From NCBI RefSeq assembly GCF_002754195.1, contig NZ_PEEU01000001.1:2294001-2358000 (forward strand): a stretch of DNA of 64,000 bases, in the 5' to 3' direction. Positions 1-64,000 of the stretch are shown piece after piece (positions within the stretch are counted from its first letter, which is position 1; the number at the start of each line of letters is the position of its first letter). A model generated the notes under the pieces. It was not told the DNA's origin. It did not search any database and saw only the letters and a program-made list of their open reading frames with translations. The position numbers and the translations under genes were made by a program. Source of the stretch: Flavobacterium sp. 9 (GTDB taxonomy: Bacteria; Bacteroidota; Bacteroidia; Flavobacteriales; Flavobacteriaceae).

Positions 1-564
1 TACAAACATTCCAGGCTGAACGGAAGTATTACTATATACATTAGTAGAATAAGTAATTAAAGAAACTGAATTAACCTCAAAAGGAATCTTAATTTGGTAT
101 TCATTTTCGCTTAGGAATTTAATACTGATTAAAGCATTAGCGAGCTGCGGTTTTGTTTTATCAATACTTACATAAAAAGGAACTGCTCCATAAGAATCTA
201 CCAAATTATATTTTCCTTGTTCCAAATAATCTATATAATACTGTAATTTATCTACAACCATTTCATTGTGTGAACGTGATTGTAGTATCGTAGAAATTCC
301 ATTTACCTGATCTGAAATACCGCCCCAATTGAAAACCAAACTGGTATTAGAGGTAAAAAATGGATTACTTTCTTCCTTGATCGAAATCATGGTCTGCATA
401 GAGTAAATTTTCTCTTTTCGAATATTTACTTGGTATGCTATAGTAAATGCAATTATCAAACTAACCAAAAACCATTTCCAGTAGCTGGCAATTTTCAGCA
501 AAAACCCTTTAAAATCAAAACTCGAATGATTCTCAAAAATGGAAAAATCTTTTATATCTAACAT
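1..564 (-). CDS. Wzc/GumC-like exopolysaccharide chain-length and export protein (partial)
   Basis: The N-terminal 188 codons are present; the rest lies beyond the left edge. A soluble start (MLDIKDFSIFENHSSFDFKG) is followed by a hydrophobic segment at about residues 31-46 (WFLVSLIIAFTIAYQV) and a periplasmic-type region, the usual layout of the Wzz domain of polysaccharide co-polymerases. In the family this inner-membrane protein works with the outer-membrane export lipoprotein, and many members end in a tyrosine autokinase domain, which cannot be seen here. The Wza-like gene lies 15 bp upstream on the same strand, so the two are probably co-transcribed. The ATG at 562-564 follows that gene's stop directly. 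The family call rests on topology and neighbour more than on motifs. Confidence 0.8.
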   Translation of the reverse strand, partial: MLDIKDFSIFENHSSFDFKGFLLKIASYWKWFLVSLIIAFTIAYQVNIRKEKIYSMQTMISIKEESNPFFTSNTSLVFNWGGISDQVNGISTILQSRSHNEMVVDKLQYYIDYLEQGKYNLVDSYGAVPFYVSIDKTKPQLANALISIKFLSENEYQIKIPFEVNSVSLITYSTNVYSNTSVQPGMFV

Positions 565-579
565 CTTTTGAATTTAGTT

Positions 580-1371
580 TTAATTTTTGATAATCAAATA
601 AACTGTTGTTGCCAATGATAATAAGGTAATAATAGTACCTATAGATTGAATACCAGTCTGACCGGTTCCCCAAGTTTTTTGTTTCAATGGTTTTACATAA
701 ATATAGTCGTTCGGCTGTAAGTAATAATAGGGTGATTTCATCACATTCACATCCGTAAGATCTAAATTATTCATTAATACTCCAGTTGGTGTTTGACGAA
801 TTACAGTTACAGTTCTTCTATCTCCAACAGTATTAATATCGCCTGCATTTGCAATTGCTTCCATAATATTTACATGTTCCTGAAACAATGTCTTTGTTCC
901 GGCACTTCCAACTTCTCCGTTTATCGTGTATCTAAAACCAGCTAATTTTACTGTAACAAAAATATTTGCTTCACTTTTGAAATATTCTTCAAGTAGTTTT
1001 TTTTCAATTTTGGTTCTAACTTCTTCAAGAGTATATCCAATTACATTAATTTCCCCTAAAATTGGCATTCTAATATTACCATGATCATCTACTGTAAATC
1101 CGTCAAAATATAAAGCTGATTCTGACTTACCAACTGTTGAGGCACTCTCGGTAGTACTAAAAATTGACACCAACTTAGGATCTATTGCTTTTATGGTAAC
1201 GCTTAAAACATCATTTGTTTGCAATCTGTAAGGTTTGGTTTCTACTGCGGAGATATTATTTTGTTCTCCTGAACTATTTTTATCTTGCAAATACACTAAA
1301 TCTTTTATAGGAATACAGGATGTAAATAGCGTACTGATTAGTAGTAATATAAAAAAGGTATTTTTACTCAT
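580..1371 (-). CDS. Wza-like polysaccharide export lipoprotein
   Basis: This is an outer-membrane polysaccharide export protein of 263 residues. A lipoprotein signal ends in LFTSC (Cys19). The polysaccharide-export domain begins near residue 45 (PYRLQTNDVLSVTIKA) and continues with the family pattern FTVDDHGNIRMPILGEINV near 92-110. An SLBB-type segment follows (FRYTINGEVGSAGTKTLF, about 151-168). The C-terminus carries a hydrophobic helix (about 241-261), as expected for a helix crossing the outer membrane. It lies 15 bp upstream of the Wzc-like gene and marks the start of an exopolysaccharide cluster running off the left edge. A possible -7 box (TATATTTG on the minus strand, 1388-1395) lies 17 bp before the ATG, with no clear -33 element. 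Confidence 0.88.
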   Translation of the reverse strand: MSKNTFFILLLISTLFTSCIPIKDLVYLQDKNSSGEQNNISAVETKPYRLQTNDVLSVTIKAIDPKLVSIFSTTESASTVGKSESALYFDGFTVDDHGNIRMPILGEINVIGYTLEEVRTKIEKKLLEEYFKSEANIFVTVKLAGFRYTINGEVGSAGTKTLFQEHVNIMEAIANAGDINTVGDRRTVTVIRQTPTGVLMNNLDLTDVNVMKSPYYYLQPNDYIYVKPLKQKTWGTGQTGIQSIGTIITLLSLATTVYLIIKN

Positions 1372-1442
1372 TATTGGGATTTTATCGCAAATATAGCTTT
1401 TACTTTAATCTTCAGGAAATCTATATTTTATTTGGGGTATAT

Positions 1443-2063
1443 TTAGTTGTTTTTGAAAGTTTTTTCAAACGGAACTCTATGCAAGATACTTCGTCCGAGT
1501 GTAATTTCGTCTGCGTATTCTAATTCATCACCTACAGAAATACCTCTTGCAATTGTAGAAATTATAATTTCTGATTCAGCAATTTGTTTATAAATGTAAA
1601 AATTAGTGGTATCTCCCTCCATAGTTGAACTTAATGCGAAAATAATCTCAACTACTTTTCCTGCTTTTACTTTTTCGACTAAACTTGAAATATTTAATTG
1701 ACTAGGACCAACTCCTTCAATTGGAGATATTTTACCACCAAGAACATGATAAATTCCTTTGTATTGTCCCGTATTTTCAATAGCCATAACATCTCTGATA
1801 TCTTCAACTACACAAATCGTTTGATGGTTTCTTGAATTGTTCGCGCAAATTTCACAAACTTTTGTATCTGAAATATTATGACAGCTTTCGCAAAACTTAA
1901 TGTCGGCACGCATATTTAGTAGTGCTTGCGACAAAAAGCTTGTTTGTTCTTTTGGTTGTTTTAATAAATGAAGTACCAATCGCAATGCCGTTCTCTTACC
2001 AATACCAGGTAATTGTGACATTTCGTTGACTGCTTTTTCTATTAATTTTGATGAAAATTCCAT
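1443..2063 (-). CDS. recR: Recombination mediator protein RecR
   Basis: RecR acts with RecO and RecF to load RecA on gapped DNA. The 206-residue protein has the family order: helix-hairpin-helix ([15 protein letters not shown], about 15-29), a four-cysteine zinc finger (CESCHN then CEIC, about 58-73), and a Toprim domain ([19 protein letters not shown], about 82-100) ending with the [12 protein letters not shown] region. Length is normal. The upstream neighbour on the same strand is the CoA-binding gene, separated by 181 bp that hold the structured repeat at 2161-2237. A -7 box lies only 5 nt before the ATG. Confidence 0.97.
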
Positions 2064-2068
2064 GACGA

Positions 2069-2076
2069 CAAAAGTA
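2069..2076 (-). promoter_or_regulatory. recR -7 box placed for leaderless transcription
   Basis: The minus strand reads TACTTTTG and then 5 nt to the recR ATG. It matches the Bacteroidetes TAnnTTTG box, and the expected start of transcription falls on or beside the start codon. No good TTG is seen at the -33 distance. Confidence 0.5.
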
Positions 2077-2160
2077 ATATTTTTAATGGTTTAGTAGACT
2101 TGGGGACAACTAAATTCAATATAATCAAGAATACTAATTATAGATACAAAAGGTTCTTTC

Positions 2161-2237
2161 TAGCCCAGATGGCAACGGTATCCTTTTGTGGTGGGGTTCA
2201 CCACAAAAGATATAGTGGACAGCTGGAAATAGCTCCT
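2161..2237 (-). repeat. Structured dispersed element, copy 1
   Basis: On the plus strand the ends are TAGCCCAGATGG (from 2161) and ACAGCTGGAAATAGCT (to 2234). CCAG (2165-2168) pairs with CTGG (2223-2226), and AGC (2162-2164) with GCT (2232-2234). Inside is a perfect 11-bp hairpin, CTTTTGTGGTG (2183-2193) with CACCACAAAAG (2199-2209), loop GGGTT. It starts within 10 bp of the CoA-binding gene's stop, reading in that gene's sense. The same terminal sequences bound a second element at 62382-62521. Similar sequences are remembered from other Flavobacterium spacers, without a known function. Confidence 0.7.
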
Positions 2238-2244
2238 AAAAAAA

Positions 2245-2610
2245 TTAATATTGATTTGTTGCCAATAAAACTAATGTACATGCAACTTCGGCTTTAATAT
2301 TATTAAGTTCTAATAATTGATAAAATTCCGGATTTTCTGTTCCAGGATTAAAGACAACTCTTTTTGGCTGAGCTTCGATAATGTAATTATAATAATCACG
2401 TTGGCGTGCAGGATTCAAATATAAGGTAACGGTGTCTATATTTTTTACAGGAATTGCTTTAGTATGAATTTTAACACCGGCAACTTCACCTGTGTTTTGA
2501 CCAATTGCTAAAACAGTATGTCCTTTTTCAACTAACATATTTACAGCTCTAAAAGCATAACGATCTGGTTTTGTGGTAGCTCCCAGAACTAAAGTTTTTT
2601 TATTTTTCAT
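2245..2610 (-). CDS. CoA-binding domain protein (YccU-type)
   Basis: This small Rossmann-fold protein of the CoA_binding_2 family has 121 residues from the chosen start (MKNKKTLVLGATTKPDRYAF). The nucleotide-binding loop LGATTKPDRYAFRAV lies near residues 9-23, and the conserved VVFNPGTENPEFYQLL near 83-98. Its biological role is not known. The frame is open up to a TTG at 2640, but a TACTTTTG box (2628-2635, minus strand) lies inside that extension, so the start at 2610 or the adjacent ATG at 2613 is preferred. The 3' end is followed by the structured element and then recR on the same strand. Confidence 0.85.
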   Translation of the reverse strand: MKNKKTLVLGATTKPDRYAFRAVNMLVEKGHTVLAIGQNTGEVAGVKIHTKAIPVKNIDTVTLYLNPARQRDYYNYIIEAQPKRVVFNPGTENPEFYQLLELNNIKAEVACTLVLLATNQY

Positions 2611-2627
2611 CATTTTTAAATATTCTA

Positions 2628-2635
2628 CAAAAGTA
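2628..2635 (-). promoter_or_regulatory. -7 box of the CoA-binding gene
   Basis: TACTTTTG on the minus strand lies 14-17 nt before the two candidate ATGs. It decides against the upstream TTG start. No convincing -33 element is seen. Confidence 0.45.
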
Positions 2636-2708
2636 ATCAAAAAGAACGAGCTTAGTTTATGTTATTGATTTAGAAATAACAACATTAAAGACAATATCCT
2701 AACAAGTA

Positions 2709-2742
2709 TTTGCTTTCAGATATCAAAAAATGACTATTTTTA
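2709..2742 (+). promoter_or_regulatory. Possible marC promoter
   Basis: TTTG (2709-2712), a 22-nt spacer and TATTTTTA (2735-2742), which lacks the final G of the -7 consensus. The ATG follows 19 nt later. Confidence 0.35.
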
Positions 2743-2761
2743 CTTCACTAACCAAAACAAT

Positions 2762-3391
2762 ATGGATTTATTCATTTATTTATTTGCCGCTCTTTTTTCA
2801 GTTTTAAACCCAATCGGAACGGTTCCTATTTTCGTTGGACTGACCCAACACGATTCTCAAGCCGAACGTTCTCGTATTTCGCTTTGGACTGCTATAAACG
2901 TTTTTATAATCTTGATAGTTTCCTTTTTTATTGGCCAATATGTTTTAACATTTTTTGGAATAAGCATTGACGCACTTCGTATTGCAGGTGGAATTGTGAT
3001 TGTAAATTCGGGATTCTCTTTACTATCAGGAAAAATCAATAAAAAACGAGGAATCAATAAAAAAGTTGAAACGGACGCGCAACAAAGAAATGACATTGCC
3101 TTAACTCCGCTAGCAATCCCAATGTTAGCTGGACCTGGATCAATTTCTTTATTAATTGCTTTTTATCAGGAACATCACGGAATGGAAGAAATCATTATTT
3201 CTTGTTTAGCAATTCTGGCAATTGCTCTTGCTATTTTTGCAATATTAAAAAGCGCTCATTATTTAGCAAGAATACTTGGTGCTTCCGGAATTGTAGCGAT
3301 ATCAAGAATTGTTGGTTTTATTGTAATCTCTATCGGAATTCAATATATTGTAAGCTCTATCATTAACATCGTTAAAGGGAATTTGATGTAA
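2762..3391 (+). CDS. MarC family integral membrane protein
   Basis: The 209-residue protein has about six hydrophobic helices and the family's typical start, MDLFIYLFAALFSVLNPIGT, with the conserved NPIGTVPIF. The repeat-like counterpart TPLAIPMLAGPGSI occurs near residues 117-130. Members are inner-membrane proteins once linked to multiple antibiotic resistance; a transport substrate is not established. It stands alone on the plus strand between minus-strand genes and ends in a shared hairpin terminator. Confidence 0.9.
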   Translation: MDLFIYLFAALFSVLNPIGTVPIFVGLTQHDSQAERSRISLWTAINVFIILIVSFFIGQYVLTFFGISIDALRIAGGIVIVNSGFSLLSGKINKKRGINKKVETDAQQRNDIALTPLAIPMLAGPGSISLLIAFYQEHHGMEEIIISCLAILAIALAIFAILKSAHYLARILGASGIVAISRIVGFIVISIGIQYIVSSIINIVKGNLM

Positions 3392-3415
3392 ATTACCTTT
3401 CAATTTATATAAAAG

Positions 3416-3452
3416 CAAAAAGGGATAAAACTTAATGCTCTATCCCTTTTTT
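3416..3452. terminator. Bidirectional terminator between marC and ctlX
   Basis: AAAAAGGGATA and TATCCCTTTTT form an 11-bp stem with a 13-nt loop, and T-runs on both strands. It lies between two convergent stop codons. Confidence 0.9.
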
Positions 3453-3466
3453 TATATCTAAAAAAT

Positions 3467-4402
3467 CTAGTTTCTTGGCAAAAACACTTCAGCCATCATA
3501 CATCTTGCACTTCCTCCACCACAAGCTTCTATAGTATCTAAGCTTGAACTTAAAATTTCAGCGTGATTTTCTAATTGTGAAATTTGTTTTGGAGTCAAAC
3601 TTTGATGTGCTGATGCACTCATCACAATATATTTTTTATCATTAGTTCCACGAACTTCTAACATATTACCGGCGAAATTATTCACCTGAGCTTCTGTAAT
3701 TAGAATAACTTCTTTCTTATCAGCTTTTAGATTTTCAAGAACCATTTTACGTTCTTTTTTGTCATCTATACAATCGGCACAAATAACAGCAAAAGTTTCG
3801 CCTAAACACATCATAACATTTGTATGATAAATTAGTTTGCGTTCGCCATCAACAGTTTGAAAAGCTTCGAAGATTACCGGAGCATAATCAAAATCTTCAC
3901 AGAATTCAATAAATAATTCCTCATCGGCACGAGGTGACAAAGCGCAATAAGCTTTTGCATTAGCACGATCTAAAAGTAAGCTTCCGGTTCCTTCCAGAAA
4001 AAAACCGTCTTCTTCTGCAGATGTATAATCCATTATATTATTAATCACAAAACCTTTATCTTCAAGAGTGTCTAAAATATCTTCACGACGTTCCTGACGA
4101 CGATTTTCAGCAAACATTGGATATAATGCTACATCTCCATTTTCATGGAAAGAAACCCAGTTATTTGGAAAAATACTATCTGGAGTATCTGTTTCCAAGT
4201 TATCTTCAATTACTGTAACATCAACTTCTACAGCTCTAAGTTTTTCAACAAAAGTATCAAATTCTTGCTGTGCTTTGGCATTTACTGTACTTGGCAAAAG
4301 TCCATCTAATACTTTTTGATAATAATTATTTACAGCAGTTTGTTCATTCATTCTGAAAGCAACTGGCCGAATCATTACGATTGCATTGGTTGTTTGTTTC
4401 AT
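3467..4402 (-). CDS. ctlX: Citrulline utilization hydrolase CtlX-type
   Basis: This is a 311-residue member of the guanidino-group-modifying (pentein) superfamily. Visible motifs are SIFPNNWVSFHENG (about 76-89), LEGTGSLLLDR (about 135-145), a histidine motif YHTNVMMCLG, and the C-terminal CGGGSARCMMAEVFLP with the probable catalytic Cys at about 301. Family members are thought to act on citrulline-like substrates. It lies 86 bp downstream of a second pentein enzyme on the same strand, which suggests joint arginine/citrulline catabolism. The spacer contains a perfect 23-bp inverted repeat. The exact reaction is inferred from the family name. Confidence 0.85.
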   Translation of the reverse strand: MKQTTNAIVMIRPVAFRMNEQTAVNNYYQKVLDGLLPSTVNAKAQQEFDTFVEKLRAVEVDVTVIEDNLETDTPDSIFPNNWVSFHENGDVALYPMFAENRRQERREDILDTLEDKGFVINNIMDYTSAEEDGFFLEGTGSLLLDRANAKAYCALSPRADEELFIEFCEDFDYAPVIFEAFQTVDGERKLIYHTNVMMCLGETFAVICADCIDDKKERKMVLENLKADKKEVILITEAQVNNFAGNMLEVRGTNDKKYIVMSASAHQSLTPKQISQLENHAEILSSSLDTIEACGGGSARCMMAEVFLPRN

Positions 4403-4418
4403 GTCTTATATTTATTAT

Positions 4419-4484
4419 TTTGTTTCAAGTTTTAAGTTTCAAGTTCCACGTTGCTGTAACCTGAAACTTAAAACTTGAAACAAA
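4419..4484. repeat. 23-bp perfect inverted repeat, GTTTCAAG type, copy 1
   Basis: The arms at 4419-4441 and 4462-4484 are exact reverse complements, composed of GTTTCAAG and TTAAGTTTCA words, with a 20-nt loop. The element starts 4 nt after the stop of the 4489-5403 gene and ends 16 bp before the ctlX start. A related hairpin is at 60974-61021. Confidence 0.85.
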
Positions 4485-4488
4485 GTAT

Positions 4489-5403
4489 TTAGTCTCTAAT
4501 TAATGGTAAAGTTGAACATCTCAACAATCCTTCTTGTTTTGCAATCTCTGCATAAGGAATTTCTTCAACTGTAAATCCGTTTGCACGAAGCCAATTGTTT
4601 AGTCGAGTAAAGTTTTTTTCTGAAACTACTACATTTTCATCAATCGAAAATACGTTTGAAAACATATTATACATTTCATTTCTTTCGATATGGAATAAAT
4701 TCTCAAATCCAAAAAGATTAACTAAATACAAATAATCAGCTTCTTCACGAAAACCTCTTTTATAAATAATTCCTTTATCTTTTCCAACAGGCTGAAAACA
4801 ACAATCTAAGTGCAATGCATTGTCACGAGCTTCTAATTTAGATTTTACTAAATCAAATTCTTTGACAATTTTATTAGGAAACAATTCTTTAATATAATTT
4901 ACACCATACATATTTGTTCGTGCCGTAATATAATCTTTATAATCACTTCCTTTATAAGTTCCAATAAAGATATGATCGTTCCAAAGCATAACATCTCCAC
5001 CTTCAATATGAACTTCTTCCGGAGGACGAACTACCTTTAGAGGATTCATTTGATCAATTACATATTGAATCGCATCTAACTCACGTTCTCTATCAGGTAA
5101 AATATTAGATTTCACAAAAGTATCATCAATTACAAAACCAATATCTCTCGCAAAAATCTGATTGTAATTTTCAATCATTTCCGGACGATAAACAGTTACA
5201 TCATATTTTTTAAAAACAGTATTAAAAGCTTCCATTTCAACAACCATATCTTCTTCGATTGGATAGGTTCCTGCTTTAATATGTTCCAATGATTTAGGAT
5301 CATAAGCCTCATCTACAGATGGAGTTGGCCCATTATGAACAGCTGAACCCAAAACTACAGCCCGTAATCTTGACGTTTCGTTCTTTATATTTAATTGCAA
5401 CAT
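4489..5403 (-). CDS. Arginine deiminase/dimethylargininase-like hydrolase
   Basis: This 304-residue pentein-fold enzyme shows the usual catalytic pieces: EEVHIEGGDVMLW (about 133-145), NALHLDCCFQPV (His near 199), and a C-terminal GLLRCSTLPLIRD with the probable nucleophile Cys296. Relatives hydrolyse arginine, methylated arginine or related guanidines to citrulline or ornithine-type products, or transfer amidino groups; the substrate cannot be told here. CtlX next door could use a citrulline product. A TATCTTTG box (5423-5430, minus strand) lies 19 nt before the ATG. Confidence 0.8.
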   Translation of the reverse strand: MLQLNIKNETSRLRAVVLGSAVHNGPTPSVDEAYDPKSLEHIKAGTYPIEEDMVVEMEAFNTVFKKYDVTVYRPEMIENYNQIFARDIGFVIDDTFVKSNILPDRERELDAIQYVIDQMNPLKVVRPPEEVHIEGGDVMLWNDHIFIGTYKGSDYKDYITARTNMYGVNYIKELFPNKIVKEFDLVKSKLEARDNALHLDCCFQPVGKDKGIIYKRGFREEADYLYLVNLFGFENLFHIERNEMYNMFSNVFSIDENVVVSEKNFTRLNNWLRANGFTVEEIPYAEIAKQEGLLRCSTLPLIRD

Positions 5404-5431
5404 AACTTTATTATATTTTGGGCAAAGATAA

Positions 5432-5464
5432 AAAAAAGCTTCACAGTTAAGTGAAGCTTTAAAA
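5432..5464 (-). terminator. gltA terminator
   Basis: On the minus strand AAAGCTTCACT and AGTGAAGCTTT-like arms form a stem of about 10 bp followed by a T-run. It starts 5 nt after the gltA stop and overlaps the upstream region of the next gene. Confidence 0.85.
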
Positions 5465-5469
5465 TGATT

Positions 5470-6747
5470 TTATTTGTTCGACTTAAAGTCTCTCAAGGGA
5501 TGTCCTGTATAGATTTGTCTTGGTCTACCAATTGGTTCTTTGTTTTCACGCATTTCTTTCCATTGCGCGATCCAACCTGGTAATCTTCCAATAGCAAACA
5601 TTACAGTAAACATATCTGTTGGAATTCCAAGTGCTCTGTAGATAATACCAGAGTAAAAATCAACATTTGGATATAAGTTTCTTGATTTGAAGTACTCATC
5701 TTCTAATGCAGCTGATTCTAATTTTTTAGCAATTTCCAAAATAGGATCATCAACTCCTAAAGTTTCTAAAACTTCTTTAGCTGCTTTTTTAATGATTCTT
5801 GCTCTTGGATCAAAGTTTTTATATACTCTATGACCAAATCCCATTAAACGGAAAGGATCATTTTTATCTTTTGCTTTCGCCAAAAATTTATCGGTATCTC
5901 CACCATCTTTATTTATTTCTTCAAGCATTTCAAGTACAGCTTGATTTGCACCTCCGTGAAGTGGTCCCCAAAGAGCAGAAACTCCTGCAGAAATTGAAGC
6001 AAATAAACCAGCATGAGATGAACCAACCATTCTTACAGTAGATGTAGAACAGTTTTGCTCGTGATCTGCGTGAAGAATAAACAATTTATCTAATGCATCA
6101 ACAATAATTGGATTTGCTGAATAAGGTCCTGTAGGCAATTTAAACATTAATTGCATAAAGTTTTCTACATACCCTTGTGTATTGTCATAATAGTTTAATG
6201 GGTAACCCATAGATTTTCTATAAGTCCAAGTCGCAATTACAAGAAATTTACCCATTGTTTTACAAATGGCTTCGTACATTTCTTTTTCATTTTCAACATT
6301 AACTGCTTTTGGATTAAATGCTGTCAAAGCACTTGTTAAAGCAGATAAAACACCCATTGGATGTGCTGTCTTTGGAAAACCATCAATGATATTTTTCATT
6401 TCTTCGTTTACCAAAGTATGTTTTTTAATACCATTCTCAAACTGCTCTAATTCCTGAGCTGTTGGCAATTCACCAAAAATCAAAAGATAAGACACTTCTA
6501 AGAAGTTTGCTTTTTCAGCTAAATCTTCAATTGAATATCCTCTGTAACGTAAAATTCCTAATTCTCCGTCTAAGAAGGTGATTTCACTTTTACAAGATCC
6601 AGAATTCTTATATCCCGGGTCAATTGTAATAAAACCAGTTAAATCACGTAATTTGTTAATATCGATAGCTGATTCATTTTCGCTTCCTGTGATTACCGGA
6701 AGTTCAATTTTTTGACCATCTACTTCTAATGTAGCTATTTTTGACAT
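5470..6747 (-). CDS. gltA: Citrate synthase
   Basis: This enzyme condenses oxaloacetate and acetyl-CoA to citrate at the entry to the TCA cycle. The 425-residue length fits the type II hexameric class of Gram-negative bacteria. Motifs include LHADHEQNCSTSTVRMVGSS (about 229-248), GPLHGGANQAVLEMLEEI (about 264-281) and the signature GFGHRVYKNFDPRARIIK (about 304-321), supplying catalytic His and Asp regions. It has its own terminator, and another lies between it and eno, so it seems monocistronic. A TAGATTTG box (6785-6792, minus strand) lies 37 nt before the start. Confidence 0.97.
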   Translation of the reverse strand: MSKIATLEVDGQKIELPVITGSENESAIDINKLRDLTGFITIDPGYKNSGSCKSEITFLDGELGILRYRGYSIEDLAEKANFLEVSYLLIFGELPTAQELEQFENGIKKHTLVNEEMKNIIDGFPKTAHPMGVLSALTSALTAFNPKAVNVENEKEMYEAICKTMGKFLVIATWTYRKSMGYPLNYYDNTQGYVENFMQLMFKLPTGPYSANPIIVDALDKLFILHADHEQNCSTSTVRMVGSSHAGLFASISAGVSALWGPLHGGANQAVLEMLEEINKDGGDTDKFLAKAKDKNDPFRLMGFGHRVYKNFDPRARIIKKAAKEVLETLGVDDPILEIAKKLESAALEDEYFKSRNLYPNVDFYSGIIYRALGIPTDMFTVMFAIGRLPGWIAQWKEMRENKEPIGRPRQIYTGHPLRDFKSNK

Positions 6748-6848
6748 AATATATCGGAAATAAATCTTTAAAATAATAATTTATCAAATCTAAGGAATTT
6801 AAGACTAATTAAAAAAAGAATACTGCTATGAATTTGTTAAAACTCCAA

Positions 6849-6882
6849 AAAAAAACCACCCATTAAGAAATGGATGGTTTAA
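6849..6882 (-). terminator. eno terminator
   Basis: On the minus strand AAACCATCCAT pairs with ATGGGTGGTTT (one G-T pair), then comes a run of T. It begins about 20 nt after the eno stop. Confidence 0.85.
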
Positions 6883-6902
6883 ATCTATATATAACCTTAC
6901 AA

Positions 6903-8207
<1,305 letters not shown>

Positions 8208-8296
8208 TTATTAATAAATTATATTTTTTTTTCGAAATTATAAAATTATTTGATAGTAAAAACGTATTATCACTATTAAACACCTTTATTTATTAA

Positions 8297-9415
8297 CTAC
8301 ATCGTTTTAGCAGTAGCAAGTTTTATATTCTCTACAAACTCATCAAACAAATAAGAAGAATCATGTGGTCCAGGACTAGCTTCCGGATGGTATTGTACTG
8401 AAAAACAATTCTTATTTTTCATACGCATTCCCGCAACAGTTCCATCATTTAAATGTAAATGTGTTATTTCTAATTCTGGATGATTATCTAGTTGTTCTTT
8501 GTTAACAGCGAATCCATGATTTTGAGAAGTAATTTCACCTTTACCAGTTAATATATTTTTAACCGGATGATTTATCCCTCTGTGTCCATTAAACATTTTA
8601 TAAGTTTGAACTCCATTTGCAAGAGCAATTACTTGGTGTCCCAAACAAATACCGAATAACGGCTTATCATTTGCTAAAATTTCTTTTGCAACTTCAATAG
8701 CTCCAAAAAGAGGATCTGGATCTCCAGGTCCGTTAGACAAGAAATATCCATCAGGATTAAACTCTGCTAAATCTTTATAAGTTGAATTATAAGGAAACAC
8801 TTTAATATAACAATCTCTTTTCGCTAGATTTCTCAAAATGTTCTTTTTGATTCCAAGATCTAAAGCAGAAACCTTATATGTAGCGTTTTCATCACCAAAA
8901 AAATAAGGCTCAGTAGTTGAGACTTTCGATGCCAACTCCAAACCTTCCATATTTGGCACATTAGCCAATTCCTTTTTTAAATCTTCAATCGAAGTTCCGT
9001 CTGTACAAATAACAGCATTCATTGCTCCATTGTCACGAATGTAACTTACCAAAGCTCTTGTATCAACATCTGAAATACAAATTAAGTTTTGCTTTGTAAA
9101 ATAATCTTCTAAACTTCCGGAAGCATCTTCTCTTGAATAATTAAAACTAAAGTTTTTACAAACTAAACCTGCAATTTTAATGCTATCAGATTCTATTTCC
9201 AAATCATTAACACCATAGTTTCCAATGTGAGCATTAGTAGCTACCATTATTTGCCCAAAGTAAGATGGATCTGTAAAAATCTCTTGGTATCCAGTCATTC
9301 CAGTGTTAAAACAAACCTCTCCAAATGTCTTACCACTTATACCGATAGATTTTCCATGAAAAATGGTTCCGTCGCTTAATAGTAAAATGGCGCTTTGTCG
9401 TGTAGTGTATTTCAT
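8297..9415 (-). CDS. carA: Carbamoyl-phosphate synthase small subunit
   Basis: This is the glutaminase subunit that supplies ammonia to CarB for carbamoyl phosphate, the precursor of pyrimidines and arginine. Its 372 residues contain an N-terminal CPSase_sm domain (LLLSDGTIFHGKSIG, FNTGMTGYQEIFTDPSYFGQ) and a C-terminal class I amidotransferase domain with the nucleophile elbow GICLGHQVIALA, NHGFAVN, and the His/Glu pair in QYHPEASPGPHDS. carB is not adjacent. It follows rplQ after a terminator and has its own well-formed promoter. Confidence 0.97.
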   Translation of the reverse strand: MKYTTRQSAILLLSDGTIFHGKSIGISGKTFGEVCFNTGMTGYQEIFTDPSYFGQIMVATNAHIGNYGVNDLEIESDSIKIAGLVCKNFSFNYSREDASGSLEDYFTKQNLICISDVDTRALVSYIRDNGAMNAVICTDGTSIEDLKKELANVPNMEGLELASKVSTTEPYFFGDENATYKVSALDLGIKKNILRNLAKRDCYIKVFPYNSTYKDLAEFNPDGYFLSNGPGDPDPLFGAIEVAKEILANDKPLFGICLGHQVIALANGVQTYKMFNGHRGINHPVKNILTGKGEITSQNHGFAVNKEQLDNHPELEITHLHLNDGTVAGMRMKNKNCFSVQYHPEASPGPHDSSYLFDEFVENIKLATAKTM

Positions 9416-9495
9416 TCTTTAATTGTATTGTTTTTTTTTGAATTGTCTACTAAAATATTCACTAAGGAGTATTTTACTTGTAATTAGATATTTTG

Positions 9496-9526
9496 CAAAT
9501 TTACTTTTTTAAAAGAGTGCTTCCAA
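9496..9526 (-). promoter_or_regulatory. carA promoter
   Basis: On the minus strand TTG (9524-9526), a 20-nt spacer and TAAATTTG (9496-9503) fit the Bacteroidetes consensus. The predicted start near 9490 leaves a leader of about 75 nt. Confidence 0.7.
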
Positions 9527-9605
9527 GATTTTTTAAAAATTTCATTCTTAAAAATAAAACCAAGAGAATAAAATAAGTTAAAATCTACACACTTTTAAAA
9601 AATTT

Positions 9606-9642
9606 CAAAAAAAAAGGATAAACTAAAAATTAGTTTATCCTT
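9606..9642 (-). terminator. Terminator of the ribosomal superoperon after rplQ
   Basis: On the minus strand AAGGATAAACTA and TAGTTTATCCTT form a 12-bp stem followed by a long T-run. It lies about 30 nt past the rplQ stop. Confidence 0.92.
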
Positions 9643-9670
9643 GATTTTTATAGAATCATTACTTTCATAA

Positions 9671-10159
9671 TTATTCAGAAGCTTCAGTAGTCGTTTCTGA
9701 CTCAGCAGCTGGAGCTTCAGTAGTTTCCTCAGCTTTTTTTGCTTTACCACCACGACGGCTTTTTGCTTTTTTAACTTCTTTTTTACCACCATTGTAAAGT
9801 TCATTGAAATCTACAAGTTCGATCATTGCCATATCAGCATTATCTCCCAAACGATTTCCAACTTTAATGATACGAGTGTATCCACCTGGACGGTCTCCAA
9901 CTTTAGCAGCTACGTCTCTGAATAAATCAGTTACCGCATATTTACTACGTAAGTAAGCAAAAACGATACGACGATTGTGAGTAGTATCTTCTTTTGATTT
10001 TGTGATTAAAGGCTCAACGAATTGTTTAAGCGCTTTAGCCTTAGCAACAGTAGTGTTAATACGTTTGTGCTCAATAAGAGAACAAGCCATATTAGCTAAC
10101 ATAGCTTTTCTATGTCCAGTCTGTCTGCTTAAGTGATTGAATTTTTTTCCGTGTCTCAT
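9671..10159 (-). CDS. rplQ: 50S ribosomal protein bL17
   Basis: The 162-residue protein opens with [20 protein letters not shown], the bL17 start. The conserved core ends near residue 120. A tail of about 40 residues follows, first basic ([18 protein letters not shown]) and then acidic ([19 protein letters not shown]), longer than the roughly 120-residue E. coli type. It is last in the superoperon, 36 bp after rpoA, with a GC-rich hairpin in the gap. Confidence 0.97.
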
Positions 10160-10174
10160 TGCTATTTTAAATTT

Positions 10175-10192
10175 AATCCCGCAAGCGGGATT
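10175..10192 (-). promoter_or_regulatory. Intercistronic hairpin between rpoA and rplQ
   Basis: AATCCCG and CGGGATT form a perfect 7-bp stem (minus-strand loop CTTG) 3 nt after the rpoA stop. No T-run follows, so it is more likely an mRNA-stability or processing hairpin than a terminator. Confidence 0.55.
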
Positions 10193-10195
10193 GAA

Positions 10196-11188
10196 TTATT
10201 CTTTATCTAATTTGTATTTAGCTAAGTCCATTCCGAAAGTTAAATTTTTAACCGCTACAAGTTCATCTAGCTCAGTTAAAGATTTTTTACCAAAATTACG
10301 GAATTTCATTAGGTCATTTTTATTGAACGATACTAAATCACCAAGTGTATCAACTTCAGCCGCTTTCAAGCAATTTAATGCTCTCACAGATAAATCCATA
10401 TCAACAAGCTTAGTTTTAAGCAATTGTCTCATATGCAATGACTCTTCATCATACGATTCTGTTTGTGCAATTTCGTCAGCCTCGAGTGTAATTCTTTCGT
10501 CAGAAAATAACATGAAGTGGTGAATTAAAACTTTAGCAGCTTCAGTAAGAGCATCTTTTGGATTAATAGAACCATCAGTTTTAATTTCAAAAACTAATTT
10601 TTCGTAATCTGTTTTTTGCTCAACACGGAAGTTTTCAATCGCATATTTTACATTTTTTACCGGAGTAAAAATTGAATCTGTAAAAATAGTACCAATTGCA
10701 GCGTTCTGTTTTTTGTTCTCCTCAGCAGGAACATATCCTCTACCTTTTTCGATTGTTAAATCGAAGTTCAATTTGATTTTAGAATCTAAATTACAGATAA
10801 CAAGGTCTGGATTCAAAACTTGGAAACCTGAAATAAATTTTTGAAAATCACCTGCTGTTAGTTGATCTTTACCAGAAACAGAAATTGTAACTGCTTCATT
10901 ATCGATATCTTCAATTTGACGTTTGAAACGAACTTGTTTTAGATTAAGGATAATTTCGGTAACATCTTCAACAACACCTGAAATAGTAGAAAACTCATGA
11001 TCTACACCTTCGATACGAACAGATGTAATTGCATAACCTTCTAATGCTGAAAGCAAAACTCTTCTAAGTGCATTACCAACTGTCAATCCATAACCAGGTT
11101 CTAAAGGTCTAAATTCGAATTTACCTTCAAAATCGGTTGAATCGATCATGATAACTTTATCGGGCTTTTGAAAATTAAATATTGCCAT
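10196..11188 (-). CDS. rpoA: RNA polymerase alpha subunit
   Basis: The 330-residue protein has an N-terminal assembly domain with [20 protein letters not shown] (about 27-46) and a C-terminal DNA-binding domain with the helix-hairpin-helix [23 protein letters not shown] region and [15 protein letters not shown] (about 294-308). It assembles the core polymerase; in this phylum it works with a sigma factor that reads TAnnTTTG promoters. It lies 21 bp after rpsD and 36 bp before rplQ, in the usual alpha-operon order. Confidence 0.98.
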
Positions 11189-11209
11189 AAATTTCGACTA
11201 AGTCAATTA

Positions 11210-11815
11210 TTATTTGTTGTACAACTCTACGATTAATTGTTCTTTAATGTTTTCTGGAATCTGAAGTCTTGCAGGTACAGAAACAAAAGTTCCTTCTTTA
11301 AGATCATTATTCCAAGTAATCCATTCATAAACATGACTTGAATTTGATAAAGAACGTTCGATAGCTTCTAAAGATTTAGATTTTTCACGAACTGCAACTT
11401 TATCACCAGGTTTAAGGTGGTAAGAAGCGATATTTACAACCTCACCATTTACAGTAACGTGTCTGTGAGAAACTAATTGTCTAGCACCTCTTCTAGAAGG
11501 AGCAATACCCATTCTAAAAACAACGTTATCTAATCTTGCTTCGCATAATTGTAAAAGAACTTCACCAGTAACACCTTTAGTAGCTGATGCTTTTTTGAAT
11601 AAATTTCTGAATTGTTTTTCTAAAATTCCGTAAGAATATTTAGCTTTTTGCTTTTCCATTAACTGAACAGCGTACTCAGATTTTTTTCCTCTTTTTTTAG
11701 CCATCCCGTGTTGTCCAGGTGGGTAATTTCTTTTTTCGAAAGATTTATCATCTCCGAAGATTGCCTCGCCAAATTTACGAGCAATTCTAGTTTTTGGACC
11801 AGTATATCTTGCCAT
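11210..11815 (-). CDS. rpsD: 30S ribosomal protein uS4
   Basis: The 201-residue primary 16S rRNA-binding protein contains the S4 RNA-binding domain ([20 protein letters not shown] onward, about residues 93-155). The N-terminus ([20 protein letters not shown]) has no zinc-binding cysteines. uS4 is a classic autoregulator of the alpha operon in other bacteria. Here a 95-nt gap with a long hairpin separates rpsK from rpsD, unlike the short gaps around it, so control may act just before this gene. Confidence 0.98.
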
Positions 11816-11833
11816 TTCTAAAAAATTAAATTT

Positions 11834-11887
11834 AAGGTAGAGATTATGAATTCAGGTCAAATCCTTCGATAATCTATATTCTACCTT
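11834..11887 (-). promoter_or_regulatory. Candidate rpsD leader hairpin
   Basis: AAGGTAGA plus GATTAT (11834-11847) pair with ATAATC (11869-11874) and TCTACCTT (11880-11887), with a 5-nt bulge TATAT and a 21-nt apical loop. It fills the unusually long 95-nt rpsK-rpsD spacer and ends about 18 nt before the rpsD start. A ribosomal-protein leader is the natural guess. Confidence 0.6.
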
Positions 11888-11910
11888 GTTTATACTATGA
11901 ATAAATAAAA

Positions 11911-12294
11911 TTAAACTCTACGTCTTTTTGGAGGACGACATCCGTTGTGAGGCATTGGAGTAACATCGATAATCTCTGTAACTTCAATTCCACCATTATG
12001 AATAGAACGAATAGCAGACTCACGTCCGTTTCCTGGTCCTTTTACATAAACTTTCACTTTTTTAAGTCCAGCCTCAAGAGCTACTTTACTACAATCTTCT
12101 GCTGCCATTTGGGCTGCGTATGGAGTATTCTTTTTAGAACCTCTAAAACCCATTTTACCAGCTGAAGACCAAGAAATAACTTCACCTTTTTTGTTTGTCA
12201 AAGAAATGATGATGTTATTGAAGGTAGCAGAAATATGAGCTTCTCCCGTTGATTCAACGATAACTTTACGTTTTTTTGCAGTTGCTTTAGCCAT
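11911..12294 (-). CDS. rpsK: 30S ribosomal protein uS11
   Basis: The 127-residue platform protein near the mRNA exit region has the characteristic core [38 protein letters not shown] and the C-terminal [17 protein letters not shown]. It lies 8 bp after rpsM in normal alpha-operon order. The 95-nt spacer to rpsD is the longest in this part of the operon. Confidence 0.98.
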
Positions 12295-12302
12295 ATTACT
12301 TA

Positions 12303-12677
12303 TTATTTAGTTGCTTTTTTCTTGTTAGCAACAGTTTTTCTTTTACCTTTTCTTGTTCTAGAGTTGTTTTTAGTTCTTTGTCCTCTTAACGGAAGACCAG
12401 ATCTATGACGAATACCTCTGTAACAACCAATATCCATCAAACGTTTGATGTTCAAAGAAACTTCAGAACGTAATTCTCCTTCAATTTTGTAAAATGATAC
12501 AGCATCACGAATTGCTCCGATCTCATCATCATTCCAATCTTGAACTTTTTTATCTTGGCTAACTTGAGCTTTTTCTAAAATCTCAATAGCTCTACTTCTT
12601 CCTAATCCAAAGATATAGGTAAGTGCTATAACACCTCTTTTATTTTTTGGGATATCTACCCCTGCTATTCTTGCCAT
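12303..12677 (-). CDS. rpsM: 30S ribosomal protein uS13
   Basis: The 124-residue protein of the 30S head makes intersubunit bridges and touches the P-site tRNA through its basic tail. It starts [20 protein letters not shown] and carries the conserved [20 protein letters not shown] near residues 92-111, then a lysine-rich end. The rpmJ stop is 2 bp upstream of its start. Confidence 0.98.
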
Positions 12678-12679
12678 AA

Positions 12680-12796
12680 TTATCCTTGTCTTTGTTTAAA
12701 TCTAGGATTCTTTTTGTTTATTACGTACAATCTCCCTTTTCTACGCACAATGATGCACTCGGGACTTCTCTTTTTTACTGATGCTCTAACTTTCAT
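12680..12796 (-). CDS. rpmJ: 50S ribosomal protein bL36
   Basis: This 38-residue gene translates as [20 protein letters not shown] followed by [18 protein letters not shown]. It is the full expected length and lies between infA (12 bp) and rpsM (2 bp), its usual place. Only one cysteine remains of the zinc-binding Cys/His set, so this is the zinc-independent form. The start ATG is at 12794-12796. Confidence 0.95.
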
Positions 12797-12808
12797 AGTG
12801 AATATCCT

Positions 12809-13024
12809 TTAATATCGATAAGTAATTCTTGCTTTTGACAAATCATAAGGACTCATTTCTAGTTTCACTTTATCACCAGGTAATAACTTGATGTAATGCA
12901 TACGCATTTTACCAGAAATATGAGCAATTACGATATGTCCATTTTCTAACTCTACACGGAACATCGCATTTGACAATGCTTCAATGATTGATCCGTCTTG
13001 TTCTATTGCTGATTGTTTTGCCAT
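12809..13024 (-). CDS. infA: Translation initiation factor IF-1
   Basis: The 71-residue single OB-fold protein binds the 30S A site during initiation. The family pattern is clear: [20 protein letters not shown], then [20 protein letters not shown] and [20 protein letters not shown]. It lies 7 bp after secY and just before rpmJ. No map gene lies between secY and infA, and adk is far away at 62.5 kb, so the secY-adk-map-infA order of other bacteria is not kept. Confidence 0.98.
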
Positions 13025-13031
13025 AAATATA

Positions 13032-14378
13032 TTAAGCTACCGCTTTTCTATTTTTACCAGTCTTCATTAAACCATCATAATGTTTGTTTAACAAGTATGA
13101 ATTGATTTGTTGAATAGTATCTATTGCAACTCCAACCATAATTATTAATGAGGTACCTCCAAAAAACATTGCCCAAGATTGTTGTACATCCATAATACTT
13201 ACAACAATAGCTGGGAACACAGCAATCAAAGCAAGGAATAAAGATCCTGGGAAAGTTATTAAAGACATCACTTTATCCAAGAAGTCTGAAGTTTCAGCAC
13301 CTGGACGAACTCCAGGAATAAAACCACCGCTTCTTTTCAAATCATCGGCCATTTTGTTAGTAGGTACAGTGATTGCAGTATAGAAAAATGTAAATACAAT
13401 AATTAATGTTGCAAATACAAAATTATACCAAAAACCAAACATATTACTAAATGCACCAACGATAGATTGTGATGTATCTGATTTAGACAATCCAGCTACA
13501 GCTGCAGGTATAAACATAATTGCCTGAGCAAAAATGATCGGCATAACTCCAGAAGCATTAAGCTTTAAAGGAATCCATTGTCTGTTACCGCCAGCTAAAT
13601 CTTGCTCGTAATCTCCAGTTGTTGTACGACGAGCGTATTGAACCGGAATTTTACGTACTGCCATTGTAAGCAATACACAAGAAATGATTACCAATAACCA
13701 CACAATAATTTCAATAACTAATAACATTGGACCACCATTGTTATTGGTAACTCTAGAAGAGAACTCTTGCATGAATGCTTGAGGTAATCTTGCCAAAATA
13801 CCAACCATAATCAATAATGAAATTCCATTTCCAATACCTTTATCTGTAATTTTTTCTCCAAGCCACATAGCAAAAATTGTACCTGTAACTAAGATAATAA
13901 CTGAAGAGAACAAAAATTCAGGAGAATTAAAACCTAACAAGAATGCACTTCCAGGCAATGTTCTATACAAATTATAGATATAAGTTGGACCTTGAACCAG
14001 TGTAATAGCTATAGTCAACCAACGAGTGATTTGATTAATCTTTTTTCTACCACTCTCTCCATCGTTTTGAAGTTTTTGTAAATAAGGAATCGCAATTCCC
14101 ATTAACTGAACAACAATAGATGCAGAAATATAAGGCATAATACCTAAAGCAAAAACTGAAGCTTTAGAGAAAGCACCTCCTGTAAACATGTCTAGGATAG
14201 ATCCTAAACCATTTTTAGTTTGTCCCGCTAAACCTGTTAATTGAGTTGCGTCAATTCCAGGTAGCGTTACGTGTGCACCAAAACGATATACTAAAAGCAA
14301 TCCTAATGTAATTAGGATTCTGTTTTTCAGTTCTTCGATTTTCCAAACATTACTTATTGATTCAATAAATTTCTTCAT
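13032..14378 (-). CDS. secY: Protein translocase subunit SecY
   Basis: The 448-residue channel subunit of the SecYEG translocon has ten hydrophobic helices. Recognisable family segments include the plug/TM2 region with [18 protein letters not shown] (about 76-93), [16 protein letters not shown], and the late loop [20 protein letters not shown]. It lies 13 bp after rplO, the standard spc-operon position, and is co-transcribed with the ribosomal genes. Confidence 0.98.
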
Positions 14379-14391
14379 CTTAGTAGATAAG

Positions 14392-14844
14392 TTATATAGT
14401 TACAGCTTCTCCTCCAGCAGCTTCAATAGCAGCTTTTGCAGTAGCAGTAAATTTGTGGGCAGTTACTTTTAATTTTGCTTTCAATTCTCCTCTACCTAAA
14501 ATCTTAACGATTTCATTTTTGGTAGCTAGACGATTTGCTACGAAATCTGTCATAGAAACAGAATCAGTAATCACACCATTGTCTACTAATAATTGAAGCG
14601 TATCTAAATTAACACCTTCGTATTCTTTACGATTGATGTTTGTGAAACCAAACTTAGGCACACGTCTTTGAAGTGGCATTTGCCCTCCTTCAAAACCAAT
14701 CTTTTTAGAATAACCAGAACGAGATTTTGCTCCTTTGTGACCTCTTGCAGAAGTACCACCTTTTCCAGAACCTTCTCCTCTACCTAATCTTTTATTTTGA
14801 TTGTGTGTTGACCCTTCAGCTGGTTGTAAGTTACTTAAATTCAT
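14392..14844 (-). CDS. rplO: 50S ribosomal protein uL15
   Basis: The 150-residue protein begins MNLSNLQPAEGSTHNQNKRL. Its Gly/Lys-rich extension (GRGEGSGKGGTSARGHKGAK) threads into 23S rRNA, and a globular C-terminal domain includes GRGELKAKLKVTAHKFTATA. Length and order (rpmD-rplO-secY) are normal; spacing is 11 bp from rpmD. Confidence 0.98.
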   Translation of the reverse strand: MNLSNLQPAEGSTHNQNKRLGRGEGSGKGGTSARGHKGAKSRSGYSKKIGFEGGQMPLQRRVPKFGFTNINRKEYEGVNLDTLQLLVDNGVITDSVSMTDFVANRLATKNEIVKILGRGELKAKLKVTAHKFTATAKAAIEAAGGEAVTI

Positions 14845-14855
14845 AACAGTATTTG

Positions 14856-15038
14856 TTATTTAGCTTCTTCGACAGAAACTAAGTGTTTAACTTTGTTTAT
14901 CATCCCAAGGATTGCAGGATTTGAATCATGCTCTACAACTTGTCCCATTTTACGTAGACCTAAAGCTTCCAAACCTCTTTTTTGAGAAAGAGGGCAGTTG
15001 ATTTTGCTTCTTACTTGTTTTACTAATAATTTAGCCAT
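14856..15038 (-). CDS. rpmD: 50S ribosomal protein uL30
   Basis: The 60-residue protein ([20 protein letters not shown], then [19 protein letters not shown]) covers the whole short bacterial uL30 fold. It lies between rpsE (12 bp) and rplO (11 bp). Confidence 0.97.
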
Positions 15039-15050
15039 AATTTCCTTGAA

Positions 15051-15572
15051 TTAACCTTTAAAAACTTTTTCTAAAGAAACACCTCTTTGTTTTGCAACAG
15101 TATGAGCGCTTCTCATTTGCAATAAAGCATCAAAAGTTGCTTTTACCACGTTATGAGGATTTGATGATCCTTGAGATTTAGACAATACATCGTGAATACC
15201 TACTGATTCAAGAACTGAACGAACAGCTCCACCAGCAATAACTCCTGTACCATGAGAAGCAGGAATTAAGAATACACGCGCACCACCAAATTTACCTTTT
15301 TGTTCGTGAGGAACAGATTGTCCATTCAAAGGAATTTTTACTAAATTTTTCTTAGCATCTTCTACTGCTTTCGCAATTGCTTCAGAAACGTCTTTAGATT
15401 TTCCTAATCCGTGACCAACTACTCCATTTTCATCACCTACAACTACAATAGCAGAAAAACCGAAAGCTCTACCTCCTTTTGTAACCTTAGTAACACGATT
15501 AACACTTACCAGACGATCTTTAAGTTCAAGACCACTTGGTTTTACCAATTCTACATTTTTGTATTTAGACAT
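15051..15572 (-). CDS. rpsE: 30S ribosomal protein uS5
   Basis: The 173-residue protein has an N-terminal double-stranded RNA-binding-like domain ([20 protein letters not shown], then [20 protein letters not shown]) and a C-terminal ribosomal fold ([20 protein letters not shown]). It helps control decoding accuracy and mRNA entry. It lies 6 bp after rplR. Confidence 0.98.
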
Positions 15573-15578
15573 AATATA

Positions 15579-15929
15579 TTAGAATTTAAGTCCAGCCGCT
15601 CTTGCGCCTTCTGCTAATGATTTAATACGACCGTGATACAAATATCCACCTCTATCAAAAGTGATGGTATCAATCCCAGCTTTTAACGCTTTCTCTGCAA
15701 CAAGTTTTCCAACAGCAGCAGCGATTTCAACGTTAGTACCTTTTCCTATTTCTTTTTCTCTTGAAGATGCAGCTAATAAAGTAACTCCATTTACATCATC
15801 AATAAGTTGAGCGTAAATTTCTTTGTTACTTCTAAATACAGATAGTCTTGGGTTAGTAGCAGTACCACTAATCGATTTTCTAATTCTGAATCTAATTCTC
15901 TGTCTTCTATCAGATTTTGTTAATGACAT
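15579..15929 (-). CDS. rplR: 50S ribosomal protein uL18
   Basis: The 116-residue 5S rRNA-binding protein has a basic N-terminus ([20 protein letters not shown]), [17 protein letters not shown], and the closing [20 protein letters not shown]. It acts with uL5 in the central protuberance. It lies 11 bp after rplF. Confidence 0.98.
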
Positions 15930-15940
15930 AATCTTATTTT

Positions 15941-16483
15941 TTAAGCTGATTTACCTGCTTTTCTTCTTAATACTTCACCCACAAATTTAACACCTTTTCC
16001 TTTGTACGGCTCAGGCTTACGGAAACCTCTGATTTTCGCAGCAACTTGACCTAAAAGTTGTTTATCAAATGATGTTAATTTTACGATAGGGTTTTTACCT
16101 TTTTCAGATATTGTTTCTAAAGCTACTTCTGGAGCAATTTCTAAAACAATATTGTGAGAATATCCAAGAGCTAAATCTAACTTTTGACCTTGGTTTGAAG
16201 CTCTATAACCAACTCCAACTAATTCAAGTTCTTTTGTAAAACCTTCAGATACACCAATTATCATGTTATTGATTAATGATCTGTATAATCCGTGTTTTGC
16301 TCTTTGGTCTTTATGATCAGACGATCTCTCTAATAAAATTTGATCGCCTTCAACTTTTACAGTAATGTCCGAAAACTCCTGAGTTAGTTGACCTTTTTTT
16401 CCTTTTACCGTAACGATACCATCTTTAACTTCAACAGTTACTCCAGCAGCGATTACAATTGGGCTTTTACCTATTCTTGACAT
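15941..16483 (-). CDS. rplF: 50S ribosomal protein uL6
   Basis: The 180-residue protein of two related domains begins [20 protein letters not shown]. The C-terminal signature region [20 protein letters not shown] is present. It lies near the GTPase-associated centre of the large subunit. It follows rpsH by 18 bp. Confidence 0.98.
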
Positions 16484-16501
16484 CTTATTTAGTCTTTAAA
16501 A

Positions 16502-16900
16502 TTAGTATACGTAACAAATTACTTCACCACCTACATTTAATTGTTTCGCTTGTTTTCCAGTCATAAGACCTTTTGAAGTTGAAACAATTGCAATTCCTAA
16601 TCCGTTAAGGATTCTTGGTAATTTGGCAGCACCTGCGTATTTACGTAAACCAGGTTTACTAATTCTTTGGATATCTTTAATTACAGGCTCTTTAGTATCT
16701 TTATCGTACTTCAAAGCAATTTTGATTGAACCCTGAACAGAGTTGTCCTCAAATTTGTAACTCAAGATATAACCTTGATCAAATAAGATCTTAGTTATTT
16801 CTTTTTTTAGATTAGAAGCTGGAATTTCAACAACTTTGTGGTTTGCAGCCACAGCGTTACGAACTCTAGTCAAATAATCTGCAATAGGATCTGTATACAT
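16502..16900 (-). CDS. rpsH: 30S ribosomal protein uS8
   Basis: The 132-residue primary assembly protein binds helix 21 of 16S rRNA. The start MYTDPIADYLTRVRNAVAAN is chosen because it gives the family length; a GTG at 16936 would add 12 residues and lies inside a hairpin. The conserved end is GIAIVSTSKGLMTGKQAKQL followed by GGEVICYVY. uS8 is the autoregulator of the spc operon in E. coli. Here a 104-bp gap with its own promoter and hairpin precedes it. Confidence 0.98.
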   Translation of the reverse strand: MYTDPIADYLTRVRNAVAANHKVVEIPASNLKKEITKILFDQGYILSYKFEDNSVQGSIKIALKYDKDTKEPVIKDIQRISKPGLRKYAGAAKLPRILNGLGIAIVSTSKGLMTGKQAKQLNVGGEVICYVY

Positions 16901-16924
16901 ATGTATTTGATTGCGATTATGGTT

Positions 16925-16948
16925 TTCGGGAGGCACTCGCCTCCCGAA
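16925..16948 (-). promoter_or_regulatory. Perfect hairpin in the rpsH leader
   Basis: TTCGGGAGGC and GCCTCCCGAA form a perfect 10-bp GC-rich stem with a 4-nt loop (GAGT on the minus strand). It sits between the predicted internal transcription start and rpsH, has no T-run, and stands out from the A+T-rich spacer around it. Confidence 0.65.
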
Positions 16949-16980
16949 CCTTTAATCAATTAAAATTATTTTTTGGTTTG

Positions 16981-17011
16981 CAAAAGTAATAACTTATTAC
17001 GAGATTACCAA
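16981..17011 (-). promoter_or_regulatory. Internal promoter before rpsH
   Basis: On the minus strand TTG (17009-17011, overlapping the rpsN end), a 20-nt spacer and TACTTTTG (16981-16988). The predicted start near 16975 gives a leader of about 75 nt containing the 10-bp hairpin. Confidence 0.65.
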
Positions 17012-17274
17012 GATGCCTTTTTAACTCCAGGAATTAATCCATTATTAGCCATCTCACGGAAAGTTACACGTGAAATACCGAATTGACGGATATACCCTCT
17101 TGGTCTACCTGTTAATTTACAACGATTGTGTAAACGAACTGGTGAAGCATTTTTAGGTAATTTTTGTAAACCTTCAAAATCTCCAGCTTCTTTCAAAGCT
17201 TTTCTTTTCTCAGCATACTTTGCTACCGTTTTTTCTCTCTTAACCTCGCGGGCTTTCATTGATTCTTTAGCCAT
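17005..17274 (-). CDS. rpsN: 30S ribosomal protein uS14
   Basis: The 89-residue protein starts [20 protein letters not shown] and has the conserved [20 protein letters not shown] and [18 protein letters not shown]. It is the long, zinc-independent type: the CxxC pairs of the short form are absent. It lies 3 bp after rplE. The -33 element of an internal promoter overlaps its last codons. Confidence 0.98.
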
Positions 17275-17277
17275 GTC

Positions 17278-17829
17278 TTAATTCTTTTTAAAAGGTAATC
17301 CTAATTCAGCCAATAATGACTTTGCTTCCTTGTCTGTTTTTGCAGTAGTAACAAATGTAATATCCATTCCTGAAATTTTGTTTACTTTGTCAATATCAAT
17401 TTCTGGGAAAATGATTTGCTCTAAAACTCCAAGGTTGTAATTACCTCTTCCGTCAAAACCAGTAGCTTTAATACCACTAAAATCTCTAACGCGTGGTAAA
17501 GCAGAAGTAACAAGTCTATCTAAAAACTCATACATTCTTTCACCACGTAAAGTAACTTTTGCTCCAATAGGCATCCCTTTTCTCAATTTGAAAGACGCAA
17601 CGTCTTTCTTTGAAATTGTAGATACTGCTTTTTGTCCAGTGATCTTTGTTAACTCATCAACTGCATAGTCAATAAGTTTTTTATCAGATACAGCTGCACC
17701 AACTCCACGGCTCAAAACGATTTTTTCAAGTTTTGGAACTTGCATTACGTTTGTATATCCGAATTCCTCTTTAAGAGCAGAGATTACTCTACTCTTATAT
17801 TCTTCTTTTAGTCTAGGTGTATATGCCAT
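17278..17829 (-). CDS. rplE: 50S ribosomal protein uL5
   Basis: The 183-residue 5S rRNA-binding protein contacts the P-site tRNA. Key segments are [40 protein letters not shown] and [19 protein letters not shown]. It lies 2 bp after rplX and 3 bp before rpsN. Confidence 0.98.
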
Positions 17830-17831
17830 TA

Positions 17832-18146
17832 CTATAGTACTTGATTAGATTTTTTTGAAAATCTTACTTTCTTATCTCCTTCTACTCTAATACCAACTCT
17901 AGTTGTTTCCTTAGTTTTAGGATCAATTAGTGAAATGTTAGATATTTGTATAGAAGCTTCTTTCTTAACGATACCACCTTGAGGGTTTTTAGCACTTGGT
18001 TTTGTATGTTTTGAAACCATGTTTACACCTTCAACTATCGCTTTATTTTTCTCACGGTAAACACGTAAAACTTTACCTTCAGCACCTTTATGGTCTCCAG
18101 CAATAACTCTTACGATATCTCCTGATTTTATTTTTAGCTTTATCAT
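17832..18146 (-). CDS. rplX: 50S ribosomal protein uL24
   Basis: The 104-residue assembly-initiator protein has a KOW motif ([20 protein letters not shown], about 7-26) and [20 protein letters not shown]. It lies 11 bp after rplN and 2 bp before rplE. Confidence 0.98.
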
Positions 18147-18157
18147 CTTAAAACGAA

Positions 18158-18526
18158 TTAAAGCACTTCTGGTGCTAATGATACAATTTTCATGAATTGT
18201 TTTTCACGAAGTTCTCTTGCTACCGGACCAAAAACACGAGTTCCTCTCATTTCCCCTGCAGCGTTCAAAAGAACACATGCATTATCATCGAAACGGATAT
18301 AAGAACCATCAGCTCTTCTCACTTCTTTTTTGGTACGTACAACAACTGCAGTTGAAACAGCTCCTTTTTTAACGTTACCGTTAGGAGTTGCATCTTTAAT
18401 AGATACTACAATCTTGTCACCAACAGAGGCATACCTTCTTTTGGTACCTCCTAAAACACGGATAGTTAAAACTTCTTTTGCTCCCGTGTTATCTGCTACT
18501 TTTAGTCTTGATTCCTGTTGTACCAT
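18158..18526 (-). CDS. rplN: 50S ribosomal protein uL14
   Basis: The 122-residue protein begins [20 protein letters not shown] and ends with the conserved [20 protein letters not shown] region. It forms intersubunit bridges with 16S rRNA. It lies 2 bp after rpsQ, which suggests translational coupling. Confidence 0.98.
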
Positions 18527-18528
18527 AA

Positions 18529-18789
18529 TTATTTAGCTCTTTCTAAGATTTCAACTAATCTCCAACATTTTGTTTTACTTAAAGGACGCGTTTCGCTAAT
18601 TCTTACAGTATCTCCAATGTTACAGTCGTTTGTTTCGTCGTGTGCAACGTATTTCTTTGTTTTCAACACGAACTTACCGTATAATGGGTGCTTTACTTTT
18701 CTTACTTCAGCAATAACAATAGACTTATCCATTTTATTTGAAGTAACAACACCTATTCTTTCTTTTCTTAAATTTCTTTTTTCTTCCAT
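18529..18789 (-). CDS. rpsQ: 30S ribosomal protein uS17
   Basis: The 86-residue OB-fold protein has the family segments [39 protein letters not shown] and [20 protein letters not shown]. It binds 16S rRNA early in 30S assembly. It lies between rpmC (17 bp) and rplN (2 bp). Confidence 0.98.
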
Positions 18790-18806
18790 CTTTCAGCAGA
18801 ATACAA

Positions 18807-18998
18807 TTATTGTAACTCTCTTTTAGTTAACTCTGTAGCCAATCTTGCAACTGTTCTTCTTACACTTCTAATTTGAAGTGGGTTCTCAATTGGAGAAATA
18901 GCGTGAGCCATTTTTAGGTCAGCATATATTTTCTTAGTTTGACTAAGTTTTTCTTGCAACTCCGCTGCAGAAAGATCTTTTATTTCTGATTGTTTCAT
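18807..18998 (-). CDS. rpmC: 50S ribosomal protein uL29
   Basis: The 63-residue helical-hairpin protein (MKQSEIKDLSAAELQEKLSQ, then ENPLQIRSVRRTVARLATEL) lies at the peptide exit tunnel beside uL23. Gene order rplP-rpmC-rpsQ is standard. Confidence 0.97.
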   Translation of the reverse strand: MKQSEIKDLSAAELQEKLSQTKKIYADLKMAHAISPIENPLQIRSVRRTVARLATELTKRELQ

Positions 18999-19011
18999 AA
19001 TATAAATTTAA

Positions 19012-19437
19012 TTATGCTTCGAAATCTCTAGCAACGACGAATTTAGTTTTTACTGGAAGCTTTTGAGCTGCAAGACGTAACGCCTCTTTTGCAACTGATA
19101 AAGGAACTCCTCCAACTTCAAACATAATTCTTCCGGGTTTAACAACGGCAGCCCAATATTCAACGGCACCTTTACCTTTACCCATACGTACCTCAAGAGG
19201 CTTCTTAGTAATTGGTTTGTCTGGAAATATTTTGATCCATAATTGTCCTTCTCTCTTCATGAAACGAGTTGCAGCAATACGCGCAGCTTCGATTTGACGA
19301 GAAGTTAAGAACATTCCATCTTCATGTACAGATTTAATACCAAACATTCCATTAGAAAGTTCATGCCCTCTTTGAGAGTTACCTTTCATTTTACCCTTTT
19401 GTACCTTACGGTATTTTGTTCTTTTAGGCTGTAACAT
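19012..19437 (-). CDS. rplP: 50S ribosomal protein uL16
   Basis: The 141-residue protein starts [20 protein letters not shown]. It contains [20 protein letters not shown], the [20 protein letters not shown] signature and [20 protein letters not shown]. It helps place tRNA in the A site. It lies 19 bp after rpsC. Confidence 0.98.
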
Positions 19438-19456
19438 TTTTCTTTAGTTTAAAAAT

Positions 19457-20218
19457 TTACTTTCTTTTACGAGCGTCTGGTTTTCCACCTTTATTAAAAG
19501 GCTTTCTATCTCCTCTTGGAGAATCGCCACCTTTACCACCACCAGTTCCAGATTGTTTTTTATCCATTCCTGCAAGTGGAGAAAGATCTCTCTTTCCATA
19601 AACTTCACCTTTCATGATCCATACTTTGATACCCATTCTACCGTAAGTAGTGTGAGCTTCAGCCAAAGCATAATCAATGTCAGCTCTGAAAGTTGATAGA
19701 GGAATTCTACCTTCTTTGAAACCTTCTGAACGCGCCATCTCAGCACCATTCAAACGACCAGAAATCAAAACTTTGATACCTTCAGCGTTCATACGCATAG
19801 AAGCAGCAATAGCCATTTTGATTGCACGTCTGTAAGAAATACGACTTTCGATTTGACGAGCGATGCTTGTCGCCACAAGATAAGCATCTAACTCAGGTCT
19901 TTTGATTTCAAAGATGTTGATTTGAACCTCTTTGTCAGTAACTTTCTTAAGTTCCTCTTTTAACTTGTCTACCTCTTGTCCACCTTTTCCGATAATGATA
20001 CCAGGTCTAGCAGTAGTGATAGTAACGGTTACAAGCTTCAAAGTTCTCTCAATGATTACTTTAGATACACTAGCTTTTGATAAACGAGCGTGGATATACT
20101 TTCTGATTTTGTGATCTTCGGCAAGTTTATCACCGTAATCATTTCCACCATACCAGTTTGAGTCCCACCCTCTGATGATACCAAGTCTATTTCCAATTGG
20201 ATTTGTCTTTTGTCCCAT
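19457..20218 (-). CDS. rpsC: 30S ribosomal protein uS3
   Basis: The 253-residue protein has a KH domain ([20 protein letters not shown], about 67-86) and a C-terminal domain with [20 protein letters not shown] and [20 protein letters not shown]. It lines the mRNA entry pore. A Gly/Lys-rich tail ([20 protein letters not shown] onward) lengthens it beyond the roughly 230-residue E. coli protein. It lies 5 bp after rplV. Confidence 0.98.
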
Positions 20219-20223
20219 GCTGC

Positions 20224-20637
20224 TTAAGAATTGCTTTGTGTGTTATTGATAGCTCCAAGCACGATTGTTACGTGGTTAGAACGTTTTCTTATTCTGTGTG
20301 CACGACCTTGTGGAGCTGGACGAAGTCTTTTCAACATCATTCCACCATCTACTCTGATCTCTTTAACAAATAATCCAGCTTCTTCTAAATTACCTTCACT
20401 ATTTTTTTGCTCCCAGTTGTTGATTGCAGATAATAATAGTTTTTCTAATTTTCTTGAAGCTTCTTTAGAACTGAATCTTAAGATGTTAAGTGCTCTTTCT
20501 ACCTTCTGACCTCTTACCAAGTCCGCTACTAAGCGCATTTTTCTAGGTGAAGTAGGGCAGTTATTCAATTTTGCGAAAGCAATAGACTTATTAGCCTCTT
20601 TTCTCGCATCTGCTGTTTCTCTTTTACGAACTCCCAT
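20224..20637 (-). CDS. rplV: 50S ribosomal protein uL22
   Basis: The 137-residue protein reaches the exit tunnel through a beta-hairpin. Segments: [20 protein letters not shown] (about 25-44), a middle helix with SAINNWEQ, and the hairpin and end [20 protein letters not shown]. The N-terminal 15 residues are an extra basic stretch. It lies 6 bp after rpsS. Confidence 0.98.
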
Positions 20638-20643
20638 TGCTTC

Positions 20644-20922
20644 TTATTTTTTACCTTTATTTTTTGCTCCAGCATGACCTCTAAAAGATCTAGTTGGTGA
20701 AAATTCTCCTAATTTGTGACCTACCATGTTTTCTGTTACGTAAACTGGTACAAATTGACGACCGTTATGAACTGCGATAGTTTGTCCAACGAAATCTGGA
20801 GTAATCATAGAAGCTCTAGACCAAGTCTTTACTACACTATTTTTACCACTTTCTACGTTTTCCTGAACTTTCTTGTCTAACTTATAATGAACGAAAGGTC
20901 CTTTTTTTAATGAACGTGCCAT
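20644..20922 (-). CDS. rpsS: 30S ribosomal protein uS19
   Basis: The 92-residue head protein starts [20 protein letters not shown] and contains the signature [20 protein letters not shown] followed by [14 protein letters not shown]. It partners uS13. It lies 6 bp after rplB. Confidence 0.98.
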
Positions 20923-20928
20923 ATCTTA

Positions 20929-21753
20929 TTATTTCTTTCTACGTTCTACGATATACTTGTTACTCGGGTTTTTCTTAGAACGAGTTCTATAACCTTTTGC
21001 TGGTATTCCATTTCTTGAACGTGGATGTCCACCAGAAGAACGTCCTTCTCCACCACCCATTGGGTGATCAACAGGGTTCATTGCAACAGGTCTTGTTCTA
21101 GGTCTTCTTCCTAACCATCTTGTTCTACCAGCTTTTCCTGATACAACTAATTGGTGGTCTGAATTAGAAACAGCTCCAATTGTAGCCGAACAAGTTAACA
21201 AGATCAATCTTGTTTCACCAGATGGCATTTTAATTGTAGCGTATTTTCCATCTCTTGCCATTAATTGAGCAAATGTACCAGCCGAACGAGCGATTACCGC
21301 ACCTTGACCTGGACGTAACTCAATACAAGAGATTACAGTTCCCAAAGGAATTCTGCTTAAAGGCAATGTATTACCAATTTCAGGTTGAGATTCTGGACCA
21401 GAAACTAATTTCTGACCAACTTTCAATCCGTTTTGAGCAATTACATAAGTTTTCTCTCCATCAGCATAAGCTAATAAAGCGATAAATGCAGTACGATTTG
21501 GATCGTATTCGATTGATTTCACAGTAGCCGGAATTCCGTCTTTAGTTCTTTTGAAATCAATAATACGATATCTCTGCTTGTGACCACCACCCGTATAACG
21601 CATGGTCATCTTTCCTTGACTATTTCTACCTCCAGAGTTTTTTATCGGCGCTATCAAAGAGCGTTCCGGCTTATCAGTTGTAATGGCGTCATAACCATTC
21701 ACAACTCTAAATCGCTGACCTGGGGTAATAGGTTTTAATTTTCTTACTGACAT
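20929..21753 (-). CDS. rplB: 50S ribosomal protein uL2
   Basis: The 274-residue protein lies near the peptidyl transferase centre and is needed for subunit joining. It contains [40 protein letters not shown] and the signature [20 protein letters not shown]. In E. coli and Bacillus the same motif reads HPHGGGEG; here the second His is Met, as remembered for Bacteroidetes. It lies 9 bp after rplW. Confidence 0.98.
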
Positions 21754-21762
21754 TTTTCTATC

Positions 21763-22053
21763 TTAGATATTGTTGTAAAAATCAATTGTTTCTCCTTCTT
21801 GTACTTGAACAATCGCTTTCTTAATTGCATTTGTCTTTCCACTGATCAAACCACTTTTAGTGTATTTTGTAGTTCTATCCGGTCTTACGTTCATCGTGTT
21901 AACTGAAACGATAGTTACTCCATAAGCAGCTTCAATAGCTTTCTTAATTTGAACTTTGTTTGCTTTTTTGTCAACAACGAATCCGAAGCGGTTTAAAACT
22001 TCACTTTCTTTGGTTACTTTTTCTGTTACTATAGGTCTAATTATGATGCTCAT
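21763..22053 (-). CDS. rplW: 50S ribosomal protein uL23
   Basis: The 96-residue tunnel-exit protein docks trigger factor and the signal recognition particle. Segments: MSIIIRPIVTEKVTKESEVL, FVVDKKANKVQIKKAIEAAY and VNTMNVRPDRTTKYTKSGLI. It lies 7 bp after rplD. Confidence 0.98.
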   Translation of the reverse strand: MSIIIRPIVTEKVTKESEVLNRFGFVVDKKANKVQIKKAIEAAYGVTIVSVNTMNVRPDRTTKYTKSGLISGKTNAIKKAIVQVQEGETIDFYNNI

Positions 22054-22060
22054 ATTCCTA

Positions 22061-22690
22061 CTATTTACTTAAATTTTCTTCAATTAACTCCAAAGAGCCT
22101 TCTAAAAGCACTAAATTATTAGTGTTTAAAATAGCGTAAGTGCTTAATTCTGAGCTAGTTACGACATTTGAAGCCTTTAAATTGCGTGACGACAAATATA
22201 CATTTTTATTTGACTCGCCCAACACAAATAGAGATTTTTTATTATCTAACCCTAAAGCTTTCAAAACGTTAATGAAATTTTTAGTGTTTGGAGTTTCAAA
22301 ATTAAAGTCCTCAAGAACGATAATATTTGACTCTTTTGCTTTGATTGAGAAAGCTGATTTTCTCGCCAATCTTTTCAAGCTTTTATTCAATTTGAATGAA
22401 TAACTTCTTGGTCTTGGTCCAAAAACTGTTCCACCACCTTTAAACAATGGATTTTTAATACTTCCCGCACGAGCAGTACCTGTTCCTTTTTGTTTTTTAA
22501 TCTTACGTGTACTTCCTGTCACTTCAGCTCTTTCTTTAGCTTTGTGAGTCCCTTGTCTTTGATTAGCAAGATATTGCTTTACATCAAGGTATACAGCGTG
22601 ATTGTTTGGTTCAATTGCGAATACTGAATCAGAAAGTTGAACTTTTCTTCCAGTATCTTTTCCGTTGAAATCTAATACTTTTACTTCCAT
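22061..22690 (-). CDS. rplD: 50S ribosomal protein uL4
   Basis: The 209-residue protein has a tunnel-lining loop with [20 protein letters not shown] (about 62-81) and [20 protein letters not shown]. In E. coli uL4 represses the S10 operon; no matching leader could be recognised here. Its ATG overlaps the rplC stop codon (TAATG), so translation is probably coupled. Confidence 0.98.
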
Positions 22691-23307
22691 TACTTCTGAA
22701 TGATTACATAAGAGTTTTTATGTCCAGGAACACATCCTTTAATAACAAGTAGATTCTTTTCAGCAACTACTTTTAAAACTCTAAGGTTTTGAACTTTTAC
22801 ATTGTCTCCTCCCATTCTTCCAGCCATACGCATTCCTTTGAATACTCTAGATGGATATGAAGAAGCTCCCACAGAACCCGGCGCTCTTAAACGGTTGTGT
22901 TGACCGTGAGTTGCTTGTCCAACACCACCAAATCCGTGACGTTTAACAACCCCTTGAAAACCTTTACCTTTAGATACACCTTGTACATCTACAAATTCTC
23001 CTTCAGCAAAAATAGAAACATCAATAAGATCTCCTAATTTTTGTTCAGTTGCAAAATCTTGAAATTCAACGACTTTTTTCTTAGCAACAGTTCCAGCTTT
23101 TTTAAAGTGACCTAAAGCCGCTTTAGTGGAATGTTTCTCGTTTTTGTCATCGAAACCAAGTTGCAACGCTTCGTACCCGTCAACACCTTTGGTTCTGACT
23201 TGGGTAACAACACACGGCCCAGCTTCGATTACTGTACAAGGAATGTTTTTCCCATTTTCGTCGAAAATACTAGTCATGCCGATTTTTTTACCAATTAACC
23301 CAGACAT
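22690..23307 (-). CDS. rplC: 50S ribosomal protein uL3
   Basis: The 205-residue protein begins [20 protein letters not shown]. It carries the signature [20 protein letters not shown] and the central loop [20 protein letters not shown] that approaches the peptidyl transferase centre. It is the first gene after a terminator and a new promoter, which separate it from rpsJ by 401 bp. Confidence 0.98.
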
Positions 23308-23376
23308 AAATATTAATTATTAATTACTAAAATTCCCTTCAATTTGAAAATAACAGAAATTTCCAAACAGGGAGTG

Positions 23377-23408
23377 CAAAAGTAGATATTAAAATTGAAT
23401 ATACCAAA
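23377..23408 (-). promoter_or_regulatory. rplC promoter
   Basis: On the minus strand TTTG (23405-23408), a 20-nt spacer and TACTTTTG (23377-23384): a near-perfect Bacteroidetes promoter. The predicted start near 23370 leaves a leader of about 63 nt. Confidence 0.75.
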
Positions 23409-23655
23409 CAGTTACAAAAATTAAATCGCTCATTATCAAAATCCAAGCTCAAAAGAAACCACCTCGACCTCTTTTATATTTCGATAAAAATAATTAAAAT
23501 CAAAATTCATTACAGATTAGTACTACAAAAAAATTCCGTTAACAAAAACCAAAATCATCGCCACACAGCTCTAAATAAGGCTTTTCTAATAAACCAACAT
23601 TAAATTATTGTTTTCATTTAATTAAAAAAACTAAACACAACAAAAATTAAAGCAA

Positions 23656-23693
23656 CAAAAAAAGCGAAACATTTCTGTCTCGCTTTTTTTTAT
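23656..23693 (-). terminator. rpsJ (str operon) terminator
   Basis: On the minus strand AAAAAGCGAGAC and GTTTCGCTTTTT arms form a stem with one internal mismatch, followed by T residues. It begins about 16 nt past the rpsJ stop. Confidence 0.85.
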
Positions 23694-23708
23694 AAAAATA
23701 TAATAAAA

Positions 23709-24014
23709 TTATACTTTGATCTCTACTTCAACCCCACTTGGCAATTCAAGTTTCATTAAAGCATCAATAGTTTTAGATGAAGATGAATAAATATCAATCA
23801 ATCTCTTGTATGACATTACTTCAAATTGCTCTCTCGCTTTTTTGTTAACGTGCGGAGAACGTAATACAGTGAAAAGTTTTTTGTGAGTTGGCAACGGAAT
23901 TGGACCTGTTACAACTGCTCCAGTAGTTTTTACTGTTTTTACGATCTTTTCAGCAGACTTGTCTACCAACATGTGATCGTAAGATTTTAGTTTTATTCTG
24001 ATTTTTTGACTCAT
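23709..24014 (-). CDS. rpsJ: 30S ribosomal protein uS10
   Basis: The 101-residue head protein (NusE) also takes part in antitermination. Segments: [20 protein letters not shown], the signature [20 protein letters not shown] and [20 protein letters not shown]. It lies 11 bp after fusA and ends the rpsL-rpsG-fusA-rpsJ unit. In E. coli rpsJ instead opens the S10 operon; here a terminator and a new promoter cut it from rplC. Confidence 0.98.
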
Positions 24015-24025
24015 TTTCTTAAGAA

Positions 24026-26182
24026 TTAAGCGTTACCTTTTGCTTTTTTAATTACAGCTTCTGAAATATTAGAAGGTGTTTCTGCATAGTGAGAAAACTC
24101 CATTGTTGAAGTAGCTCTACCAGAAGATAATGTTCTTAATGTTGTTACATATCCAAACATCTCTGACAAAGGCACATCAGCTTTAATAGTTTTAGCACCG
24201 TTTCTGTCACCCATGTCATTAACCTGACCTCTACGACGGTTGATATCACCTACGATATCTCCCATGTTTTCTTCAGGAGTAATAACTTCCATTTTCATGA
24301 TTGGCTCAAGAATAATTGCTCCAGCAGCTTTTGCTACTTCTCTATAACCCATTCTTGCAGCTAATTCAAAAGAAAGAGCATCAGAATCGACAGGGTGGAA
24401 AGATCCGTCTGTCAAAGTTACTTTCAAACTATCCACTTGATAACCAGCCAAAGGACCAGTTTTCATAGCTTCACGGAAACCTTTTTCTACAGATGGAATA
24501 TATTCCTTAGGAACGTTACCACCTTTTACTGCATTAATAAACTGTAATCCTACAGGAACTTTACCATCAACTTCGTCAGCTGGCTCAAGTGTAAATACGA
24601 TATCACCGAATTTACCACGACCTCCTGATTGTTTCTTATAAGTCTCTCTGTGTGTAGCAGTTCTTGTAAACGCTTCTTTATATTCAACTTGAGGCTCACC
24701 TTGGTTGACTTCAACTTTAAATTCACGTTTCATACGATCTACCAAGATATCTAAGTGAAGCTCACCCATACCTGAGATAATAGTTTGCCCTGAAGCCTCA
24801 TCTGTTCTAACAGTAAATGTTGGATCTTCTTCAGCTAATTTAGCCAAAGCCATACCCATTTTATCAACGTCAGCTTTAGTTTTAGGCTCAATTGCAATAC
24901 CGATTACCGGCGCAGGGAATTTCATAGACTCAAGAATAATTGGGTGTTTTTCATCACACAATGTATCTCCAGTTTTAATATCTTTAAATCCAACAGCAGC
25001 TCCAATATCTCCAGCTTCAATAAATTCAATTGGATTTTGTTTGTTAGCGTGCATTTGGTAGATACGAGAAATTCTTTCTTTATTTCCTGAACGTGTGTTC
25101 AAAACATAAGAACCAGCATCTAAACGACCAGAGTAAGCACGGAAGAAAGCTAAACGACCTACGAATGGGTCAGTAGCAATTTTAAATGCCAAAGCAGCGA
25201 ACGGCTCTTTTACGTCTGGTTTACGTAAGATTTTAGTTTGATCTTCTTCTAATAATTCAGCATCATCAGGATGAATTCCTTCAATACCTTCCTTATCCAT
25301 TGGAGAAGGTAAATACTTACAAACTGCATCTAACATGAATTGAACTCCTTTATTTTTGAAAGAAGAACCAGCAATCATCGGGATGATAGCCATATCCATA
25401 GTAGCAGCTCTTAAAGCGTTGTTGATTTCCTCTTCTGTAATAGAGCTTTCATCTTCCATGAATTTCTCTAATAAGTTTTCATCGTAATCAGCAACTGCTT
25501 CAATAAGAATAGATCTGTATTCTTTAACCTCTGCAACCATATCAGCAGGAATTTCAACAATATCAAAAGTCGCCCCTTGAGTTGCATCATGCCAAATGAT
25601 AGCTTGGTTTTTTACTAAATCTACAACACCTTTGAAATCATTTTCTTCACCAATTGGCAAAGTGATTGCAACAGCATTTGATTTTAACATATCACGAACT
25701 TGTTGACAAACTGCCAAAAAGTTAGATCCTTGACGGTCCATTTTATTTACGAATCCCATACGAGGAACTCTGTACTGATCTGCAAGTCTCCAGTTAGTTT
25801 CTGATTGAGGCTCAACACCATCAACAGCACTAAACAAGAAAACCAAACCATCAAGTACACGTAAAGAACGGTTTACCTCTACAGTAAAGTCAACGTGTCC
25901 AGGAGTATCAATGATATTGAAGTGGTAAGGCAATGATTCAGGCAAAAGTTTACCTTGTTCAGTTGGAAAATTCCACTCACAAGTTGTTGCAGCTGAAGTA
26001 ATTGTAATACCTCTTTCTTGCTCTTGAGCCATCCAGTCCATTGTTGCAGCACCATCGTGTACTTCACCAATTTTGTGTGACTTTCCAGTATAAAAAAGGA
26101 TACGCTCAGTTGTTGTTGTTTTACCAGCATCAATGTGAGCAGCAATTCCGATATTTCTTGTATATTTTAAATCTCTAGCCAT
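24026..26182 (-). CDS. fusA: Elongation factor G
   Basis: The 718-residue translocase GTPase has G1 [19 protein letters not shown] (about 15-33), switch I with [13 protein letters not shown]3 DTPGHVDF, and NKMD (about 146-149). Later domains include [20 protein letters not shown] (domain III) and the domain IV/V segment [20 protein letters not shown]. It carries ribosomes through translocation and recycling. It lies between rpsG (10 bp) and rpsJ (11 bp). Confidence 0.98.
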
Positions 26183-26192
26183 TTCTTACGAA

Positions 26193-26669
26193 TTAAAATC
26201 TAAAGTGAGAGAAAGCTTTATTAGCTTCTGCCATCTTGTGAGTATCCATTCTTTTCTTAACCGCAGCACCTTCTTCTTTAGCAGCAGCTAAACATTCTGA
26301 CGCTAAACGTTGTGCCATAGATTTTTCATTTCTTCTTCTAGAATAAAGTATTAACCACTTCATTGCCATAGAAATTTTTCTGTCTGGTCTAATTTGCATT
26401 GGAATTTGAAATGTAGCTCCACCAACTCTACGGCTACGTACTTCTACGTGAGGCATAACGTTTGTTAAAGCATCTTTCCAAATTTCTAATGAAGATTTTT
26501 CTGAATCTTGCTTTTTAGACTCAATGATGTCAATAGCATCATAAAATACTTTGAAAGCTGTAGATTTCTTACCGTCCCACATTAAGTTGTTCACAAAACG
26601 TGTTACCAGTTGGTCGTTAAACCTTGGATCTGGTAAAAGTGGTCTTTTCTTTGCCGCTCTTTTTCTCAT
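26193..26669 (-). CDS. rpsG: 30S ribosomal protein uS7
   Basis: The 158-residue protein organises the 30S head and lines the E site. It starts MRKRAAKKRPLLPDPRFNDQ and has VEVRSRRVGGATFQIPMQIR (about 76-95) and KRMDTHKMAEANKAFSHFRF at the end. It follows rpsL by 115 bp, a longer gap than its neighbours. Confidence 0.98.
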   Translation of the reverse strand: MRKRAAKKRPLLPDPRFNDQLVTRFVNNLMWDGKKSTAFKVFYDAIDIIESKKQDSEKSSLEIWKDALTNVMPHVEVRSRRVGGATFQIPMQIRPDRKISMAMKWLILYSRRRNEKSMAQRLASECLAAAKEEGAAVKKRMDTHKMAEANKAFSHFRF

Positions 26670-26784
26670 GTCTTTTTTTTAATAAAAAGTTATAGGTCAT
26701 CCGTTAAATGTTATGTGTCATCCACTTTAGCTTACACCAAATTTCAAACCCTTAACTCCTAACCTCCAACTTTAACGTTTTAAA

Positions 26785-27168
26785 TTACTTTTTTGCTTCT
26801 TTTGGGCGTTTAGCACCGTACTTAGATCTTCTTTGCGTTCTTCCTGCAACTCCTGACGTGTCAAGCGCTCCACGAACGATATGATATCTAACACCTGGTA
26901 AATCTTTTACCCTTCCACCTCGCACTAATACTATCGAGTGCTCTTGTAGATTGTGTCCTTCTCCAGGGATGTAAGCATTCACTTCATTACCATTTGTCAA
27001 ACGTACACGCGCAACTTTACGCATTGCAGAGTTTGGTTTTTTTGGTGTAGTAGTGTAAACACGCGTACAAACCCCTCTTCTTTGAGGACAAGAATCTAAA
27101 GCAACCGATTTACTCTTCTTAGTGATCTGAGTTCTTCCTGTTCTTACTAATTGTTGAATTGTTGGCAT
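26785..27168 (-). CDS. rpsL: 30S ribosomal protein uS12
   Basis: The 127-residue decoding-centre protein starts [20 protein letters not shown]. The frame stays open upstream to a TTG, but the -7 and -33 promoter boxes lie inside that stretch, so the ATG at 27168 is the start. [19 protein letters not shown] and [17 protein letters not shown] keep the lysines whose mutation gives streptomycin resistance in other bacteria, so the allele looks wild-type. It heads the unit. Confidence 0.98.
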
Positions 27169-27203
27169 AATTAATACTAAAAATTTATTATGTATATTAA
27201 ATT

Positions 27204-27218
27204 CCCGCTTTTTACGGG
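27204..27218 (-). promoter_or_regulatory. Short hairpin at the 5' end of the rpsL transcript
   Basis: CCCG (27204-27207) pairs with CGGG (27215-27218) around a 7-nt loop, close to the predicted transcription start. It may protect the 5' end. Confidence 0.35.
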
Positions 27219-27222
27219 GTTG

Positions 27223-27253
27223 CAAATGTATAAAATATTTTTCACTATACAAA
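27223..27253 (-). promoter_or_regulatory. rpsL promoter
   Basis: On the minus strand TTTG (27250-27253), a 19-nt spacer and TACATTTG (27223-27230) match the Bacteroidetes consensus exactly. The leader is about 50 nt. Confidence 0.8.
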
Positions 27254-27336
27254 CGTTAATTCATTAATTTTCAATAACATTATTTAAGCTTATGAATTTA
27301 GAAACAAACAATAGATATTTGCAATACTTTTAATAA

Positions 27337-29052
27337 ATGAAAAAATTGCTTTCGAAACCCTTTTTACACCTACTCTTTTTTTGCATAAGCATTTCCTGCT
27401 ATGCACAAAACTTCCATTTAAAAATAAACGGATCAAACCAAACTCAATCCCAAACAATTGACTCTCTAAGCTATACAACAAATCACAATAATATAAAATC
27501 CTTATTTGACGAAATAAAAAACACTTCAGAAAAATTATCAAAAAAGGGATACATTGACAATAAAATCTTAGAAACCAATAAAACAAACGACAGCACTTAT
27601 ACAACAATAATTGAGCTAAACAGAAGAACAAAATACATACATATATATATAGGTAGAAATAAATCTTTTTTTGATGTTTCAGAAACAAACAAAGACACTT
27701 TAATCATACCATATGAAGAGGTAGAAAACTTTCTGAATCAAAAAATAATTGACGCAGAAAAAAGAGGTTTTGCCCTAAGCAAAGCAAAACTTGAAAACAT
27801 CCAAACAAAGAATTCAATAATTTACGCCGATTTAACTTTTAAATCCGAAAAAAAACGCACAGTAAATTCAATTATTCTTAACCAGGAAAACAACAATAAA
27901 AAAAGCTATTTCCCAAAAGGACACCTAAAGCAACTCAATAAAAAATACCTTAATAGAACTTTTAACCAAGAAACAGTAAAAGAACTTTACAACGATATTA
28001 ACAGCTACGAATTTGTCACTCAGACTAAATATCCTCAAATATTATTCACAAGTGATTCTACCAAAATCTACACTTATATCGAAAAAAGAAAGGCAAATAC
28101 TTTTGATGGTTACATCGGTTTTTCGAATGACGAAAACAAAAAGCTAACACTCAATGGATACCTAGACATAGCACTATTAAACACTCTTCATGCCGGAGAA
28201 CAATTTTCGCTATATTGGAAAAGCGATGGAAATCAACAAAAAACCTTCAATACAAAAATAGAAATCCCATATATTTTTCAATCATCATTGGGACTAAAAG
28301 CACAATTAAACATCTTCAAACAAGACAGTACTTTTCAAAACACTAAAACCTCCATAGATCTAGGCTATCTTATAAACTACAATACAAAAATATACTTTGG
28401 CTATCAATCCACAGAATCAAGCGATATTCAAAACACAAATAACGCAACCATTAGTGATTATAAAAACTCATACATCACTTCAACTTTTGAATATAAAAAA
28501 AGAGATCCCGAAAACAATCTTTTTCCGAGGAAAGCTTCTATAAATTTTATAATGGGATATGGAAAACGAAACACAAACGGTGATCCGGAAACAGTAGATT
28601 CAAGCCCCCAATTCTATACAAATTCAAATCTTTCTTACAATTTCAAAATAGATAAAAGAAACTATATCTATATAAATCCACAATTTTTCTATTTGAAAAG
28701 CAAAAATTACATTACTAACGAATTATTTAGATTTGGCGGAATAAATTCGATAAGAGGTTTTTCAGAAAATAGTCTTCAAGCAAATTTCACATCCATGCTT
28801 CTTACAGAATACCGATACATTGTTTCAGATAATTTATATATAAACTCAATTATCGATTACGCAATATATCAAGACTTAACAAGAAATTCAAATCCCAAAA
28901 AAATTAACAATTTAACAGGAATTGGAATTGGGGCAACAATACAAACATCTGGCGGTTTATTGAGGATTAATCTCGCAAACGGAGGCGAAAGCATTAAAGA
29001 AATACAATTATTTAACACTATGGTCAGCATATGTTATAATGTTAAATTTTAA
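27337..29052 (+). CDS. Omp85/BamA-like outer-membrane protein
   Basis: The 571-residue protein has a signal peptide (about 1-23, ending CYAQ), an N-terminal region compatible with POTRA-type repeats (about 30-245) and a C-terminal beta-barrel. The barrel has the family's conserved FRFGGINSIRGFSE motif near residues 464-477 and ends in an aromatic C-terminus (CYNVKF). Omp85 members insert or export proteins across the outer membrane. It is shorter than true BamA, so it is probably a lineage paralog (TamA or surface-antigen type). It starts divergently from rpsL, 85 bp before a SusC-like gene on the same strand. No partner substrate can be named. Confidence 0.75.
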   Translation: MKKLLSKPFLHLLFFCISISCYAQNFHLKINGSNQTQSQTIDSLSYTTNHNNIKSLFDEIKNTSEKLSKKGYIDNKILETNKTNDSTYTTIIELNRRTKYIHIYIGRNKSFFDVSETNKDTLIIPYEEVENFLNQKIIDAEKRGFALSKAKLENIQTKNSIIYADLTFKSEKKRTVNSIILNQENNNKKSYFPKGHLKQLNKKYLNRTFNQETVKELYNDINSYEFVTQTKYPQILFTSDSTKIYTYIEKRKANTFDGYIGFSNDENKKLTLNGYLDIALLNTLHAGEQFSLYWKSDGNQQKTFNTKIEIPYIFQSSLGLKAQLNIFKQDSTFQNTKTSIDLGYLINYNTKIYFGYQSTESSDIQNTNNATISDYKNSYITSTFEYKKRDPENNLFPRKASINFIMGYGKRNTNGDPETVDSSPQFYTNSNLSYNFKIDKRNYIYINPQFFYLKSKNYITNELFRFGGINSIRGFSENSLQANFTSMLLTEYRYIVSDNLYINSIIDYAIYQDLTRNSNPKKINNLTGIGIGATIQTSGGLLRINLANGGESIKEIQLFNTMVSICYNVKF

Positions 29053-29079
29053 CCCTTCTCAAAAAAACTTTAAACTATC

Positions 29080-29137
29080 ATTAGGAAAGTTAACAAATTA
29101 TTAAGAGTTTTGCAACACTAATTCAAAATATTTAAAA
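29080..29137 (+). promoter_or_regulatory. Conserved leader of SusC-like gene 1
   Basis: The stretch ATTAGG, TTAACAAATTATTAAGA (29090-29106), a TTTTG, then AATTCAAAATA before the ATG is almost repeated at 34151-34208 upstream of the second SusC-like gene. TTAACAA and TTATTAA form an imperfect inverted repeat. It probably holds a shared promoter or operator. Confidence 0.5.
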
Positions 29138-32100
29138 ATGAAACTAAAGTTCAATGGATTCTTAGTACTACTGTTAGTGCTAATGGCGCAGCTAAGTTTT
29201 GCGCAAGAAAGAACCGTTTCAGGGACAGTTTCCGACAATGCAGGAATGCCTTTGCCAGGCGTGAGCGTATTAGTAAAAGGAACTAAATCTGGAACACAAA
29301 CTGATTTTGACGGAAAGTTCTCCATCAAAGCATCAACAAGCCAGGTATTGGTATTTAGCTACATTGGGATGAAAACCCAAGAAATAGCAGCGAGCTCATC
29401 ACTAGTTAATGTAAAACTAGGTGATGCAGCACAAGAACTTGAAGGCGTTGTTGTAACGACAGCTTTAGGTGTAAAAAGAGAGAAAAAATCTTTAGGTTAT
29501 TCTTCTCAATTAGTAACAGCTGAGCAGGTTAATAGCTCACCAACAAACAACTTCCTAAACAATTTATCTGGAAAAGTTGCCGGTTTAGAAATTAAAGCAA
29601 ACTCTAACTTTGGAGGATCTACAAACATTGTCCTTAGAGGTGTTAAAAGTATCACTGGTAACAACCAAGCTTTGATTGTTGTTGATGGTGTAGCAGTTAG
29701 TAATGCAAATTTAAATGACACAGATTCACAAAACGGAAGACAAGGATTCGACTTTGGTAACTCTGCATCTGATATTGACCCAAACAATATTGAATCAATC
29801 AACGTTTTAAAAGGTGCTGCTGCAACAGCTCTTTACGGTAGTCAAGCTTCAAACGGAGCGATCATGATTACTACTAAAAAAGGGAAAAAGAATTCTGCAT
29901 TAGGAGTTTCTGTTAGCTCAACAGTATCTGTTGGAGCAATAGACAAAAGCACTATGCCAAGATACCAAACTCAATACGGAGAAGGATATGGCGGAGAAGA
30001 CAGTAGTTATACTGCTGACGTATTTGGTAATCCAAACGGACTTGTAGCTTCAACTGGAGACGATGCTTCTTACGGAAATAAATTTGACCCAAACATCATG
30101 GTATACCAATGGGATGCATTCGTATTAGGAAATCCTAACTACGGAAAAGCAACTCCTTGGGTAGCTGCTAAAAACGACCCTAAATCATTTTTTCAAAAAT
30201 CAACTACCTACACAAACAACGTAAATTTAAGTGGTGGTGATGAAAAAGGAGCATACAATTTAGGATTTACAAACATCAACAACACAGGTGTTTTACCAAA
30301 CAGTTTATTGAACAAAAACTCTCTTAACGGTAACTTCTCTAGAGATCTATCAGACAAATTAACTTCGACTGCATTCTTTACTTTTACTGACCAAAACACG
30401 ACAGGTAGAAATAACACAGGATACGGAGACAACTTCATTGGAGGATTCAGACAATGGTGGGCAGTTAACAACGACATTAAAGAATTAGAAAGAGAATACA
30501 ACAGAACAGGACAAAATACTACATGGAATCAAACTGATCCAACTAGTGGAAATTTAGCACCTGCTTTCTGGAACAACCCATATTTTGACAGATACCAAAA
30601 TTACGAACAAGATTCTAGAACAAGATTCTTAGCAGGTACAAGTTTATCTTATAAAATTACACCAGACTTTGTACTTTTAGGACGTGCAACTATCGATTAC
30701 TCTAACGACCAACAAGAATTAAGAAAAGCAGTTGGAAGTCACGCTGAAACATTTGGTATTAGTGGAGCTAACGATGGTTCAGGATATTCTTTATACAAAA
30801 GAGATTTCATGCAACAAACTTATGACTTCATCGCTACTTATAACTTTCAGTTAGGCGAAAACATTGGAGCAAAAGCTTTAGGTGGTTACACTTATTTAAG
30901 ATCTGATGCATATTCAATTCAATCATCTACAACTGGTGGTTTAGCATCTCCAGGATTATACAGCTTAGAAAACTCTAATGTATTTTTACCAGCAAGAGAA
31001 TCTCAAATTGCTTATGAAAAATCAGGATTGTACGCTCAATTATCATTAGACTACAAGAAATTCTTATTCTTAGAAGGATCTTTCAGAAATGATAAGAGTA
31101 CAGCTTTACCAACAGAAAACAGCAACTACAACTACTACTCAATAGGTTCAAGTTTAATCTTCTCTGAATTAGTACAAGCAGACTGGTTATCTTTAGGAAA
31201 AGTAAGAATCAATTATGCACAAGTTGGTAATGACCCAGCAGCAGGAAGACTTGGAGCAAAAGTAAACAACTACGGTATCGACGGAAATCCTCTTTTTGGA
31301 AACAGCCCAACATATTTAGATTTTGCTAATTTAAAACCAGAAACTCAAAAAGCTTGGGAAGCAGGTTTAGAGATGTCAATGTTTAAAAATAGATTAAATT
31401 TTGATTTGTCATTATACAAAACAAACACAGAAGATCAAATTTTCAACGTACCACAATCTACTTCAACTGGAGTAAACTTCGCAACAGTTAATGCTGGAGA
31501 GATCGAAAACAAAGGTATCGAGTTAGCTTTATCTGGAAAAGTAATCAAAACACAAGATTTCACTTGGGATCTTGGAGTTAACTGGTCTACTAACAAAAAC
31601 ACAGTAGTTTCTTTAAACCAAGGAAGAGACAATTTATTATTAGCAACTTTTCAAGGAGGAGCTTCTTTAAACGCAACTGTTGGACAACCATACGGAACAT
31701 TAAGAGGAAAAGACTATACTTATGACGCTAATGGAAATAAAGTTATCGATGCAGATGGATTTTACGTATTAGCATCAAACAAAGTTATCGGTAACACTCA
31801 AGCAAAATGGCTAGGTGGTATATCAAACAAATTCTCTTACAAAAATCTTTCTCTTAACTTCTTAATCGATGTTAAAAAAGGAGGAGATATCTTCTCACTA
31901 GATCAAGCGTACGGACAAGAAACAGGTATATATGACCTAGGAATAAATGACTTAGGAAACTCTGTTAGAAATCCTTTAACAAACGGAGCAGATAGCGGTG
32001 GTGTAATTTTAGCTGGAGTTCATGCTGACGGAACACCAAACACAACTAGAATTGACGCTTCAACTTCTGGTGGTACAGCTTTTAGCTCTGATGTAAATCC

Positions 32101-32365
32101 AACTAAAGCTTATGTATACGATGGTTCATTTGTAAAATTAAGAGAAGTAGGTTTTACATATACTGTACCATCACAAATTTTAGACAAACTAAAACTTAAA
32201 GGATTATCTTTTAGCGTAATCGGAAACAATGTATGGATCATCCAAAAAAACCTTCCTTACTCTGACCCTGAAGCAGGTTCATCAGCAGGAAATATTCAAG
32301 GATTTCAATCAGGAGTTATGCCAGCAACAAAAGTATACTCATTTAACGTAAAACTTAACTTCTAG
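29138..32365 (+). CDS. SusC/RagA family TonB-dependent transporter 1
   Basis: The 1075-residue outer-membrane importer has a signal peptide to about residue 23 (LSFAQ), a carboxypeptidase-regulatory-like domain (RTVSGTVSDNAGMPLPGVSV, about 25-105), and a plug domain with VDGVAVSN and the closing INVLKGAAATALYGSQASNG then AIMITTKKGKK (about 222-252). A long barrel follows, ending KVYSFNVKLNF. No STN domain is present, so it is not the sigma/anti-sigma signalling kind. The SusD-like lipoprotein gene begins 5 bp downstream. The substrate is unknown; no glycan enzymes lie nearby. Confidence 0.95.
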   Translation: MKLKFNGFLVLLLVLMAQLSFAQERTVSGTVSDNAGMPLPGVSVLVKGTKSGTQTDFDGKFSIKASTSQVLVFSYIGMKTQEIAASSSLVNVKLGDAAQELEGVVVTTALGVKREKKSLGYSSQLVTAEQVNSSPTNNFLNNLSGKVAGLEIKANSNFGGSTNIVLRGVKSITGNNQALIVVDGVAVSNANLNDTDSQNGRQGFDFGNSASDIDPNNIESINVLKGAAATALYGSQASNGAIMITTKKGKKNSALGVSVSSTVSVGAIDKSTMPRYQTQYGEGYGGEDSSYTADVFGNPNGLVASTGDDASYGNKFDPNIMVYQWDAFVLGNPNYGKATPWVAAKNDPKSFFQKSTTYTNNVNLSGGDEKGAYNLGFTNINNTGVLPNSLLNKNSLNGNFSRDLSDKLTSTAFFTFTDQNTTGRNNTGYGDNFIGGFRQWWAVNNDIKELEREYNRTGQNTTWNQTDPTSGNLAPAFWNNPYFDRYQNYEQDSRTRFLAGTSLSYKITPDFVLLGRATIDYSNDQQELRKAVGSHAETFGISGANDGSGYSLYKRDFMQQTYDFIATYNFQLGENIGAKALGGYTYLRSDAYSIQSSTTGGLASPGLYSLENSNVFLPARESQIAYEKSGLYAQLSLDYKKFLFLEGSFRNDKSTALPTENSNYNYYSIGSSLIFSELVQADWLSLGKVRINYAQVGNDPAAGRLGAKVNNYGIDGNPLFGNSPTYLDFANLKPETQKAWEAGLEMSMFKNRLNFDLSLYKTNTEDQIFNVPQSTSTGVNFATVNAGEIENKGIELALSGKVIKTQDFTWDLGVNWSTNKNTVVSLNQGRDNLLLATFQGGASLNATVGQPYGTLRGKDYTYDANGNKVIDADGFYVLASNKVIGNTQAKWLGGISNKFSYKNLSLNFLIDVKKGGDIFSLDQAYGQETGIYDLGINDLGNSVRNPLTNGADSGGVILAGVHADGTPNTTRIDASTSGGTAFSSDVNPTKAYVYDGSFVKLREVGFTYTVPSQILDKLKLKGLSFSVIGNNVWIIQKNLPYSDPEAGSSAGNIQGFQSGVMPATKVYSFNVKLNF

Positions 32366-32370
32366 ACAAA

Positions 32371-33906
32371 ATGAAAAAGATATTATTATCAATAGTAACA
32401 CTAACTGTACTAACTCTTTCGAGTTGTGTTAGTGACAATGACAGTTTTAATGACGATGAGAAAAAGTCTTATGACGTTTCTGCAGAATCATTATTAACAG
32501 ATGCACAAAAAGAATTAACAGATCAATTAACAACTCCAAGTGTTAATAATAATCCGTTACGTTATTATGTTCAATATTGGGCTGCTACATTATACGCTGC
32601 AGAATCAAGATACAACTTAACAACCAGAACAATCCCGGATACACACTGGACAAACTTATATCAAAATGTTTTAGGTAATTTACAAACATCAGAGCAAGTA
32701 TTACTTAAAGCAGTAAAACCTGGTAACGTAGCAGATAGCGACTGGCAAAAACAGCAGCAAAACAAAGTTGCAATACTTGAAATCTTAAGAGTTTATACTT
32801 ACCAAATATTGGTTGATACCTTTGGAGATATACCTTATTCAGAGTCATTACAGAATCCAAAAATTATTCTACCTAAGTATGACAATGATGCTGCAATTTA
32901 TCCATTATTAATTACTCGTTTAAATGCTGCAATTGCAAAACTAGACACAAGTGGAAAAAGTTTTGACAAAGGAGATCTTGTTTACAAAGGAAATGTTGCT
33001 GACTGGAAGTTATTCGCAAATTCGCTAAAACTTAAAATAGGAACAAACCTTTCTGATATAGATCCAGCTTTAGCTAAAACAACTATTGAAGAAGCTTATA
33101 CTGCAGGGGTAATATTAGATAACCCTAAAAATGCTTTATTTACATATGCATCATTTGCTCCTAACTACAACCCAATTTTTGACAATTTGGTTGCAAGTCA
33201 AAGAAATGACAACGTTCCTACAACTACTATAGTTAACAGAATGAACGCATTATCTGACCCAAGAAGACCAATTTTCTTCACGCCAATGGCTGACGGAACT
33301 TACAAAGGAGGAAATCCAGGATCACGTAATGCAAATCCTTACGAAACATCTTATTCACATGTTGGTGATGCAATTAAAAAGCCAGCTGCACCAGGTGTTT
33401 TATTAGAAGCATTCGAAGTTAACTTCTACTTAGCTGAAGCTGCTGCAAGAGGATTATCAGTAGGAAACACTCCAGAATACTACTACAATAAAGCAATCAC
33501 TTTGTCATGTAATTTTTGGGGAGTTACTCCTGAAGAAACTAATGCATATTTAGCTCAGCCAACAGTAGCTTATACAACAGCTGCTACTACTCCAATTGAC
33601 GGATTCCCTGGAACCGGAACTGGTACATGGCAAGAAAAAATTGGTTACCAAGAGTGGATTGCCTTATACAACAGAGGCTTCCAATCATGGACCGCTTTTA
33701 GAAGATTAGATTTCCCTATATTAATAACTAGTGCTACTTCTTTATCTATCGCAAGAGGACAAGTACCAGTTAGATGGTTTTACCCAAATGCTGAACAAAC
33801 AGTTAACGGTACAAACTGGCAAGCTGCATCTGCAGCAATTGGAGGAGATCTTTTAACTACAAAAATTTTCTGGGATGTAAAACAGCCTCCATTAAAAGAC
33901 TTGTAA
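32371..33906 (+). CDS. SusD/RagB family surface lipoprotein 1
   Basis: The 511-residue lipoprotein is the lid of the preceding SusC-like transporter. Its signal ends LTLSSC (Cys19), followed by an acid-rich VSDNDSFNDDE that resembles a Bacteroidetes surface-export signal. The sequence fits the SusD-like family 2: an N-terminal TPR-like helical part (YYVQYWAATLYAAESRYNLT, ILRVYTYQILVDTFGDIPYS) and a C-terminal region with EAFEVNFYLAEAAARGLSVG. It is followed directly by a strong terminator, so this locus is a simple two-gene SusCD. Confidence 0.93.
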   Translation: MKKILLSIVTLTVLTLSSCVSDNDSFNDDEKKSYDVSAESLLTDAQKELTDQLTTPSVNNNPLRYYVQYWAATLYAAESRYNLTTRTIPDTHWTNLYQNVLGNLQTSEQVLLKAVKPGNVADSDWQKQQQNKVAILEILRVYTYQILVDTFGDIPYSESLQNPKIILPKYDNDAAIYPLLITRLNAAIAKLDTSGKSFDKGDLVYKGNVADWKLFANSLKLKIGTNLSDIDPALAKTTIEEAYTAGVILDNPKNALFTYASFAPNYNPIFDNLVASQRNDNVPTTTIVNRMNALSDPRRPIFFTPMADGTYKGGNPGSRNANPYETSYSHVGDAIKKPAAPGVLLEAFEVNFYLAEAAARGLSVGNTPEYYYNKAITLSCNFWGVTPEETNAYLAQPTVAYTTAATTPIDGFPGTGTGTWQEKIGYQEWIALYNRGFQSWTAFRRLDFPILITSATSLSIARGQVPVRWFYPNAEQTVNGTNWQAASAAIGGDLLTTKIFWDVKQPPLKDL

Positions 33907-33926
33907 CAATAACATAATTTAACATA

Positions 33927-33958
33927 AAACCACCCTCGAAAAGGGTGGTTTTTTTTTG
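33927..33958 (+). terminator. SusCD locus 1 terminator
   Basis: AAACCACCCT and AGGGTGGTTT form a 10-bp stem with a 5-nt loop (CGAAA), followed by a run of T. Confidence 0.95.
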
Positions 33959-34150
33959 CAAAAGTTATAAAAAAAAGAAAAACAACTATAATTTTCCGAA
34001 ATTTAACATTTCATCGAATACCAATACTTTCCATTATTATCATATTTCAAGTTAAAAATTACGAATTTACAATTTATGTATCTTTTTTAACTATAAAAAA
34101 ACAATATCTTATAGTAAAATCATAATTTAACTAAAAAAAAAGCTTTTTAT

Positions 34151-34208
34151 ATTAGGTAGATTAACAAATTATTAAGATTTTTGTCGAACTAATTCAAAAT
34201 AATTAAAA
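34151..34208 (+). promoter_or_regulatory. Conserved leader of SusC-like gene 2
   Basis: This near-copy of 29080-29137 has the identical 17-mer TTAACAAATTATTAAGA at 34161-34177 and the same spacing to the ATG. Confidence 0.5.
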
Positions 34209-37200
34209 ATGAAACTAAAGTTCAATGGATTCTTAGTACTTCTTTTGGTACTGGTAGCGCAATTAACTTTTGCGCAAGAAAGAGCTGTTTCAGGTGTTGT
34301 TTCCGATAATTCAGGTATGCCTTTACCAGGTGTAAGTGTATTAGTAAAAGGAACAAGAACTGGAACACAAACTGATTTTGATGGTAAATACTCTATCAAA
34401 GCGTCAACAAGTCAAGTTTTGGTATTTAGTTACATTGGGATGAAATCTCAAGAAGTTTCTGCTGCCACAACATCAGTAAATGTAAAATTAAAAGATGATT
34501 CAGTGGAACTGGAAGGTGTAGTAGTAACTACAGCTATCGGTATCAAGCGTGAGAAAAAATCTCTAGGTTACGCATCAACAACACTTAATTCAGAAGAATT
34601 AAACAAATCATCTCAAGGAAATATCGCAGATGCGTTAAAAGGTAAAGTTGCCGGTGTAACTGTTTCGAGCGCTTCTACAGATCCAGGTGCTTCATCTGGG
34701 GTAATCATTAGAGGATTCAGTAGTTTATACGGTAACAACCAACCACTTTATGTAATAGACGGTATTCCTATTAACAACGGATCTACTTATTCTGATAGTT
34801 TAAGTGGAGGATATGATTTTGGTCGTGGATCAGGAGATATCAATCCAGAAGATATCGAAACAATGTCTATCTTAAAAGGAGGTGCTGCAACAGCACTTTA
34901 CGGATCAAGAGGAGCAAGTGGAGTTATCATTATAACTACTAAAAAAGGTAAAGCTGGAAAAATGAGTGTTAGTTTCGCAAATGCGACTTCATTTACAGAA
35001 ATTCTAAGAACTCCAAAATATCAAGACCAATTTGGTCAAGGTTGGAATGGACAACACGTACTTATCGAAAATGGTTCTTGGGGACCTAAATTTGATGGTG
35101 TTGTTAGACCATGGGGTAGCGTTGTTGATAATTCTCAAAAAATCAAACCTTACTCTTTTCAACCAGATCAGTTAGAGCACTTTTTCGATACTGGAACAAA
35201 TGCTTTAAATACTCTTTCTATTTCTGGAGGTACTGGAGATACATCTGTTAGATTATCTTACTCAAACTCACAACAAGATGGTATCATGCCGTCTGATGCA
35301 GATAAATTTGAAAGAAATACTTTAGGAATCTCAGGAACATCTAAAGTAAACAAAATGACCATCACAGGTAGTTTGAATTATGTAAATACTGGTGGTAGTG
35401 CAGTTGCAACTGGACAAGGATTAACTGTTATGAATAACTTAATGCAAATTCCAACAGATCTTCCTATCACTGAATTTAAAAACTACAAAGATAAATTCAA
35501 CAATGTATCAAATTATTACACTCCTTATGGTGTAACAAATCCTTATTTTACATTAAACGAAAATGGATCAAAATATGCTAAAGACAGAGTTTACGGATCT
35601 ATTGAATTAAAATATGATCTTAACAAATGGTCAAATTTAGTATACCGTTTTGGAGTTGATCAATCTAGTGAAAGCATAGCACTTTGGGAAGAAAGAGTAG
35701 ACGCTGCTCCTGGAAGTCCAAATGACGGATCATCAACTGAATCACCAGGTTCATATTCTGAATCAAAAACTATTACAAAACAAATAAACCACGAGGTTTT
35801 ATACAATTTAGATTTCACGCTTAATTCAGATTTCCAATTACAAAGTACATTTGGTTTCAACATGAACCAAAGAACAGGAAGTACAATTTCTGGAGCTGTA
35901 GGAAGTCAGGATATTTTAGGTTTTCACTCACTTGACAACTCTTCAGAAACTGCAGTAGCAACTTCTAGCAGAAGTGAAAGAAAATTGTATGGTCTTTACA
36001 ACAGTACGTCTTTAAGTTTTAAAAATCAATTATTCTTAACTACAAATTTACGTAATGACTGGTATTCAACTTTACCACAAGGGAGCCGTTCAGTTTTATA
36101 CGGTGGGGTGAATTTAAGCTGGGCATTTACTGATACTTTCCCAGAAATTAAAAGCGTAGTAAATTTCGGAAAATTAAGAGCTAACTACGGAGAAACAGGA
36201 GTTGATACAAATCCTTACCAAGTTCAATCTGTATATACAAAAGGAAATGTTGGTCTTGGATTCGGAAATTTAACTTATCCTTTTAGCGGAGTAAACGGTT
36301 ATGAAGTTGATAACAGAGCTGCTAATCCAGATTTAAAACCGGAAAGAAGAAAAGAATATGAATTTGGTATTGAAGCATCTTTCTTCAAAAACTTTATTAA
36401 TATTGACCTTTCTTACTATGATTCTAAAGTTGTTGATCAAATTATTCCTTTAGCTTTAGCTTCTACAACTGGATATACAACGCAAATCGCGAATGTAGGA
36501 ACTATTTCAAATAAAGGTTTTGAAGGATTAGTAACTTTCAATTGGATCAAAGCTAAAAGTACAGGTTTCGGATGGTCAACAACTGTTAATTATGCTAAAA
36601 ACAATTCTAACCTAGTAGAATTAGATCCAAGATTAAAACAACTTAACTTAGGTGGTACGACTTCAATTGGATTAATTGCACAAAAAGGTCAACCACTAAG
36701 TTTAATTCAAGGATCTGTTCCAGAAAGAGACCCTCAAGGAAATATAGTAGTGGATATAAACGGTATTCCGGTTGCATCTACACAAAAACAAGTATATGGT
36801 GATACTCAATACGATTATACAATGGGTATTGGAAATACTCTTAGTTATAAAAACTTTACCTTAGACTTTTCTTTTGACATTCGTCAAGGTGGTTTAATGT
36901 TCTCTAGAACTGCAGACATAACACGTTTCACAGGTAACTCTATTACAACAACATACAACAACAGACAACCGTTTATTGTTCCTGGTTCAGTAGTAAAAAC
37001 TACAGCAGCAGATGGATCTGTTACTTATGCACCAAATACAGTAGCTGTTGATTCAGCACACCAAGATGACTACTATTCATCTGATGCATTAGCAAGAGAA
37101 ACTGTAATTGACAAATCTTTTATCAAATTAAGAGAAGTTGTATTAGGATATGAATTCCCTAAAAAACTTTTAGGAAATGCGCCTATTCAATCTTTGTCTT

Positions 37201-37364
37201 TATCAGTGATTGGAAGAAACTTATTCTTATGGACACCTAAGAGCAATCAATATATTGACCCGGAAACATCTACTTTTGGTACAGATTTATCAGGACAATT
37301 TGGAGAATTTAGTGCAAATCCTTCAACAAGAAGCTTAGGTTTTAGCGTAAAAGCAAACTTTTAA
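34209..37364 (+). CDS. SusC/RagA family TonB-dependent transporter 2
   Basis: The 1051-residue transporter has the same architecture as transporter 1: signal peptide (LTFAQ), carboxypeptidase-like domain (RAVSGVVSDNSGMPLPGVSV), plug (VIDGIPINNG, then MSILKGGAATALYGSRGASG and VIIITTKKGKAG) and barrel ending STRSLGFSVKANF. The first roughly 90 residues and their DNA are nearly the same as in transporter 1, while the barrels differ strongly. It heads a four-gene set with a SusD-like protein and two small lipoproteins, the layout remembered for the oligopeptide importer BT2264-BT2261 of Bacteroides thetaiotaomicron. Confidence 0.95.
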   Translation: MKLKFNGFLVLLLVLVAQLTFAQERAVSGVVSDNSGMPLPGVSVLVKGTRTGTQTDFDGKYSIKASTSQVLVFSYIGMKSQEVSAATTSVNVKLKDDSVELEGVVVTTAIGIKREKKSLGYASTTLNSEELNKSSQGNIADALKGKVAGVTVSSASTDPGASSGVIIRGFSSLYGNNQPLYVIDGIPINNGSTYSDSLSGGYDFGRGSGDINPEDIETMSILKGGAATALYGSRGASGVIIITTKKGKAGKMSVSFANATSFTEILRTPKYQDQFGQGWNGQHVLIENGSWGPKFDGVVRPWGSVVDNSQKIKPYSFQPDQLEHFFDTGTNALNTLSISGGTGDTSVRLSYSNSQQDGIMPSDADKFERNTLGISGTSKVNKMTITGSLNYVNTGGSAVATGQGLTVMNNLMQIPTDLPITEFKNYKDKFNNVSNYYTPYGVTNPYFTLNENGSKYAKDRVYGSIELKYDLNKWSNLVYRFGVDQSSESIALWEERVDAAPGSPNDGSSTESPGSYSESKTITKQINHEVLYNLDFTLNSDFQLQSTFGFNMNQRTGSTISGAVGSQDILGFHSLDNSSETAVATSSRSERKLYGLYNSTSLSFKNQLFLTTNLRNDWYSTLPQGSRSVLYGGVNLSWAFTDTFPEIKSVVNFGKLRANYGETGVDTNPYQVQSVYTKGNVGLGFGNLTYPFSGVNGYEVDNRAANPDLKPERRKEYEFGIEASFFKNFINIDLSYYDSKVVDQIIPLALASTTGYTTQIANVGTISNKGFEGLVTFNWIKAKSTGFGWSTTVNYAKNNSNLVELDPRLKQLNLGGTTSIGLIAQKGQPLSLIQGSVPERDPQGNIVVDINGIPVASTQKQVYGDTQYDYTMGIGNTLSYKNFTLDFSFDIRQGGLMFSRTADITRFTGNSITTTYNNRQPFIVPGSVVKTTAADGSVTYAPNTVAVDSAHQDDYYSSDALARETVIDKSFIKLREVVLGYEFPKKLLGNAPIQSLSLSVIGRNLFLWTPKSNQYIDPETSTFGTDLSGQFGEFSANPSTRSLGFSVKANF

Positions 37365-37376
37365 TAAAAAAATAAT

Positions 37377-38852
37377 ATGAAAAATATATCAACAATACTA
37401 ACCTTAATCTTTTCTATAGGAGTTTTTACTTCTTGCGATGGAGATTTGGATGTAAACACAGATCCTAACAAACCTGGACAAATCAATGCTGGATTAGCAC
37501 TAGCTTCATCAGAAGCGTCTATCATAGCAATGACTGGTGGAGAATTAGCAAATTTAGGAGGTTTTTACGCACAATACCACACACAATCTCCAAGTGCCGG
37601 TCAATATGATGTTATTGATCAGTACAATTTAAATACTGCATTTGCCAACAGGCCTTGGGATGAACTTTATGCTGGTGCACTAAACGACTTACAATTTGTT
37701 TTAAGCGAAGCAGCTAAAAACAAAAATACCGGACAAACACTAATTGCTACTTTATTACAAGCTTATACATTTCAGGTTATAACAGATCTTTTTGGAGATG
37801 TTCCTTACAAAGAAGCTTTAGCCGGAATAGGAAACTTCAACCCTAAAGTAACTTCTCAAGAGGAGATCTACAAAGATCTATTAGTAAAAATTGATGCGGC
37901 TGTAAATGCTTACAAAGCAAATCCAGTAGATTCTGGTTTTGGAAAACAAGATCCAATCTACGGAGGTACTGAAAGCGAATGGATTAAATTTGCAAATACA
38001 TTAAAGTTAAAAATCTATATACACTTAGCATATACACCGCTTGCAAATCCAGCGGCAGTTCAAGCTCTTTTAGCAGAAAACAACTTCATTACAAGTGATG
38101 CTAAGTTTGGAATATTTACTATTCAAACTTCTCAACGTAATCCATTTTATGAAGTTAACTTATCTTCCGCACCTGGTCTAGGAGACATTAACCATATTGC
38201 GAGTAACACTTTATTACAATTCTACACTGAAAATAATGACCCTCGTATAAGTGCTGTATATAGACCTACAGCTGCTGGTGCTTATCTTGGTTTGAATCAA
38301 GGTGATGGTGAAAACTTCACTAACACTGCTCTTGCTTATGCAAGACCAAATATTACAGCACAAACTCCGGTTTACTTACTAACTGTAGCAGAAAGCAACT
38401 TCTTACAAGCAGAGGCATTGATCAGATATTCTGGACAAGCAGGAGCTAAAGCAAAATACGATCTTGGAGTTCAAAACTCTTTTGTAACTTATGGTTTACC
38501 AATTGCAGGAGCAACAACTTTAACTGGAGCTACAGGACCTTATGCTTTTGTTGCCGGATTACCAACTGAACAAGCAGTGAGACAAGTAATCATACAAAAA
38601 TGGGCTGCTTTAGCTAATGTAAACAATGTTGAAGCTTACATTGAAACTACAAGAACTAAATTCCCTGAAGTTGTTCCTTTTGGAACTCAAGATTACGCTA
38701 AAGGAAATAGAATACCTTCTCGTACTTCTATTTTAACTGGCACCACTATTCCAAGTGTTTTATTTTATCCTCAAAGCGAAATTGATAAAAATACAAGCAT
38801 AAAACAAAGAGCATCAATTACTCAAAAAGTATGGTGGGATCAGAAAAATTAA
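37377..38852 (+). CDS. SusD/RagB family surface lipoprotein 2
   Basis: The 491-residue lipoprotein has its signal ending VFTSC (Cys20), followed by acidic DGDLDVNTDPNKPGQ. Conserved pieces of SusD-like family 2 are FYAQYHTQSPSAGQYDVIDQ, AYTFQVITDLFGDVPYKEAL, and near the end AALANVNNVEAYIETTRTKF. It would close over the barrel of transporter 2, which ends 12 bp upstream. Two accessory lipoprotein genes follow at 17 and 21 bp. Confidence 0.93.
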   Translation: MKNISTILTLIFSIGVFTSCDGDLDVNTDPNKPGQINAGLALASSEASIIAMTGGELANLGGFYAQYHTQSPSAGQYDVIDQYNLNTAFANRPWDELYAGALNDLQFVLSEAAKNKNTGQTLIATLLQAYTFQVITDLFGDVPYKEALAGIGNFNPKVTSQEEIYKDLLVKIDAAVNAYKANPVDSGFGKQDPIYGGTESEWIKFANTLKLKIYIHLAYTPLANPAAVQALLAENNFITSDAKFGIFTIQTSQRNPFYEVNLSSAPGLGDINHIASNTLLQFYTENNDPRISAVYRPTAAGAYLGLNQGDGENFTNTALAYARPNITAQTPVYLLTVAESNFLQAEALIRYSGQAGAKAKYDLGVQNSFVTYGLPIAGATTLTGATGPYAFVAGLPTEQAVRQVIIQKWAALANVNNVEAYIETTRTKFPEVVPFGTQDYAKGNRIPSRTSILTGTTIPSVLFYPQSEIDKNTSIKQRASITQKVWWDQKN

Positions 38853-38869
38853 TATAATACTTTAAGTAT

Positions 38870-39508
38870 ATGAAAAATTTAAAAACAACAAAAGTAATAG
38901 GGATTTTATTTCTATTTCTAGCAATAACTTCTTGCAGCCTTGACCCTGTAATAAATTCAAAAATCACCTACTATCCAAACATGGAAATTAATGGTGATGT
39001 AGTAACAGTACTTACAAAAGGATCTGCTTACACTGAACTTGGCTGTAAATCTGAAGCAGATGGAAAAGCTCTACCAGTAAAAACAACTGGAACAGTAGAC
39101 TCAAACACAATAGGTGTTTATAAAATCGTTTACTCATCTACAAACGTAGATGGTTTCTCAGCGGCTAAAACTAGAACCGTTATAGTATTAAGTCCAGATC
39201 CAAGTACAATTAATCTGGAAGGAACTTTCTATAGAGGAGCAAATGCTAATGTTGTCAAAAGAATTTCTGACAGAGTTTATGTATGCGACAATGCTACTGG
39301 ATACACTGTAGGAGACCCAAATGATATTACATTAACATTCTATAACTTAGACGATAAGAAAATCTATGCTCCATTTACAGCTAATGCATCCAAAACGGGA
39401 TTATCAGCAGAAAGTAATATTGGAACAATTGTAAATCAAAATTCATGGAACTGGGTTATCTACGCATCAGGATTTTATGGTACTGCAGTGAGAGCTTTTA
39501 CACGTTAA
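38870..39508 (+). CDS. Accessory surface lipoprotein with Ig-like DUF5011 domain
   Basis: The 212-residue lipoprotein has its signal ending ITSC (Cys22). The middle part (GDVVTVLTKGSAYTELGCKS, then TVDSNTIGVYKIVYSSTNVD) is the DUF5011 bacterial Ig-like pattern. The C-terminal half (GTFYRGANANVVKRISDRVY onward) resembles the second domain of the B. thetaiotaomicron BT2262-type lipoprotein. It probably sits on the SusCD complex. No catalytic residues are recognised. Confidence 0.75.
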   Translation: MKNLKTTKVIGILFLFLAITSCSLDPVINSKITYYPNMEINGDVVTVLTKGSAYTELGCKSEADGKALPVKTTGTVDSNTIGVYKIVYSSTNVDGFSAAKTRTVIVLSPDPSTINLEGTFYRGANANVVKRISDRVYVCDNATGYTVGDPNDITLTFYNLDDKKIYAPFTANASKTGLSAESNIGTIVNQNSWNWVIYASGFYGTAVRAFTR

Positions 39509-39529
39509 ATTCATTAAAAATAAAAAATT

Positions 39530-40015
39530 ATGAAATCAAAAATAATTAAGGGACTACTTGCTTTGTCTATTACCTTAGTTTTTACTTCATGCAATAACGA
39601 TGGTTATGATGAGTACAAACCACTAGTAACACCATCTATCGAAATGAATGGAGATTGGTACATTGATGGTAGCAATACGAGCAAAGTTTTATTCCAACAT
39701 TCATCATTTGTTACATCTGATACCAACGAAGGGAATAATACCATGTATATTGATGACCGTACAATTGGTTATCTTAAAGGTAAAATTACTGTAGACACTA
39801 AAAGCTTAACATTTAGCACAACTAACTCACCTAATTTAATAGATGAAGGTACTTTCACAATTACTGAAGGTAAAATTTTGAAAGGTGCTGCACATTCAAA
39901 AACAGGAAATGTTACTGATAGTATTTACTTTAAAGGTGTTTTTAGCTATGCGCCAACTGAAATCATAACTTTTGCTGGTCATAAAAAAACTGGGTTCTTA
40001 GAAGATAATTACTAA
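39530..40015 (+). CDS. Accessory lipoprotein, lipid-binding-like family
   Basis: The 161-residue lipoprotein has its signal ending VFTSC (Cys21), then NNDGYDEY, an acid-rich surface-export-like start. The rest is predicted all-beta (MNGDWYIDGSNTSKVLFQHS, RTIGYLKGKITVDTKSLTFS). It resembles the small putative lipid-binding proteins found as fourth members of peptide-type SusCD loci in Bacteroides. It lies last in the four-gene unit, before a strong terminator. Binding to a lipid is not shown. Confidence 0.65.
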   Translation: MKSKIIKGLLALSITLVFTSCNNDGYDEYKPLVTPSIEMNGDWYIDGSNTSKVLFQHSSFVTSDTNEGNNTMYIDDRTIGYLKGKITVDTKSLTFSTTNSPNLIDEGTFTITEGKILKGAAHSKTGNVTDSIYFKGVFSYAPTEIITFAGHKKTGFLEDNY

Positions 40016-40038
40016 AATAGTAATTTACTAATACTAGA

Positions 40039-40074
40039 AAACCACTCTGTTCATTCAGAGTGGTTTTTTTTTTT
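40039..40074 (+). terminator. SusCD locus 2 terminator
   Basis: AAACCACTCTG and CAGAGTGGTTT form an 11-bp stem with a short loop, followed by at least 10 T. Confidence 0.95.
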
Positions 40075-40090
40075 ATATAAACATTATACC

Positions 40091-40098
40091 TATATTTG
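40091..40098 (+). promoter_or_regulatory. rlmB -7 box placed for leaderless transcription
   Basis: TATATTTG followed by 4 nt and the rlmB ATG (40103). The expected transcription start coincides with the start codon. No clear -33 element; the T-run of the preceding terminator occupies that place. Confidence 0.5.
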
Positions 40099-40102
40099 TC
40101 CC

Positions 40103-40837
40103 ATGGAAAAAGAACATCAAATATTTGGAATTAGAGCCATTATAGAAGCAATTCAAGCAGGAAAAGAAGTTGATAAAGTATTTATACAAAAAGAAATTTC
40201 CGGAGAATTAATGAAAGACTTGATGAAAGTGATGAAACGCGCTAACATTAATTTCTCTTACGTACCTGTAGAAAAACTAAATAGACTAACGCCAAACAAT
40301 CACCAAGGAGCCGTTGCGACAATCTCCCCTATTGGTTTTATAGAATTAGAACATTTAGTAGAATCAACAATTGAATCAGGCTCAAAACCATTATTTTTAA
40401 TATTAGACCAAATCTCTGATGCCAGAAATTTTGGAGCCATAATCAGAACTGCTGAATGTACCGGAGTAAACGGAATCATTATTCAAAAAGCCGGTTCAGC
40501 ACCTGTAAACGGAGATACAGTAAAAACATCTGCCGGAGCAGTTTTCAATGTGCCAATTTGTAAAGTTGAACATATTAAAGATGCCATATTTTATCTTCAG
40601 GGTTCAGGAATAAAAACTGTTGCCGCAACTGAAAAAACAGATCAGAATATTTACGATATAGCTTTAAACGAACCCGTAGCAATTATCATGGGATCTGAAG
40701 ACAGAGGAATAAATCCATCTGTACTTAAAATTGTTGATGAAAAAGCAAAATTACCAATGTTTGGAACAATAGGATCTCTAAACGTTTCGGTAGCTTGTGG
40801 AGCATTTCTATACGAAGCCGTTCGCCAAAGAAGTTAA
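40103..40837 (+). CDS. rlmB: 23S rRNA 2'-O-methyltransferase RlmB (SpoU family)
   Basis: The 244-residue SPOUT enzyme would methylate the ribose of G2251 in the P-loop of 23S rRNA. It has the N-terminal substrate-binding domain (HQIFGIRAIIEAIQAGKEVD) and the SpoU motifs: ISDARNFGAIIRTAECTGVN (motif 1, about 112-131), IIMGSEDRGINPSVL (motif 2) and GSLNVSVACGAFLYEAVRQR (motif 3). Length is typical. It stands alone after the SusCD terminator. Confidence 0.92.
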   Translation: MEKEHQIFGIRAIIEAIQAGKEVDKVFIQKEISGELMKDLMKVMKRANINFSYVPVEKLNRLTPNNHQGAVATISPIGFIELEHLVESTIESGSKPLFLILDQISDARNFGAIIRTAECTGVNGIIIQKAGSAPVNGDTVKTSAGAVFNVPICKVEHIKDAIFYLQGSGIKTVAATEKTDQNIYDIALNEPVAIIMGSEDRGINPSVLKIVDEKAKLPMFGTIGSLNVSVACGAFLYEAVRQRS

Positions 40838-40877
40838 AAGTATTGAGAATTAAGACGTCACATAAACAAAACAATGA

Positions 40878-41678
40878 ATGTCTTCAAAATTTACTCATAA
40901 CATATCACTTAAAAAAAATACTCTTATACTTGTAATTTTTCTAATTACAAGTATAAGCTATGCTCAAACAACTACCTACAATCAATTTTGGAATGAATTT
41001 CAATTCAACCGAACCATAAATGAAAAATGGTCTGCCGAATTAAACCTCGGAGCAGCTTATAGCAGCACCGAATCTTCTTCTAATATTTTTCAACAAAACA
41101 TACAAAGATCAGCAAGAATTTGGGGACATTACTACCTATCTCCGCGCTGGAAGCTCTCCTCTTTCGTAGCATACAATTTTAATAAAGACGTTCCTGAAAT
41201 AGGACAATTTAAATCACCCGAAGTACGTTTTGCCCTTCAGGGTATTTATTACTTTCATAAAACCGGCTATACATTAAGCACCAGAATGAGAATGGAACTT
41301 CGACATATGCGAAATGAAGAAGGCGCTTATGACAATGTTCTCCGATATCGTCAACAAGTAAAATATCTAAAACCAATAAATAGTAAAATTCTTCGTGAAG
41401 GCGTAGTTTATGCAATAGCATCAGATGAATTGTTCTTTAAATCAGGTACGAAAGTAACTGGACTTAGCTTCTTTGACCGAAATAGACTTAATATTGGAGC
41501 AGGTTATTTATTTACCGATGATATTCAAGCAGAACTAACTTATGCTAATGAATATCTTCCCAGAGACGGAGGAAATCAAATTGTCAATGCAGCATCATTA
41601 ACGATTATTTTCAATAATTTTTTTGAAAACCTAAAGAAAAAATTGTCACACAAACATGAAGAAGTAAACGAAGACTAA
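40878..41678 (+). CDS. DUF2490 outer-membrane barrel protein
   Basis: The 266-residue protein has a signal peptide (about 1-29, SISYAQ) and the DUF2490 pattern: QFWNEFQFNRTINEKWSAEL, RMRMELRHMRNEEGAYDNVL and FDRNRLNIGAGYLFTDDIQA. The alternating pattern fits a small outer-membrane beta-barrel. Function is unknown. It ends only 7 bp from the stop of the convergent gene, with an inverted repeat spanning both 3' ends. Confidence 0.85.
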   Translation: MSSKFTHNISLKKNTLILVIFLITSISYAQTTTYNQFWNEFQFNRTINEKWSAELNLGAAYSSTESSSNIFQQNIQRSARIWGHYYLSPRWKLSSFVAYNFNKDVPEIGQFKSPEVRFALQGIYYFHKTGYTLSTRMRMELRHMRNEEGAYDNVLRYRQQVKYLKPINSKILREGVVYAIASDELFFKSGTKVTGLSFFDRNRLNIGAGYLFTDDIQAELTYANEYLPRDGGNQIVNAASLTIIFNNFFENLKKKLSHKHEEVNED

Positions 41679-41694
41679 TATTTTACTATTCTTC
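41658..41694. terminator. Terminator-like inverted repeat overlapping two convergent 3' ends
   Basis: GAAGAAGTAAA (41658-41668) pairs with TTTTACTATTCTTC (41681-41694) with one bulged base, then CCTTTTTT. Both stop codons lie inside it. Confidence 0.5.
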
Positions 41695-42189
41695 CTTTTT
41701 TAAAAAACAACTCAACTGTTTCATGATTGCATCTTTATGCAGTTTAAAAGTATAATCCCGAACAAACTCAGTTCCTTCCATTCTAATCTCTGCTACCGTT
41801 GCTTCAAATTTAGAAAACGACTCAATATCCTTATCATCTATTAGATACAAAACCTGCATAATCGAATCATTATGTCTGTATTGTGTATCATAATGTGCCA
41901 GTTTGTAAACCTTATTATCTGCAAGATGTATCACTAAATCATCTTTGATTTTTTTTCCTTCTTTTTTCGACGGAAACGGTGTTGGCTGCAAAGAAACAAA
42001 GTAATGCTCTTTATCAGTCACGATATTAATTTTTAAAGACTTTGATTTTGTTGTATAAAAAACAGCCGGATCAAAATAATATACCATTGTACCATCTGCC
42101 AACATTCTGTTCTTTATATCGCATTGCGCAATTATTTTTGAACTGATTAGTACTAAGAAAACCAAAACTGTGAAGCTTATTTTTTTCAT
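41686..42189 (-). CDS. Secreted protein of unknown function
   Basis: The 167-residue protein has a signal peptide (about 1-21, SSKIIAQ) and no lipobox. The mature part contains MLADGTMVYYFDPAVFYTTK and a short lysine-rich stretch (PSKKEGKKIKDDL). I recognise no family. It is likely periplasmic. A promoter with both boxes lies directly upstream, so it seems to be transcribed alone. Confidence 0.7.
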   Translation of the reverse strand: MKKISFTVLVFLVLISSKIIAQCDIKNRMLADGTMVYYFDPAVFYTTKSKSLKINIVTDKEHYFVSLQPTPFPSKKEGKKIKDDLVIHLADNKVYKLAHYDTQYRHNDSIMQVLYLIDDKDIESFSKFEATVAEIRMEGTEFVRDYTFKLHKDAIMKQLSCFLKKEE

Positions 42190-42219
42190 AACAGGTCAGA
42201 TAAATGAGAATGACTATTA

Positions 42220-42248
42220 CAAAAATAATCAATATAAATCAAACCAAA
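42220..42248 (-). promoter_or_regulatory. Promoter of the secreted-protein gene
   Basis: On the minus strand TTTG (42245-42248), a 17-nt spacer and TATTTTTG (42220-42227); the ATG follows 30 nt later. Confidence 0.55.
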
Positions 42249-42256
42249 TGTCTTCA

Positions 42257-43018
42257 CTAGATTTTATCTCCTGATTCTGTTTTGGTTACGATATAATTAA
42301 TCAAAACATCTGAATTAAAATAATTAGACAAGTACTCCTCTTCTTCTGGAATTTCGGTATTCACAAAATTCCCGTTCTCGTCAAAGTGTTTCATGAAAGC
42401 ATCATCTTCAGGATTAAAATCCGGCTTTTGCCAATCATAAACAATAGGTTTTGCGTATTCAGGTGTTTTATAAAGTAAAGACATTGCAAAGCCAGTGATA
42501 AAACCTGCCAAATGCCCTTCCCAGGAAATCGTTTTATCAACGTCTGGAAAAACGTACCAAATCATTCCGCCATAAAGTAAAGTTACCGCAAACGAAAGTG
42601 CAACTAAACGATAATATCTGGTTTGAATTCCTTTGAAAAATATAAAACTTACCAAAACATAAATCAATCCGCTTGCGCCGATATGGAAATTTTCACGTCC
42701 GATAATCCATGTTATTAATCCGGAAAATAAAATCCCATAAACGATAACACTAAAAGATTGTTTGGGATAAAAAAATTGAAGTGCTGCCAATAAAACCAAA
42801 AGCGGAATTGAGTTATTATATAAATGACTTAAATTTTCATGAATAAAAGGACTAAACAAAACGCCTTGCAAACCTGCAAAATCACGAGGATAAATTCCGT
42901 TTTGATAAAAATCAAAATCAAACCGAATTTGAACCCAATATACAATCCACAAAAAAAGGACAAAAAAAACAGGAAGACCTATAACAGCAGTCGTAAACTT
43001 AAAATGGTTGTCGTTCAT
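42257..43018 (-). CDS. Rhomboid family intramembrane serine protease
   Basis: The 253-residue membrane protein has about six hydrophobic helices. The rhomboid active site is complete: GASGLIYVLV carries the catalytic Ser (about residue 117), and WEGHLAGFITGF carries the His (about 170). The N-terminal HENLSHLYNNSIPLLVLLAA matches the conserved H-region of TM2. A soluble acidic C-terminal tail of about 50 residues follows. The substrate is unknown. Confidence 0.9.
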   Translation of the reverse strand: MNDNHFKFTTAVIGLPVFFVLFLWIVYWVQIRFDFDFYQNGIYPRDFAGLQGVLFSPFIHENLSHLYNNSIPLLVLLAALQFFYPKQSFSVIVYGILFSGLITWIIGRENFHIGASGLIYVLVSFIFFKGIQTRYYRLVALSFAVTLLYGGMIWYVFPDVDKTISWEGHLAGFITGFAMSLLYKTPEYAKPIVYDWQKPDFNPEDDAFMKHFDENGNFVNTEIPEEEEYLSNYFNSDVLINYIVTKTESGDKI

Positions 43019-43168
43019 GATTATTAAATATTATAGTATTGCCAATATCAAAAAACTATCCAAATACAATATACTGATAATTTGTCAGCTACAGCCTCCT
43101 CATCCTTTGTTATGATTTGTAACCCTTTTATACTATAAAATTAAAATTGAAAATAGTAATTTTACAAA

Positions 43169-44446
43169 ATGGAAGCACCTTTAGCCGAGCGTATTCGCCC
43201 ACAGCAATTAGAAGATTACATCAGTCAAAGTCATTTGGTTGGTCCAAATGGTTCGTTAACACAACAAATTTCAAAAGGAATTATTCCGTCATTGATATTT
43301 TGGGGACCTCCGGGAACTGGAAAAACAACTTTGGCTCAAATCATCGCTCAGGAATCCAAACGTCCTTTTTATATATTGAGTGCAATTAATTCCGGAGTTA
43401 AAGATATTCGTGATGTAATTGAAAAAGCGAAACAAAGCGGTGGATTATTTACGGCCAAAAACCCTATTTTATTTATTGATGAGATTCATCGTTTTAGTAA
43501 ATCACAGCAAGATTCACTTTTGGCTGCTGTAGAAAAAGGCTGGATAACACTTATTGGCGCAACAACCGAAAACCCAAGTTTTGAAGTCATTCCTGCATTA
43601 TTGTCACGTTGTCAAGTATACATATTAAATGCCTTTACAAAAGCAGATCTAGAGTCGCTATTGCATCGCGCAATGAAAACGGATACTTATTTGGCTTCTA
43701 AAAATATTACACTAAAAGAAACTGAAGCTCTACTCCGACTTTCTGGCGGAGATGGCCGAAAATTACTGAACATTTTTGAACTCGTTATAAACGCTTCGGC
43801 TGGCGATGAAATTATCATAACCAATGATCGTGTTTTTGAATTAGTACAGCAAAATACTGTTTTGTATGACAAAAGTGGTGAACAACATTACGATATCGTT
43901 TCGGCATTTATTAAATCAATTCGTGGAAGCGATCCCAACGGAGCCGTATATTGGCTTGCCAGAATGATTGAAGGCGGAGAAGATGTGAAATTTATTGCCC
44001 GAAGAATGCTTATTCTTTCAAGCGAGGATATTGGAAATGCAAATCCTACAGCTTTTATTATGGCAAACAATACATTTCAGGCTGTGACAACTATTGGATA
44101 TCCTGAAAGCCGAATTATTTTAAGTCAATGCGCTATTTATTTAGCTACTTCTCCAAAAAGCAATGCGTCTTATATGGCGATTGGAAATGCGCAACAACTA
44201 GTTAAACAAACCGGTGATTTACCTGTGCCAATTCATCTAAGAAATGCTCCAACCAAACTTATGAAAGAATTAGGTTATGGTGATGATTATAAATATTCGC
44301 ATGATTATGCCAATAATTTTGCAGAGCAGGAATTCTTGCCGGACGCCATAAAAAAAACGGTTCTTTACAATCCGGGAAACAATTCTAGAGAGAACAGTAA
44401 CCGCGAATTTTTAAAGAACCGTTGGAAAGATAAATATGGTTATTAA
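43169..44446 (+). CDS. rarA: Replication-associated recombination protein RarA (MgsA)
   Basis: The 425-residue AAA+ ATPase is related to clamp loaders and acts at stalled replication forks. It has [20 protein letters not shown] at the start, Walker [16 protein letters not shown] (about 49-63), Walker B FIDEIHRF (about 104-111), sensor 1 GATTENPSF, and the C-terminal tetramer domain with [20 protein letters not shown] and EDIGNANP. Length is typical. It stands alone on the plus strand, 15 bp from the convergent stop downstream. Confidence 0.96.
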
Positions 44447-44461
44447 AACCCTATTTTATAT

Positions 44462-45214
44462 TTAGAATTTAACAACAATTTTTTCTGAAACTAATTTATC
44501 GTTTTGATAAGATTCAAAATACCATTGTCCGTCTTCTTTCAAAATTAATGACCCTTGCACATTATCTTTTATTGCAATAAACACATTAGTTTGTGAAGTT
44601 TTAAGCAACTTCATAACAACTTTTGGTGTTTTGTCAATCAATTGATAACCTGATTCTGTAGGTTGTGCATACAATAAATTAGGATCTTTAAGATCTGGCG
44701 CTGGAGCAACAAGAACTAATGTTGATGAAGTAGCAACAGATGCAGCAGCAGGACTTACAGGTACAGCTTTTACTGTTGGAGCAACTGATTTACCACTATA
44801 TTTATAGTGCAATCCAGTTATAGATACAAATGCCAAATCCAGACACTCTCTATAAGCAATTTCATAATCCTTTTCTTTGCTTTTACCAATTTCCGAAGTG
44901 TAGATCACTTTTCCATAACAATCTTTAAACTCAACAAAAAGTTTTGTTACTAAAAATCCATTATCTCTCTTCACATCTACATACAAAAGATCACAACGAT
45001 CTCCATATCCTGCAGGAAGTTGCTCATTAGCATAAAAAGCCTGAAAACCAGCTTTATTTAAATTTGATTTTGTCATTGTAGACATTCTATATTGATTTTC
45101 GGTTTTAAGAAAATCATATTTTAACGGAACAATCACCGCTTTATAATCATTAATAGATTGCGAAAATCCAATAAACGAGGCTAGAAGTGCAATTAACAAA
45201 AATTTTATTCTCAT
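44462..45214 (-). CDS. Secreted protein of unknown function (radC operon)
   Basis: The 250-residue protein has a signal peptide (about 1-19, FIGFSQ). The N-terminal half (NDYKAVIVPLKYDFLKTENQ, VDVKRDNGFLVTKLFVEFKD) looks like a small periplasmic domain. A Pro/Ala/Val-rich linker (about 145-175) then leads to a beta-rich C-terminal part (TNVFIAIKDNVQGSLILKED). Similar proteins are remembered as hypothetical in Flavobacterium. It starts 2 bp after yjjG, so it is probably the last gene of the GNAT-radC-yjjG operon. Confidence 0.7.
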   Translation of the reverse strand: MRIKFLLIALLASFIGFSQSINDYKAVIVPLKYDFLKTENQYRMSTMTKSNLNKAGFQAFYANEQLPAGYGDRCDLLYVDVKRDNGFLVTKLFVEFKDCYGKVIYTSEIGKSKEKDYEIAYRECLDLAFVSITGLHYKYSGKSVAPTVKAVPVSPAAASVATSSTLVLVAPAPDLKDPNLLYAQPTESGYQLIDKTPKVVMKLLKTSQTNVFIAIKDNVQGSLILKEDGQWYFESYQNDKLVSEKIVVKF

Positions 45215-45216
45215 AA

Positions 45217-45903
45217 TTATAAATATTTTTTAAGTTCTAATAAATGGTTTATTTGTTTGATATTTTCAGGAGCTTCAATATTTTTTTCATTAAAAAAGAT
45301 AGCATCCAGACCGGCATTCAATGCACCATTAACATCTGCATCGAGACAATCTCCAATCATAATACTACTTTCTTTTGAGGCTTGAGCCAAATTGACAGCA
45401 TAATCAAAGATAATACTATTTGGTTTTTTAACACCCGCTAATTCAGAATTTGTTATTGTATTAAAATAACCTCCAAGAGCAGCATTATTTATCTTTTTAT
45501 CCTGAACAGCAGCAAAACCGTTAGTGATAATATGTAGTTTGTATTTTGGTTTTAGATAATCCAAAACTTCGATTGCTCCGTCAAAAAGATAATTATTATC
45601 AGTTAAAAATTCGATATAATCATTTGCAATCTGATTGATATCTTCATCTGAAATTTCATAATTCAAAGCATCAAACGAAAGCTTCAATCTATTGTAACGC
45701 AACTCGACGTGCGTAATTTCATCGTTTTGATATAATTTCCAGCAAGCCTGATTTATAGGAGCATATTTTGCAATAAAATCCTCGATCTTAATATCGGGAA
45801 AGCTGTTCTTAAAAATACGATCAAAAGCCATTTCTGAGTTTTTATCAAAATCCCAAAGCGTGTGATCTAAATCAAAAAAAATGTCGGTAATAGTGGTATT
45901 CAT
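45217..45903 (-). CDS. yjjG: HAD-family nucleotidase YjjG-type
   Basis: The 228-residue haloacid-dehalogenase-fold phosphatase has motif I FFDLDHTLWDF (about 9-19), motif II LHIITNGF, motif III with GVKKPNSIIFDYAV, and motif IV IMIGDCLDADVNGALNAGLD. The YjjG group removes phosphate from noncanonical pyrimidine nucleotides (house-cleaning). It lies 3 bp after radC and 2 bp before the secreted-protein gene. Confidence 0.87.
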   Translation of the reverse strand: MNTTITDIFFDLDHTLWDFDKNSEMAFDRIFKNSFPDIKIEDFIAKYAPINQACWKLYQNDEITHVELRYNRLKLSFDALNYEISDEDINQIANDYIEFLTDNNYLFDGAIEVLDYLKPKYKLHIITNGFAAVQDKKINNAALGGYFNTITNSELAGVKKPNSIIFDYAVNLAQASKESSIMIGDCLDADVNGALNAGLDAIFFNEKNIEAPENIKQINHLLELKKYL

Positions 45904-45906
45904 AAC

Positions 45907-46599
45907 TTATAAAATTCCTTCATCTACAAAACTATAATAATTTGTTTCAGTAATAATCAAATGATCTAAAACTTTAACATCTAAAAGCTCACCTCCAATC
46001 TTTATTTTCTTTGTAATTTGTTTGTCGGCTTCACTTGGAATTAACGATCCCGAAGGATGATTATGACACAAAATCAAGCCTGTAGCTTTAGTTTCAAACG
46101 CATAATGAAAAACTAAACGCGTATCAACAACAGTACCTGTTATTCCTCCTTTGCTTAGTTGTACTTTAGAAATTATCTTATTAGAATTATTAAGAAAAAG
46201 CACCCAAAATTCCTCGTGCGGTAATTCACCAATAATGGGTTGCATAATTTCAAAAACTGATTTGCTTGATGTAATTTTCTTTACTAACTCAGCCGCGTCT
46301 TCAGATCTACGGCGACGCCCTATTTCAAAGGTCGCAACAATTGAAATTGCTTTTGCCTCCCCTATTCCTTTAAAATTCATCAATTGAGAAATAGACATTT
46401 TTCCTAAAGAATTTAGATTATCTACGCTCGCCAAAATTCTTTTACTCAAATCAACTGCAGATTCATTTCGACTTCCTGATCCAATTAAAATGGCGATTAA
46501 TTCAGCATCGCTTAAAGCATCAATCCCTTTTAACATTAATTTTTCTCGCGGCCGATCGTCTTCTGACCAATCTGAAATTGGAAAATAACCTTCTTTCAT
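45907..46599 (-). CDS. radC: RadC family JAB-domain protein
   Basis: The 230-residue protein has an N-terminal helix-hairpin-helix part (LSDAELIAILIGSGSRNESA, MNFKGIGEAKAISIVATFEI) and a C-terminal JAB/MPN metalloprotease-like domain with the complete motif CHNHPSGSLIPSEAD (about 176-190). Despite the name, a DNA-repair role is not well supported. It lies between a GNAT gene (12 bp upstream) and yjjG (3 bp downstream). Confidence 0.95.
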   Translation of the reverse strand: MKEGYFPISDWSEDDRPREKLMLKGIDALSDAELIAILIGSGSRNESAVDLSKRILASVDNLNSLGKMSISQLMNFKGIGEAKAISIVATFEIGRRRRSEDAAELVKKITSSKSVFEIMQPIIGELPHEEFWVLFLNNSNKIISKVQLSKGGITGTVVDTRLVFHYAFETKATGLILCHNHPSGSLIPSEADKQITKKIKIGGELLDVKVLDHLIITETNYYSFVDEGIL

Positions 46600-46611
46600 A
46601 GCATTCAGTAA

Positions 46612-47070
46612 TTATATAGATTTACGCATACAAACACTATTCTTCAAACCTATATAAGGTTCGTAATTCTCTACAATTTCAAATCCCACTTTTTGATATA
46701 AACTAATAGCTTCAGTCTGTTTATAAAGTGTTTCTAAAATCATAGTTTCAAACCCCTGCTTCTTCGCCTCTATTTCTAATTCTTTAATAACTTGCTGAGC
46801 CAATCCCAAGCCTCTTGCTTCAGGCAAAACAAACATCCTTTTTAACTCAATTGTATTGTCATTATATTTCTTAAAGCAACCACTTGCAACGGGTTTTCCT
46901 TCTAAATAAATGAGAACAACATTATCATTAAATTCAATCAAATTATTGCCCCAATAATCCTTTTTTAATTCCGGATAACGTTCCCATAAAAAAGTATCAA
47001 ATATTTTGATCAGCGTTACAAAATCCGGATTCTCACTTGTTATCTTTACAACTTCTATTCTTGAATTCAT
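46612..47070 (-). CDS. GNAT family N-acetyltransferase
   Basis: The 152-residue single-domain acetyltransferase has the acetyl-CoA loop RMFVLPEARGLGLAQQVIKE (about 83-102), the preceding strand GKPVASGCFKKYNDNTIELK, and the closing ETLYKQTEAISLYQKVGFEI. The acceptor substrate cannot be predicted. It is first in the tight four-gene minus-strand unit with radC and yjjG. Confidence 0.9.
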   Translation of the reverse strand: MNSRIEVVKITSENPDFVTLIKIFDTFLWERYPELKKDYWGNNLIEFNDNVVLIYLEGKPVASGCFKKYNDNTIELKRMFVLPEARGLGLAQQVIKELEIEAKKQGFETMILETLYKQTEAISLYQKVGFEIVENYEPYIGLKNSVCMRKSI

Positions 47071-47199
47071 TTTACTATAATCTTAAAAGGCGAATATATC
47101 TAAAAAATAAGAAAAATCACTCATAAAAGTAATTCCTATTTTCAAATTAACTAATTTTAGAATCAAATCATCAATCCAATCAACTTAATCACAAAAAGA

Positions 47200-47826
47200 A
47201 TGAAATCTGTATCTACTTTGATAATCTTATTTTTACTATTTTCTTGTAATCAAAAAGAAAAAAGTAATGCTTACGCTAAAAATGAAGCACAACAAACTAA
47301 TACTTTTGCCGATAAATTATCAAATGCGGCAATCTCAATAATTGATCCTTCTGTAGATTATGATCCTGCTTATTTTTCGATCGAATATCCAAACGGAGAT
47401 GTTCCTGCAAACAAAGGCGTTTGCACAGATGTTGTAATTCGGTCTTATCGAAAATTAGGGATTGATTTGCAAAAAGAAGTTCACGAAGACATGATGGCTC
47501 ATTTTTCAGAATATCCCAATTTAAAAAAATGGGGAATGACTAAAACCGATACGAATATCGACCACAGAAGAGTACCAAATTTAGAAGTCTTTTTTGAAAG
47601 AAACGGAGAAAAACTTGTTATAACCGAAGATCCAAAAGATTATAAAACCGGAGAAATTGTAACATGGCTAATCAATAATAAATTACCTCACATTGGTATT
47701 GTGACAAATAAAAAATCAGAAGACGGAAAACGTAATCTAATCGTACATAATGTTGGCAACGGACAAGTTCTTCAAGATTGTTTATTTGAGTATAAAATTG
47801 TTGGGCATTACAGATATTGGAAATAA
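47200..47826 (+). CDS. DUF1287 family lipoprotein
   Basis: The 208-residue lipoprotein has its signal ending LLFSC (Cys16). The DUF1287 domain is clear: DVPANKGVCTDVVIRSYRKL (Cys in the conserved GVCTDV), RRVPNLEVFF, GEIVTWLINNKLPHIGIVTN (His) and a C-terminal VHNVGNGQ with a further His. The Cys/His arrangement resembles NlpC/P60-like fold enzymes, so cell-wall hydrolysis is possible but unproven. It stands alone, followed by a repeat-rich spacer. Confidence 0.85.
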   Translation: MKSVSTLIILFLLFSCNQKEKSNAYAKNEAQQTNTFADKLSNAAISIIDPSVDYDPAYFSIEYPNGDVPANKGVCTDVVIRSYRKLGIDLQKEVHEDMMAHFSEYPNLKKWGMTKTDTNIDHRRVPNLEVFFERNGEKLVITEDPKDYKTGEIVTWLINNKLPHIGIVTNKKSEDGKRNLIVHNVGNGQVLQDCLFEYKIVGHYRYWK

Positions 47827-47840
47827 AAATATTGCAAATC

Positions 47841-47948
47841 AAATCCGTTTTTATCCGCGTTTTTACGAAGTAAATCTGTTTTATCCGCGTCAAAATTAGA
47901 CGCTGATCTTACTGATTCGCTAAAGCGAAAACGCTGATAAAAACTGAT
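47841..47948. repeat. Two nested pairs of short direct repeats with a hairpin
   Basis: The unit AAATCCGTTTTTATCCGCGT (47841-47860) recurs with small changes at 47872-47890. A second unit, CGCTGATCTTACTGAT (47901-47916), recurs as CGCTGATAAAAACTGAT (47932-47948). Between the latter pair is a hairpin, TTCGC, TAAA, GCGAA. No coding potential is seen. Confidence 0.7.
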
Positions 47949-48067
47949 TTTTCTAATTGCTTTCTTAACTAAACTATTAAGAAATTTTATAGATTTCCTC
48001 TTAACTTAATGACATTGAGCTTCGGGGCCAAATTCCAACTTAAAGTATTTATTAAAAAAAATAAATC

Positions 48068-48102
48068 GAAAAAAAATGCCAATTACAAAACTGCAATTGG
48101 CA
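48068..48102 (-). terminator. mpl terminator
   Basis: On the minus strand TGCCAATT and AATTGGCA form an 8-bp stem with a 10-nt loop, followed by a T-run. It lies about 30 nt after the mpl stop. Confidence 0.8.
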
Positions 48103-48132
48103 CATTATCTCATTATCAAATTGACTAATTAT

Positions 48133-49488
48133 CTAATTAATCAACCCTTTTACTTCATCAAAATTCAAACCTCCATAATTTCCTGAACTCATCAATAATA
48201 AAGCTGAGTTTTCAAGATTTAAATTGAATAAATATTCTTTAAATTCTGCTGGATTGGTATAAATAATTAAATCTTCACGATTAAAAGAACTTGCAATTTG
48301 TTCGTAAGTCACTTCCTCTAATTGCTTAATTTTTACCGCGTCAGGCGAATAAAATACAACAGCAACATCTGCATATTCAAGAGCTCCTTCGTATTCTTTA
48401 AGAAATTCAGCATTCAAACTGCTATAAGTATGTAATTCTAAACATGCAACCAGAGTTCTGTTTGGATATTGCTCTTTCACCGCTTTTGTTGTTGCAGCCA
48501 CTTTACTTGGCGAATGCGCAAAATCTTTATAAGCAACTTTTCCTTTTCCTTCAGCAATTTTTTCTAAACGTTTCGATGCACCTTTAAAACTTGCAATTGC
48601 TTCGTAGAAGTCAGCTTCGTCAACGCCCATATTTTGGCAAATCCATTTTGCTCCCGCAAGATTATTTAAGTTATGCGCACCAAAAACTTCAATTGGCATA
48701 TCGCCTTCCGGAGTTTCCAATAAAGTTACGCCATCACTAACTGTATATTTTGGAGTAGAATATGCTAATTTACGAATTGGATTTGTAGCCGCTTCCGCAA
48801 CACGTTTTACTTCAGAATCGTCTTCGTTATAAACCAAGATTCCGCCATTTGTAATTTTAGCAATGAAAATCTCAAATTGCTCCACATAGTTTTCATACGT
48901 TGGAAAAACATTAATATGATCCCAAGCAATTCCCGAAATTAAAGCAATATTTGGTTGATACAAATGAAACTTTGGACGTCTGTCAATTGGAGAAGATAAA
49001 TATTCGTCACCTTCCAAAACCATAAAATCGTTTTCTTCAGTAAGATGTACCATCGTGTCAAAACCTTCTAATTGTGCTCCAACCATATAATCAACCTCAA
49101 TATTATGATAATGCATTACGTGCAAAATCATCGAAGTAATTGTAGTTTTTCCGTGAGAACCACCAATCACAACACGAGTTTTATTCTTAGATTGTTCGTA
49201 TAAAAATTCTGGATACGAATAAATTTTCAAACCCAATTCCTGCGCTTTAAGCAATTCCGGATTATCCGCTTTAGCGTGCATTCCAAGAATTATTGCATCA
49301 ATATCAGCAGTGATTTTTTCAGGAAACCAACCTAATTCAGCAGGCAAAATTCCCTTTTTCTCTAATCTTGATTTTGATGGTTCAAAAATAGCATCATCAC
49401 TTCCTGTAACCTGATATCCTTTGTTATGTAATGCCAATGCTAAGTTATGCATAGCGCTCCCGCCTATTGCGATGAAATGTGTTTTCAT
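48133..49488 (-). CDS. mpl: UDP-N-acetylmuramate:L-alanyl-gamma-D-glutamyl-meso-diaminopimelate ligase
   Basis: This Mur-ligase-fold enzyme joins recycled murein tripeptide to UDP-MurNAc. It has 451 residues from MKTHFIAIGGSAMHNLALAL; the frame also extends to a TTG 12 nt upstream, which is less likely. Motifs: the N-terminal nucleotide loop IGGSAMHN, the ATP loop VVIGGSHGKTTITSMILH (about 108-125), LEGDEYLSSPIDRRPKFHLY and the C-terminal DFAHSPSKVAATTKAVKEQY. MurC is closely related, but the motifs around GGSAMHN and DFAHSPSKV favour Mpl. Confidence 0.9.
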   Translation of the reverse strand: MKTHFIAIGGSAMHNLALALHNKGYQVTGSDDAIFEPSKSRLEKKGILPAELGWFPEKITADIDAIILGMHAKADNPELLKAQELGLKIYSYPEFLYEQSKNKTRVVIGGSHGKTTITSMILHVMHYHNIEVDYMVGAQLEGFDTMVHLTEENDFMVLEGDEYLSSPIDRRPKFHLYQPNIALISGIAWDHINVFPTYENYVEQFEIFIAKITNGGILVYNEDDSEVKRVAEAATNPIRKLAYSTPKYTVSDGVTLLETPEGDMPIEVFGAHNLNNLAGAKWICQNMGVDEADFYEAIASFKGASKRLEKIAEGKGKVAYKDFAHSPSKVAATTKAVKEQYPNRTLVACLELHTYSSLNAEFLKEYEGALEYADVAVVFYSPDAVKIKQLEEVTYEQIASSFNREDLIIYTNPAEFKEYLFNLNLENSALLLMSSGNYGGLNFDEVKGLIN

Positions 49489-49558
49489 TTTAAATTCCAA
49501 TTTTTTTAAATTCCAAATTCCATTCTTAAGAATAAAACTTAGCTATAAGATTTGATTA

Positions 49559-50245
49559 TTATACGTCAAATTTTCTTTTTAAATCCTGTGCTTTTTTAGG
49601 ATCTTTTAATTTATTCAAATATAAATTATATAATTTTTGAAATGTGACTTTTGATTTACCAATTTCATTTGCTTTCATATAATTTTTTTCTGCCGATGTA
49701 TATCTCTTAAAATATTCGTCAATTCTTCCTCTGGACAAGTAACCATCAACAGGCGAAAACTGCGCCAATTCATTCGAATATGAAATTGCTTTTGACTCAC
49801 TTCCTCCTAAAATCCCGGGCAATTGCAAGTATATTTCGATCAATGCCCATCTCGCCTGAACGTGTTTTGGATTCAGAACAATTGCTTTTTCAAAAGCCTG
49901 TTTCATACCATCAACCATCGTAAAAGCTTTTAATTTATTCACCTCCATCGCTCTCATCGCCAAACAACCGCCATATTTAAAGAAATAATCAGCTTCAGTA
50001 GGTTTCAATTCCTTAAGCTTTTTGAAATATTCAGCTCCTTTTACCCATGATTTTTGATGCGCTTCAATTTCACCCAAATAATCAAGTGTCTTTATATCCA
50101 AAGGTTTTGTTTTTAGAATTGCTTCAAAAACAACTTGCGCTTCATCATATTTTTTTGCCTGAAACAACTTTTCGCCTTTTTCAAAATTCGATTGTGACCA
50201 TCCTAAAATGGGCATTAATAAAAAAAGAAGCAGCAGTTTTTTCAT
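49559..50245 (-). CDS. Secreted TPR-repeat protein
   Basis: The 228-residue protein has a signal peptide (about 1-18, LGWSQ) and no lipobox Cys. Helical repeats follow: FEKGEKLFQAKKYDEAQVVF, WVKGAEYFKKLKELKPTEAD and a central MKQAFEKAIVLNPKHVQARW. TPR proteins of this kind are periplasmic scaffolds; no partner is identified. It is transcribed away from the alpha-2-macroglobulin gene (130-bp gap). A TATTTTTG box lies 4 nt before its ATG. Confidence 0.85.
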   Translation of the reverse strand: MKKLLLLFLLMPILGWSQSNFEKGEKLFQAKKYDEAQVVFEAILKTKPLDIKTLDYLGEIEAHQKSWVKGAEYFKKLKELKPTEADYFFKYGGCLAMRAMEVNKLKAFTMVDGMKQAFEKAIVLNPKHVQARWALIEIYLQLPGILGGSESKAISYSNELAQFSPVDGYLSRGRIDEYFKRYTSAEKNYMKANEIGKSKVTFQKLYNLYLNKLKDPKKAQDLKRKFDV

Positions 50246-50249
50246 GTTT

Positions 50250-50257
50250 CAAAAATA
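50250..50257 (-). promoter_or_regulatory. TPR gene -7 box placed for leaderless transcription
   Basis: On the minus strand TATTTTTG then AAAC then ATG. Predicted transcription start is at the start codon; no clear -33 box. Confidence 0.45.
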
Positions 50258-50375
50258 AGGAAATATAAAATGTATCATTTGCTTTTAGAGATAAATTAGT
50301 AATTTGTACGAAATTTATTTTATCACGTTCCCAACCTTTATTCCAAAATCGCACTCTATATACCAAAACTGACTT

Positions 50376-53300
50376 ATGAAAAATATCTTATTTGTTTTCT
50401 TATTGTTTACTACCGCTTTATTTGCTCAAAAAAACGATAAAAACTGGGCTAAAGTTGCCTCTTATGAAAATGAAGGTAAAATAAAATCCGCAAATGAAAT
50501 AGTCGACAAAATTTACAAAAAAGCAGTTTCAAGAAAGGACGAAGTGCAAATGATAAAATGTTTTTTTTATCAATCTAAATATTTGCAGGTAGTAGATGAA
50601 AATGCGAAAACTAAAATCTTAGATCATCTTAAAACAGATATTAGCCGTGTTTCTATACCATCAAAAGCAATTTTAAATTTAGTGTATGCGAAATGTCTGG
50701 ATAATTATTCTAATTATGACTACGCAGTTGCTGTCGTTGATAGTGCTGTTGCTGTTGTAGATGAAGCTTCGGTATTAATAGATTCGGCTGCAGCGACAAT
50801 AGATACTTCCAGAATTGACGGTATAGCGATTCCGAAATCAAATGATACAGACATTGATTTTACATCTGAAAAAGAAATAATCGCACTTTATGAAAAAACA
50901 CTGGAAAATGAGTCAATCCTAAAAAAAACATCTTTAACAAAATACAAGGCTATTTTTAGTTTTTTGACATTAGAAAGGCTGAAAAACGAAAACTTATATG
51001 ATTATTTATTAAAGGAAAACATAGCGTTTTTTACTGAAAAAATTGAGCAATGGGAAATTGAAAGCAGTCAGATTCCAGCATATAAAAAAGAACTTTTAGG
51101 AAATTCAGAATCATTTTTAGAGCTTGATGTAAATTTTATGACAGAAGAAAATTTCAAAAAAGTTCTTTCACTCTATCAAAAGCTCGAATCTGACAATCCA
51201 TCATTAGAAAATCAATTTGACCGAATTATTTTTTGCAGTGAATTTATGCCGGAACCTAATGAAGACTTCATAACGTTTTTAAATGAATTTCAAAAACGTA
51301 CAGATAACCCGATTCTTATTCAAAAAATTCTATTAAAAAAAGCAGAAATCCTTCATAACCTGGCTTCAAAAGAATTACATCCTGATTATAATATCCAAGC
51401 GGTCAAAATATACGACGATGTAGTAAAAATTAACAATCAAACCTCCTCCGCTCAAACTGCTTTGGAGCAAAAACAAATTGTTACTTTAAAATCATTAAAT
51501 GCCCGACTTCAAAAGTTCATATACAATAAAGAGAATACCAGAGCTTTTATCACTTATAAAAATCTTGACCATTTAAGAATATCATTCTATACAGTAGATC
51601 AAAAAAAGTTCAGGAAATTTTTAGATTCATATGATAATATTGGACTCGATAGTTTAGTCGATGTTATTACAAAAAAACAAATCAAAATAGCTTCAAAAGA
51701 CTATCAGCTTCAAAATAAAAAGGATTATTTTGAATATACAACAGAAGTTCTTTTACCAACATTGGAAACAGGAACTTATTTAATTTATTTTGAAAGTGAT
51801 TCTGATTCAAAAGAAGAAAAAGCATATTCTTATGAAATCATTACAGTTTCAAACCTTAGTATTCTCGCCTCTCAGGAAACCAACAAAGAAAACTTTCAGG
51901 TTTTGGATAGAAAAACAGGAAAACCTCTTGAAAATGCAATCATAAAATCTAAGCTCTATACTCTTAAAACAGATTCAAAAGGACTAGCTTCTTACATCGG
52001 ACCAAACAACGACGATTACGATGAGCAATTAGAAGTTTCATTGGCAAATGACACTATTTTATCCGAGAAGAATTACCTCGCACGTGTGCAGCAATACAAT
52101 CAAACAGAAAACAATACTTCAACAGGAAAAGTTGAATTTTACCTGGACAGAGCAATTTATCGTCCAGGGCAAACTGTTTACTATAAAGGAATTGCAATCA
52201 AAAAACAAAAAAATAAAAACACTATTGTTGCGAATACCACTTTTAAACTTTTTGTTAGAGACGCTAATCGTCAAACTTTTAAAGAACTTGAAGTTGTCAC
52301 CAATGAATTTGGGTCTTTTTCAGGAGAATTCACTTTGCCAAAAAACAGCCTTACAGGTGATTTTAATATTTATGCAACTCAACCGGATAACTATGAAAAA
52401 GGAGACGTTGCGTTTAAAAGCAAACCAAATGCATCCTTTTGGAAAACTGTAAATCTTGAAAATTCTTCAACTTATTTTAGAGTCGAAGAATACAAACGTC
52501 CAAAATTTAAAGCAGATTTTGATCCTAAAAAAGAAAGTTTCCAGGTTAATCAATCTATTAAAGTAAGCGGAACAGCAAAAGCATTTGCCGGAAGTAACAT
52601 TTCTGACGCAAAAGTAACTTACAAAGTAAATCGTTTTACGCGTTATGTTAGTAGAAATTATAGTGATTATTGGGGGCTTGAACAAAACGAAATTATTGCA
52701 ACCGGCGAAACCAAAACAGATGCTTCCGGGAAATTTATAATTGAATTTATTGCTGAACCTTCAAAAAATGCAATCAAAGAACAATTGCCTGTTTTTAGCT
52801 ACAGTATAACAGCCGATGTAACTGATATTAATGGCGAAACACACACTGCGGAAACTACTGTAAAAGTTGGCTATCATGATTTGATTATAAATGCTAGTAT
52901 TCCAAGTAGTATTGAAACTAAGAAAAAAAACGAAATCACGCTTACAAGCACCAATTTAAACGGAGAATTTTTAGCTGCAAAAGGTGAAATTAAATTGTAT
53001 TTCGTTAGCCCATTTTCTAATAAATTCAAAGAAAACGTTTGGCAAAAACCGGAAATCGAAAGCATTTCAGCATCAGATTTTGAAAGATTATTTCCTTATG
53101 AAATTATAGAATCTAAGACGGATAAAGCAAACGAAATTTTATTGTTCTCAAAAAAAGTAGACACCGAAAAAGACAAAGAAATAGCACTTGATTTTATTTC
53201 AGATTACAAATCCGGAAATTATAAAATTGTTTTTTCAGCAAAAGATACTTTTAATAATCTTATAGAATCGTCATCTAATTTTGAAATTAAGCAAAGCAAA

Positions 53301-56300
53301 GACAAATTTAATCCAGGCAAATTATTTACTGCAGAACAAATAAATACTGATCCCAAAAAAGATGGCTTTGTAGTAATTAAACTTTCTTCTGTAATTCCAG
53401 ATCTTTATATCAATACAAACGGAAATTATGGTTATCAAACCTATTTTGAAAATATCTATCATTTGCAAAACAATGAAATAACAATAAAAGTTCCACTAAA
53501 AAAAGAATTCGAAAACTCAGTATGCATAAGTTTTCAAAGCATCTTCGATAACGAAATTTTTAATGACCAAATATACGCTGATCTAAAAACACAAGAATCT
53601 AAACTTGAATTACTTGTAGAAAGTTTTAGAAGTAAAATTGAACCCGGAAGTAAAGAGAACTGGTCTTTTAAACTTAAATCAATAAATTCAAAAACCGAAG
53701 CAGAAGTTTTAGCCTCTATGTATGATAGTTCTTTAGATCAATTTATAAAAAAGGACTGGAAGAATGACTTAAGCATAAATAATTACCATTATAATTCTAC
53801 TAATTTTAAATCTGGTGTAGGTTTTGAACGAATATATTCTTCTCTGAAAAACCTTAATGAATTTTTACCGCTAACTGAATTCAAAAATGATAAAACACAA
53901 TTAAACTGGTTTGGCTTTGACTTCGACAATAGTCGATACGGAGATTCACTTGGTATAACAACAGTAGATATTAAAGACAGAAAAGTAGGCGCAGAAACTA
54001 TTAAAGGAGATCCAGATGCCGTTTTAACAGTTGATGAACCTGTTGGTGCTGCTCCTGTGTCTGTTATTATCGAAGAAGATTCAGTGGGAGCGTTCAAAAC
54101 AAAAAAAGCCTTAATATATAACAGTCGTTCAGAAAAATCTTCTTTCAAAATAAAAGGCAGCGTAACAATTTCTCCTGATTCTTTGTATATAATTGATGGA
54201 CAAATTGCTTCTGAAAAAGAGGCTAACAACATAAATCCAGCAGATATTCTTTCAATGGATGTTTTAAAAGGCGAAAAAGCCACAGCGCTTTACGGAAGCA
54301 AAGGGGCAAATGGCGTAATTATCATCACAACCAAAAAATCTTTAGAAGAACTAACAAAAGTAAAAGCAAGAAAAAATCTTTCTGAAACCGCTTTCTTCTT
54401 ACCGAATTTAAAAACTGATTCTACAGGAAAAGTGAGTTTTAATTTTACTTCTCCAGAAGCTTTAACCGCTTGGAAACTTCGCTTATTGGCACATAATAAA
54501 GATGCTGTTTCGGGATATTTAGAGAAAAGTGTAGTGACTCAAAAAGAATTGATGGTTTTGCCGAATTTCCCACGTTTCTTTAGAGAAAAAGATACGATTG
54601 TAATCTCTGCTAAAATTTCGAATATTACAGATAAAGCAAAAACCGGAATTGCAATTTTGCAGTTTTTTGACGCTACAACAATGCAGCCTATTGACGCCAA
54701 AATGCTAAACGCAAAAAACGTCAGAAACTTTACTGTTGGAGCGTTCGGAAATACTACGGCAACCTGGACGGTTTCGATTCCGGAAGGTTTGCAAGGCGTT
54801 CAATATAAAATTTTGGCTAAATCTGGTGATTTCTCAGATGGAGAAGAAAACATACTTCCTGTTCTAACAAACAATATGTTGGTTACGGAAAGTATGCCGA
54901 TTTGGGTTCGCGAGAATTCAACTAAAGAATATACGTTTGAAAATTTAAAAAACAATACTTCTACAACTTTAAAAAATCATCAGTTTACGTTAGAATATAC
55001 CTCAAATCCGGCTTGGATTGCGATTCAGTCTTTGCCTTATTTAATGGAATATGAACACGAATGTGCTGAACAAACTTTTGCTCGTTTTTATGCCAATGCT
55101 TTGGCTTCAGAAATCATTTCGAGTAATCCGAAGATTGCAACGGTTTTCGAAAACTGGAGAAAGAACGGAAAACTGAATTCGAAATTAGAAGAAAACGAAG
55201 AACTAAAATCAATCATTCTTGCCGAAACGCCTTGGTTAAATGATGCACAAAGCGAAGATGAAAAGAAAAAGAGTTTGGCGCTTTTGTTTGATTTAGAAAA
55301 AATGAAAACTTCGCAAGAAGCTACTTTCGATAAATTAAAACAGAAACAAAAACCATCAGGAGCGTTTTCATGGTTTGACGGAAGTGACGAAAGCGAATAC
55401 ATTACGAGACACATTCTGGCAGGTTTAGGTCATTTATCAAAATTGGATAAATCTGAAAATAATGCTATTAAAATAAATCAAATTGCAGAAAAAGGAGTTC
55501 CGTTTTTAGACAATAAATTTCTGGAATATTATAAAAGTCGAACTAAAAACTTAAAGAAATCAGAGAAACTAATTTGGTTTAATCCGTATTCTGATTTGCA
55601 TTATTTATACACAAGGAGTTTTTATTTAGACAAATATCCGCTTTCAGATACTTTGAAAAAAGCAACAAGATTATATCTGGAAACTGCTAAAAAAGATTGG
55701 TTAAATTATTCGCTTTACGAAAAAGGATTAGCTGCTTTGACTTTAAATCGTTTTGGAGAAAAAGATACTGCCAAAAAAATCATCGAAAGTCTAAAAGAAA
55801 CAGCTTCGAATAATGAAGATTGGGGAATGTATTGGATTGCCAACAAAGCAGGTTGGTATTGGTATCAGGCGCCTATAGAAACTCAGGCTTTATTGATTGA
55901 GGCTTTCGCCGAAGTAAATAACGACACCAAATCTGTTGATGCCATGAAAGTCTGGTTGCTAAAGAACAAACAAACCAAAAACTGGCCAACAACAAAATCT
56001 ACTACAGAAGCTGTTTATGCTTTACTGATGCAAGGCAATGATTGGTTAAGTGTAAAAGACAATACCGTTATTAAAATTGGCAGCGAAAAGATCTTAACCA
56101 AAAAATTAGCCGAAAACGAAAAAGAAGCTGAAACAGGTTACATCAAACTGAATTGGAAAACGGATGAAGTTAAAAAAGATATGGCTTCAATCAGCATTCA
56201 GAACAAATCTAAAGTTCCTGGTTTTGGAGGTGTATATTGGCAATACTTTGAAGATTTGGATAAAATCAAAAACAATTCCGGTACTGTTCTATCTGTTTCT

Positions 56301-56705
56301 AAAGAATTATATTTAAAGAAAAGCTCGCTTAAAGGAGATCAATTACAAAGAATTACAACCAAAAACCCTTTGAAAACCGGTGATTTAATTACCGTGAGAT
56401 TAGTCATAAAATCGAAAGAAGACATGGAATATGTTCATCTAAAAGATATGAGAGCTTCTTGTTTTGAACCTGTAAATGTACTTTCAGAATATAAATACAA
56501 AGACCGTTTAGGATATTATATGAGTACAAAAGATGCCGCAACTCATTTGTTTTTTGATCACATCGATAAAGGAACTTATGTTATCGAATATGATATTCGA
56601 GTAAACAACAATGGTGAATTCTCCAACGGAATTACAACTATTGAAAGTATGTATGCTCCGGAATTCTCAAGTCACACAAAGGGAATTCGAGTAAAGGTTA
56701 AATAA
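50376..56705 (+). CDS. Alpha-2-macroglobulin family protein with a TonB-plug-like insertion
   Basis: The 2109-residue secreted protein has a signal peptide (about 1-17, TTALFAQ) and no lipobox. In order: a helical N-terminal region; four 7-residue repeats (117-144); a carboxypeptidase-regulatory-like segment (VLDRKTGKPLENAIIKSKLY, near 507); MG2 domain (LDRAIYRPGQTVYYKGIAIK, near 588); further macroglobulin-like domains; a plug-like segment (about 1263-1322) ending DVLKGEKATALYGSKGANG then VIIITTKK; the A2M domain (LTAWKLRLLAHNKDAVSGYL, near 1365); and a thioester domain with ECAEQTFARFY, Cys1563 in the CxEQ motif. Bacterial relatives trap proteases in the periplasm. A strong S46 peptidase gene lies convergently downstream. 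The plug segment is unusual outside transporters. Confidence 0.9.
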   Translation: MKNILFVFLLFTTALFAQKNDKNWAKVASYENEGKIKSANEIVDKIYKKAVSRKDEVQMIKCFFYQSKYLQVVDENAKTKILDHLKTDISRVSIPSKAILNLVYAKCLDNYSNYDYAVAVVDSAVAVVDEASVLIDSAAATIDTSRIDGIAIPKSNDTDIDFTSEKEIIALYEKTLENESILKKTSLTKYKAIFSFLTLERLKNENLYDYLLKENIAFFTEKIEQWEIESSQIPAYKKELLGNSESFLELDVNFMTEENFKKVLSLYQKLESDNPSLENQFDRIIFCSEFMPEPNEDFITFLNEFQKRTDNPILIQKILLKKAEILHNLASKELHPDYNIQAVKIYDDVVKINNQTSSAQTALEQKQIVTLKSLNARLQKFIYNKENTRAFITYKNLDHLRISFYTVDQKKFRKFLDSYDNIGLDSLVDVITKKQIKIASKDYQLQNKKDYFEYTTEVLLPTLETGTYLIYFESDSDSKEEKAYSYEIITVSNLSILASQETNKENFQVLDRKTGKPLENAIIKSKLYTLKTDSKGLASYIGPNNDDYDEQLEVSLANDTILSEKNYLARVQQYNQTENNTSTGKVEFYLDRAIYRPGQTVYYKGIAIKKQKNKNTIVANTTFKLFVRDANRQTFKELEVVTNEFGSFSGEFTLPKNSLTGDFNIYATQPDNYEKGDVAFKSKPNASFWKTVNLENSSTYFRVEEYKRPKFKADFDPKKESFQVNQSIKVSGTAKAFAGSNISDAKVTYKVNRFTRYVSRNYSDYWGLEQNEIIATGETKTDASGKFIIEFIAEPSKNAIKEQLPVFSYSITADVTDINGETHTAETTVKVGYHDLIINASIPSSIETKKKNEITLTSTNLNGEFLAAKGEIKLYFVSPFSNKFKENVWQKPEIESISASDFERLFPYEIIESKTDKANEILLFSKKVDTEKDKEIALDFISDYKSGNYKIVFSAKDTFNNLIESSSNFEIKQSKDKFNPGKLFTAEQINTDPKKDGFVVIKLSSVIPDLYINTNGNYGYQTYFENIYHLQNNEITIKVPLKKEFENSVCISFQSIFDNEIFNDQIYADLKTQESKLELLVESFRSKIEPGSKENWSFKLKSINSKTEAEVLASMYDSSLDQFIKKDWKNDLSINNYHYNSTNFKSGVGFERIYSSLKNLNEFLPLTEFKNDKTQLNWFGFDFDNSRYGDSLGITTVDIKDRKVGAETIKGDPDAVLTVDEPVGAAPVSVIIEEDSVGAFKTKKALIYNSRSEKSSFKIKGSVTISPDSLYIIDGQIASEKEANNINPADILSMDVLKGEKATALYGSKGANGVIIITTKKSLEELTKVKARKNLSETAFFLPNLKTDSTGKVSFNFTSPEALTAWKLRLLAHNKDAVSGYLEKSVVTQKELMVLPNFPRFFREKDTIVISAKISNITDKAKTGIAILQFFDATTMQPIDAKMLNAKNVRNFTVGAFGNTTATWTVSIPEGLQGVQYKILAKSGDFSDGEENILPVLTNNMLVTESMPIWVRENSTKEYTFENLKNNTSTTLKNHQFTLEYTSNPAWIAIQSLPYLMEYEHECAEQTFARFYANALASEIISSNPKIATVFENWRKNGKLNSKLEENEELKSIILAETPWLNDAQSEDEKKKSLALLFDLEKMKTSQEATFDKLKQKQKPSGAFSWFDGSDESEYITRHILAGLGHLSKLDKSENNAIKINQIAEKGVPFLDNKFLEYYKSRTKNLKKSEKLIWFNPYSDLHYLYTRSFYLDKYPLSDTLKKATRLYLETAKKDWLNYSLYEKGLAALTLNRFGEKDTAKKIIESLKETASNNEDWGMYWIANKAGWYWYQAPIETQALLIEAFAEVNNDTKSVDAMKVWLLKNKQTKNWPTTKSTTEAVYALLMQGNDWLSVKDNTVIKIGSEKILTKKLAENEKEAETGYIKLNWKTDEVKKDMASISIQNKSKVPGFGGVYWQYFEDLDKIKNNSGTVLSVSKELYLKKSSLKGDQLQRITTKNPLKTGDLITVRLVIKSKEDMEYVHLKDMRASCFEPVNVLSEYKYKDRLGYYMSTKDAATHLFFDHIDKGTYVIEYDIRVNNNGEFSNGITTIESMYAPEFSSHTKGIRVKVK
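50724..50807 (+). repeat. Four degenerate 21-bp units inside the alpha-2-macroglobulin gene
   Basis: The units encode AVAVVDS, AVAVVDE, ASVLIDS and AAATIDT (residues 117-144). The first two are nearly the same at the DNA level (GTTGCTGT then C or T). Confidence 0.75.
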
Positions 56706-56709
56706 TTGA

Positions 56710-56780
56710 GCCTTCGACTCCGCTCAGGATGACACTAGATTTCATAACTACTTTTTGTCAGTCTGAGCGAAGCCGAAGAC
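56710..56780. repeat. 25-bp imperfect inverted repeat (CCTTCGACT / AGCCGAAG type)
   Basis: The arm 56710-56734 (CCTTCGACTCCGCTCAGGAT inside) and the arm 56756-56780 (GTCTGAGCGAAGCCGAAGAC inside) match with 5 mismatches in 25 around a 21-nt loop. It starts 4 bp after the alpha-2-macroglobulin stop. Similar sequences are remembered from many Flavobacterium spacers. Confidence 0.75.
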
Positions 56781-56793
56781 CTTTTTAAACATA

Positions 56794-56833
56794 AAAAAAC
56801 CCGACAAATTTTAAATCTGTCGGGTTTATTTTT
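56794..56833. terminator. Bidirectional terminator between the alpha-2-macroglobulin and S46 genes
   Basis: AAACCCGACA and TGTCGGGTTT form a perfect 10-bp stem with an 11-nt loop; A/T runs flank both sides. Confidence 0.93.
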
Positions 56834-56848
56834 TAGAAAAAAATCAGA

Positions 56849-58993
56849 TTATTTTATAATCGTCATTTCGTCAACAATATTTTTAGCTCCGGCGTATTTG
56901 TCAATAATCCAAAGTACGTAACGAATATCTACGTTAATTGTTCTTTGCAATTTTGGATCAAAAATAACATCTCCAGCCATAGCTTCAATGTTTCCGTCAA
57001 AAGCAATTCCAATTAATTCTCCTTTTCCGTTAAGAACCGGTGAACCAGAATTTCCTCCTGTAATATCATTATCTGTCAAGAAGTTTACTGGCATATATCC
57101 AGCTTTATCAGCATATTGTCCAAAATCTTTTGCTTTGTTTAATTCCAACAAACGTTTTGGCAAATCAAATTCCTGATCTCCTGCTTTGTACTTTTTAACC
57201 ATACTTTCCATGGTTGTGTAGTTGTTTACTTTAGCATCATTACGTGGATCTGCAGGCAAAGCGCGAACTTTTCCGTAAGTTAATCTCAACGTTGAGTTTG
57301 CATCCGGATATTGAATTGCATTCAATTTTGACTCTCTTAAACCTTCAACCAATTTGCGATAAGCAATTGCAAAACCATCATCAGCTTTTGCCTGATCGTC
57401 AGTTTTTGCACGGTATTTTGTCAATAAATCATTAGAAATAATATACAAAGGATCGTGTACAATTGCCAATGGTTTTGGATCAGCCATAAAAGCCAATACT
57501 TTATCTTTAGAAGTAAAATAACTTATTTCTGTAGCTTTTGCAACATCAGCAGTAAAGTCTCCTTTATTCTCTGCTTTCATTTTAGCAATTTGTGGAGCTA
57601 AACCATATTCAGCAGCTTTAGAAGCATATAAATTCAACTGAGCCGTTAAAACATCTTTTTCAAGAGGCGCATAAAATTCACCATAAATGCTTTCGATCAT
57701 TGCATTAATCTTAGGCAACATTTCTGCTTTTTTAGCATCATTTTCATTATAGTAAGTGATCAATGCATTTCCTAAATTTGCAGGTCCCGCTCCATAGCTT
57801 GAAGTACGTAAAAGTTGAGATAAATAATTATCATGAGTCGCTTTTAAATTCGTTTCTCTGTAATAATCATTAATCGTAGGAATTACATTTTCGTATTTCT
57901 CTTTATTAGCTGGTTTAGTTGCCCATTCATAGAACTTATCTTCTTGCTGACTTTTAGTCTCTGCAGTTCCAGCTTTTGTTAAAGCATCGATCATTCCCTG
58001 ACGGTTTTTCCAGTAATTTGCTGTCGAAGCATATTTAGACGCATATTGCAAACGAACTGTTGCATCTTTATCCATATACTTTTTCATTACATCCATTCCG
58101 GTTTTAGCACCTTCAACCCAAGCAGGGTAAGCAAACTTAACGTTTTGTTCAATTCCGCCCGCTGGCATCCAACGATTTGTTCTTCCAGGATATCCTAAGA
58201 TCATAGCAAAATCATTCTCTTTTACACCTTTAATACTTATTGGTAAATAATGTTTAGGTTGCAAAGGCACATTGTCTTTAGAATAAGCTGCCGGATTTCC
58301 GTCTTTATCTGCATAAACTCTAAACATAGAGAAATCTCCTGTTTGACGAGGCCACTCCCAGTTATCAGTGTCTCCACCAAATTTACCAACACTTTCCGGT
58401 GGCGTTCCTACTAAACGAACGTCTGTGTAATCTTGGTAAACGAAATAATAATATTCATTTCCCTGAAAGAAAGGACGAACAGAAACTGTGTATTTTCCAC
58501 CTTCATTATTCTCTTTTTCGATCAAAGCAATTTCTTGCTGAATAACTTTGTTTCTTTCTGTTTCTGTCATTTGATCATTTACTTTTGATAAAATTCTCTT
58601 AGAAACATCGTCCATACGAACAAAGAAACGAACATATAAAGATTTTGGTTTCATTTCGGCACTTCTCTCTTTTGCCCAAAAACCATCTTTTAAATAATTT
58701 TGTTCAGCAGTCGAAAGTTCAGCAATTGCATTATATCCGCAATGGTGATTTGTTAAAACCAATCCGTTTTTAGAAACGATTTCAGCAGTACATCCTCCAT
58801 TAAATTGTACAACAGCATCTTTCAAACTATGATGATTAATACTGTAAATTTCTTCGGCTGTTAATTGCAAACCCATTTTTTCCATATCTCTATGGTTCAA
58901 TCTCTCGATAAACATCAAGAACCACATTCCTTCATCTGCTTTTACAGGAAAAGCCATTAGGCACATGGTCAAGAATAAAACTATTTTTTTCAT
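56849..58993 (-). CDS. S46 family dipeptidyl-peptidase (DPP7-like)
   Basis: The 714-residue secreted serine exopeptidase removes dipeptides from peptide N-termini. The signal peptide ends near KADEGMW. The catalytic triad is visible: His in VLTNHHCGYNAI (about 83), Asp in GKFGGDTDNWEWPR (about 222), Ser in TGGNSGSPVLNG (about 650). The residue 18 after the Ser, in AFDGN, is Gly; from memory this position is Gly in DPP7 (hydrophobic preference) and Arg in DPP11 (acidic preference), so DPP7-like specificity is inferred. It is convergent with the alpha-2-macroglobulin gene. Confidence 0.93.
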   Translation of the reverse strand: MKKIVLFLTMCLMAFPVKADEGMWFLMFIERLNHRDMEKMGLQLTAEEIYSINHHSLKDAVVQFNGGCTAEIVSKNGLVLTNHHCGYNAIAELSTAEQNYLKDGFWAKERSAEMKPKSLYVRFFVRMDDVSKRILSKVNDQMTETERNKVIQQEIALIEKENNEGGKYTVSVRPFFQGNEYYYFVYQDYTDVRLVGTPPESVGKFGGDTDNWEWPRQTGDFSMFRVYADKDGNPAAYSKDNVPLQPKHYLPISIKGVKENDFAMILGYPGRTNRWMPAGGIEQNVKFAYPAWVEGAKTGMDVMKKYMDKDATVRLQYASKYASTANYWKNRQGMIDALTKAGTAETKSQQEDKFYEWATKPANKEKYENVIPTINDYYRETNLKATHDNYLSQLLRTSSYGAGPANLGNALITYYNENDAKKAEMLPKINAMIESIYGEFYAPLEKDVLTAQLNLYASKAAEYGLAPQIAKMKAENKGDFTADVAKATEISYFTSKDKVLAFMADPKPLAIVHDPLYIISNDLLTKYRAKTDDQAKADDGFAIAYRKLVEGLRESKLNAIQYPDANSTLRLTYGKVRALPADPRNDAKVNNYTTMESMVKKYKAGDQEFDLPKRLLELNKAKDFGQYADKAGYMPVNFLTDNDITGGNSGSPVLNGKGELIGIAFDGNIEAMAGDVIFDPKLQRTINVDIRYVLWIIDKYAGAKNIVDEMTIIK

Positions 58994-59306
58994 GTTATTT
59001 TGTTTAAGTCCTGCGAATATAACTCATTTTCGCAACAATAAATAACACATATCACCAAAACCAAAAGATGCGACGTGCTTTTTAAGACAATTTTACGAAA
59101 TTCATAATTTCATAAAGACAAGAATATCATCTTTCCTGTAGATTCTTACTTTAGAAAAGTCTTAAAATTCAAAACAAAAACAGTTAAAGATTAGCATTTC
59201 TTTGTCTTAATTGTAAAAATTTACTTTCATAAATTAAAAATTAAAATAAATTATTTCTTACAAATTTAATTCTATAAGTTTGCCTTAATTATTTAATCAA
59301 AATAAA
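58994..59306. other. 313-bp divergent spacer upstream of the S46 and barrel genes
   Basis: It holds divergent upstream regions. On the plus strand a TAAGTTTG box (59275-59282) lies 24 nt before the barrel gene's ATG, with a weak -33 region. No reading frame or repeat was recognised in the rest. Confidence 0.55.
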
Positions 59307-59837
59307 ATGAAAAAATTACTATTGGCTGTTGTACTCTTAGTTGCAACAATTGCAAATGCTCAAAAAGGTTCTATCTTATTAGGCGGAAATGTTGGATTTG
59401 CATCAGAAAAAATTGGTGATGATAAATTTGAAGGATTTGAATTTTCTCCAAAAGTAGGATATCAGTTTACTGACCATTGGACAGCAGGAGTTGAAGGTTC
59501 GATCACGAACTACAAAGAAACAGGTTCAGCGAGACAAGAAGCATACAAAATTGGAGCTTTCGCGCGTTATTCAACACCTCTTTCTGACTTATTCTCTTTC
59601 TATACAGATCTGGGAGTTGGTTATCAAGACACAACATTAAATGATGCTAAAGGAATGTACGCAAGCTTAACACCAGCATTGTTCATCAACATGAAAAAAG
59701 GTTTTGGTTTAAATTTCTCTATTGGAGGAGTAAACTACGATAACCTTTCCGGAAAAGGAACTCCAAGAGAAGAACGCATTGGTTTCGATTTTGGAAAAAA
59801 TTTCAATGTTGGAATATCTAAAAATTTCGGACTTTAG
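59307..59837 (+). CDS. Small outer-membrane beta-barrel (porin-family) protein
   Basis: The 176-residue protein has a signal peptide (about 1-18, IANAQ). The rest shows alternating barrel strands: FSPKVGYQFTDHWTAGVEGS, YKIGAFARYSTPLSDLFSFY and, at the end, GRT-less FDFGKNFNVGISKNFGL with a C-terminal hydrophobic residue. This is the OmpW/OprF-like 8-strand size. The function (structural or stress-related) is unknown. A terminator shared with obg follows. Confidence 0.85.
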   Translation: MKKLLLAVVLLVATIANAQKGSILLGGNVGFASEKIGDDKFEGFEFSPKVGYQFTDHWTAGVEGSITNYKETGSARQEAYKIGAFARYSTPLSDLFSFYTDLGVGYQDTTLNDAKGMYASLTPALFINMKKGFGLNFSIGGVNYDNLSGKGTPREERIGFDFGKNFNVGISKNFGL

Positions 59838-59885
59838 CTGTTTGACTAAATCATCTGAAATAATTTGTTTTTTTCGTTTAAAAAC

Positions 59886-59920
59886 AGAAAACCCGACAAT
59901 TTAAGTTGTCGGGTTTTAAT
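59886..59920. terminator. Bidirectional terminator between the barrel gene and obg
   Basis: AAACCCGACAA and TTGTCGGGTTT form an 11-bp stem with a short loop and T-runs on both strands. The stem sequence is nearly the same as the terminator at 56794-56833. Confidence 0.93.
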
Positions 59921-59937
59921 ATTTAAAACAGATCGTT

Positions 59938-60939
59938 TTAATCGTTTAGCATTTTCCAAAGCTTATCTTTTAAGTCTGTCAAACCTTGTTGAGCAACAGA
60001 AGAGATAAACATATAAGGAACATCTTTGAAAGCAACATCAAGTTCTGTTTTCAATTCAGCTTTAAGTTCGTCGTCCAGCATATCACATTTTGAGATTACC
60101 AAAAGACGTTCTTTATCTAACATTTCAGGATTGTATTTAGTTAACTCATTAACCAAAATATCATATTCACCTTTAATATCCGGCGTATCAACCGGAACTA
60201 AAAATAGTAAAGTTGAATTACGCTCAATATGACGTAAGAAGTAATGACCTAAACCTTTACCTTCGGCAGCACCTTCAATAATTCCCGGAATATCCGCAAT
60301 TACAAAAGATTGATAATCTCTGTAAGCAACAATTCCTAAGTTTGGTTTTAAAGTTGTAAAAGGATAATCGGCAATTTTTGGTTTTGCAGAAGTTAATACA
60401 GACAACAATGTTGATTTTCCAGCATTAGGAAAACCTACTAATCCAACATCTGCAAGAACTTTTAATTCCAAAATCACGTCCATCTCAACACCTGGTAAAC
60501 CTGGTTGTGCGTAACGTGGCGTTTGATTTGTAGAACTTCTAAAGTGCCAGTTACCTAATCCACCTTTTCCTCCTTTAGAAAGGATTCTTTTTTCACCATC
60601 TTCGGTAATTTCGAATAAAGTTTCTCCGGTTTCTTTGTCTTTTACAACAGTTCCTAAAGGCACTTCGATAAATTTATCTTCTCCGTCAGCACCTGTACTA
60701 CGGTCTCCTCCTCCATCTCCACCGTGACCAGCTTTAATGTGTCGGGCAAATTTCAAATGAAACAGTGTCCAAAGTCCTTTATTTCCAACTAAATACACGT
60801 GTCCTCCTCGACCACCATCACCTCCGTCAGGGCCTCCTTTTTCAATAAATTTCTCTCTATGTAAATGTGTAGATCCTTTTCCTCCCTTTCCGGAAGAAAC
60901 ATATATCTTAACATAATCTACAAAATTTCCTTCTGTCAT
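59938..60939 (-). CDS. obg: GTPase Obg
   Basis: The 333-residue ribosome-associated GTPase has an Obg fold rich in Gly ([20 protein letters not shown] and [18 protein letters not shown]), then a G domain with G1 [12 protein letters not shown], switch [12 protein letters not shown]3 [16 protein letters not shown] and G4 SKCD in place of NKxD. The C-terminal OCT domain is absent. The ATG at 60939 is chosen; an upstream GTG would translate the inverted repeat. It follows the CNNM-type gene by 108 bp. Confidence 0.96.
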
Positions 60940-60973
60940 TTTCTTTTTGTTTATGTATAGTTTCAGGTTTAAC

Positions 60974-61021
60974 GTTTCAGGTTTCAAATTGGCGTAACAC
61001 ACTTAACTTGAAACCTGAAAC
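60974..61021. repeat. 14-bp perfect inverted repeat, GTTTCA type, copy 2
   Basis: GTTTCAGGTTTCAA (60974-60987) and TTGAAACCTGAAAC (61008-61021) are exact reverse complements with a 20-nt loop containing GGCGTAAC; the copy-1 loop has GCTGTAAC. A further CTTGAAACAA word follows at 61031. It fills the gap between the 61048 gene's stop and obg. Confidence 0.8.
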
Positions 61022-61047
61022 AAAATAAAACTTGAAACAAATTCTCT

Positions 61048-62322
61048 CTACTCTTTTAGTGCTTTTACTAACACTTTATCAATCTTTACGCCATCCATAT
61101 CTAATACTTCAAGCACAAATTTTTGCCAGATTAACTTTTCGCCTTCTTTTGGAATATGCGAAAGCTCTGTCATAATCATTCCGCTTACGGTGTTTACTTC
61201 GTAATCATTTGTCAATTCGTCTAACTCAAAATAAGTTAGAAAATCATGCAAGGAATAATGTCCGTCAACCAACCATGAACCATCTTCACGTTCAATCAAT
61301 TGGAATTCGTCTTTATAAAAATCAGATGCATCACCAACTAAAGCTTCAAGAATATCATTTAAGGTAATTATACCTTGAAAAACACCATATTCATCTGAAA
61401 CTAAAGCGTAATGTACGCCTGTTTTTTTGAAATTCTCCAACGCTTTATAAGCCGTTGTTTGCTCCATTAAATAAGGAGCATCTATCATTATTGCATTCAA
61501 GTCGAAATTATCACTTTCGATGTTTGCGAATATATTTTTTAAAGTTACGATTCCAACAATGTCATCGTAATTATCTCTGTAAACTGGATAAACGGTATGT
61601 AAATCCTGTAATACTAATTCCTTAATTTTTGCCTTATCAGCAGTAAACGGCAACATGTCTACTGATTTACGGTGCGTCATTAACGAATTTACTTTTCTGT
61701 CACCAATGTGAAAAACACGTTCTACGATATCTTGTTCTATTTCCTGAACTTCTCCGCCTTCGGTTCCTTCTTTAATGATGGCTTTAATTTCTTCTTCGGT
61801 TACTTTACCGTCTGCTGTTGGTTTTATCTGCAAAACATTCAACAAAAAATCTGTTGAAGAAGTTAACAGCCAAATAAACGGCGCGGTAATAATCGAAACG
61901 ATTTTCATTGGTAATGCTACCATTTTTGCAATCGATTCTGGATAATTTAAACCAATACGTTTTGGTAATAATTCACCTAAAACTAAAGAGAAAAATGTCA
62001 AAACTACCACAACAATTCCCACTGCAACTGAATGTGCATATGGTTTTAAAACGGCAAAACCGCTTACAAATGTTTCTACATCTATTGTGATTTTATCCCC
62101 ACTGTAAATACCGGTTAAAATTCCGATTAAGGTAATTCCGATTTGTACAGTAGATAAAAACTTGTTTGGTGAATTGGCTAAATCGAGCGCAATCTTCGCA
62201 CTTTTGTTTCCCTTTTTTGCGGCGGTTTCCAATCTATTTTTTCTTGCCGAAATAAGTGCAATTTCGGACATAGAGAAAACGCCGTTTAATAGTATTAGAA
62301 AAAATATTATTAGTATTTCCAA
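61048..62322 (-). CDS. CNNM/CorC (hemolysin family) membrane protein
   Basis: The 424-residue protein has an N-terminal DUF21 (CNNM) transmembrane domain (MEILIIFFLILLNGVFSMSE, then LGELLPKRIGLNYPE), a pair of CBS domains (about 205-325, with TVYPVYRDNYDDIVGIVTLK and GVFQGIITLNDILEALVGD) and a C-terminal CorC/HlyC transporter-associated domain (DGSWLVDGHYSLHDFLTYFE). Relatives are magnesium or cobalt efflux proteins; haemolytic activity is only a legacy name. It ends 108 bp before obg on the same strand. Confidence 0.9.
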   Translation of the reverse strand: MEILIIFFLILLNGVFSMSEIALISARKNRLETAAKKGNKSAKIALDLANSPNKFLSTVQIGITLIGILTGIYSGDKITIDVETFVSGFAVLKPYAHSVAVGIVVVVLTFFSLVLGELLPKRIGLNYPESIAKMVALPMKIVSIITAPFIWLLTSSTDFLLNVLQIKPTADGKVTEEEIKAIIKEGTEGGEVQEIEQDIVERVFHIGDRKVNSLMTHRKSVDMLPFTADKAKIKELVLQDLHTVYPVYRDNYDDIVGIVTLKNIFANIESDNFDLNAIMIDAPYLMEQTTAYKALENFKKTGVHYALVSDEYGVFQGIITLNDILEALVGDASDFYKDEFQLIEREDGSWLVDGHYSLHDFLTYFELDELTNDYEVNTVSGMIMTELSHIPKEGEKLIWQKFVLEVLDMDGVKIDKVLVKALKE

Positions 62323-62381
62323 TTTGAGGTTTATTCGTTATTTAATGGTTCGTTTATGTAATTTGCAATTCTAGTATTTCA

Positions 62382-62521
62382 TAGCCCAGATGGAAGTGAA
62401 AAGCCCGGAGCTAAAAAAACTAATTTTTCTTGCCAGAAAACAGCGACAGGAGGAAGCTCGTTTTAAGGTTAGAAAAATAGTTTTTTTAGCGAGGACTAGT
62501 AACGTACAGCTGGATTAGCTA
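62382..62521 (-). repeat. Structured dispersed element, copy 2
   Basis: On the plus strand it begins TAGCCCAGATGG (62382) and ends ACAGCTGGATTAGCTA (62521), abutting the adk stop. TAGC+CCAG (62382-62389) pair with CTGG (62510-62513) and GCTA (62518-62521). The inner stem is GCTAAAAAAACTAATTTTTC (from 62410) with AGAAAAATAGTTTTTTTAGC (62471-62490), about 20 bp with one bulge. Its arms share no sequence with copy 1. The apical loop carries GCGACAGGAGGAAGCTCG. Confidence 0.75.
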
Positions 62522-63094
62522 CTACAAATTATCTATAACTGACGTTAAGCGTTGTGTAATTTCTTCGATAGTTCCAATACCGTTTACGGCGTGAAACTTA
62601 TTTTGTTCTTTATAATATCCAATTAGTGGAGCTGTTTTTTCATTGTATTCCTGATATCTTACACGAATTTTTTCTTCGTCCTGATCATCAACTCTTCCAC
62701 TTGTTTTTCCTCTTTCTAGTAAACGTGCTACCAGAATTTCATCATCTGCTTCTAATGCAATTGTTGCTGTAACGCTTGATCCAATTGTTGGTAAAAACTT
62801 GTCTAAAGCTTCTGCCTGATCTAATGTTCTTGGATAACCGTCAAATAAAAAACCGTTTGTATCAGGATGTTTGTTTACTTCGTCAATTAACATTGCAGTT
62901 GTAACTTCGCAAGGAACCAATTCTCCATTGTCCATAAAAACTCTTGCTTTTTTACCTAAATCTGTGTCATTTTTTAAATTAAAACGAAAAATATCTCCTG
63001 TTGAAAGGTGTGTTAATTTGTATTTTTCTTTCAAAAATTCAGCCTGAGTTCCTTTTCCTGCTCCTGGTTTTCCAAATAAAACAATGTTAATCAT
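62522..63094 (-). CDS. adk: Adenylate kinase
   Basis: This enzyme interconverts ATP+AMP and 2 ADP. The 190-residue short form has P-loop LFGKPGAGKGTQAEFL (about 5-20), STGDIFRFNL, the signature FLFDGYPRTLDQAEAL (about 81-96) and a reduced lid (ERGKTSGRVDDQDEEKIRVR) without the zinc-finger lid. It lies between hpt (74 bp) and the structured element directly after its stop. Its location apart from secY differs from many bacteria. Confidence 0.97.
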   Translation of the reverse strand: MINIVLFGKPGAGKGTQAEFLKEKYKLTHLSTGDIFRFNLKNDTDLGKKARVFMDNGELVPCEVTTAMLIDEVNKHPDTNGFLFDGYPRTLDQAEALDKFLPTIGSSVTATIALEADDEILVARLLERGKTSGRVDDQDEEKIRVRYQEYNEKTAPLIGYYKEQNKFHAVNGIGTIEEITQRLTSVIDNL

Positions 63095-63168
63095 AATATG
63101 AATGAGTGTTGTTACTTCTGTTGTTTATAAGAAGTTTTAAATGAATATATAGTTGTGTGTGTTTTTAA

Positions 63169-63699
63169 TTATTCAGCCAATTTATAGACCTCCGGAAGAT
63201 TTCTTCCTAAACCATCGTAGTCTAATCCGTAGCCAACAATGAATTTATTTGGAATTCTGATTCCGATATAATCTATTTTAATGTCTTTTTTGTAAGCTTC
63301 CGGTTTAAAGAACAAAGTCGCAATTTTAAAATGCTTTACGTTTTGTTGTTTAAAAAGGTGCTTTAATTCCTCGATCGTATTTCCGGTATCGATAATGTCT
63401 TCGATAAGAACAACACTTCTTCCGGATAAATCCTGATTGATACCAATTAATTCTTTTACAGAATTGGTAGTTTCAGTTCCTTCGTAAGATGACATTTTGA
63501 TAAATGAAACCTCGCAAGGACTTTTATATTTCTTCAAAAAATCGGCAACAACCATAAATGCGCCGTTCAAAACTCCAATAAAAATTGGAGTATCATCTCC
63601 AAAATCATCTTCTACTTGTGCAACTAATTTGGTCAAAGCAAAATCAATTTCTTTAGCCGAAATAAATGGAACAAATTGTTTATCGTGAAGTTGTATCAT
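63169..63699 (-). CDS. hpt: Hypoxanthine phosphoribosyltransferase
   Basis: This purine-salvage enzyme transfers ribose-phosphate from PRPP to hypoxanthine or guanine. It has 176 residues from the ATG at 63699 (MIQLHDKQFVPFISAKEIDF); the frame is also open to a TTG 27 nt upstream, which overlaps a TATCTTTG promoter box (63724-63731) and is rejected. Motifs: PIFIGVLNGAFMVVADFLKK, the PRPP loop VVLIEDIIDTGNTIEELKHL and the closing FIVGYGLDYDGLGRNLPEVY. Confidence 0.95.
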   Translation of the reverse strand: MIQLHDKQFVPFISAKEIDFALTKLVAQVEDDFGDDTPIFIGVLNGAFMVVADFLKKYKSPCEVSFIKMSSYEGTETTNSVKELIGINQDLSGRSVVLIEDIIDTGNTIEELKHLFKQQNVKHFKIATLFFKPEAYKKDIKIDYIGIRIPNKFIVGYGLDYDGLGRNLPEVYKLAE

Positions 63700-63883
63700 T
63701 ATTTTTATGTTTAAAATAATGCGCAAAGATACAGAATTACAACCAAACTGTAAGTATCAAAATATCGCGCGCACATATTTTTTTGAGATTGTTAAATATC
63801 ATTAAATATTTACATTTTTTTTCCTTTAAATATTCAATATTTCACTAAATTGTTCTCCTTTAAACTTTTAACCCCAAACCTCT

Positions 63884-64000
63884 ATGAAAACCGTTTCAAA
63901 TATATTATCTATATCCTTTTTGGCTGTATTAACAGCTTGCAATGGACAATCAAAAGCAGAGAAAGAAACGATCTCAAAACAACCTTCGATAGTTGTAAAA
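63884..64000 (+). CDS. Lipoprotein, N-terminal fragment
   Basis: Thirty-nine codons are present before the right edge. MKTVSNILSISFLAVLTACN has a lipobox ending LTAC (Cys19), followed by GQSKAEKETISKQPSIVVK. It is divergent from hpt with a 184-bp gap. The family cannot be told from this much. Confidence 0.75.
   Translation, partial: MKTVSNILSISFLAVLTACNGQSKAEKETISKQPSIVVK

Follow-up and report, generated by a model that had tools for sequence, protein, structure and literature searches.

Results

A structured element beside recR and a CoA-binding protein gene

The window analyzed here is a stretch of 64,000 nucleotides from Flavobacterium sp. 9 (G000), whose genome comprises 6.33 Mb in one contig. 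The window contains a short structured element whose near neighbor is a gene for a CoA-binding protein, its stop codon 10 nt away, as well as a longer second copy next to the adenylate kinase gene. Each copy consists of an imperfectly paired conserved frame, made up of two half-sites of ≈27 and ≈30 bases, around a hairpin. The features are as follows.

1443..2063, minus strand: recR, neighboring the element on the side away from the CoA-binding gene (open reading frame; RecR_HhH, RecR_ZnF, Toprim, and RecR_C domains)
2162..2234, plus strand: complete Flavo-1 element of the regular form, AGCCC ... TAGCT (RF01705 match and direct reading)
2162..2187, plus strand: 5' half of the conserved frame, AGCCC...ATCCTTTT (split of the element into frame and apical part; frame columns differ far less between genomes)
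2188..2204, plus strand: apical hairpin, the part proposed to be exchanged, GTGGTGGGGTTCACCAC (split of the element)
2205..2234, plus strand: 3' half of the conserved frame, AAAAGAT...AGCTGGAAATAGCT (frame/apical split)
2245..2640, minus strand: CoA-binding protein gene (PF13380; open reading frame and Pfam, the Pfam entry given as 2245-2628)
61048..62322, minus strand: gene for a CNNM/CorC-type transporter, flanking the second copy opposite adenylate kinase (open reading frame and Pfam)
62383..62520, plus strand: second copy, a long form with the same ends and a long inner hairpin (RF01705, 30.4 bits, below the cut-off of 42)
62522..63094, minus strand: gene for adenylate kinase (PF00406), whose stop codon lies 1 nt from the second copy (open reading frame and Pfam)

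The window also carries an S4-Flavobacteria ribosomal protein leader (Rfam RF03141) at 11842-11874 on the minus strand (50.1 bits, cut-off 35.2).

The original prediction described ends able to pair as AGC/GCT and CCAG/CTGG with a 5-nt bulge, enclosing an 11-bp hairpin (CTTTTGTGGTG / CACCACAAAAG) with a GGGTT loop, and a second copy that shares the ends but not the inner sequence; direct reading confirms each of these and shows the inner hairpin of the second copy to be longer. Its suspicion of a tie to the Flavo-1 motif is borne out by the comparison with Rfam that it had called for. The RF01705 'Flavo-1' covariance model matches the first copy at 2158-2233 with 77.7 bits (E = 1.9e-15), passing the curated cut-off of 42 over the full model and with an identical consensus structure. 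The second copy, at 62383-62520, scores 30.4 bits (E = 9.4e-5 in 301 bases searched) and is a distant long form of Flavo-1, a form that the RF01705 model misses at its cut-off. Across the genome we obtained 120 matches with E values up to 0.1, at no fewer than 119 places (one place was matched on both strands); this count is a lower bound, with 150 of 1745 first-look candidates scored. Because the model matches both copies and 120 sequences in this genome, and none across 14 control genomes, a chance origin of the element and its second copy is ruled out.

Covariation supports the fold

For an alignment of 45 regular copies, RNAalifold gives 16 pairs, and 9 of the 16 show two-sided changes; of the 47 regular copies, the near-duplicate L092:16964-17040 and the palindromic L111:15662-15737 were omitted. 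In this alignment 96.7% of cells pair, versus 80.6% in shuffles and at most 60.1% with partners slid, and the covariation score is 0.509, versus 0.191 for shuffles and at most 0.106 for the slid controls. The scan that yielded our set of 71 copies demanded one pair, denoted X-x, and its count within the pairing and covariation figures is therefore forced; when the requirement was lifted, 63 of 67 copies still formed this outer pair, as C-G, T-A, or A-T. The Flavo-1 structure is thus well supported, and the compensatory changes that the original prediction proposed to look for uphold its claim of selection on structure.

The supported outer helix is CC-X-G / C-x-GG. Because the outermost AGC/GCT helix is nearly invariant, covariation is uninformative for it, so that of the terminal helix first proposed, the CC-X-G / C-x-GG portion stands, whereas the AGC/GCT pairs are possible but carry no covariation signal. 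Read on the Rfam strand, the 515 apical pairs include 28 G.T versus 5 A.C mismatches, 17 of the 28 G.T falling at one position. This bias hints that a single strand folds, which fits single-stranded DNA and RNA alike.

Copies avoid divergent gaps and have no fixed strand

To place the element among genes we used the 71 copies, which are 78 scan matches minus 7 judged false by eye (a reversed-sequence control gave 5 matches), and noncurated open reading frame calls of ≈80 amino acids or more; 7 of the 71 copies overlap a called frame. Of the copies flanked by tandem genes, 22 share the strand of those genes and 23 do not; another 20 are in convergent and 5 in divergent gaps, and 1 lacks an upstream gene. 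The same segments hold 99 convergent and 113 divergent intergenic gaps of at least 80 bases. Copies therefore avoid divergent (promoter) gaps, and their strand relative to genes is not fixed. The proposal of an RNA-level 3'-end element fails on this placement. Both window copies do follow a minus-strand stop codon in the same orientation, as originally noted, but the family of 71 does not share this arrangement. Strand bias by replichore received no support, the best two-segment split being equalled in 19% of shuffles.

An intrinsic, perhaps bidirectional, transcription terminator would account for the strong hairpin, the stop codons before both window copies, and the 20 convergent versus 5 divergent placements. 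However, the stem is not followed by a T run in the 71 copies, whose 3' side is A-rich, a T run instead precedes some copies, and those between tandem genes are split 22 to 23 between the strands. We consider a terminator very improbable.

Many copies share a 5' leader, TTCTTATGAAAA..GCCCT, in which we found no conserved open reading frame; a hidden short frame spanning leader and element was rejected, since frame and stop vary.

Other features of the surrounding DNA deserve mention. In one relative, a region of ≈76 kb (G066:C13:246720-322503, L181-L185) holds 13 Flavo-1 copies on the same strand. A run of this kind might suggest the cassette array of an integron, with the copies as attC sites, but the intervening genes lie on both strands. 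Several copies are preceded by another inverted repeat of the GTCATTGCGAGGAACGAAGCAATC type, for example upstream of G000:C1:1065178, giving mosaic intergenic regions. Two further repeat families, of ≈187 and ≈114 bases, occur at L097:4130-4316 and L097:11647-11760 and have many matches in related genomes.

The site next to the CoA-binding gene is shared across species

The CoA-binding gene was present at 66 of 80 genus loci. At 17 of these 66 other-species loci, a scan allowing 3 mismatches detected an element 8-93 nt past the stop codon of the gene (32 matches in the scan versus 9 in a reversed control of 1.52 Mb), including in species whose next gene is something other than recR. Because of this recurrence behind the same gene, the site is old. 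In a syntenic 20-kb region compared among eight relatives and Flavobacterium sp. 9, 8 of the 9 genomes have an element at a Flavo-1 site, carrying several different hairpins.

Retention 3' of the CoA-binding gene is what one would expect if Flavo-1 were an RNA element (a small RNA or untranslated region) in which only the frame and the presence of a hairpin matter while the hairpin sequence drifts under selection for pairing. Greater tolerance of G.T than of A.C on the Rfam strand also favors such an element, as does the classification of RF01705, which Rfam lists as an sRNA and which is entered as a structured RNA with 'y' under RNA and 'n' under cis-regulatory (Weinberg et al. 2010, PMC2864571). 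Flavo-1 is listed among the most abundant small RNAs (PMC9029176). The evidence in the Flavobacterium psychrophilum transcriptome report (PMC9723704) is mixed and mostly against: several 5' transcripts coincide with Flavo-1 matches, but the report describes the motif as lacking a consistent sense, with many copies outside transcripts. Together with the lack of a fixed strand relative to genes and the hairpin differences described below, this makes an RNA element an unlikely explanation, though one with real points in its favor.

Distribution is patchy and does not follow a tested enzyme

The original prediction anticipated copies with pairing inner arms in related genomes; many further Flavo-1 copies exist there, and their arms pair. 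Within the genus, copies per genome range from 0 to at least 65, and 40 of 60 relatives have the element. In the phylum it occurs in 17 of 148 genomes, representing several families. Plasmids and phages gave no match to 86 bases of the element.

No partner enzyme was found among those tested. Close parallels are the REP/REPIN/BIME elements associated with the TnpA-REP (RAYT) transposase, which, as described in PMC6006769, are likewise extragenic, palindromic, high in copy number, and patchy between species. Flavo-1 might on these grounds be a REP element moved by such a transposase (HUH, Y1), and the same paper reports that the Bacteroidetes RAYT subclass 2.6 is flanked by 'atypical secondary structures'. 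Yet Flavo-1 lies within 1.5 kb of only 1 of 31 Y1 (PF01797) loci, its counts (capped at 65) do not track those of Y1 in 37 genus genomes (Spearman 0.01), and a Y1 match is missing from 9 of the 30 genomes that carry 10 or more copies. With neither adjacency nor co-occurrence, we rejected a RAYT/Y1 transposase as partner. The GT[AG]G foot of REP elements is also absent: in the 71 copies AGCCC is always preceded by T, and that T by C, T, or A, never G. Flavo-1 differs further in that its inner hairpin varies while the frame is kept. Mobilization by a RAYT is largely refuted for recognizable PF01797 proteins, and we regard it as extremely improbable. The two Y1 genes of Flavobacterium sp. 9 (L009/L010; G000:C1:351434, 2962326) are ringed by short palindromes of their own, GTTCCATCGGAAC and CTCCGATGGAG, unlike Flavo-1.

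At three places (L113:15790-18176, L181:12165-14552, and L183:11931-14306) a gene for an accessory UvrD-like helicase is followed ≈90-120 bases on by Flavo-1. This helicase, upstream of copies in G000 and G066, was rejected as partner, close homologs being found in 3 of 38 genomes.

Orthologous copies often carry different hairpins within the same frame

We compared the Flavobacterium sp. 9 copies with those of the close relative G134, which shows 97.1% identity across 3570 bp of the adk locus. G134 has 110 RF01705 matches, of which 75 could be paired with the Flavobacterium sp. 9 matches by order and spacing. The compared segments were chosen around Flavo-1 matches, and this single close genome pair carries most of the argument. 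Both flanks were located in G134 for 57 of 97 elements; 9 of these 57 failed the scan in G000 and 4 lacked an element in G134, leaving 44 with a scorable element in both genomes. Four of the 44 were not splittable into frame and hairpin, so 40 were analyzed.

At the 40 split sites, apical columns differ at 311 of 879 positions (35%), as against 77 of 1096 and 117 of 1252 (7-9%) in the two frame halves. With 8 block-replaced sites removed, the frame halves differ by 2.4% and 3.8% and the apical part by 19.7%, and the 60-nt flanks, counted where they align with few gaps (34 upstream, 29 downstream), differ by 8.8% and 6.3%. In this genome pair, frame columns change more slowly and hairpin columns faster than nearby aligned intergenic DNA.

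Twenty-one of the 40 hairpins have at least 4 differing positions, and 10 of these 21 lie in elements with no more than 2 frame differences. At many sites orthologous hairpins differ as whole blocks that are still paired, with the frame in place and the flanks mostly 90-99% identical. At site 3313585, for instance, GTGTCCGCCGCGGCGGACAC in one genome corresponds to TCTGGCTTCTTTAGCCAGA in the other, with one difference in each frame half. Other changes are of different kinds: at 994470, 1347091, 4652228, and 6237638, only one of the two genomes has a side hairpin (of the TCCCGAAGCTTCGGGA type or another), and at 4862855 one arm of the Flavobacterium sp. 9 copy matches the other almost perfectly, making a near-perfect palindrome unlike G134 and the regular copies. 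Assembly error is an unlikely source of such differences because the differing hairpins retain their pairing and the pattern recurs in other genomes.

At the site next to the CoA-binding gene, the whole element differs in G134, which bears a different apical hairpin there (located flanks 95.6% and 98.5% identical, the left one ending ≈70 bases short of the element). The hairpin GTGGTGGGGTTCACCAC occurs at 3 places in the compared segments of Flavobacterium sp. 9 and at none in those of G134. Because Flavobacterium sp. SLB02 has the same apical hairpin as Flavobacterium sp. 9 at this site (L011), the change probably took place in G134; the direction of change could be settled at few sites. The second window copy differs from its G134 ortholog by one base.

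Two of the 44 sites, 1512445 and the one next to the CoA-binding gene, showed replacement of the whole element. None of the 57 located sites is cleanly empty, the 4 without an element in G134 showing other sequence or wider change, and none was clean among the genus loci, where intergenic DNA is too diverged and missing elements are not clean excisions. No target duplication was seen at the examined sites. The description of the element as mobile thus holds for its dispersal and its replacement in place, but no clean insertion into an empty site accompanies it.

These observations bear on whether Flavo-1 is a nonautonomous transposon whose enzyme has escaped identification, copies being excised and others inserting at the same place. 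High and patchy copy number, the leader common to many copies, and the two whole-element replacements would all fit. On the other hand, 10 of the 21 changed hairpins come with so few frame differences, the empty sites and target duplications expected of a transposon are missing from the sites above, and the enzymes tested yielded no candidate. We therefore consider transposition of whole elements distinctly improbable. A frame slower than the flanks would fit an RNA element, but block differences between hairpins are too fast for stepwise compensation, although blocks, once replaced, might still come under selection.

Within the compared segments of its own genome, a changed hairpin had an exact duplicate in only 7 of 21 cases for G000 and 7 of 21 for G134, counts in which overlapping segments may enter one copy twice; donors are thus mostly not identified. 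At 2012842 the G134 partner is ambiguous, with two copies 291 bp apart. At G134:C1:3542171 and 3542462, Flavo-1 copies with differing hairpins lie 291 bases from each other, whereas Flavobacterium sp. 9 has a single copy there.

Comparison with other intergenic hairpins

As a control, we collected 166 distinct other intergenic hairpins, of which 46 were comparable and 43 remained after dropping 3 sites that mapped to one target. Both arms had changed in 14 of 40 Flavo-1 hairpins (13 without 6237638, an artifact of splitting at a side insertion) versus 1 of 43 controls (p = 1e-4), and at least 4 differences were found in 21 of 40 versus 8 of 43 (p = 0.0014). Entry into the control set, however, had required that the flanks align to within 6 bases. 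With the flank rule equalized, both arms had changed in 3 of 15 Flavo-1 hairpins versus 1 of 43 controls (p = 0.049), and 7 of 15 versus 8 of 43 had at least 4 differences (p = 0.045). The equal rule shrinks the contrast and slightly lowered our confidence in a DNA-level explanation; the contrast between apical part and frame inside the elements is independent of this control.

Discussion

What is new here is that orthologous Flavo-1 copies often keep their frame while carrying a different, still-paired apical hairpin. Among the open-licence PMC papers listed in our searches, no title or opening of an abstract mentions hairpin exchange in Flavo-1. A block change with paired arms is hard to reach by stepwise mutation at the divergence of G134, and copying via the shared frame from another copy, or from the opposite arm, would fit best. 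On balance, we lean toward reading Flavo-1 as a DNA element interspersed in the genome rather than an RNA gene or 3'-end signal, with other copies serving as templates from which its hairpin is rewritten in place. Three properties set the element, as seen here, apart from its filing in Rfam: it has no strand relation to genes, its apical hairpin is replaceable, and its long form falls below the cut-off of the model.

Such rewriting could begin when a nascent DNA strand stalls at the folded single strand and switches template. A switch onto its own other arm would yield a near-perfect palindrome, as in one copy, whereas a switch onto another copy sharing the frame would copy the hairpin of that copy before the strand returns. 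The common frame would supply local homology, and folding of one strand would keep new hairpins paired. That the frame evolves more slowly than the flanks suggests a function beyond this copying. A variant in which a host or selfish enzyme recognizes the folded frame on one strand and swaps in the apical hairpin of another copy, the hairpins being the mobile units, seems to us improbable.

Modular repeats such as pneumococcal BOX also combine conserved ends with a variable inner module; in Flavo-1, what differs at a given site is an inner module that remains a paired hairpin. The change at 4862855, where an imperfect hairpin became near-perfect, resembles quasipalindrome-associated template-switch mutation (see PMC7202029). 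That process usually acts within one palindrome, however, whereas most Flavo-1 changes bring in a hairpin of different sequence.

A family counted among the most abundant 'small RNAs' is probably a DNA repeat, which bears on genome annotation and RNA surveys in the Bacteroidota. Pairing-preserving change of a hairpin in place, between near-identical genomes, supplies events that can be counted and hence a natural assay for template switching or ectopic conversion. There is also a warning here: the covariation that is standardly taken to prove an RNA structured could arise from block exchange of DNA hairpins.
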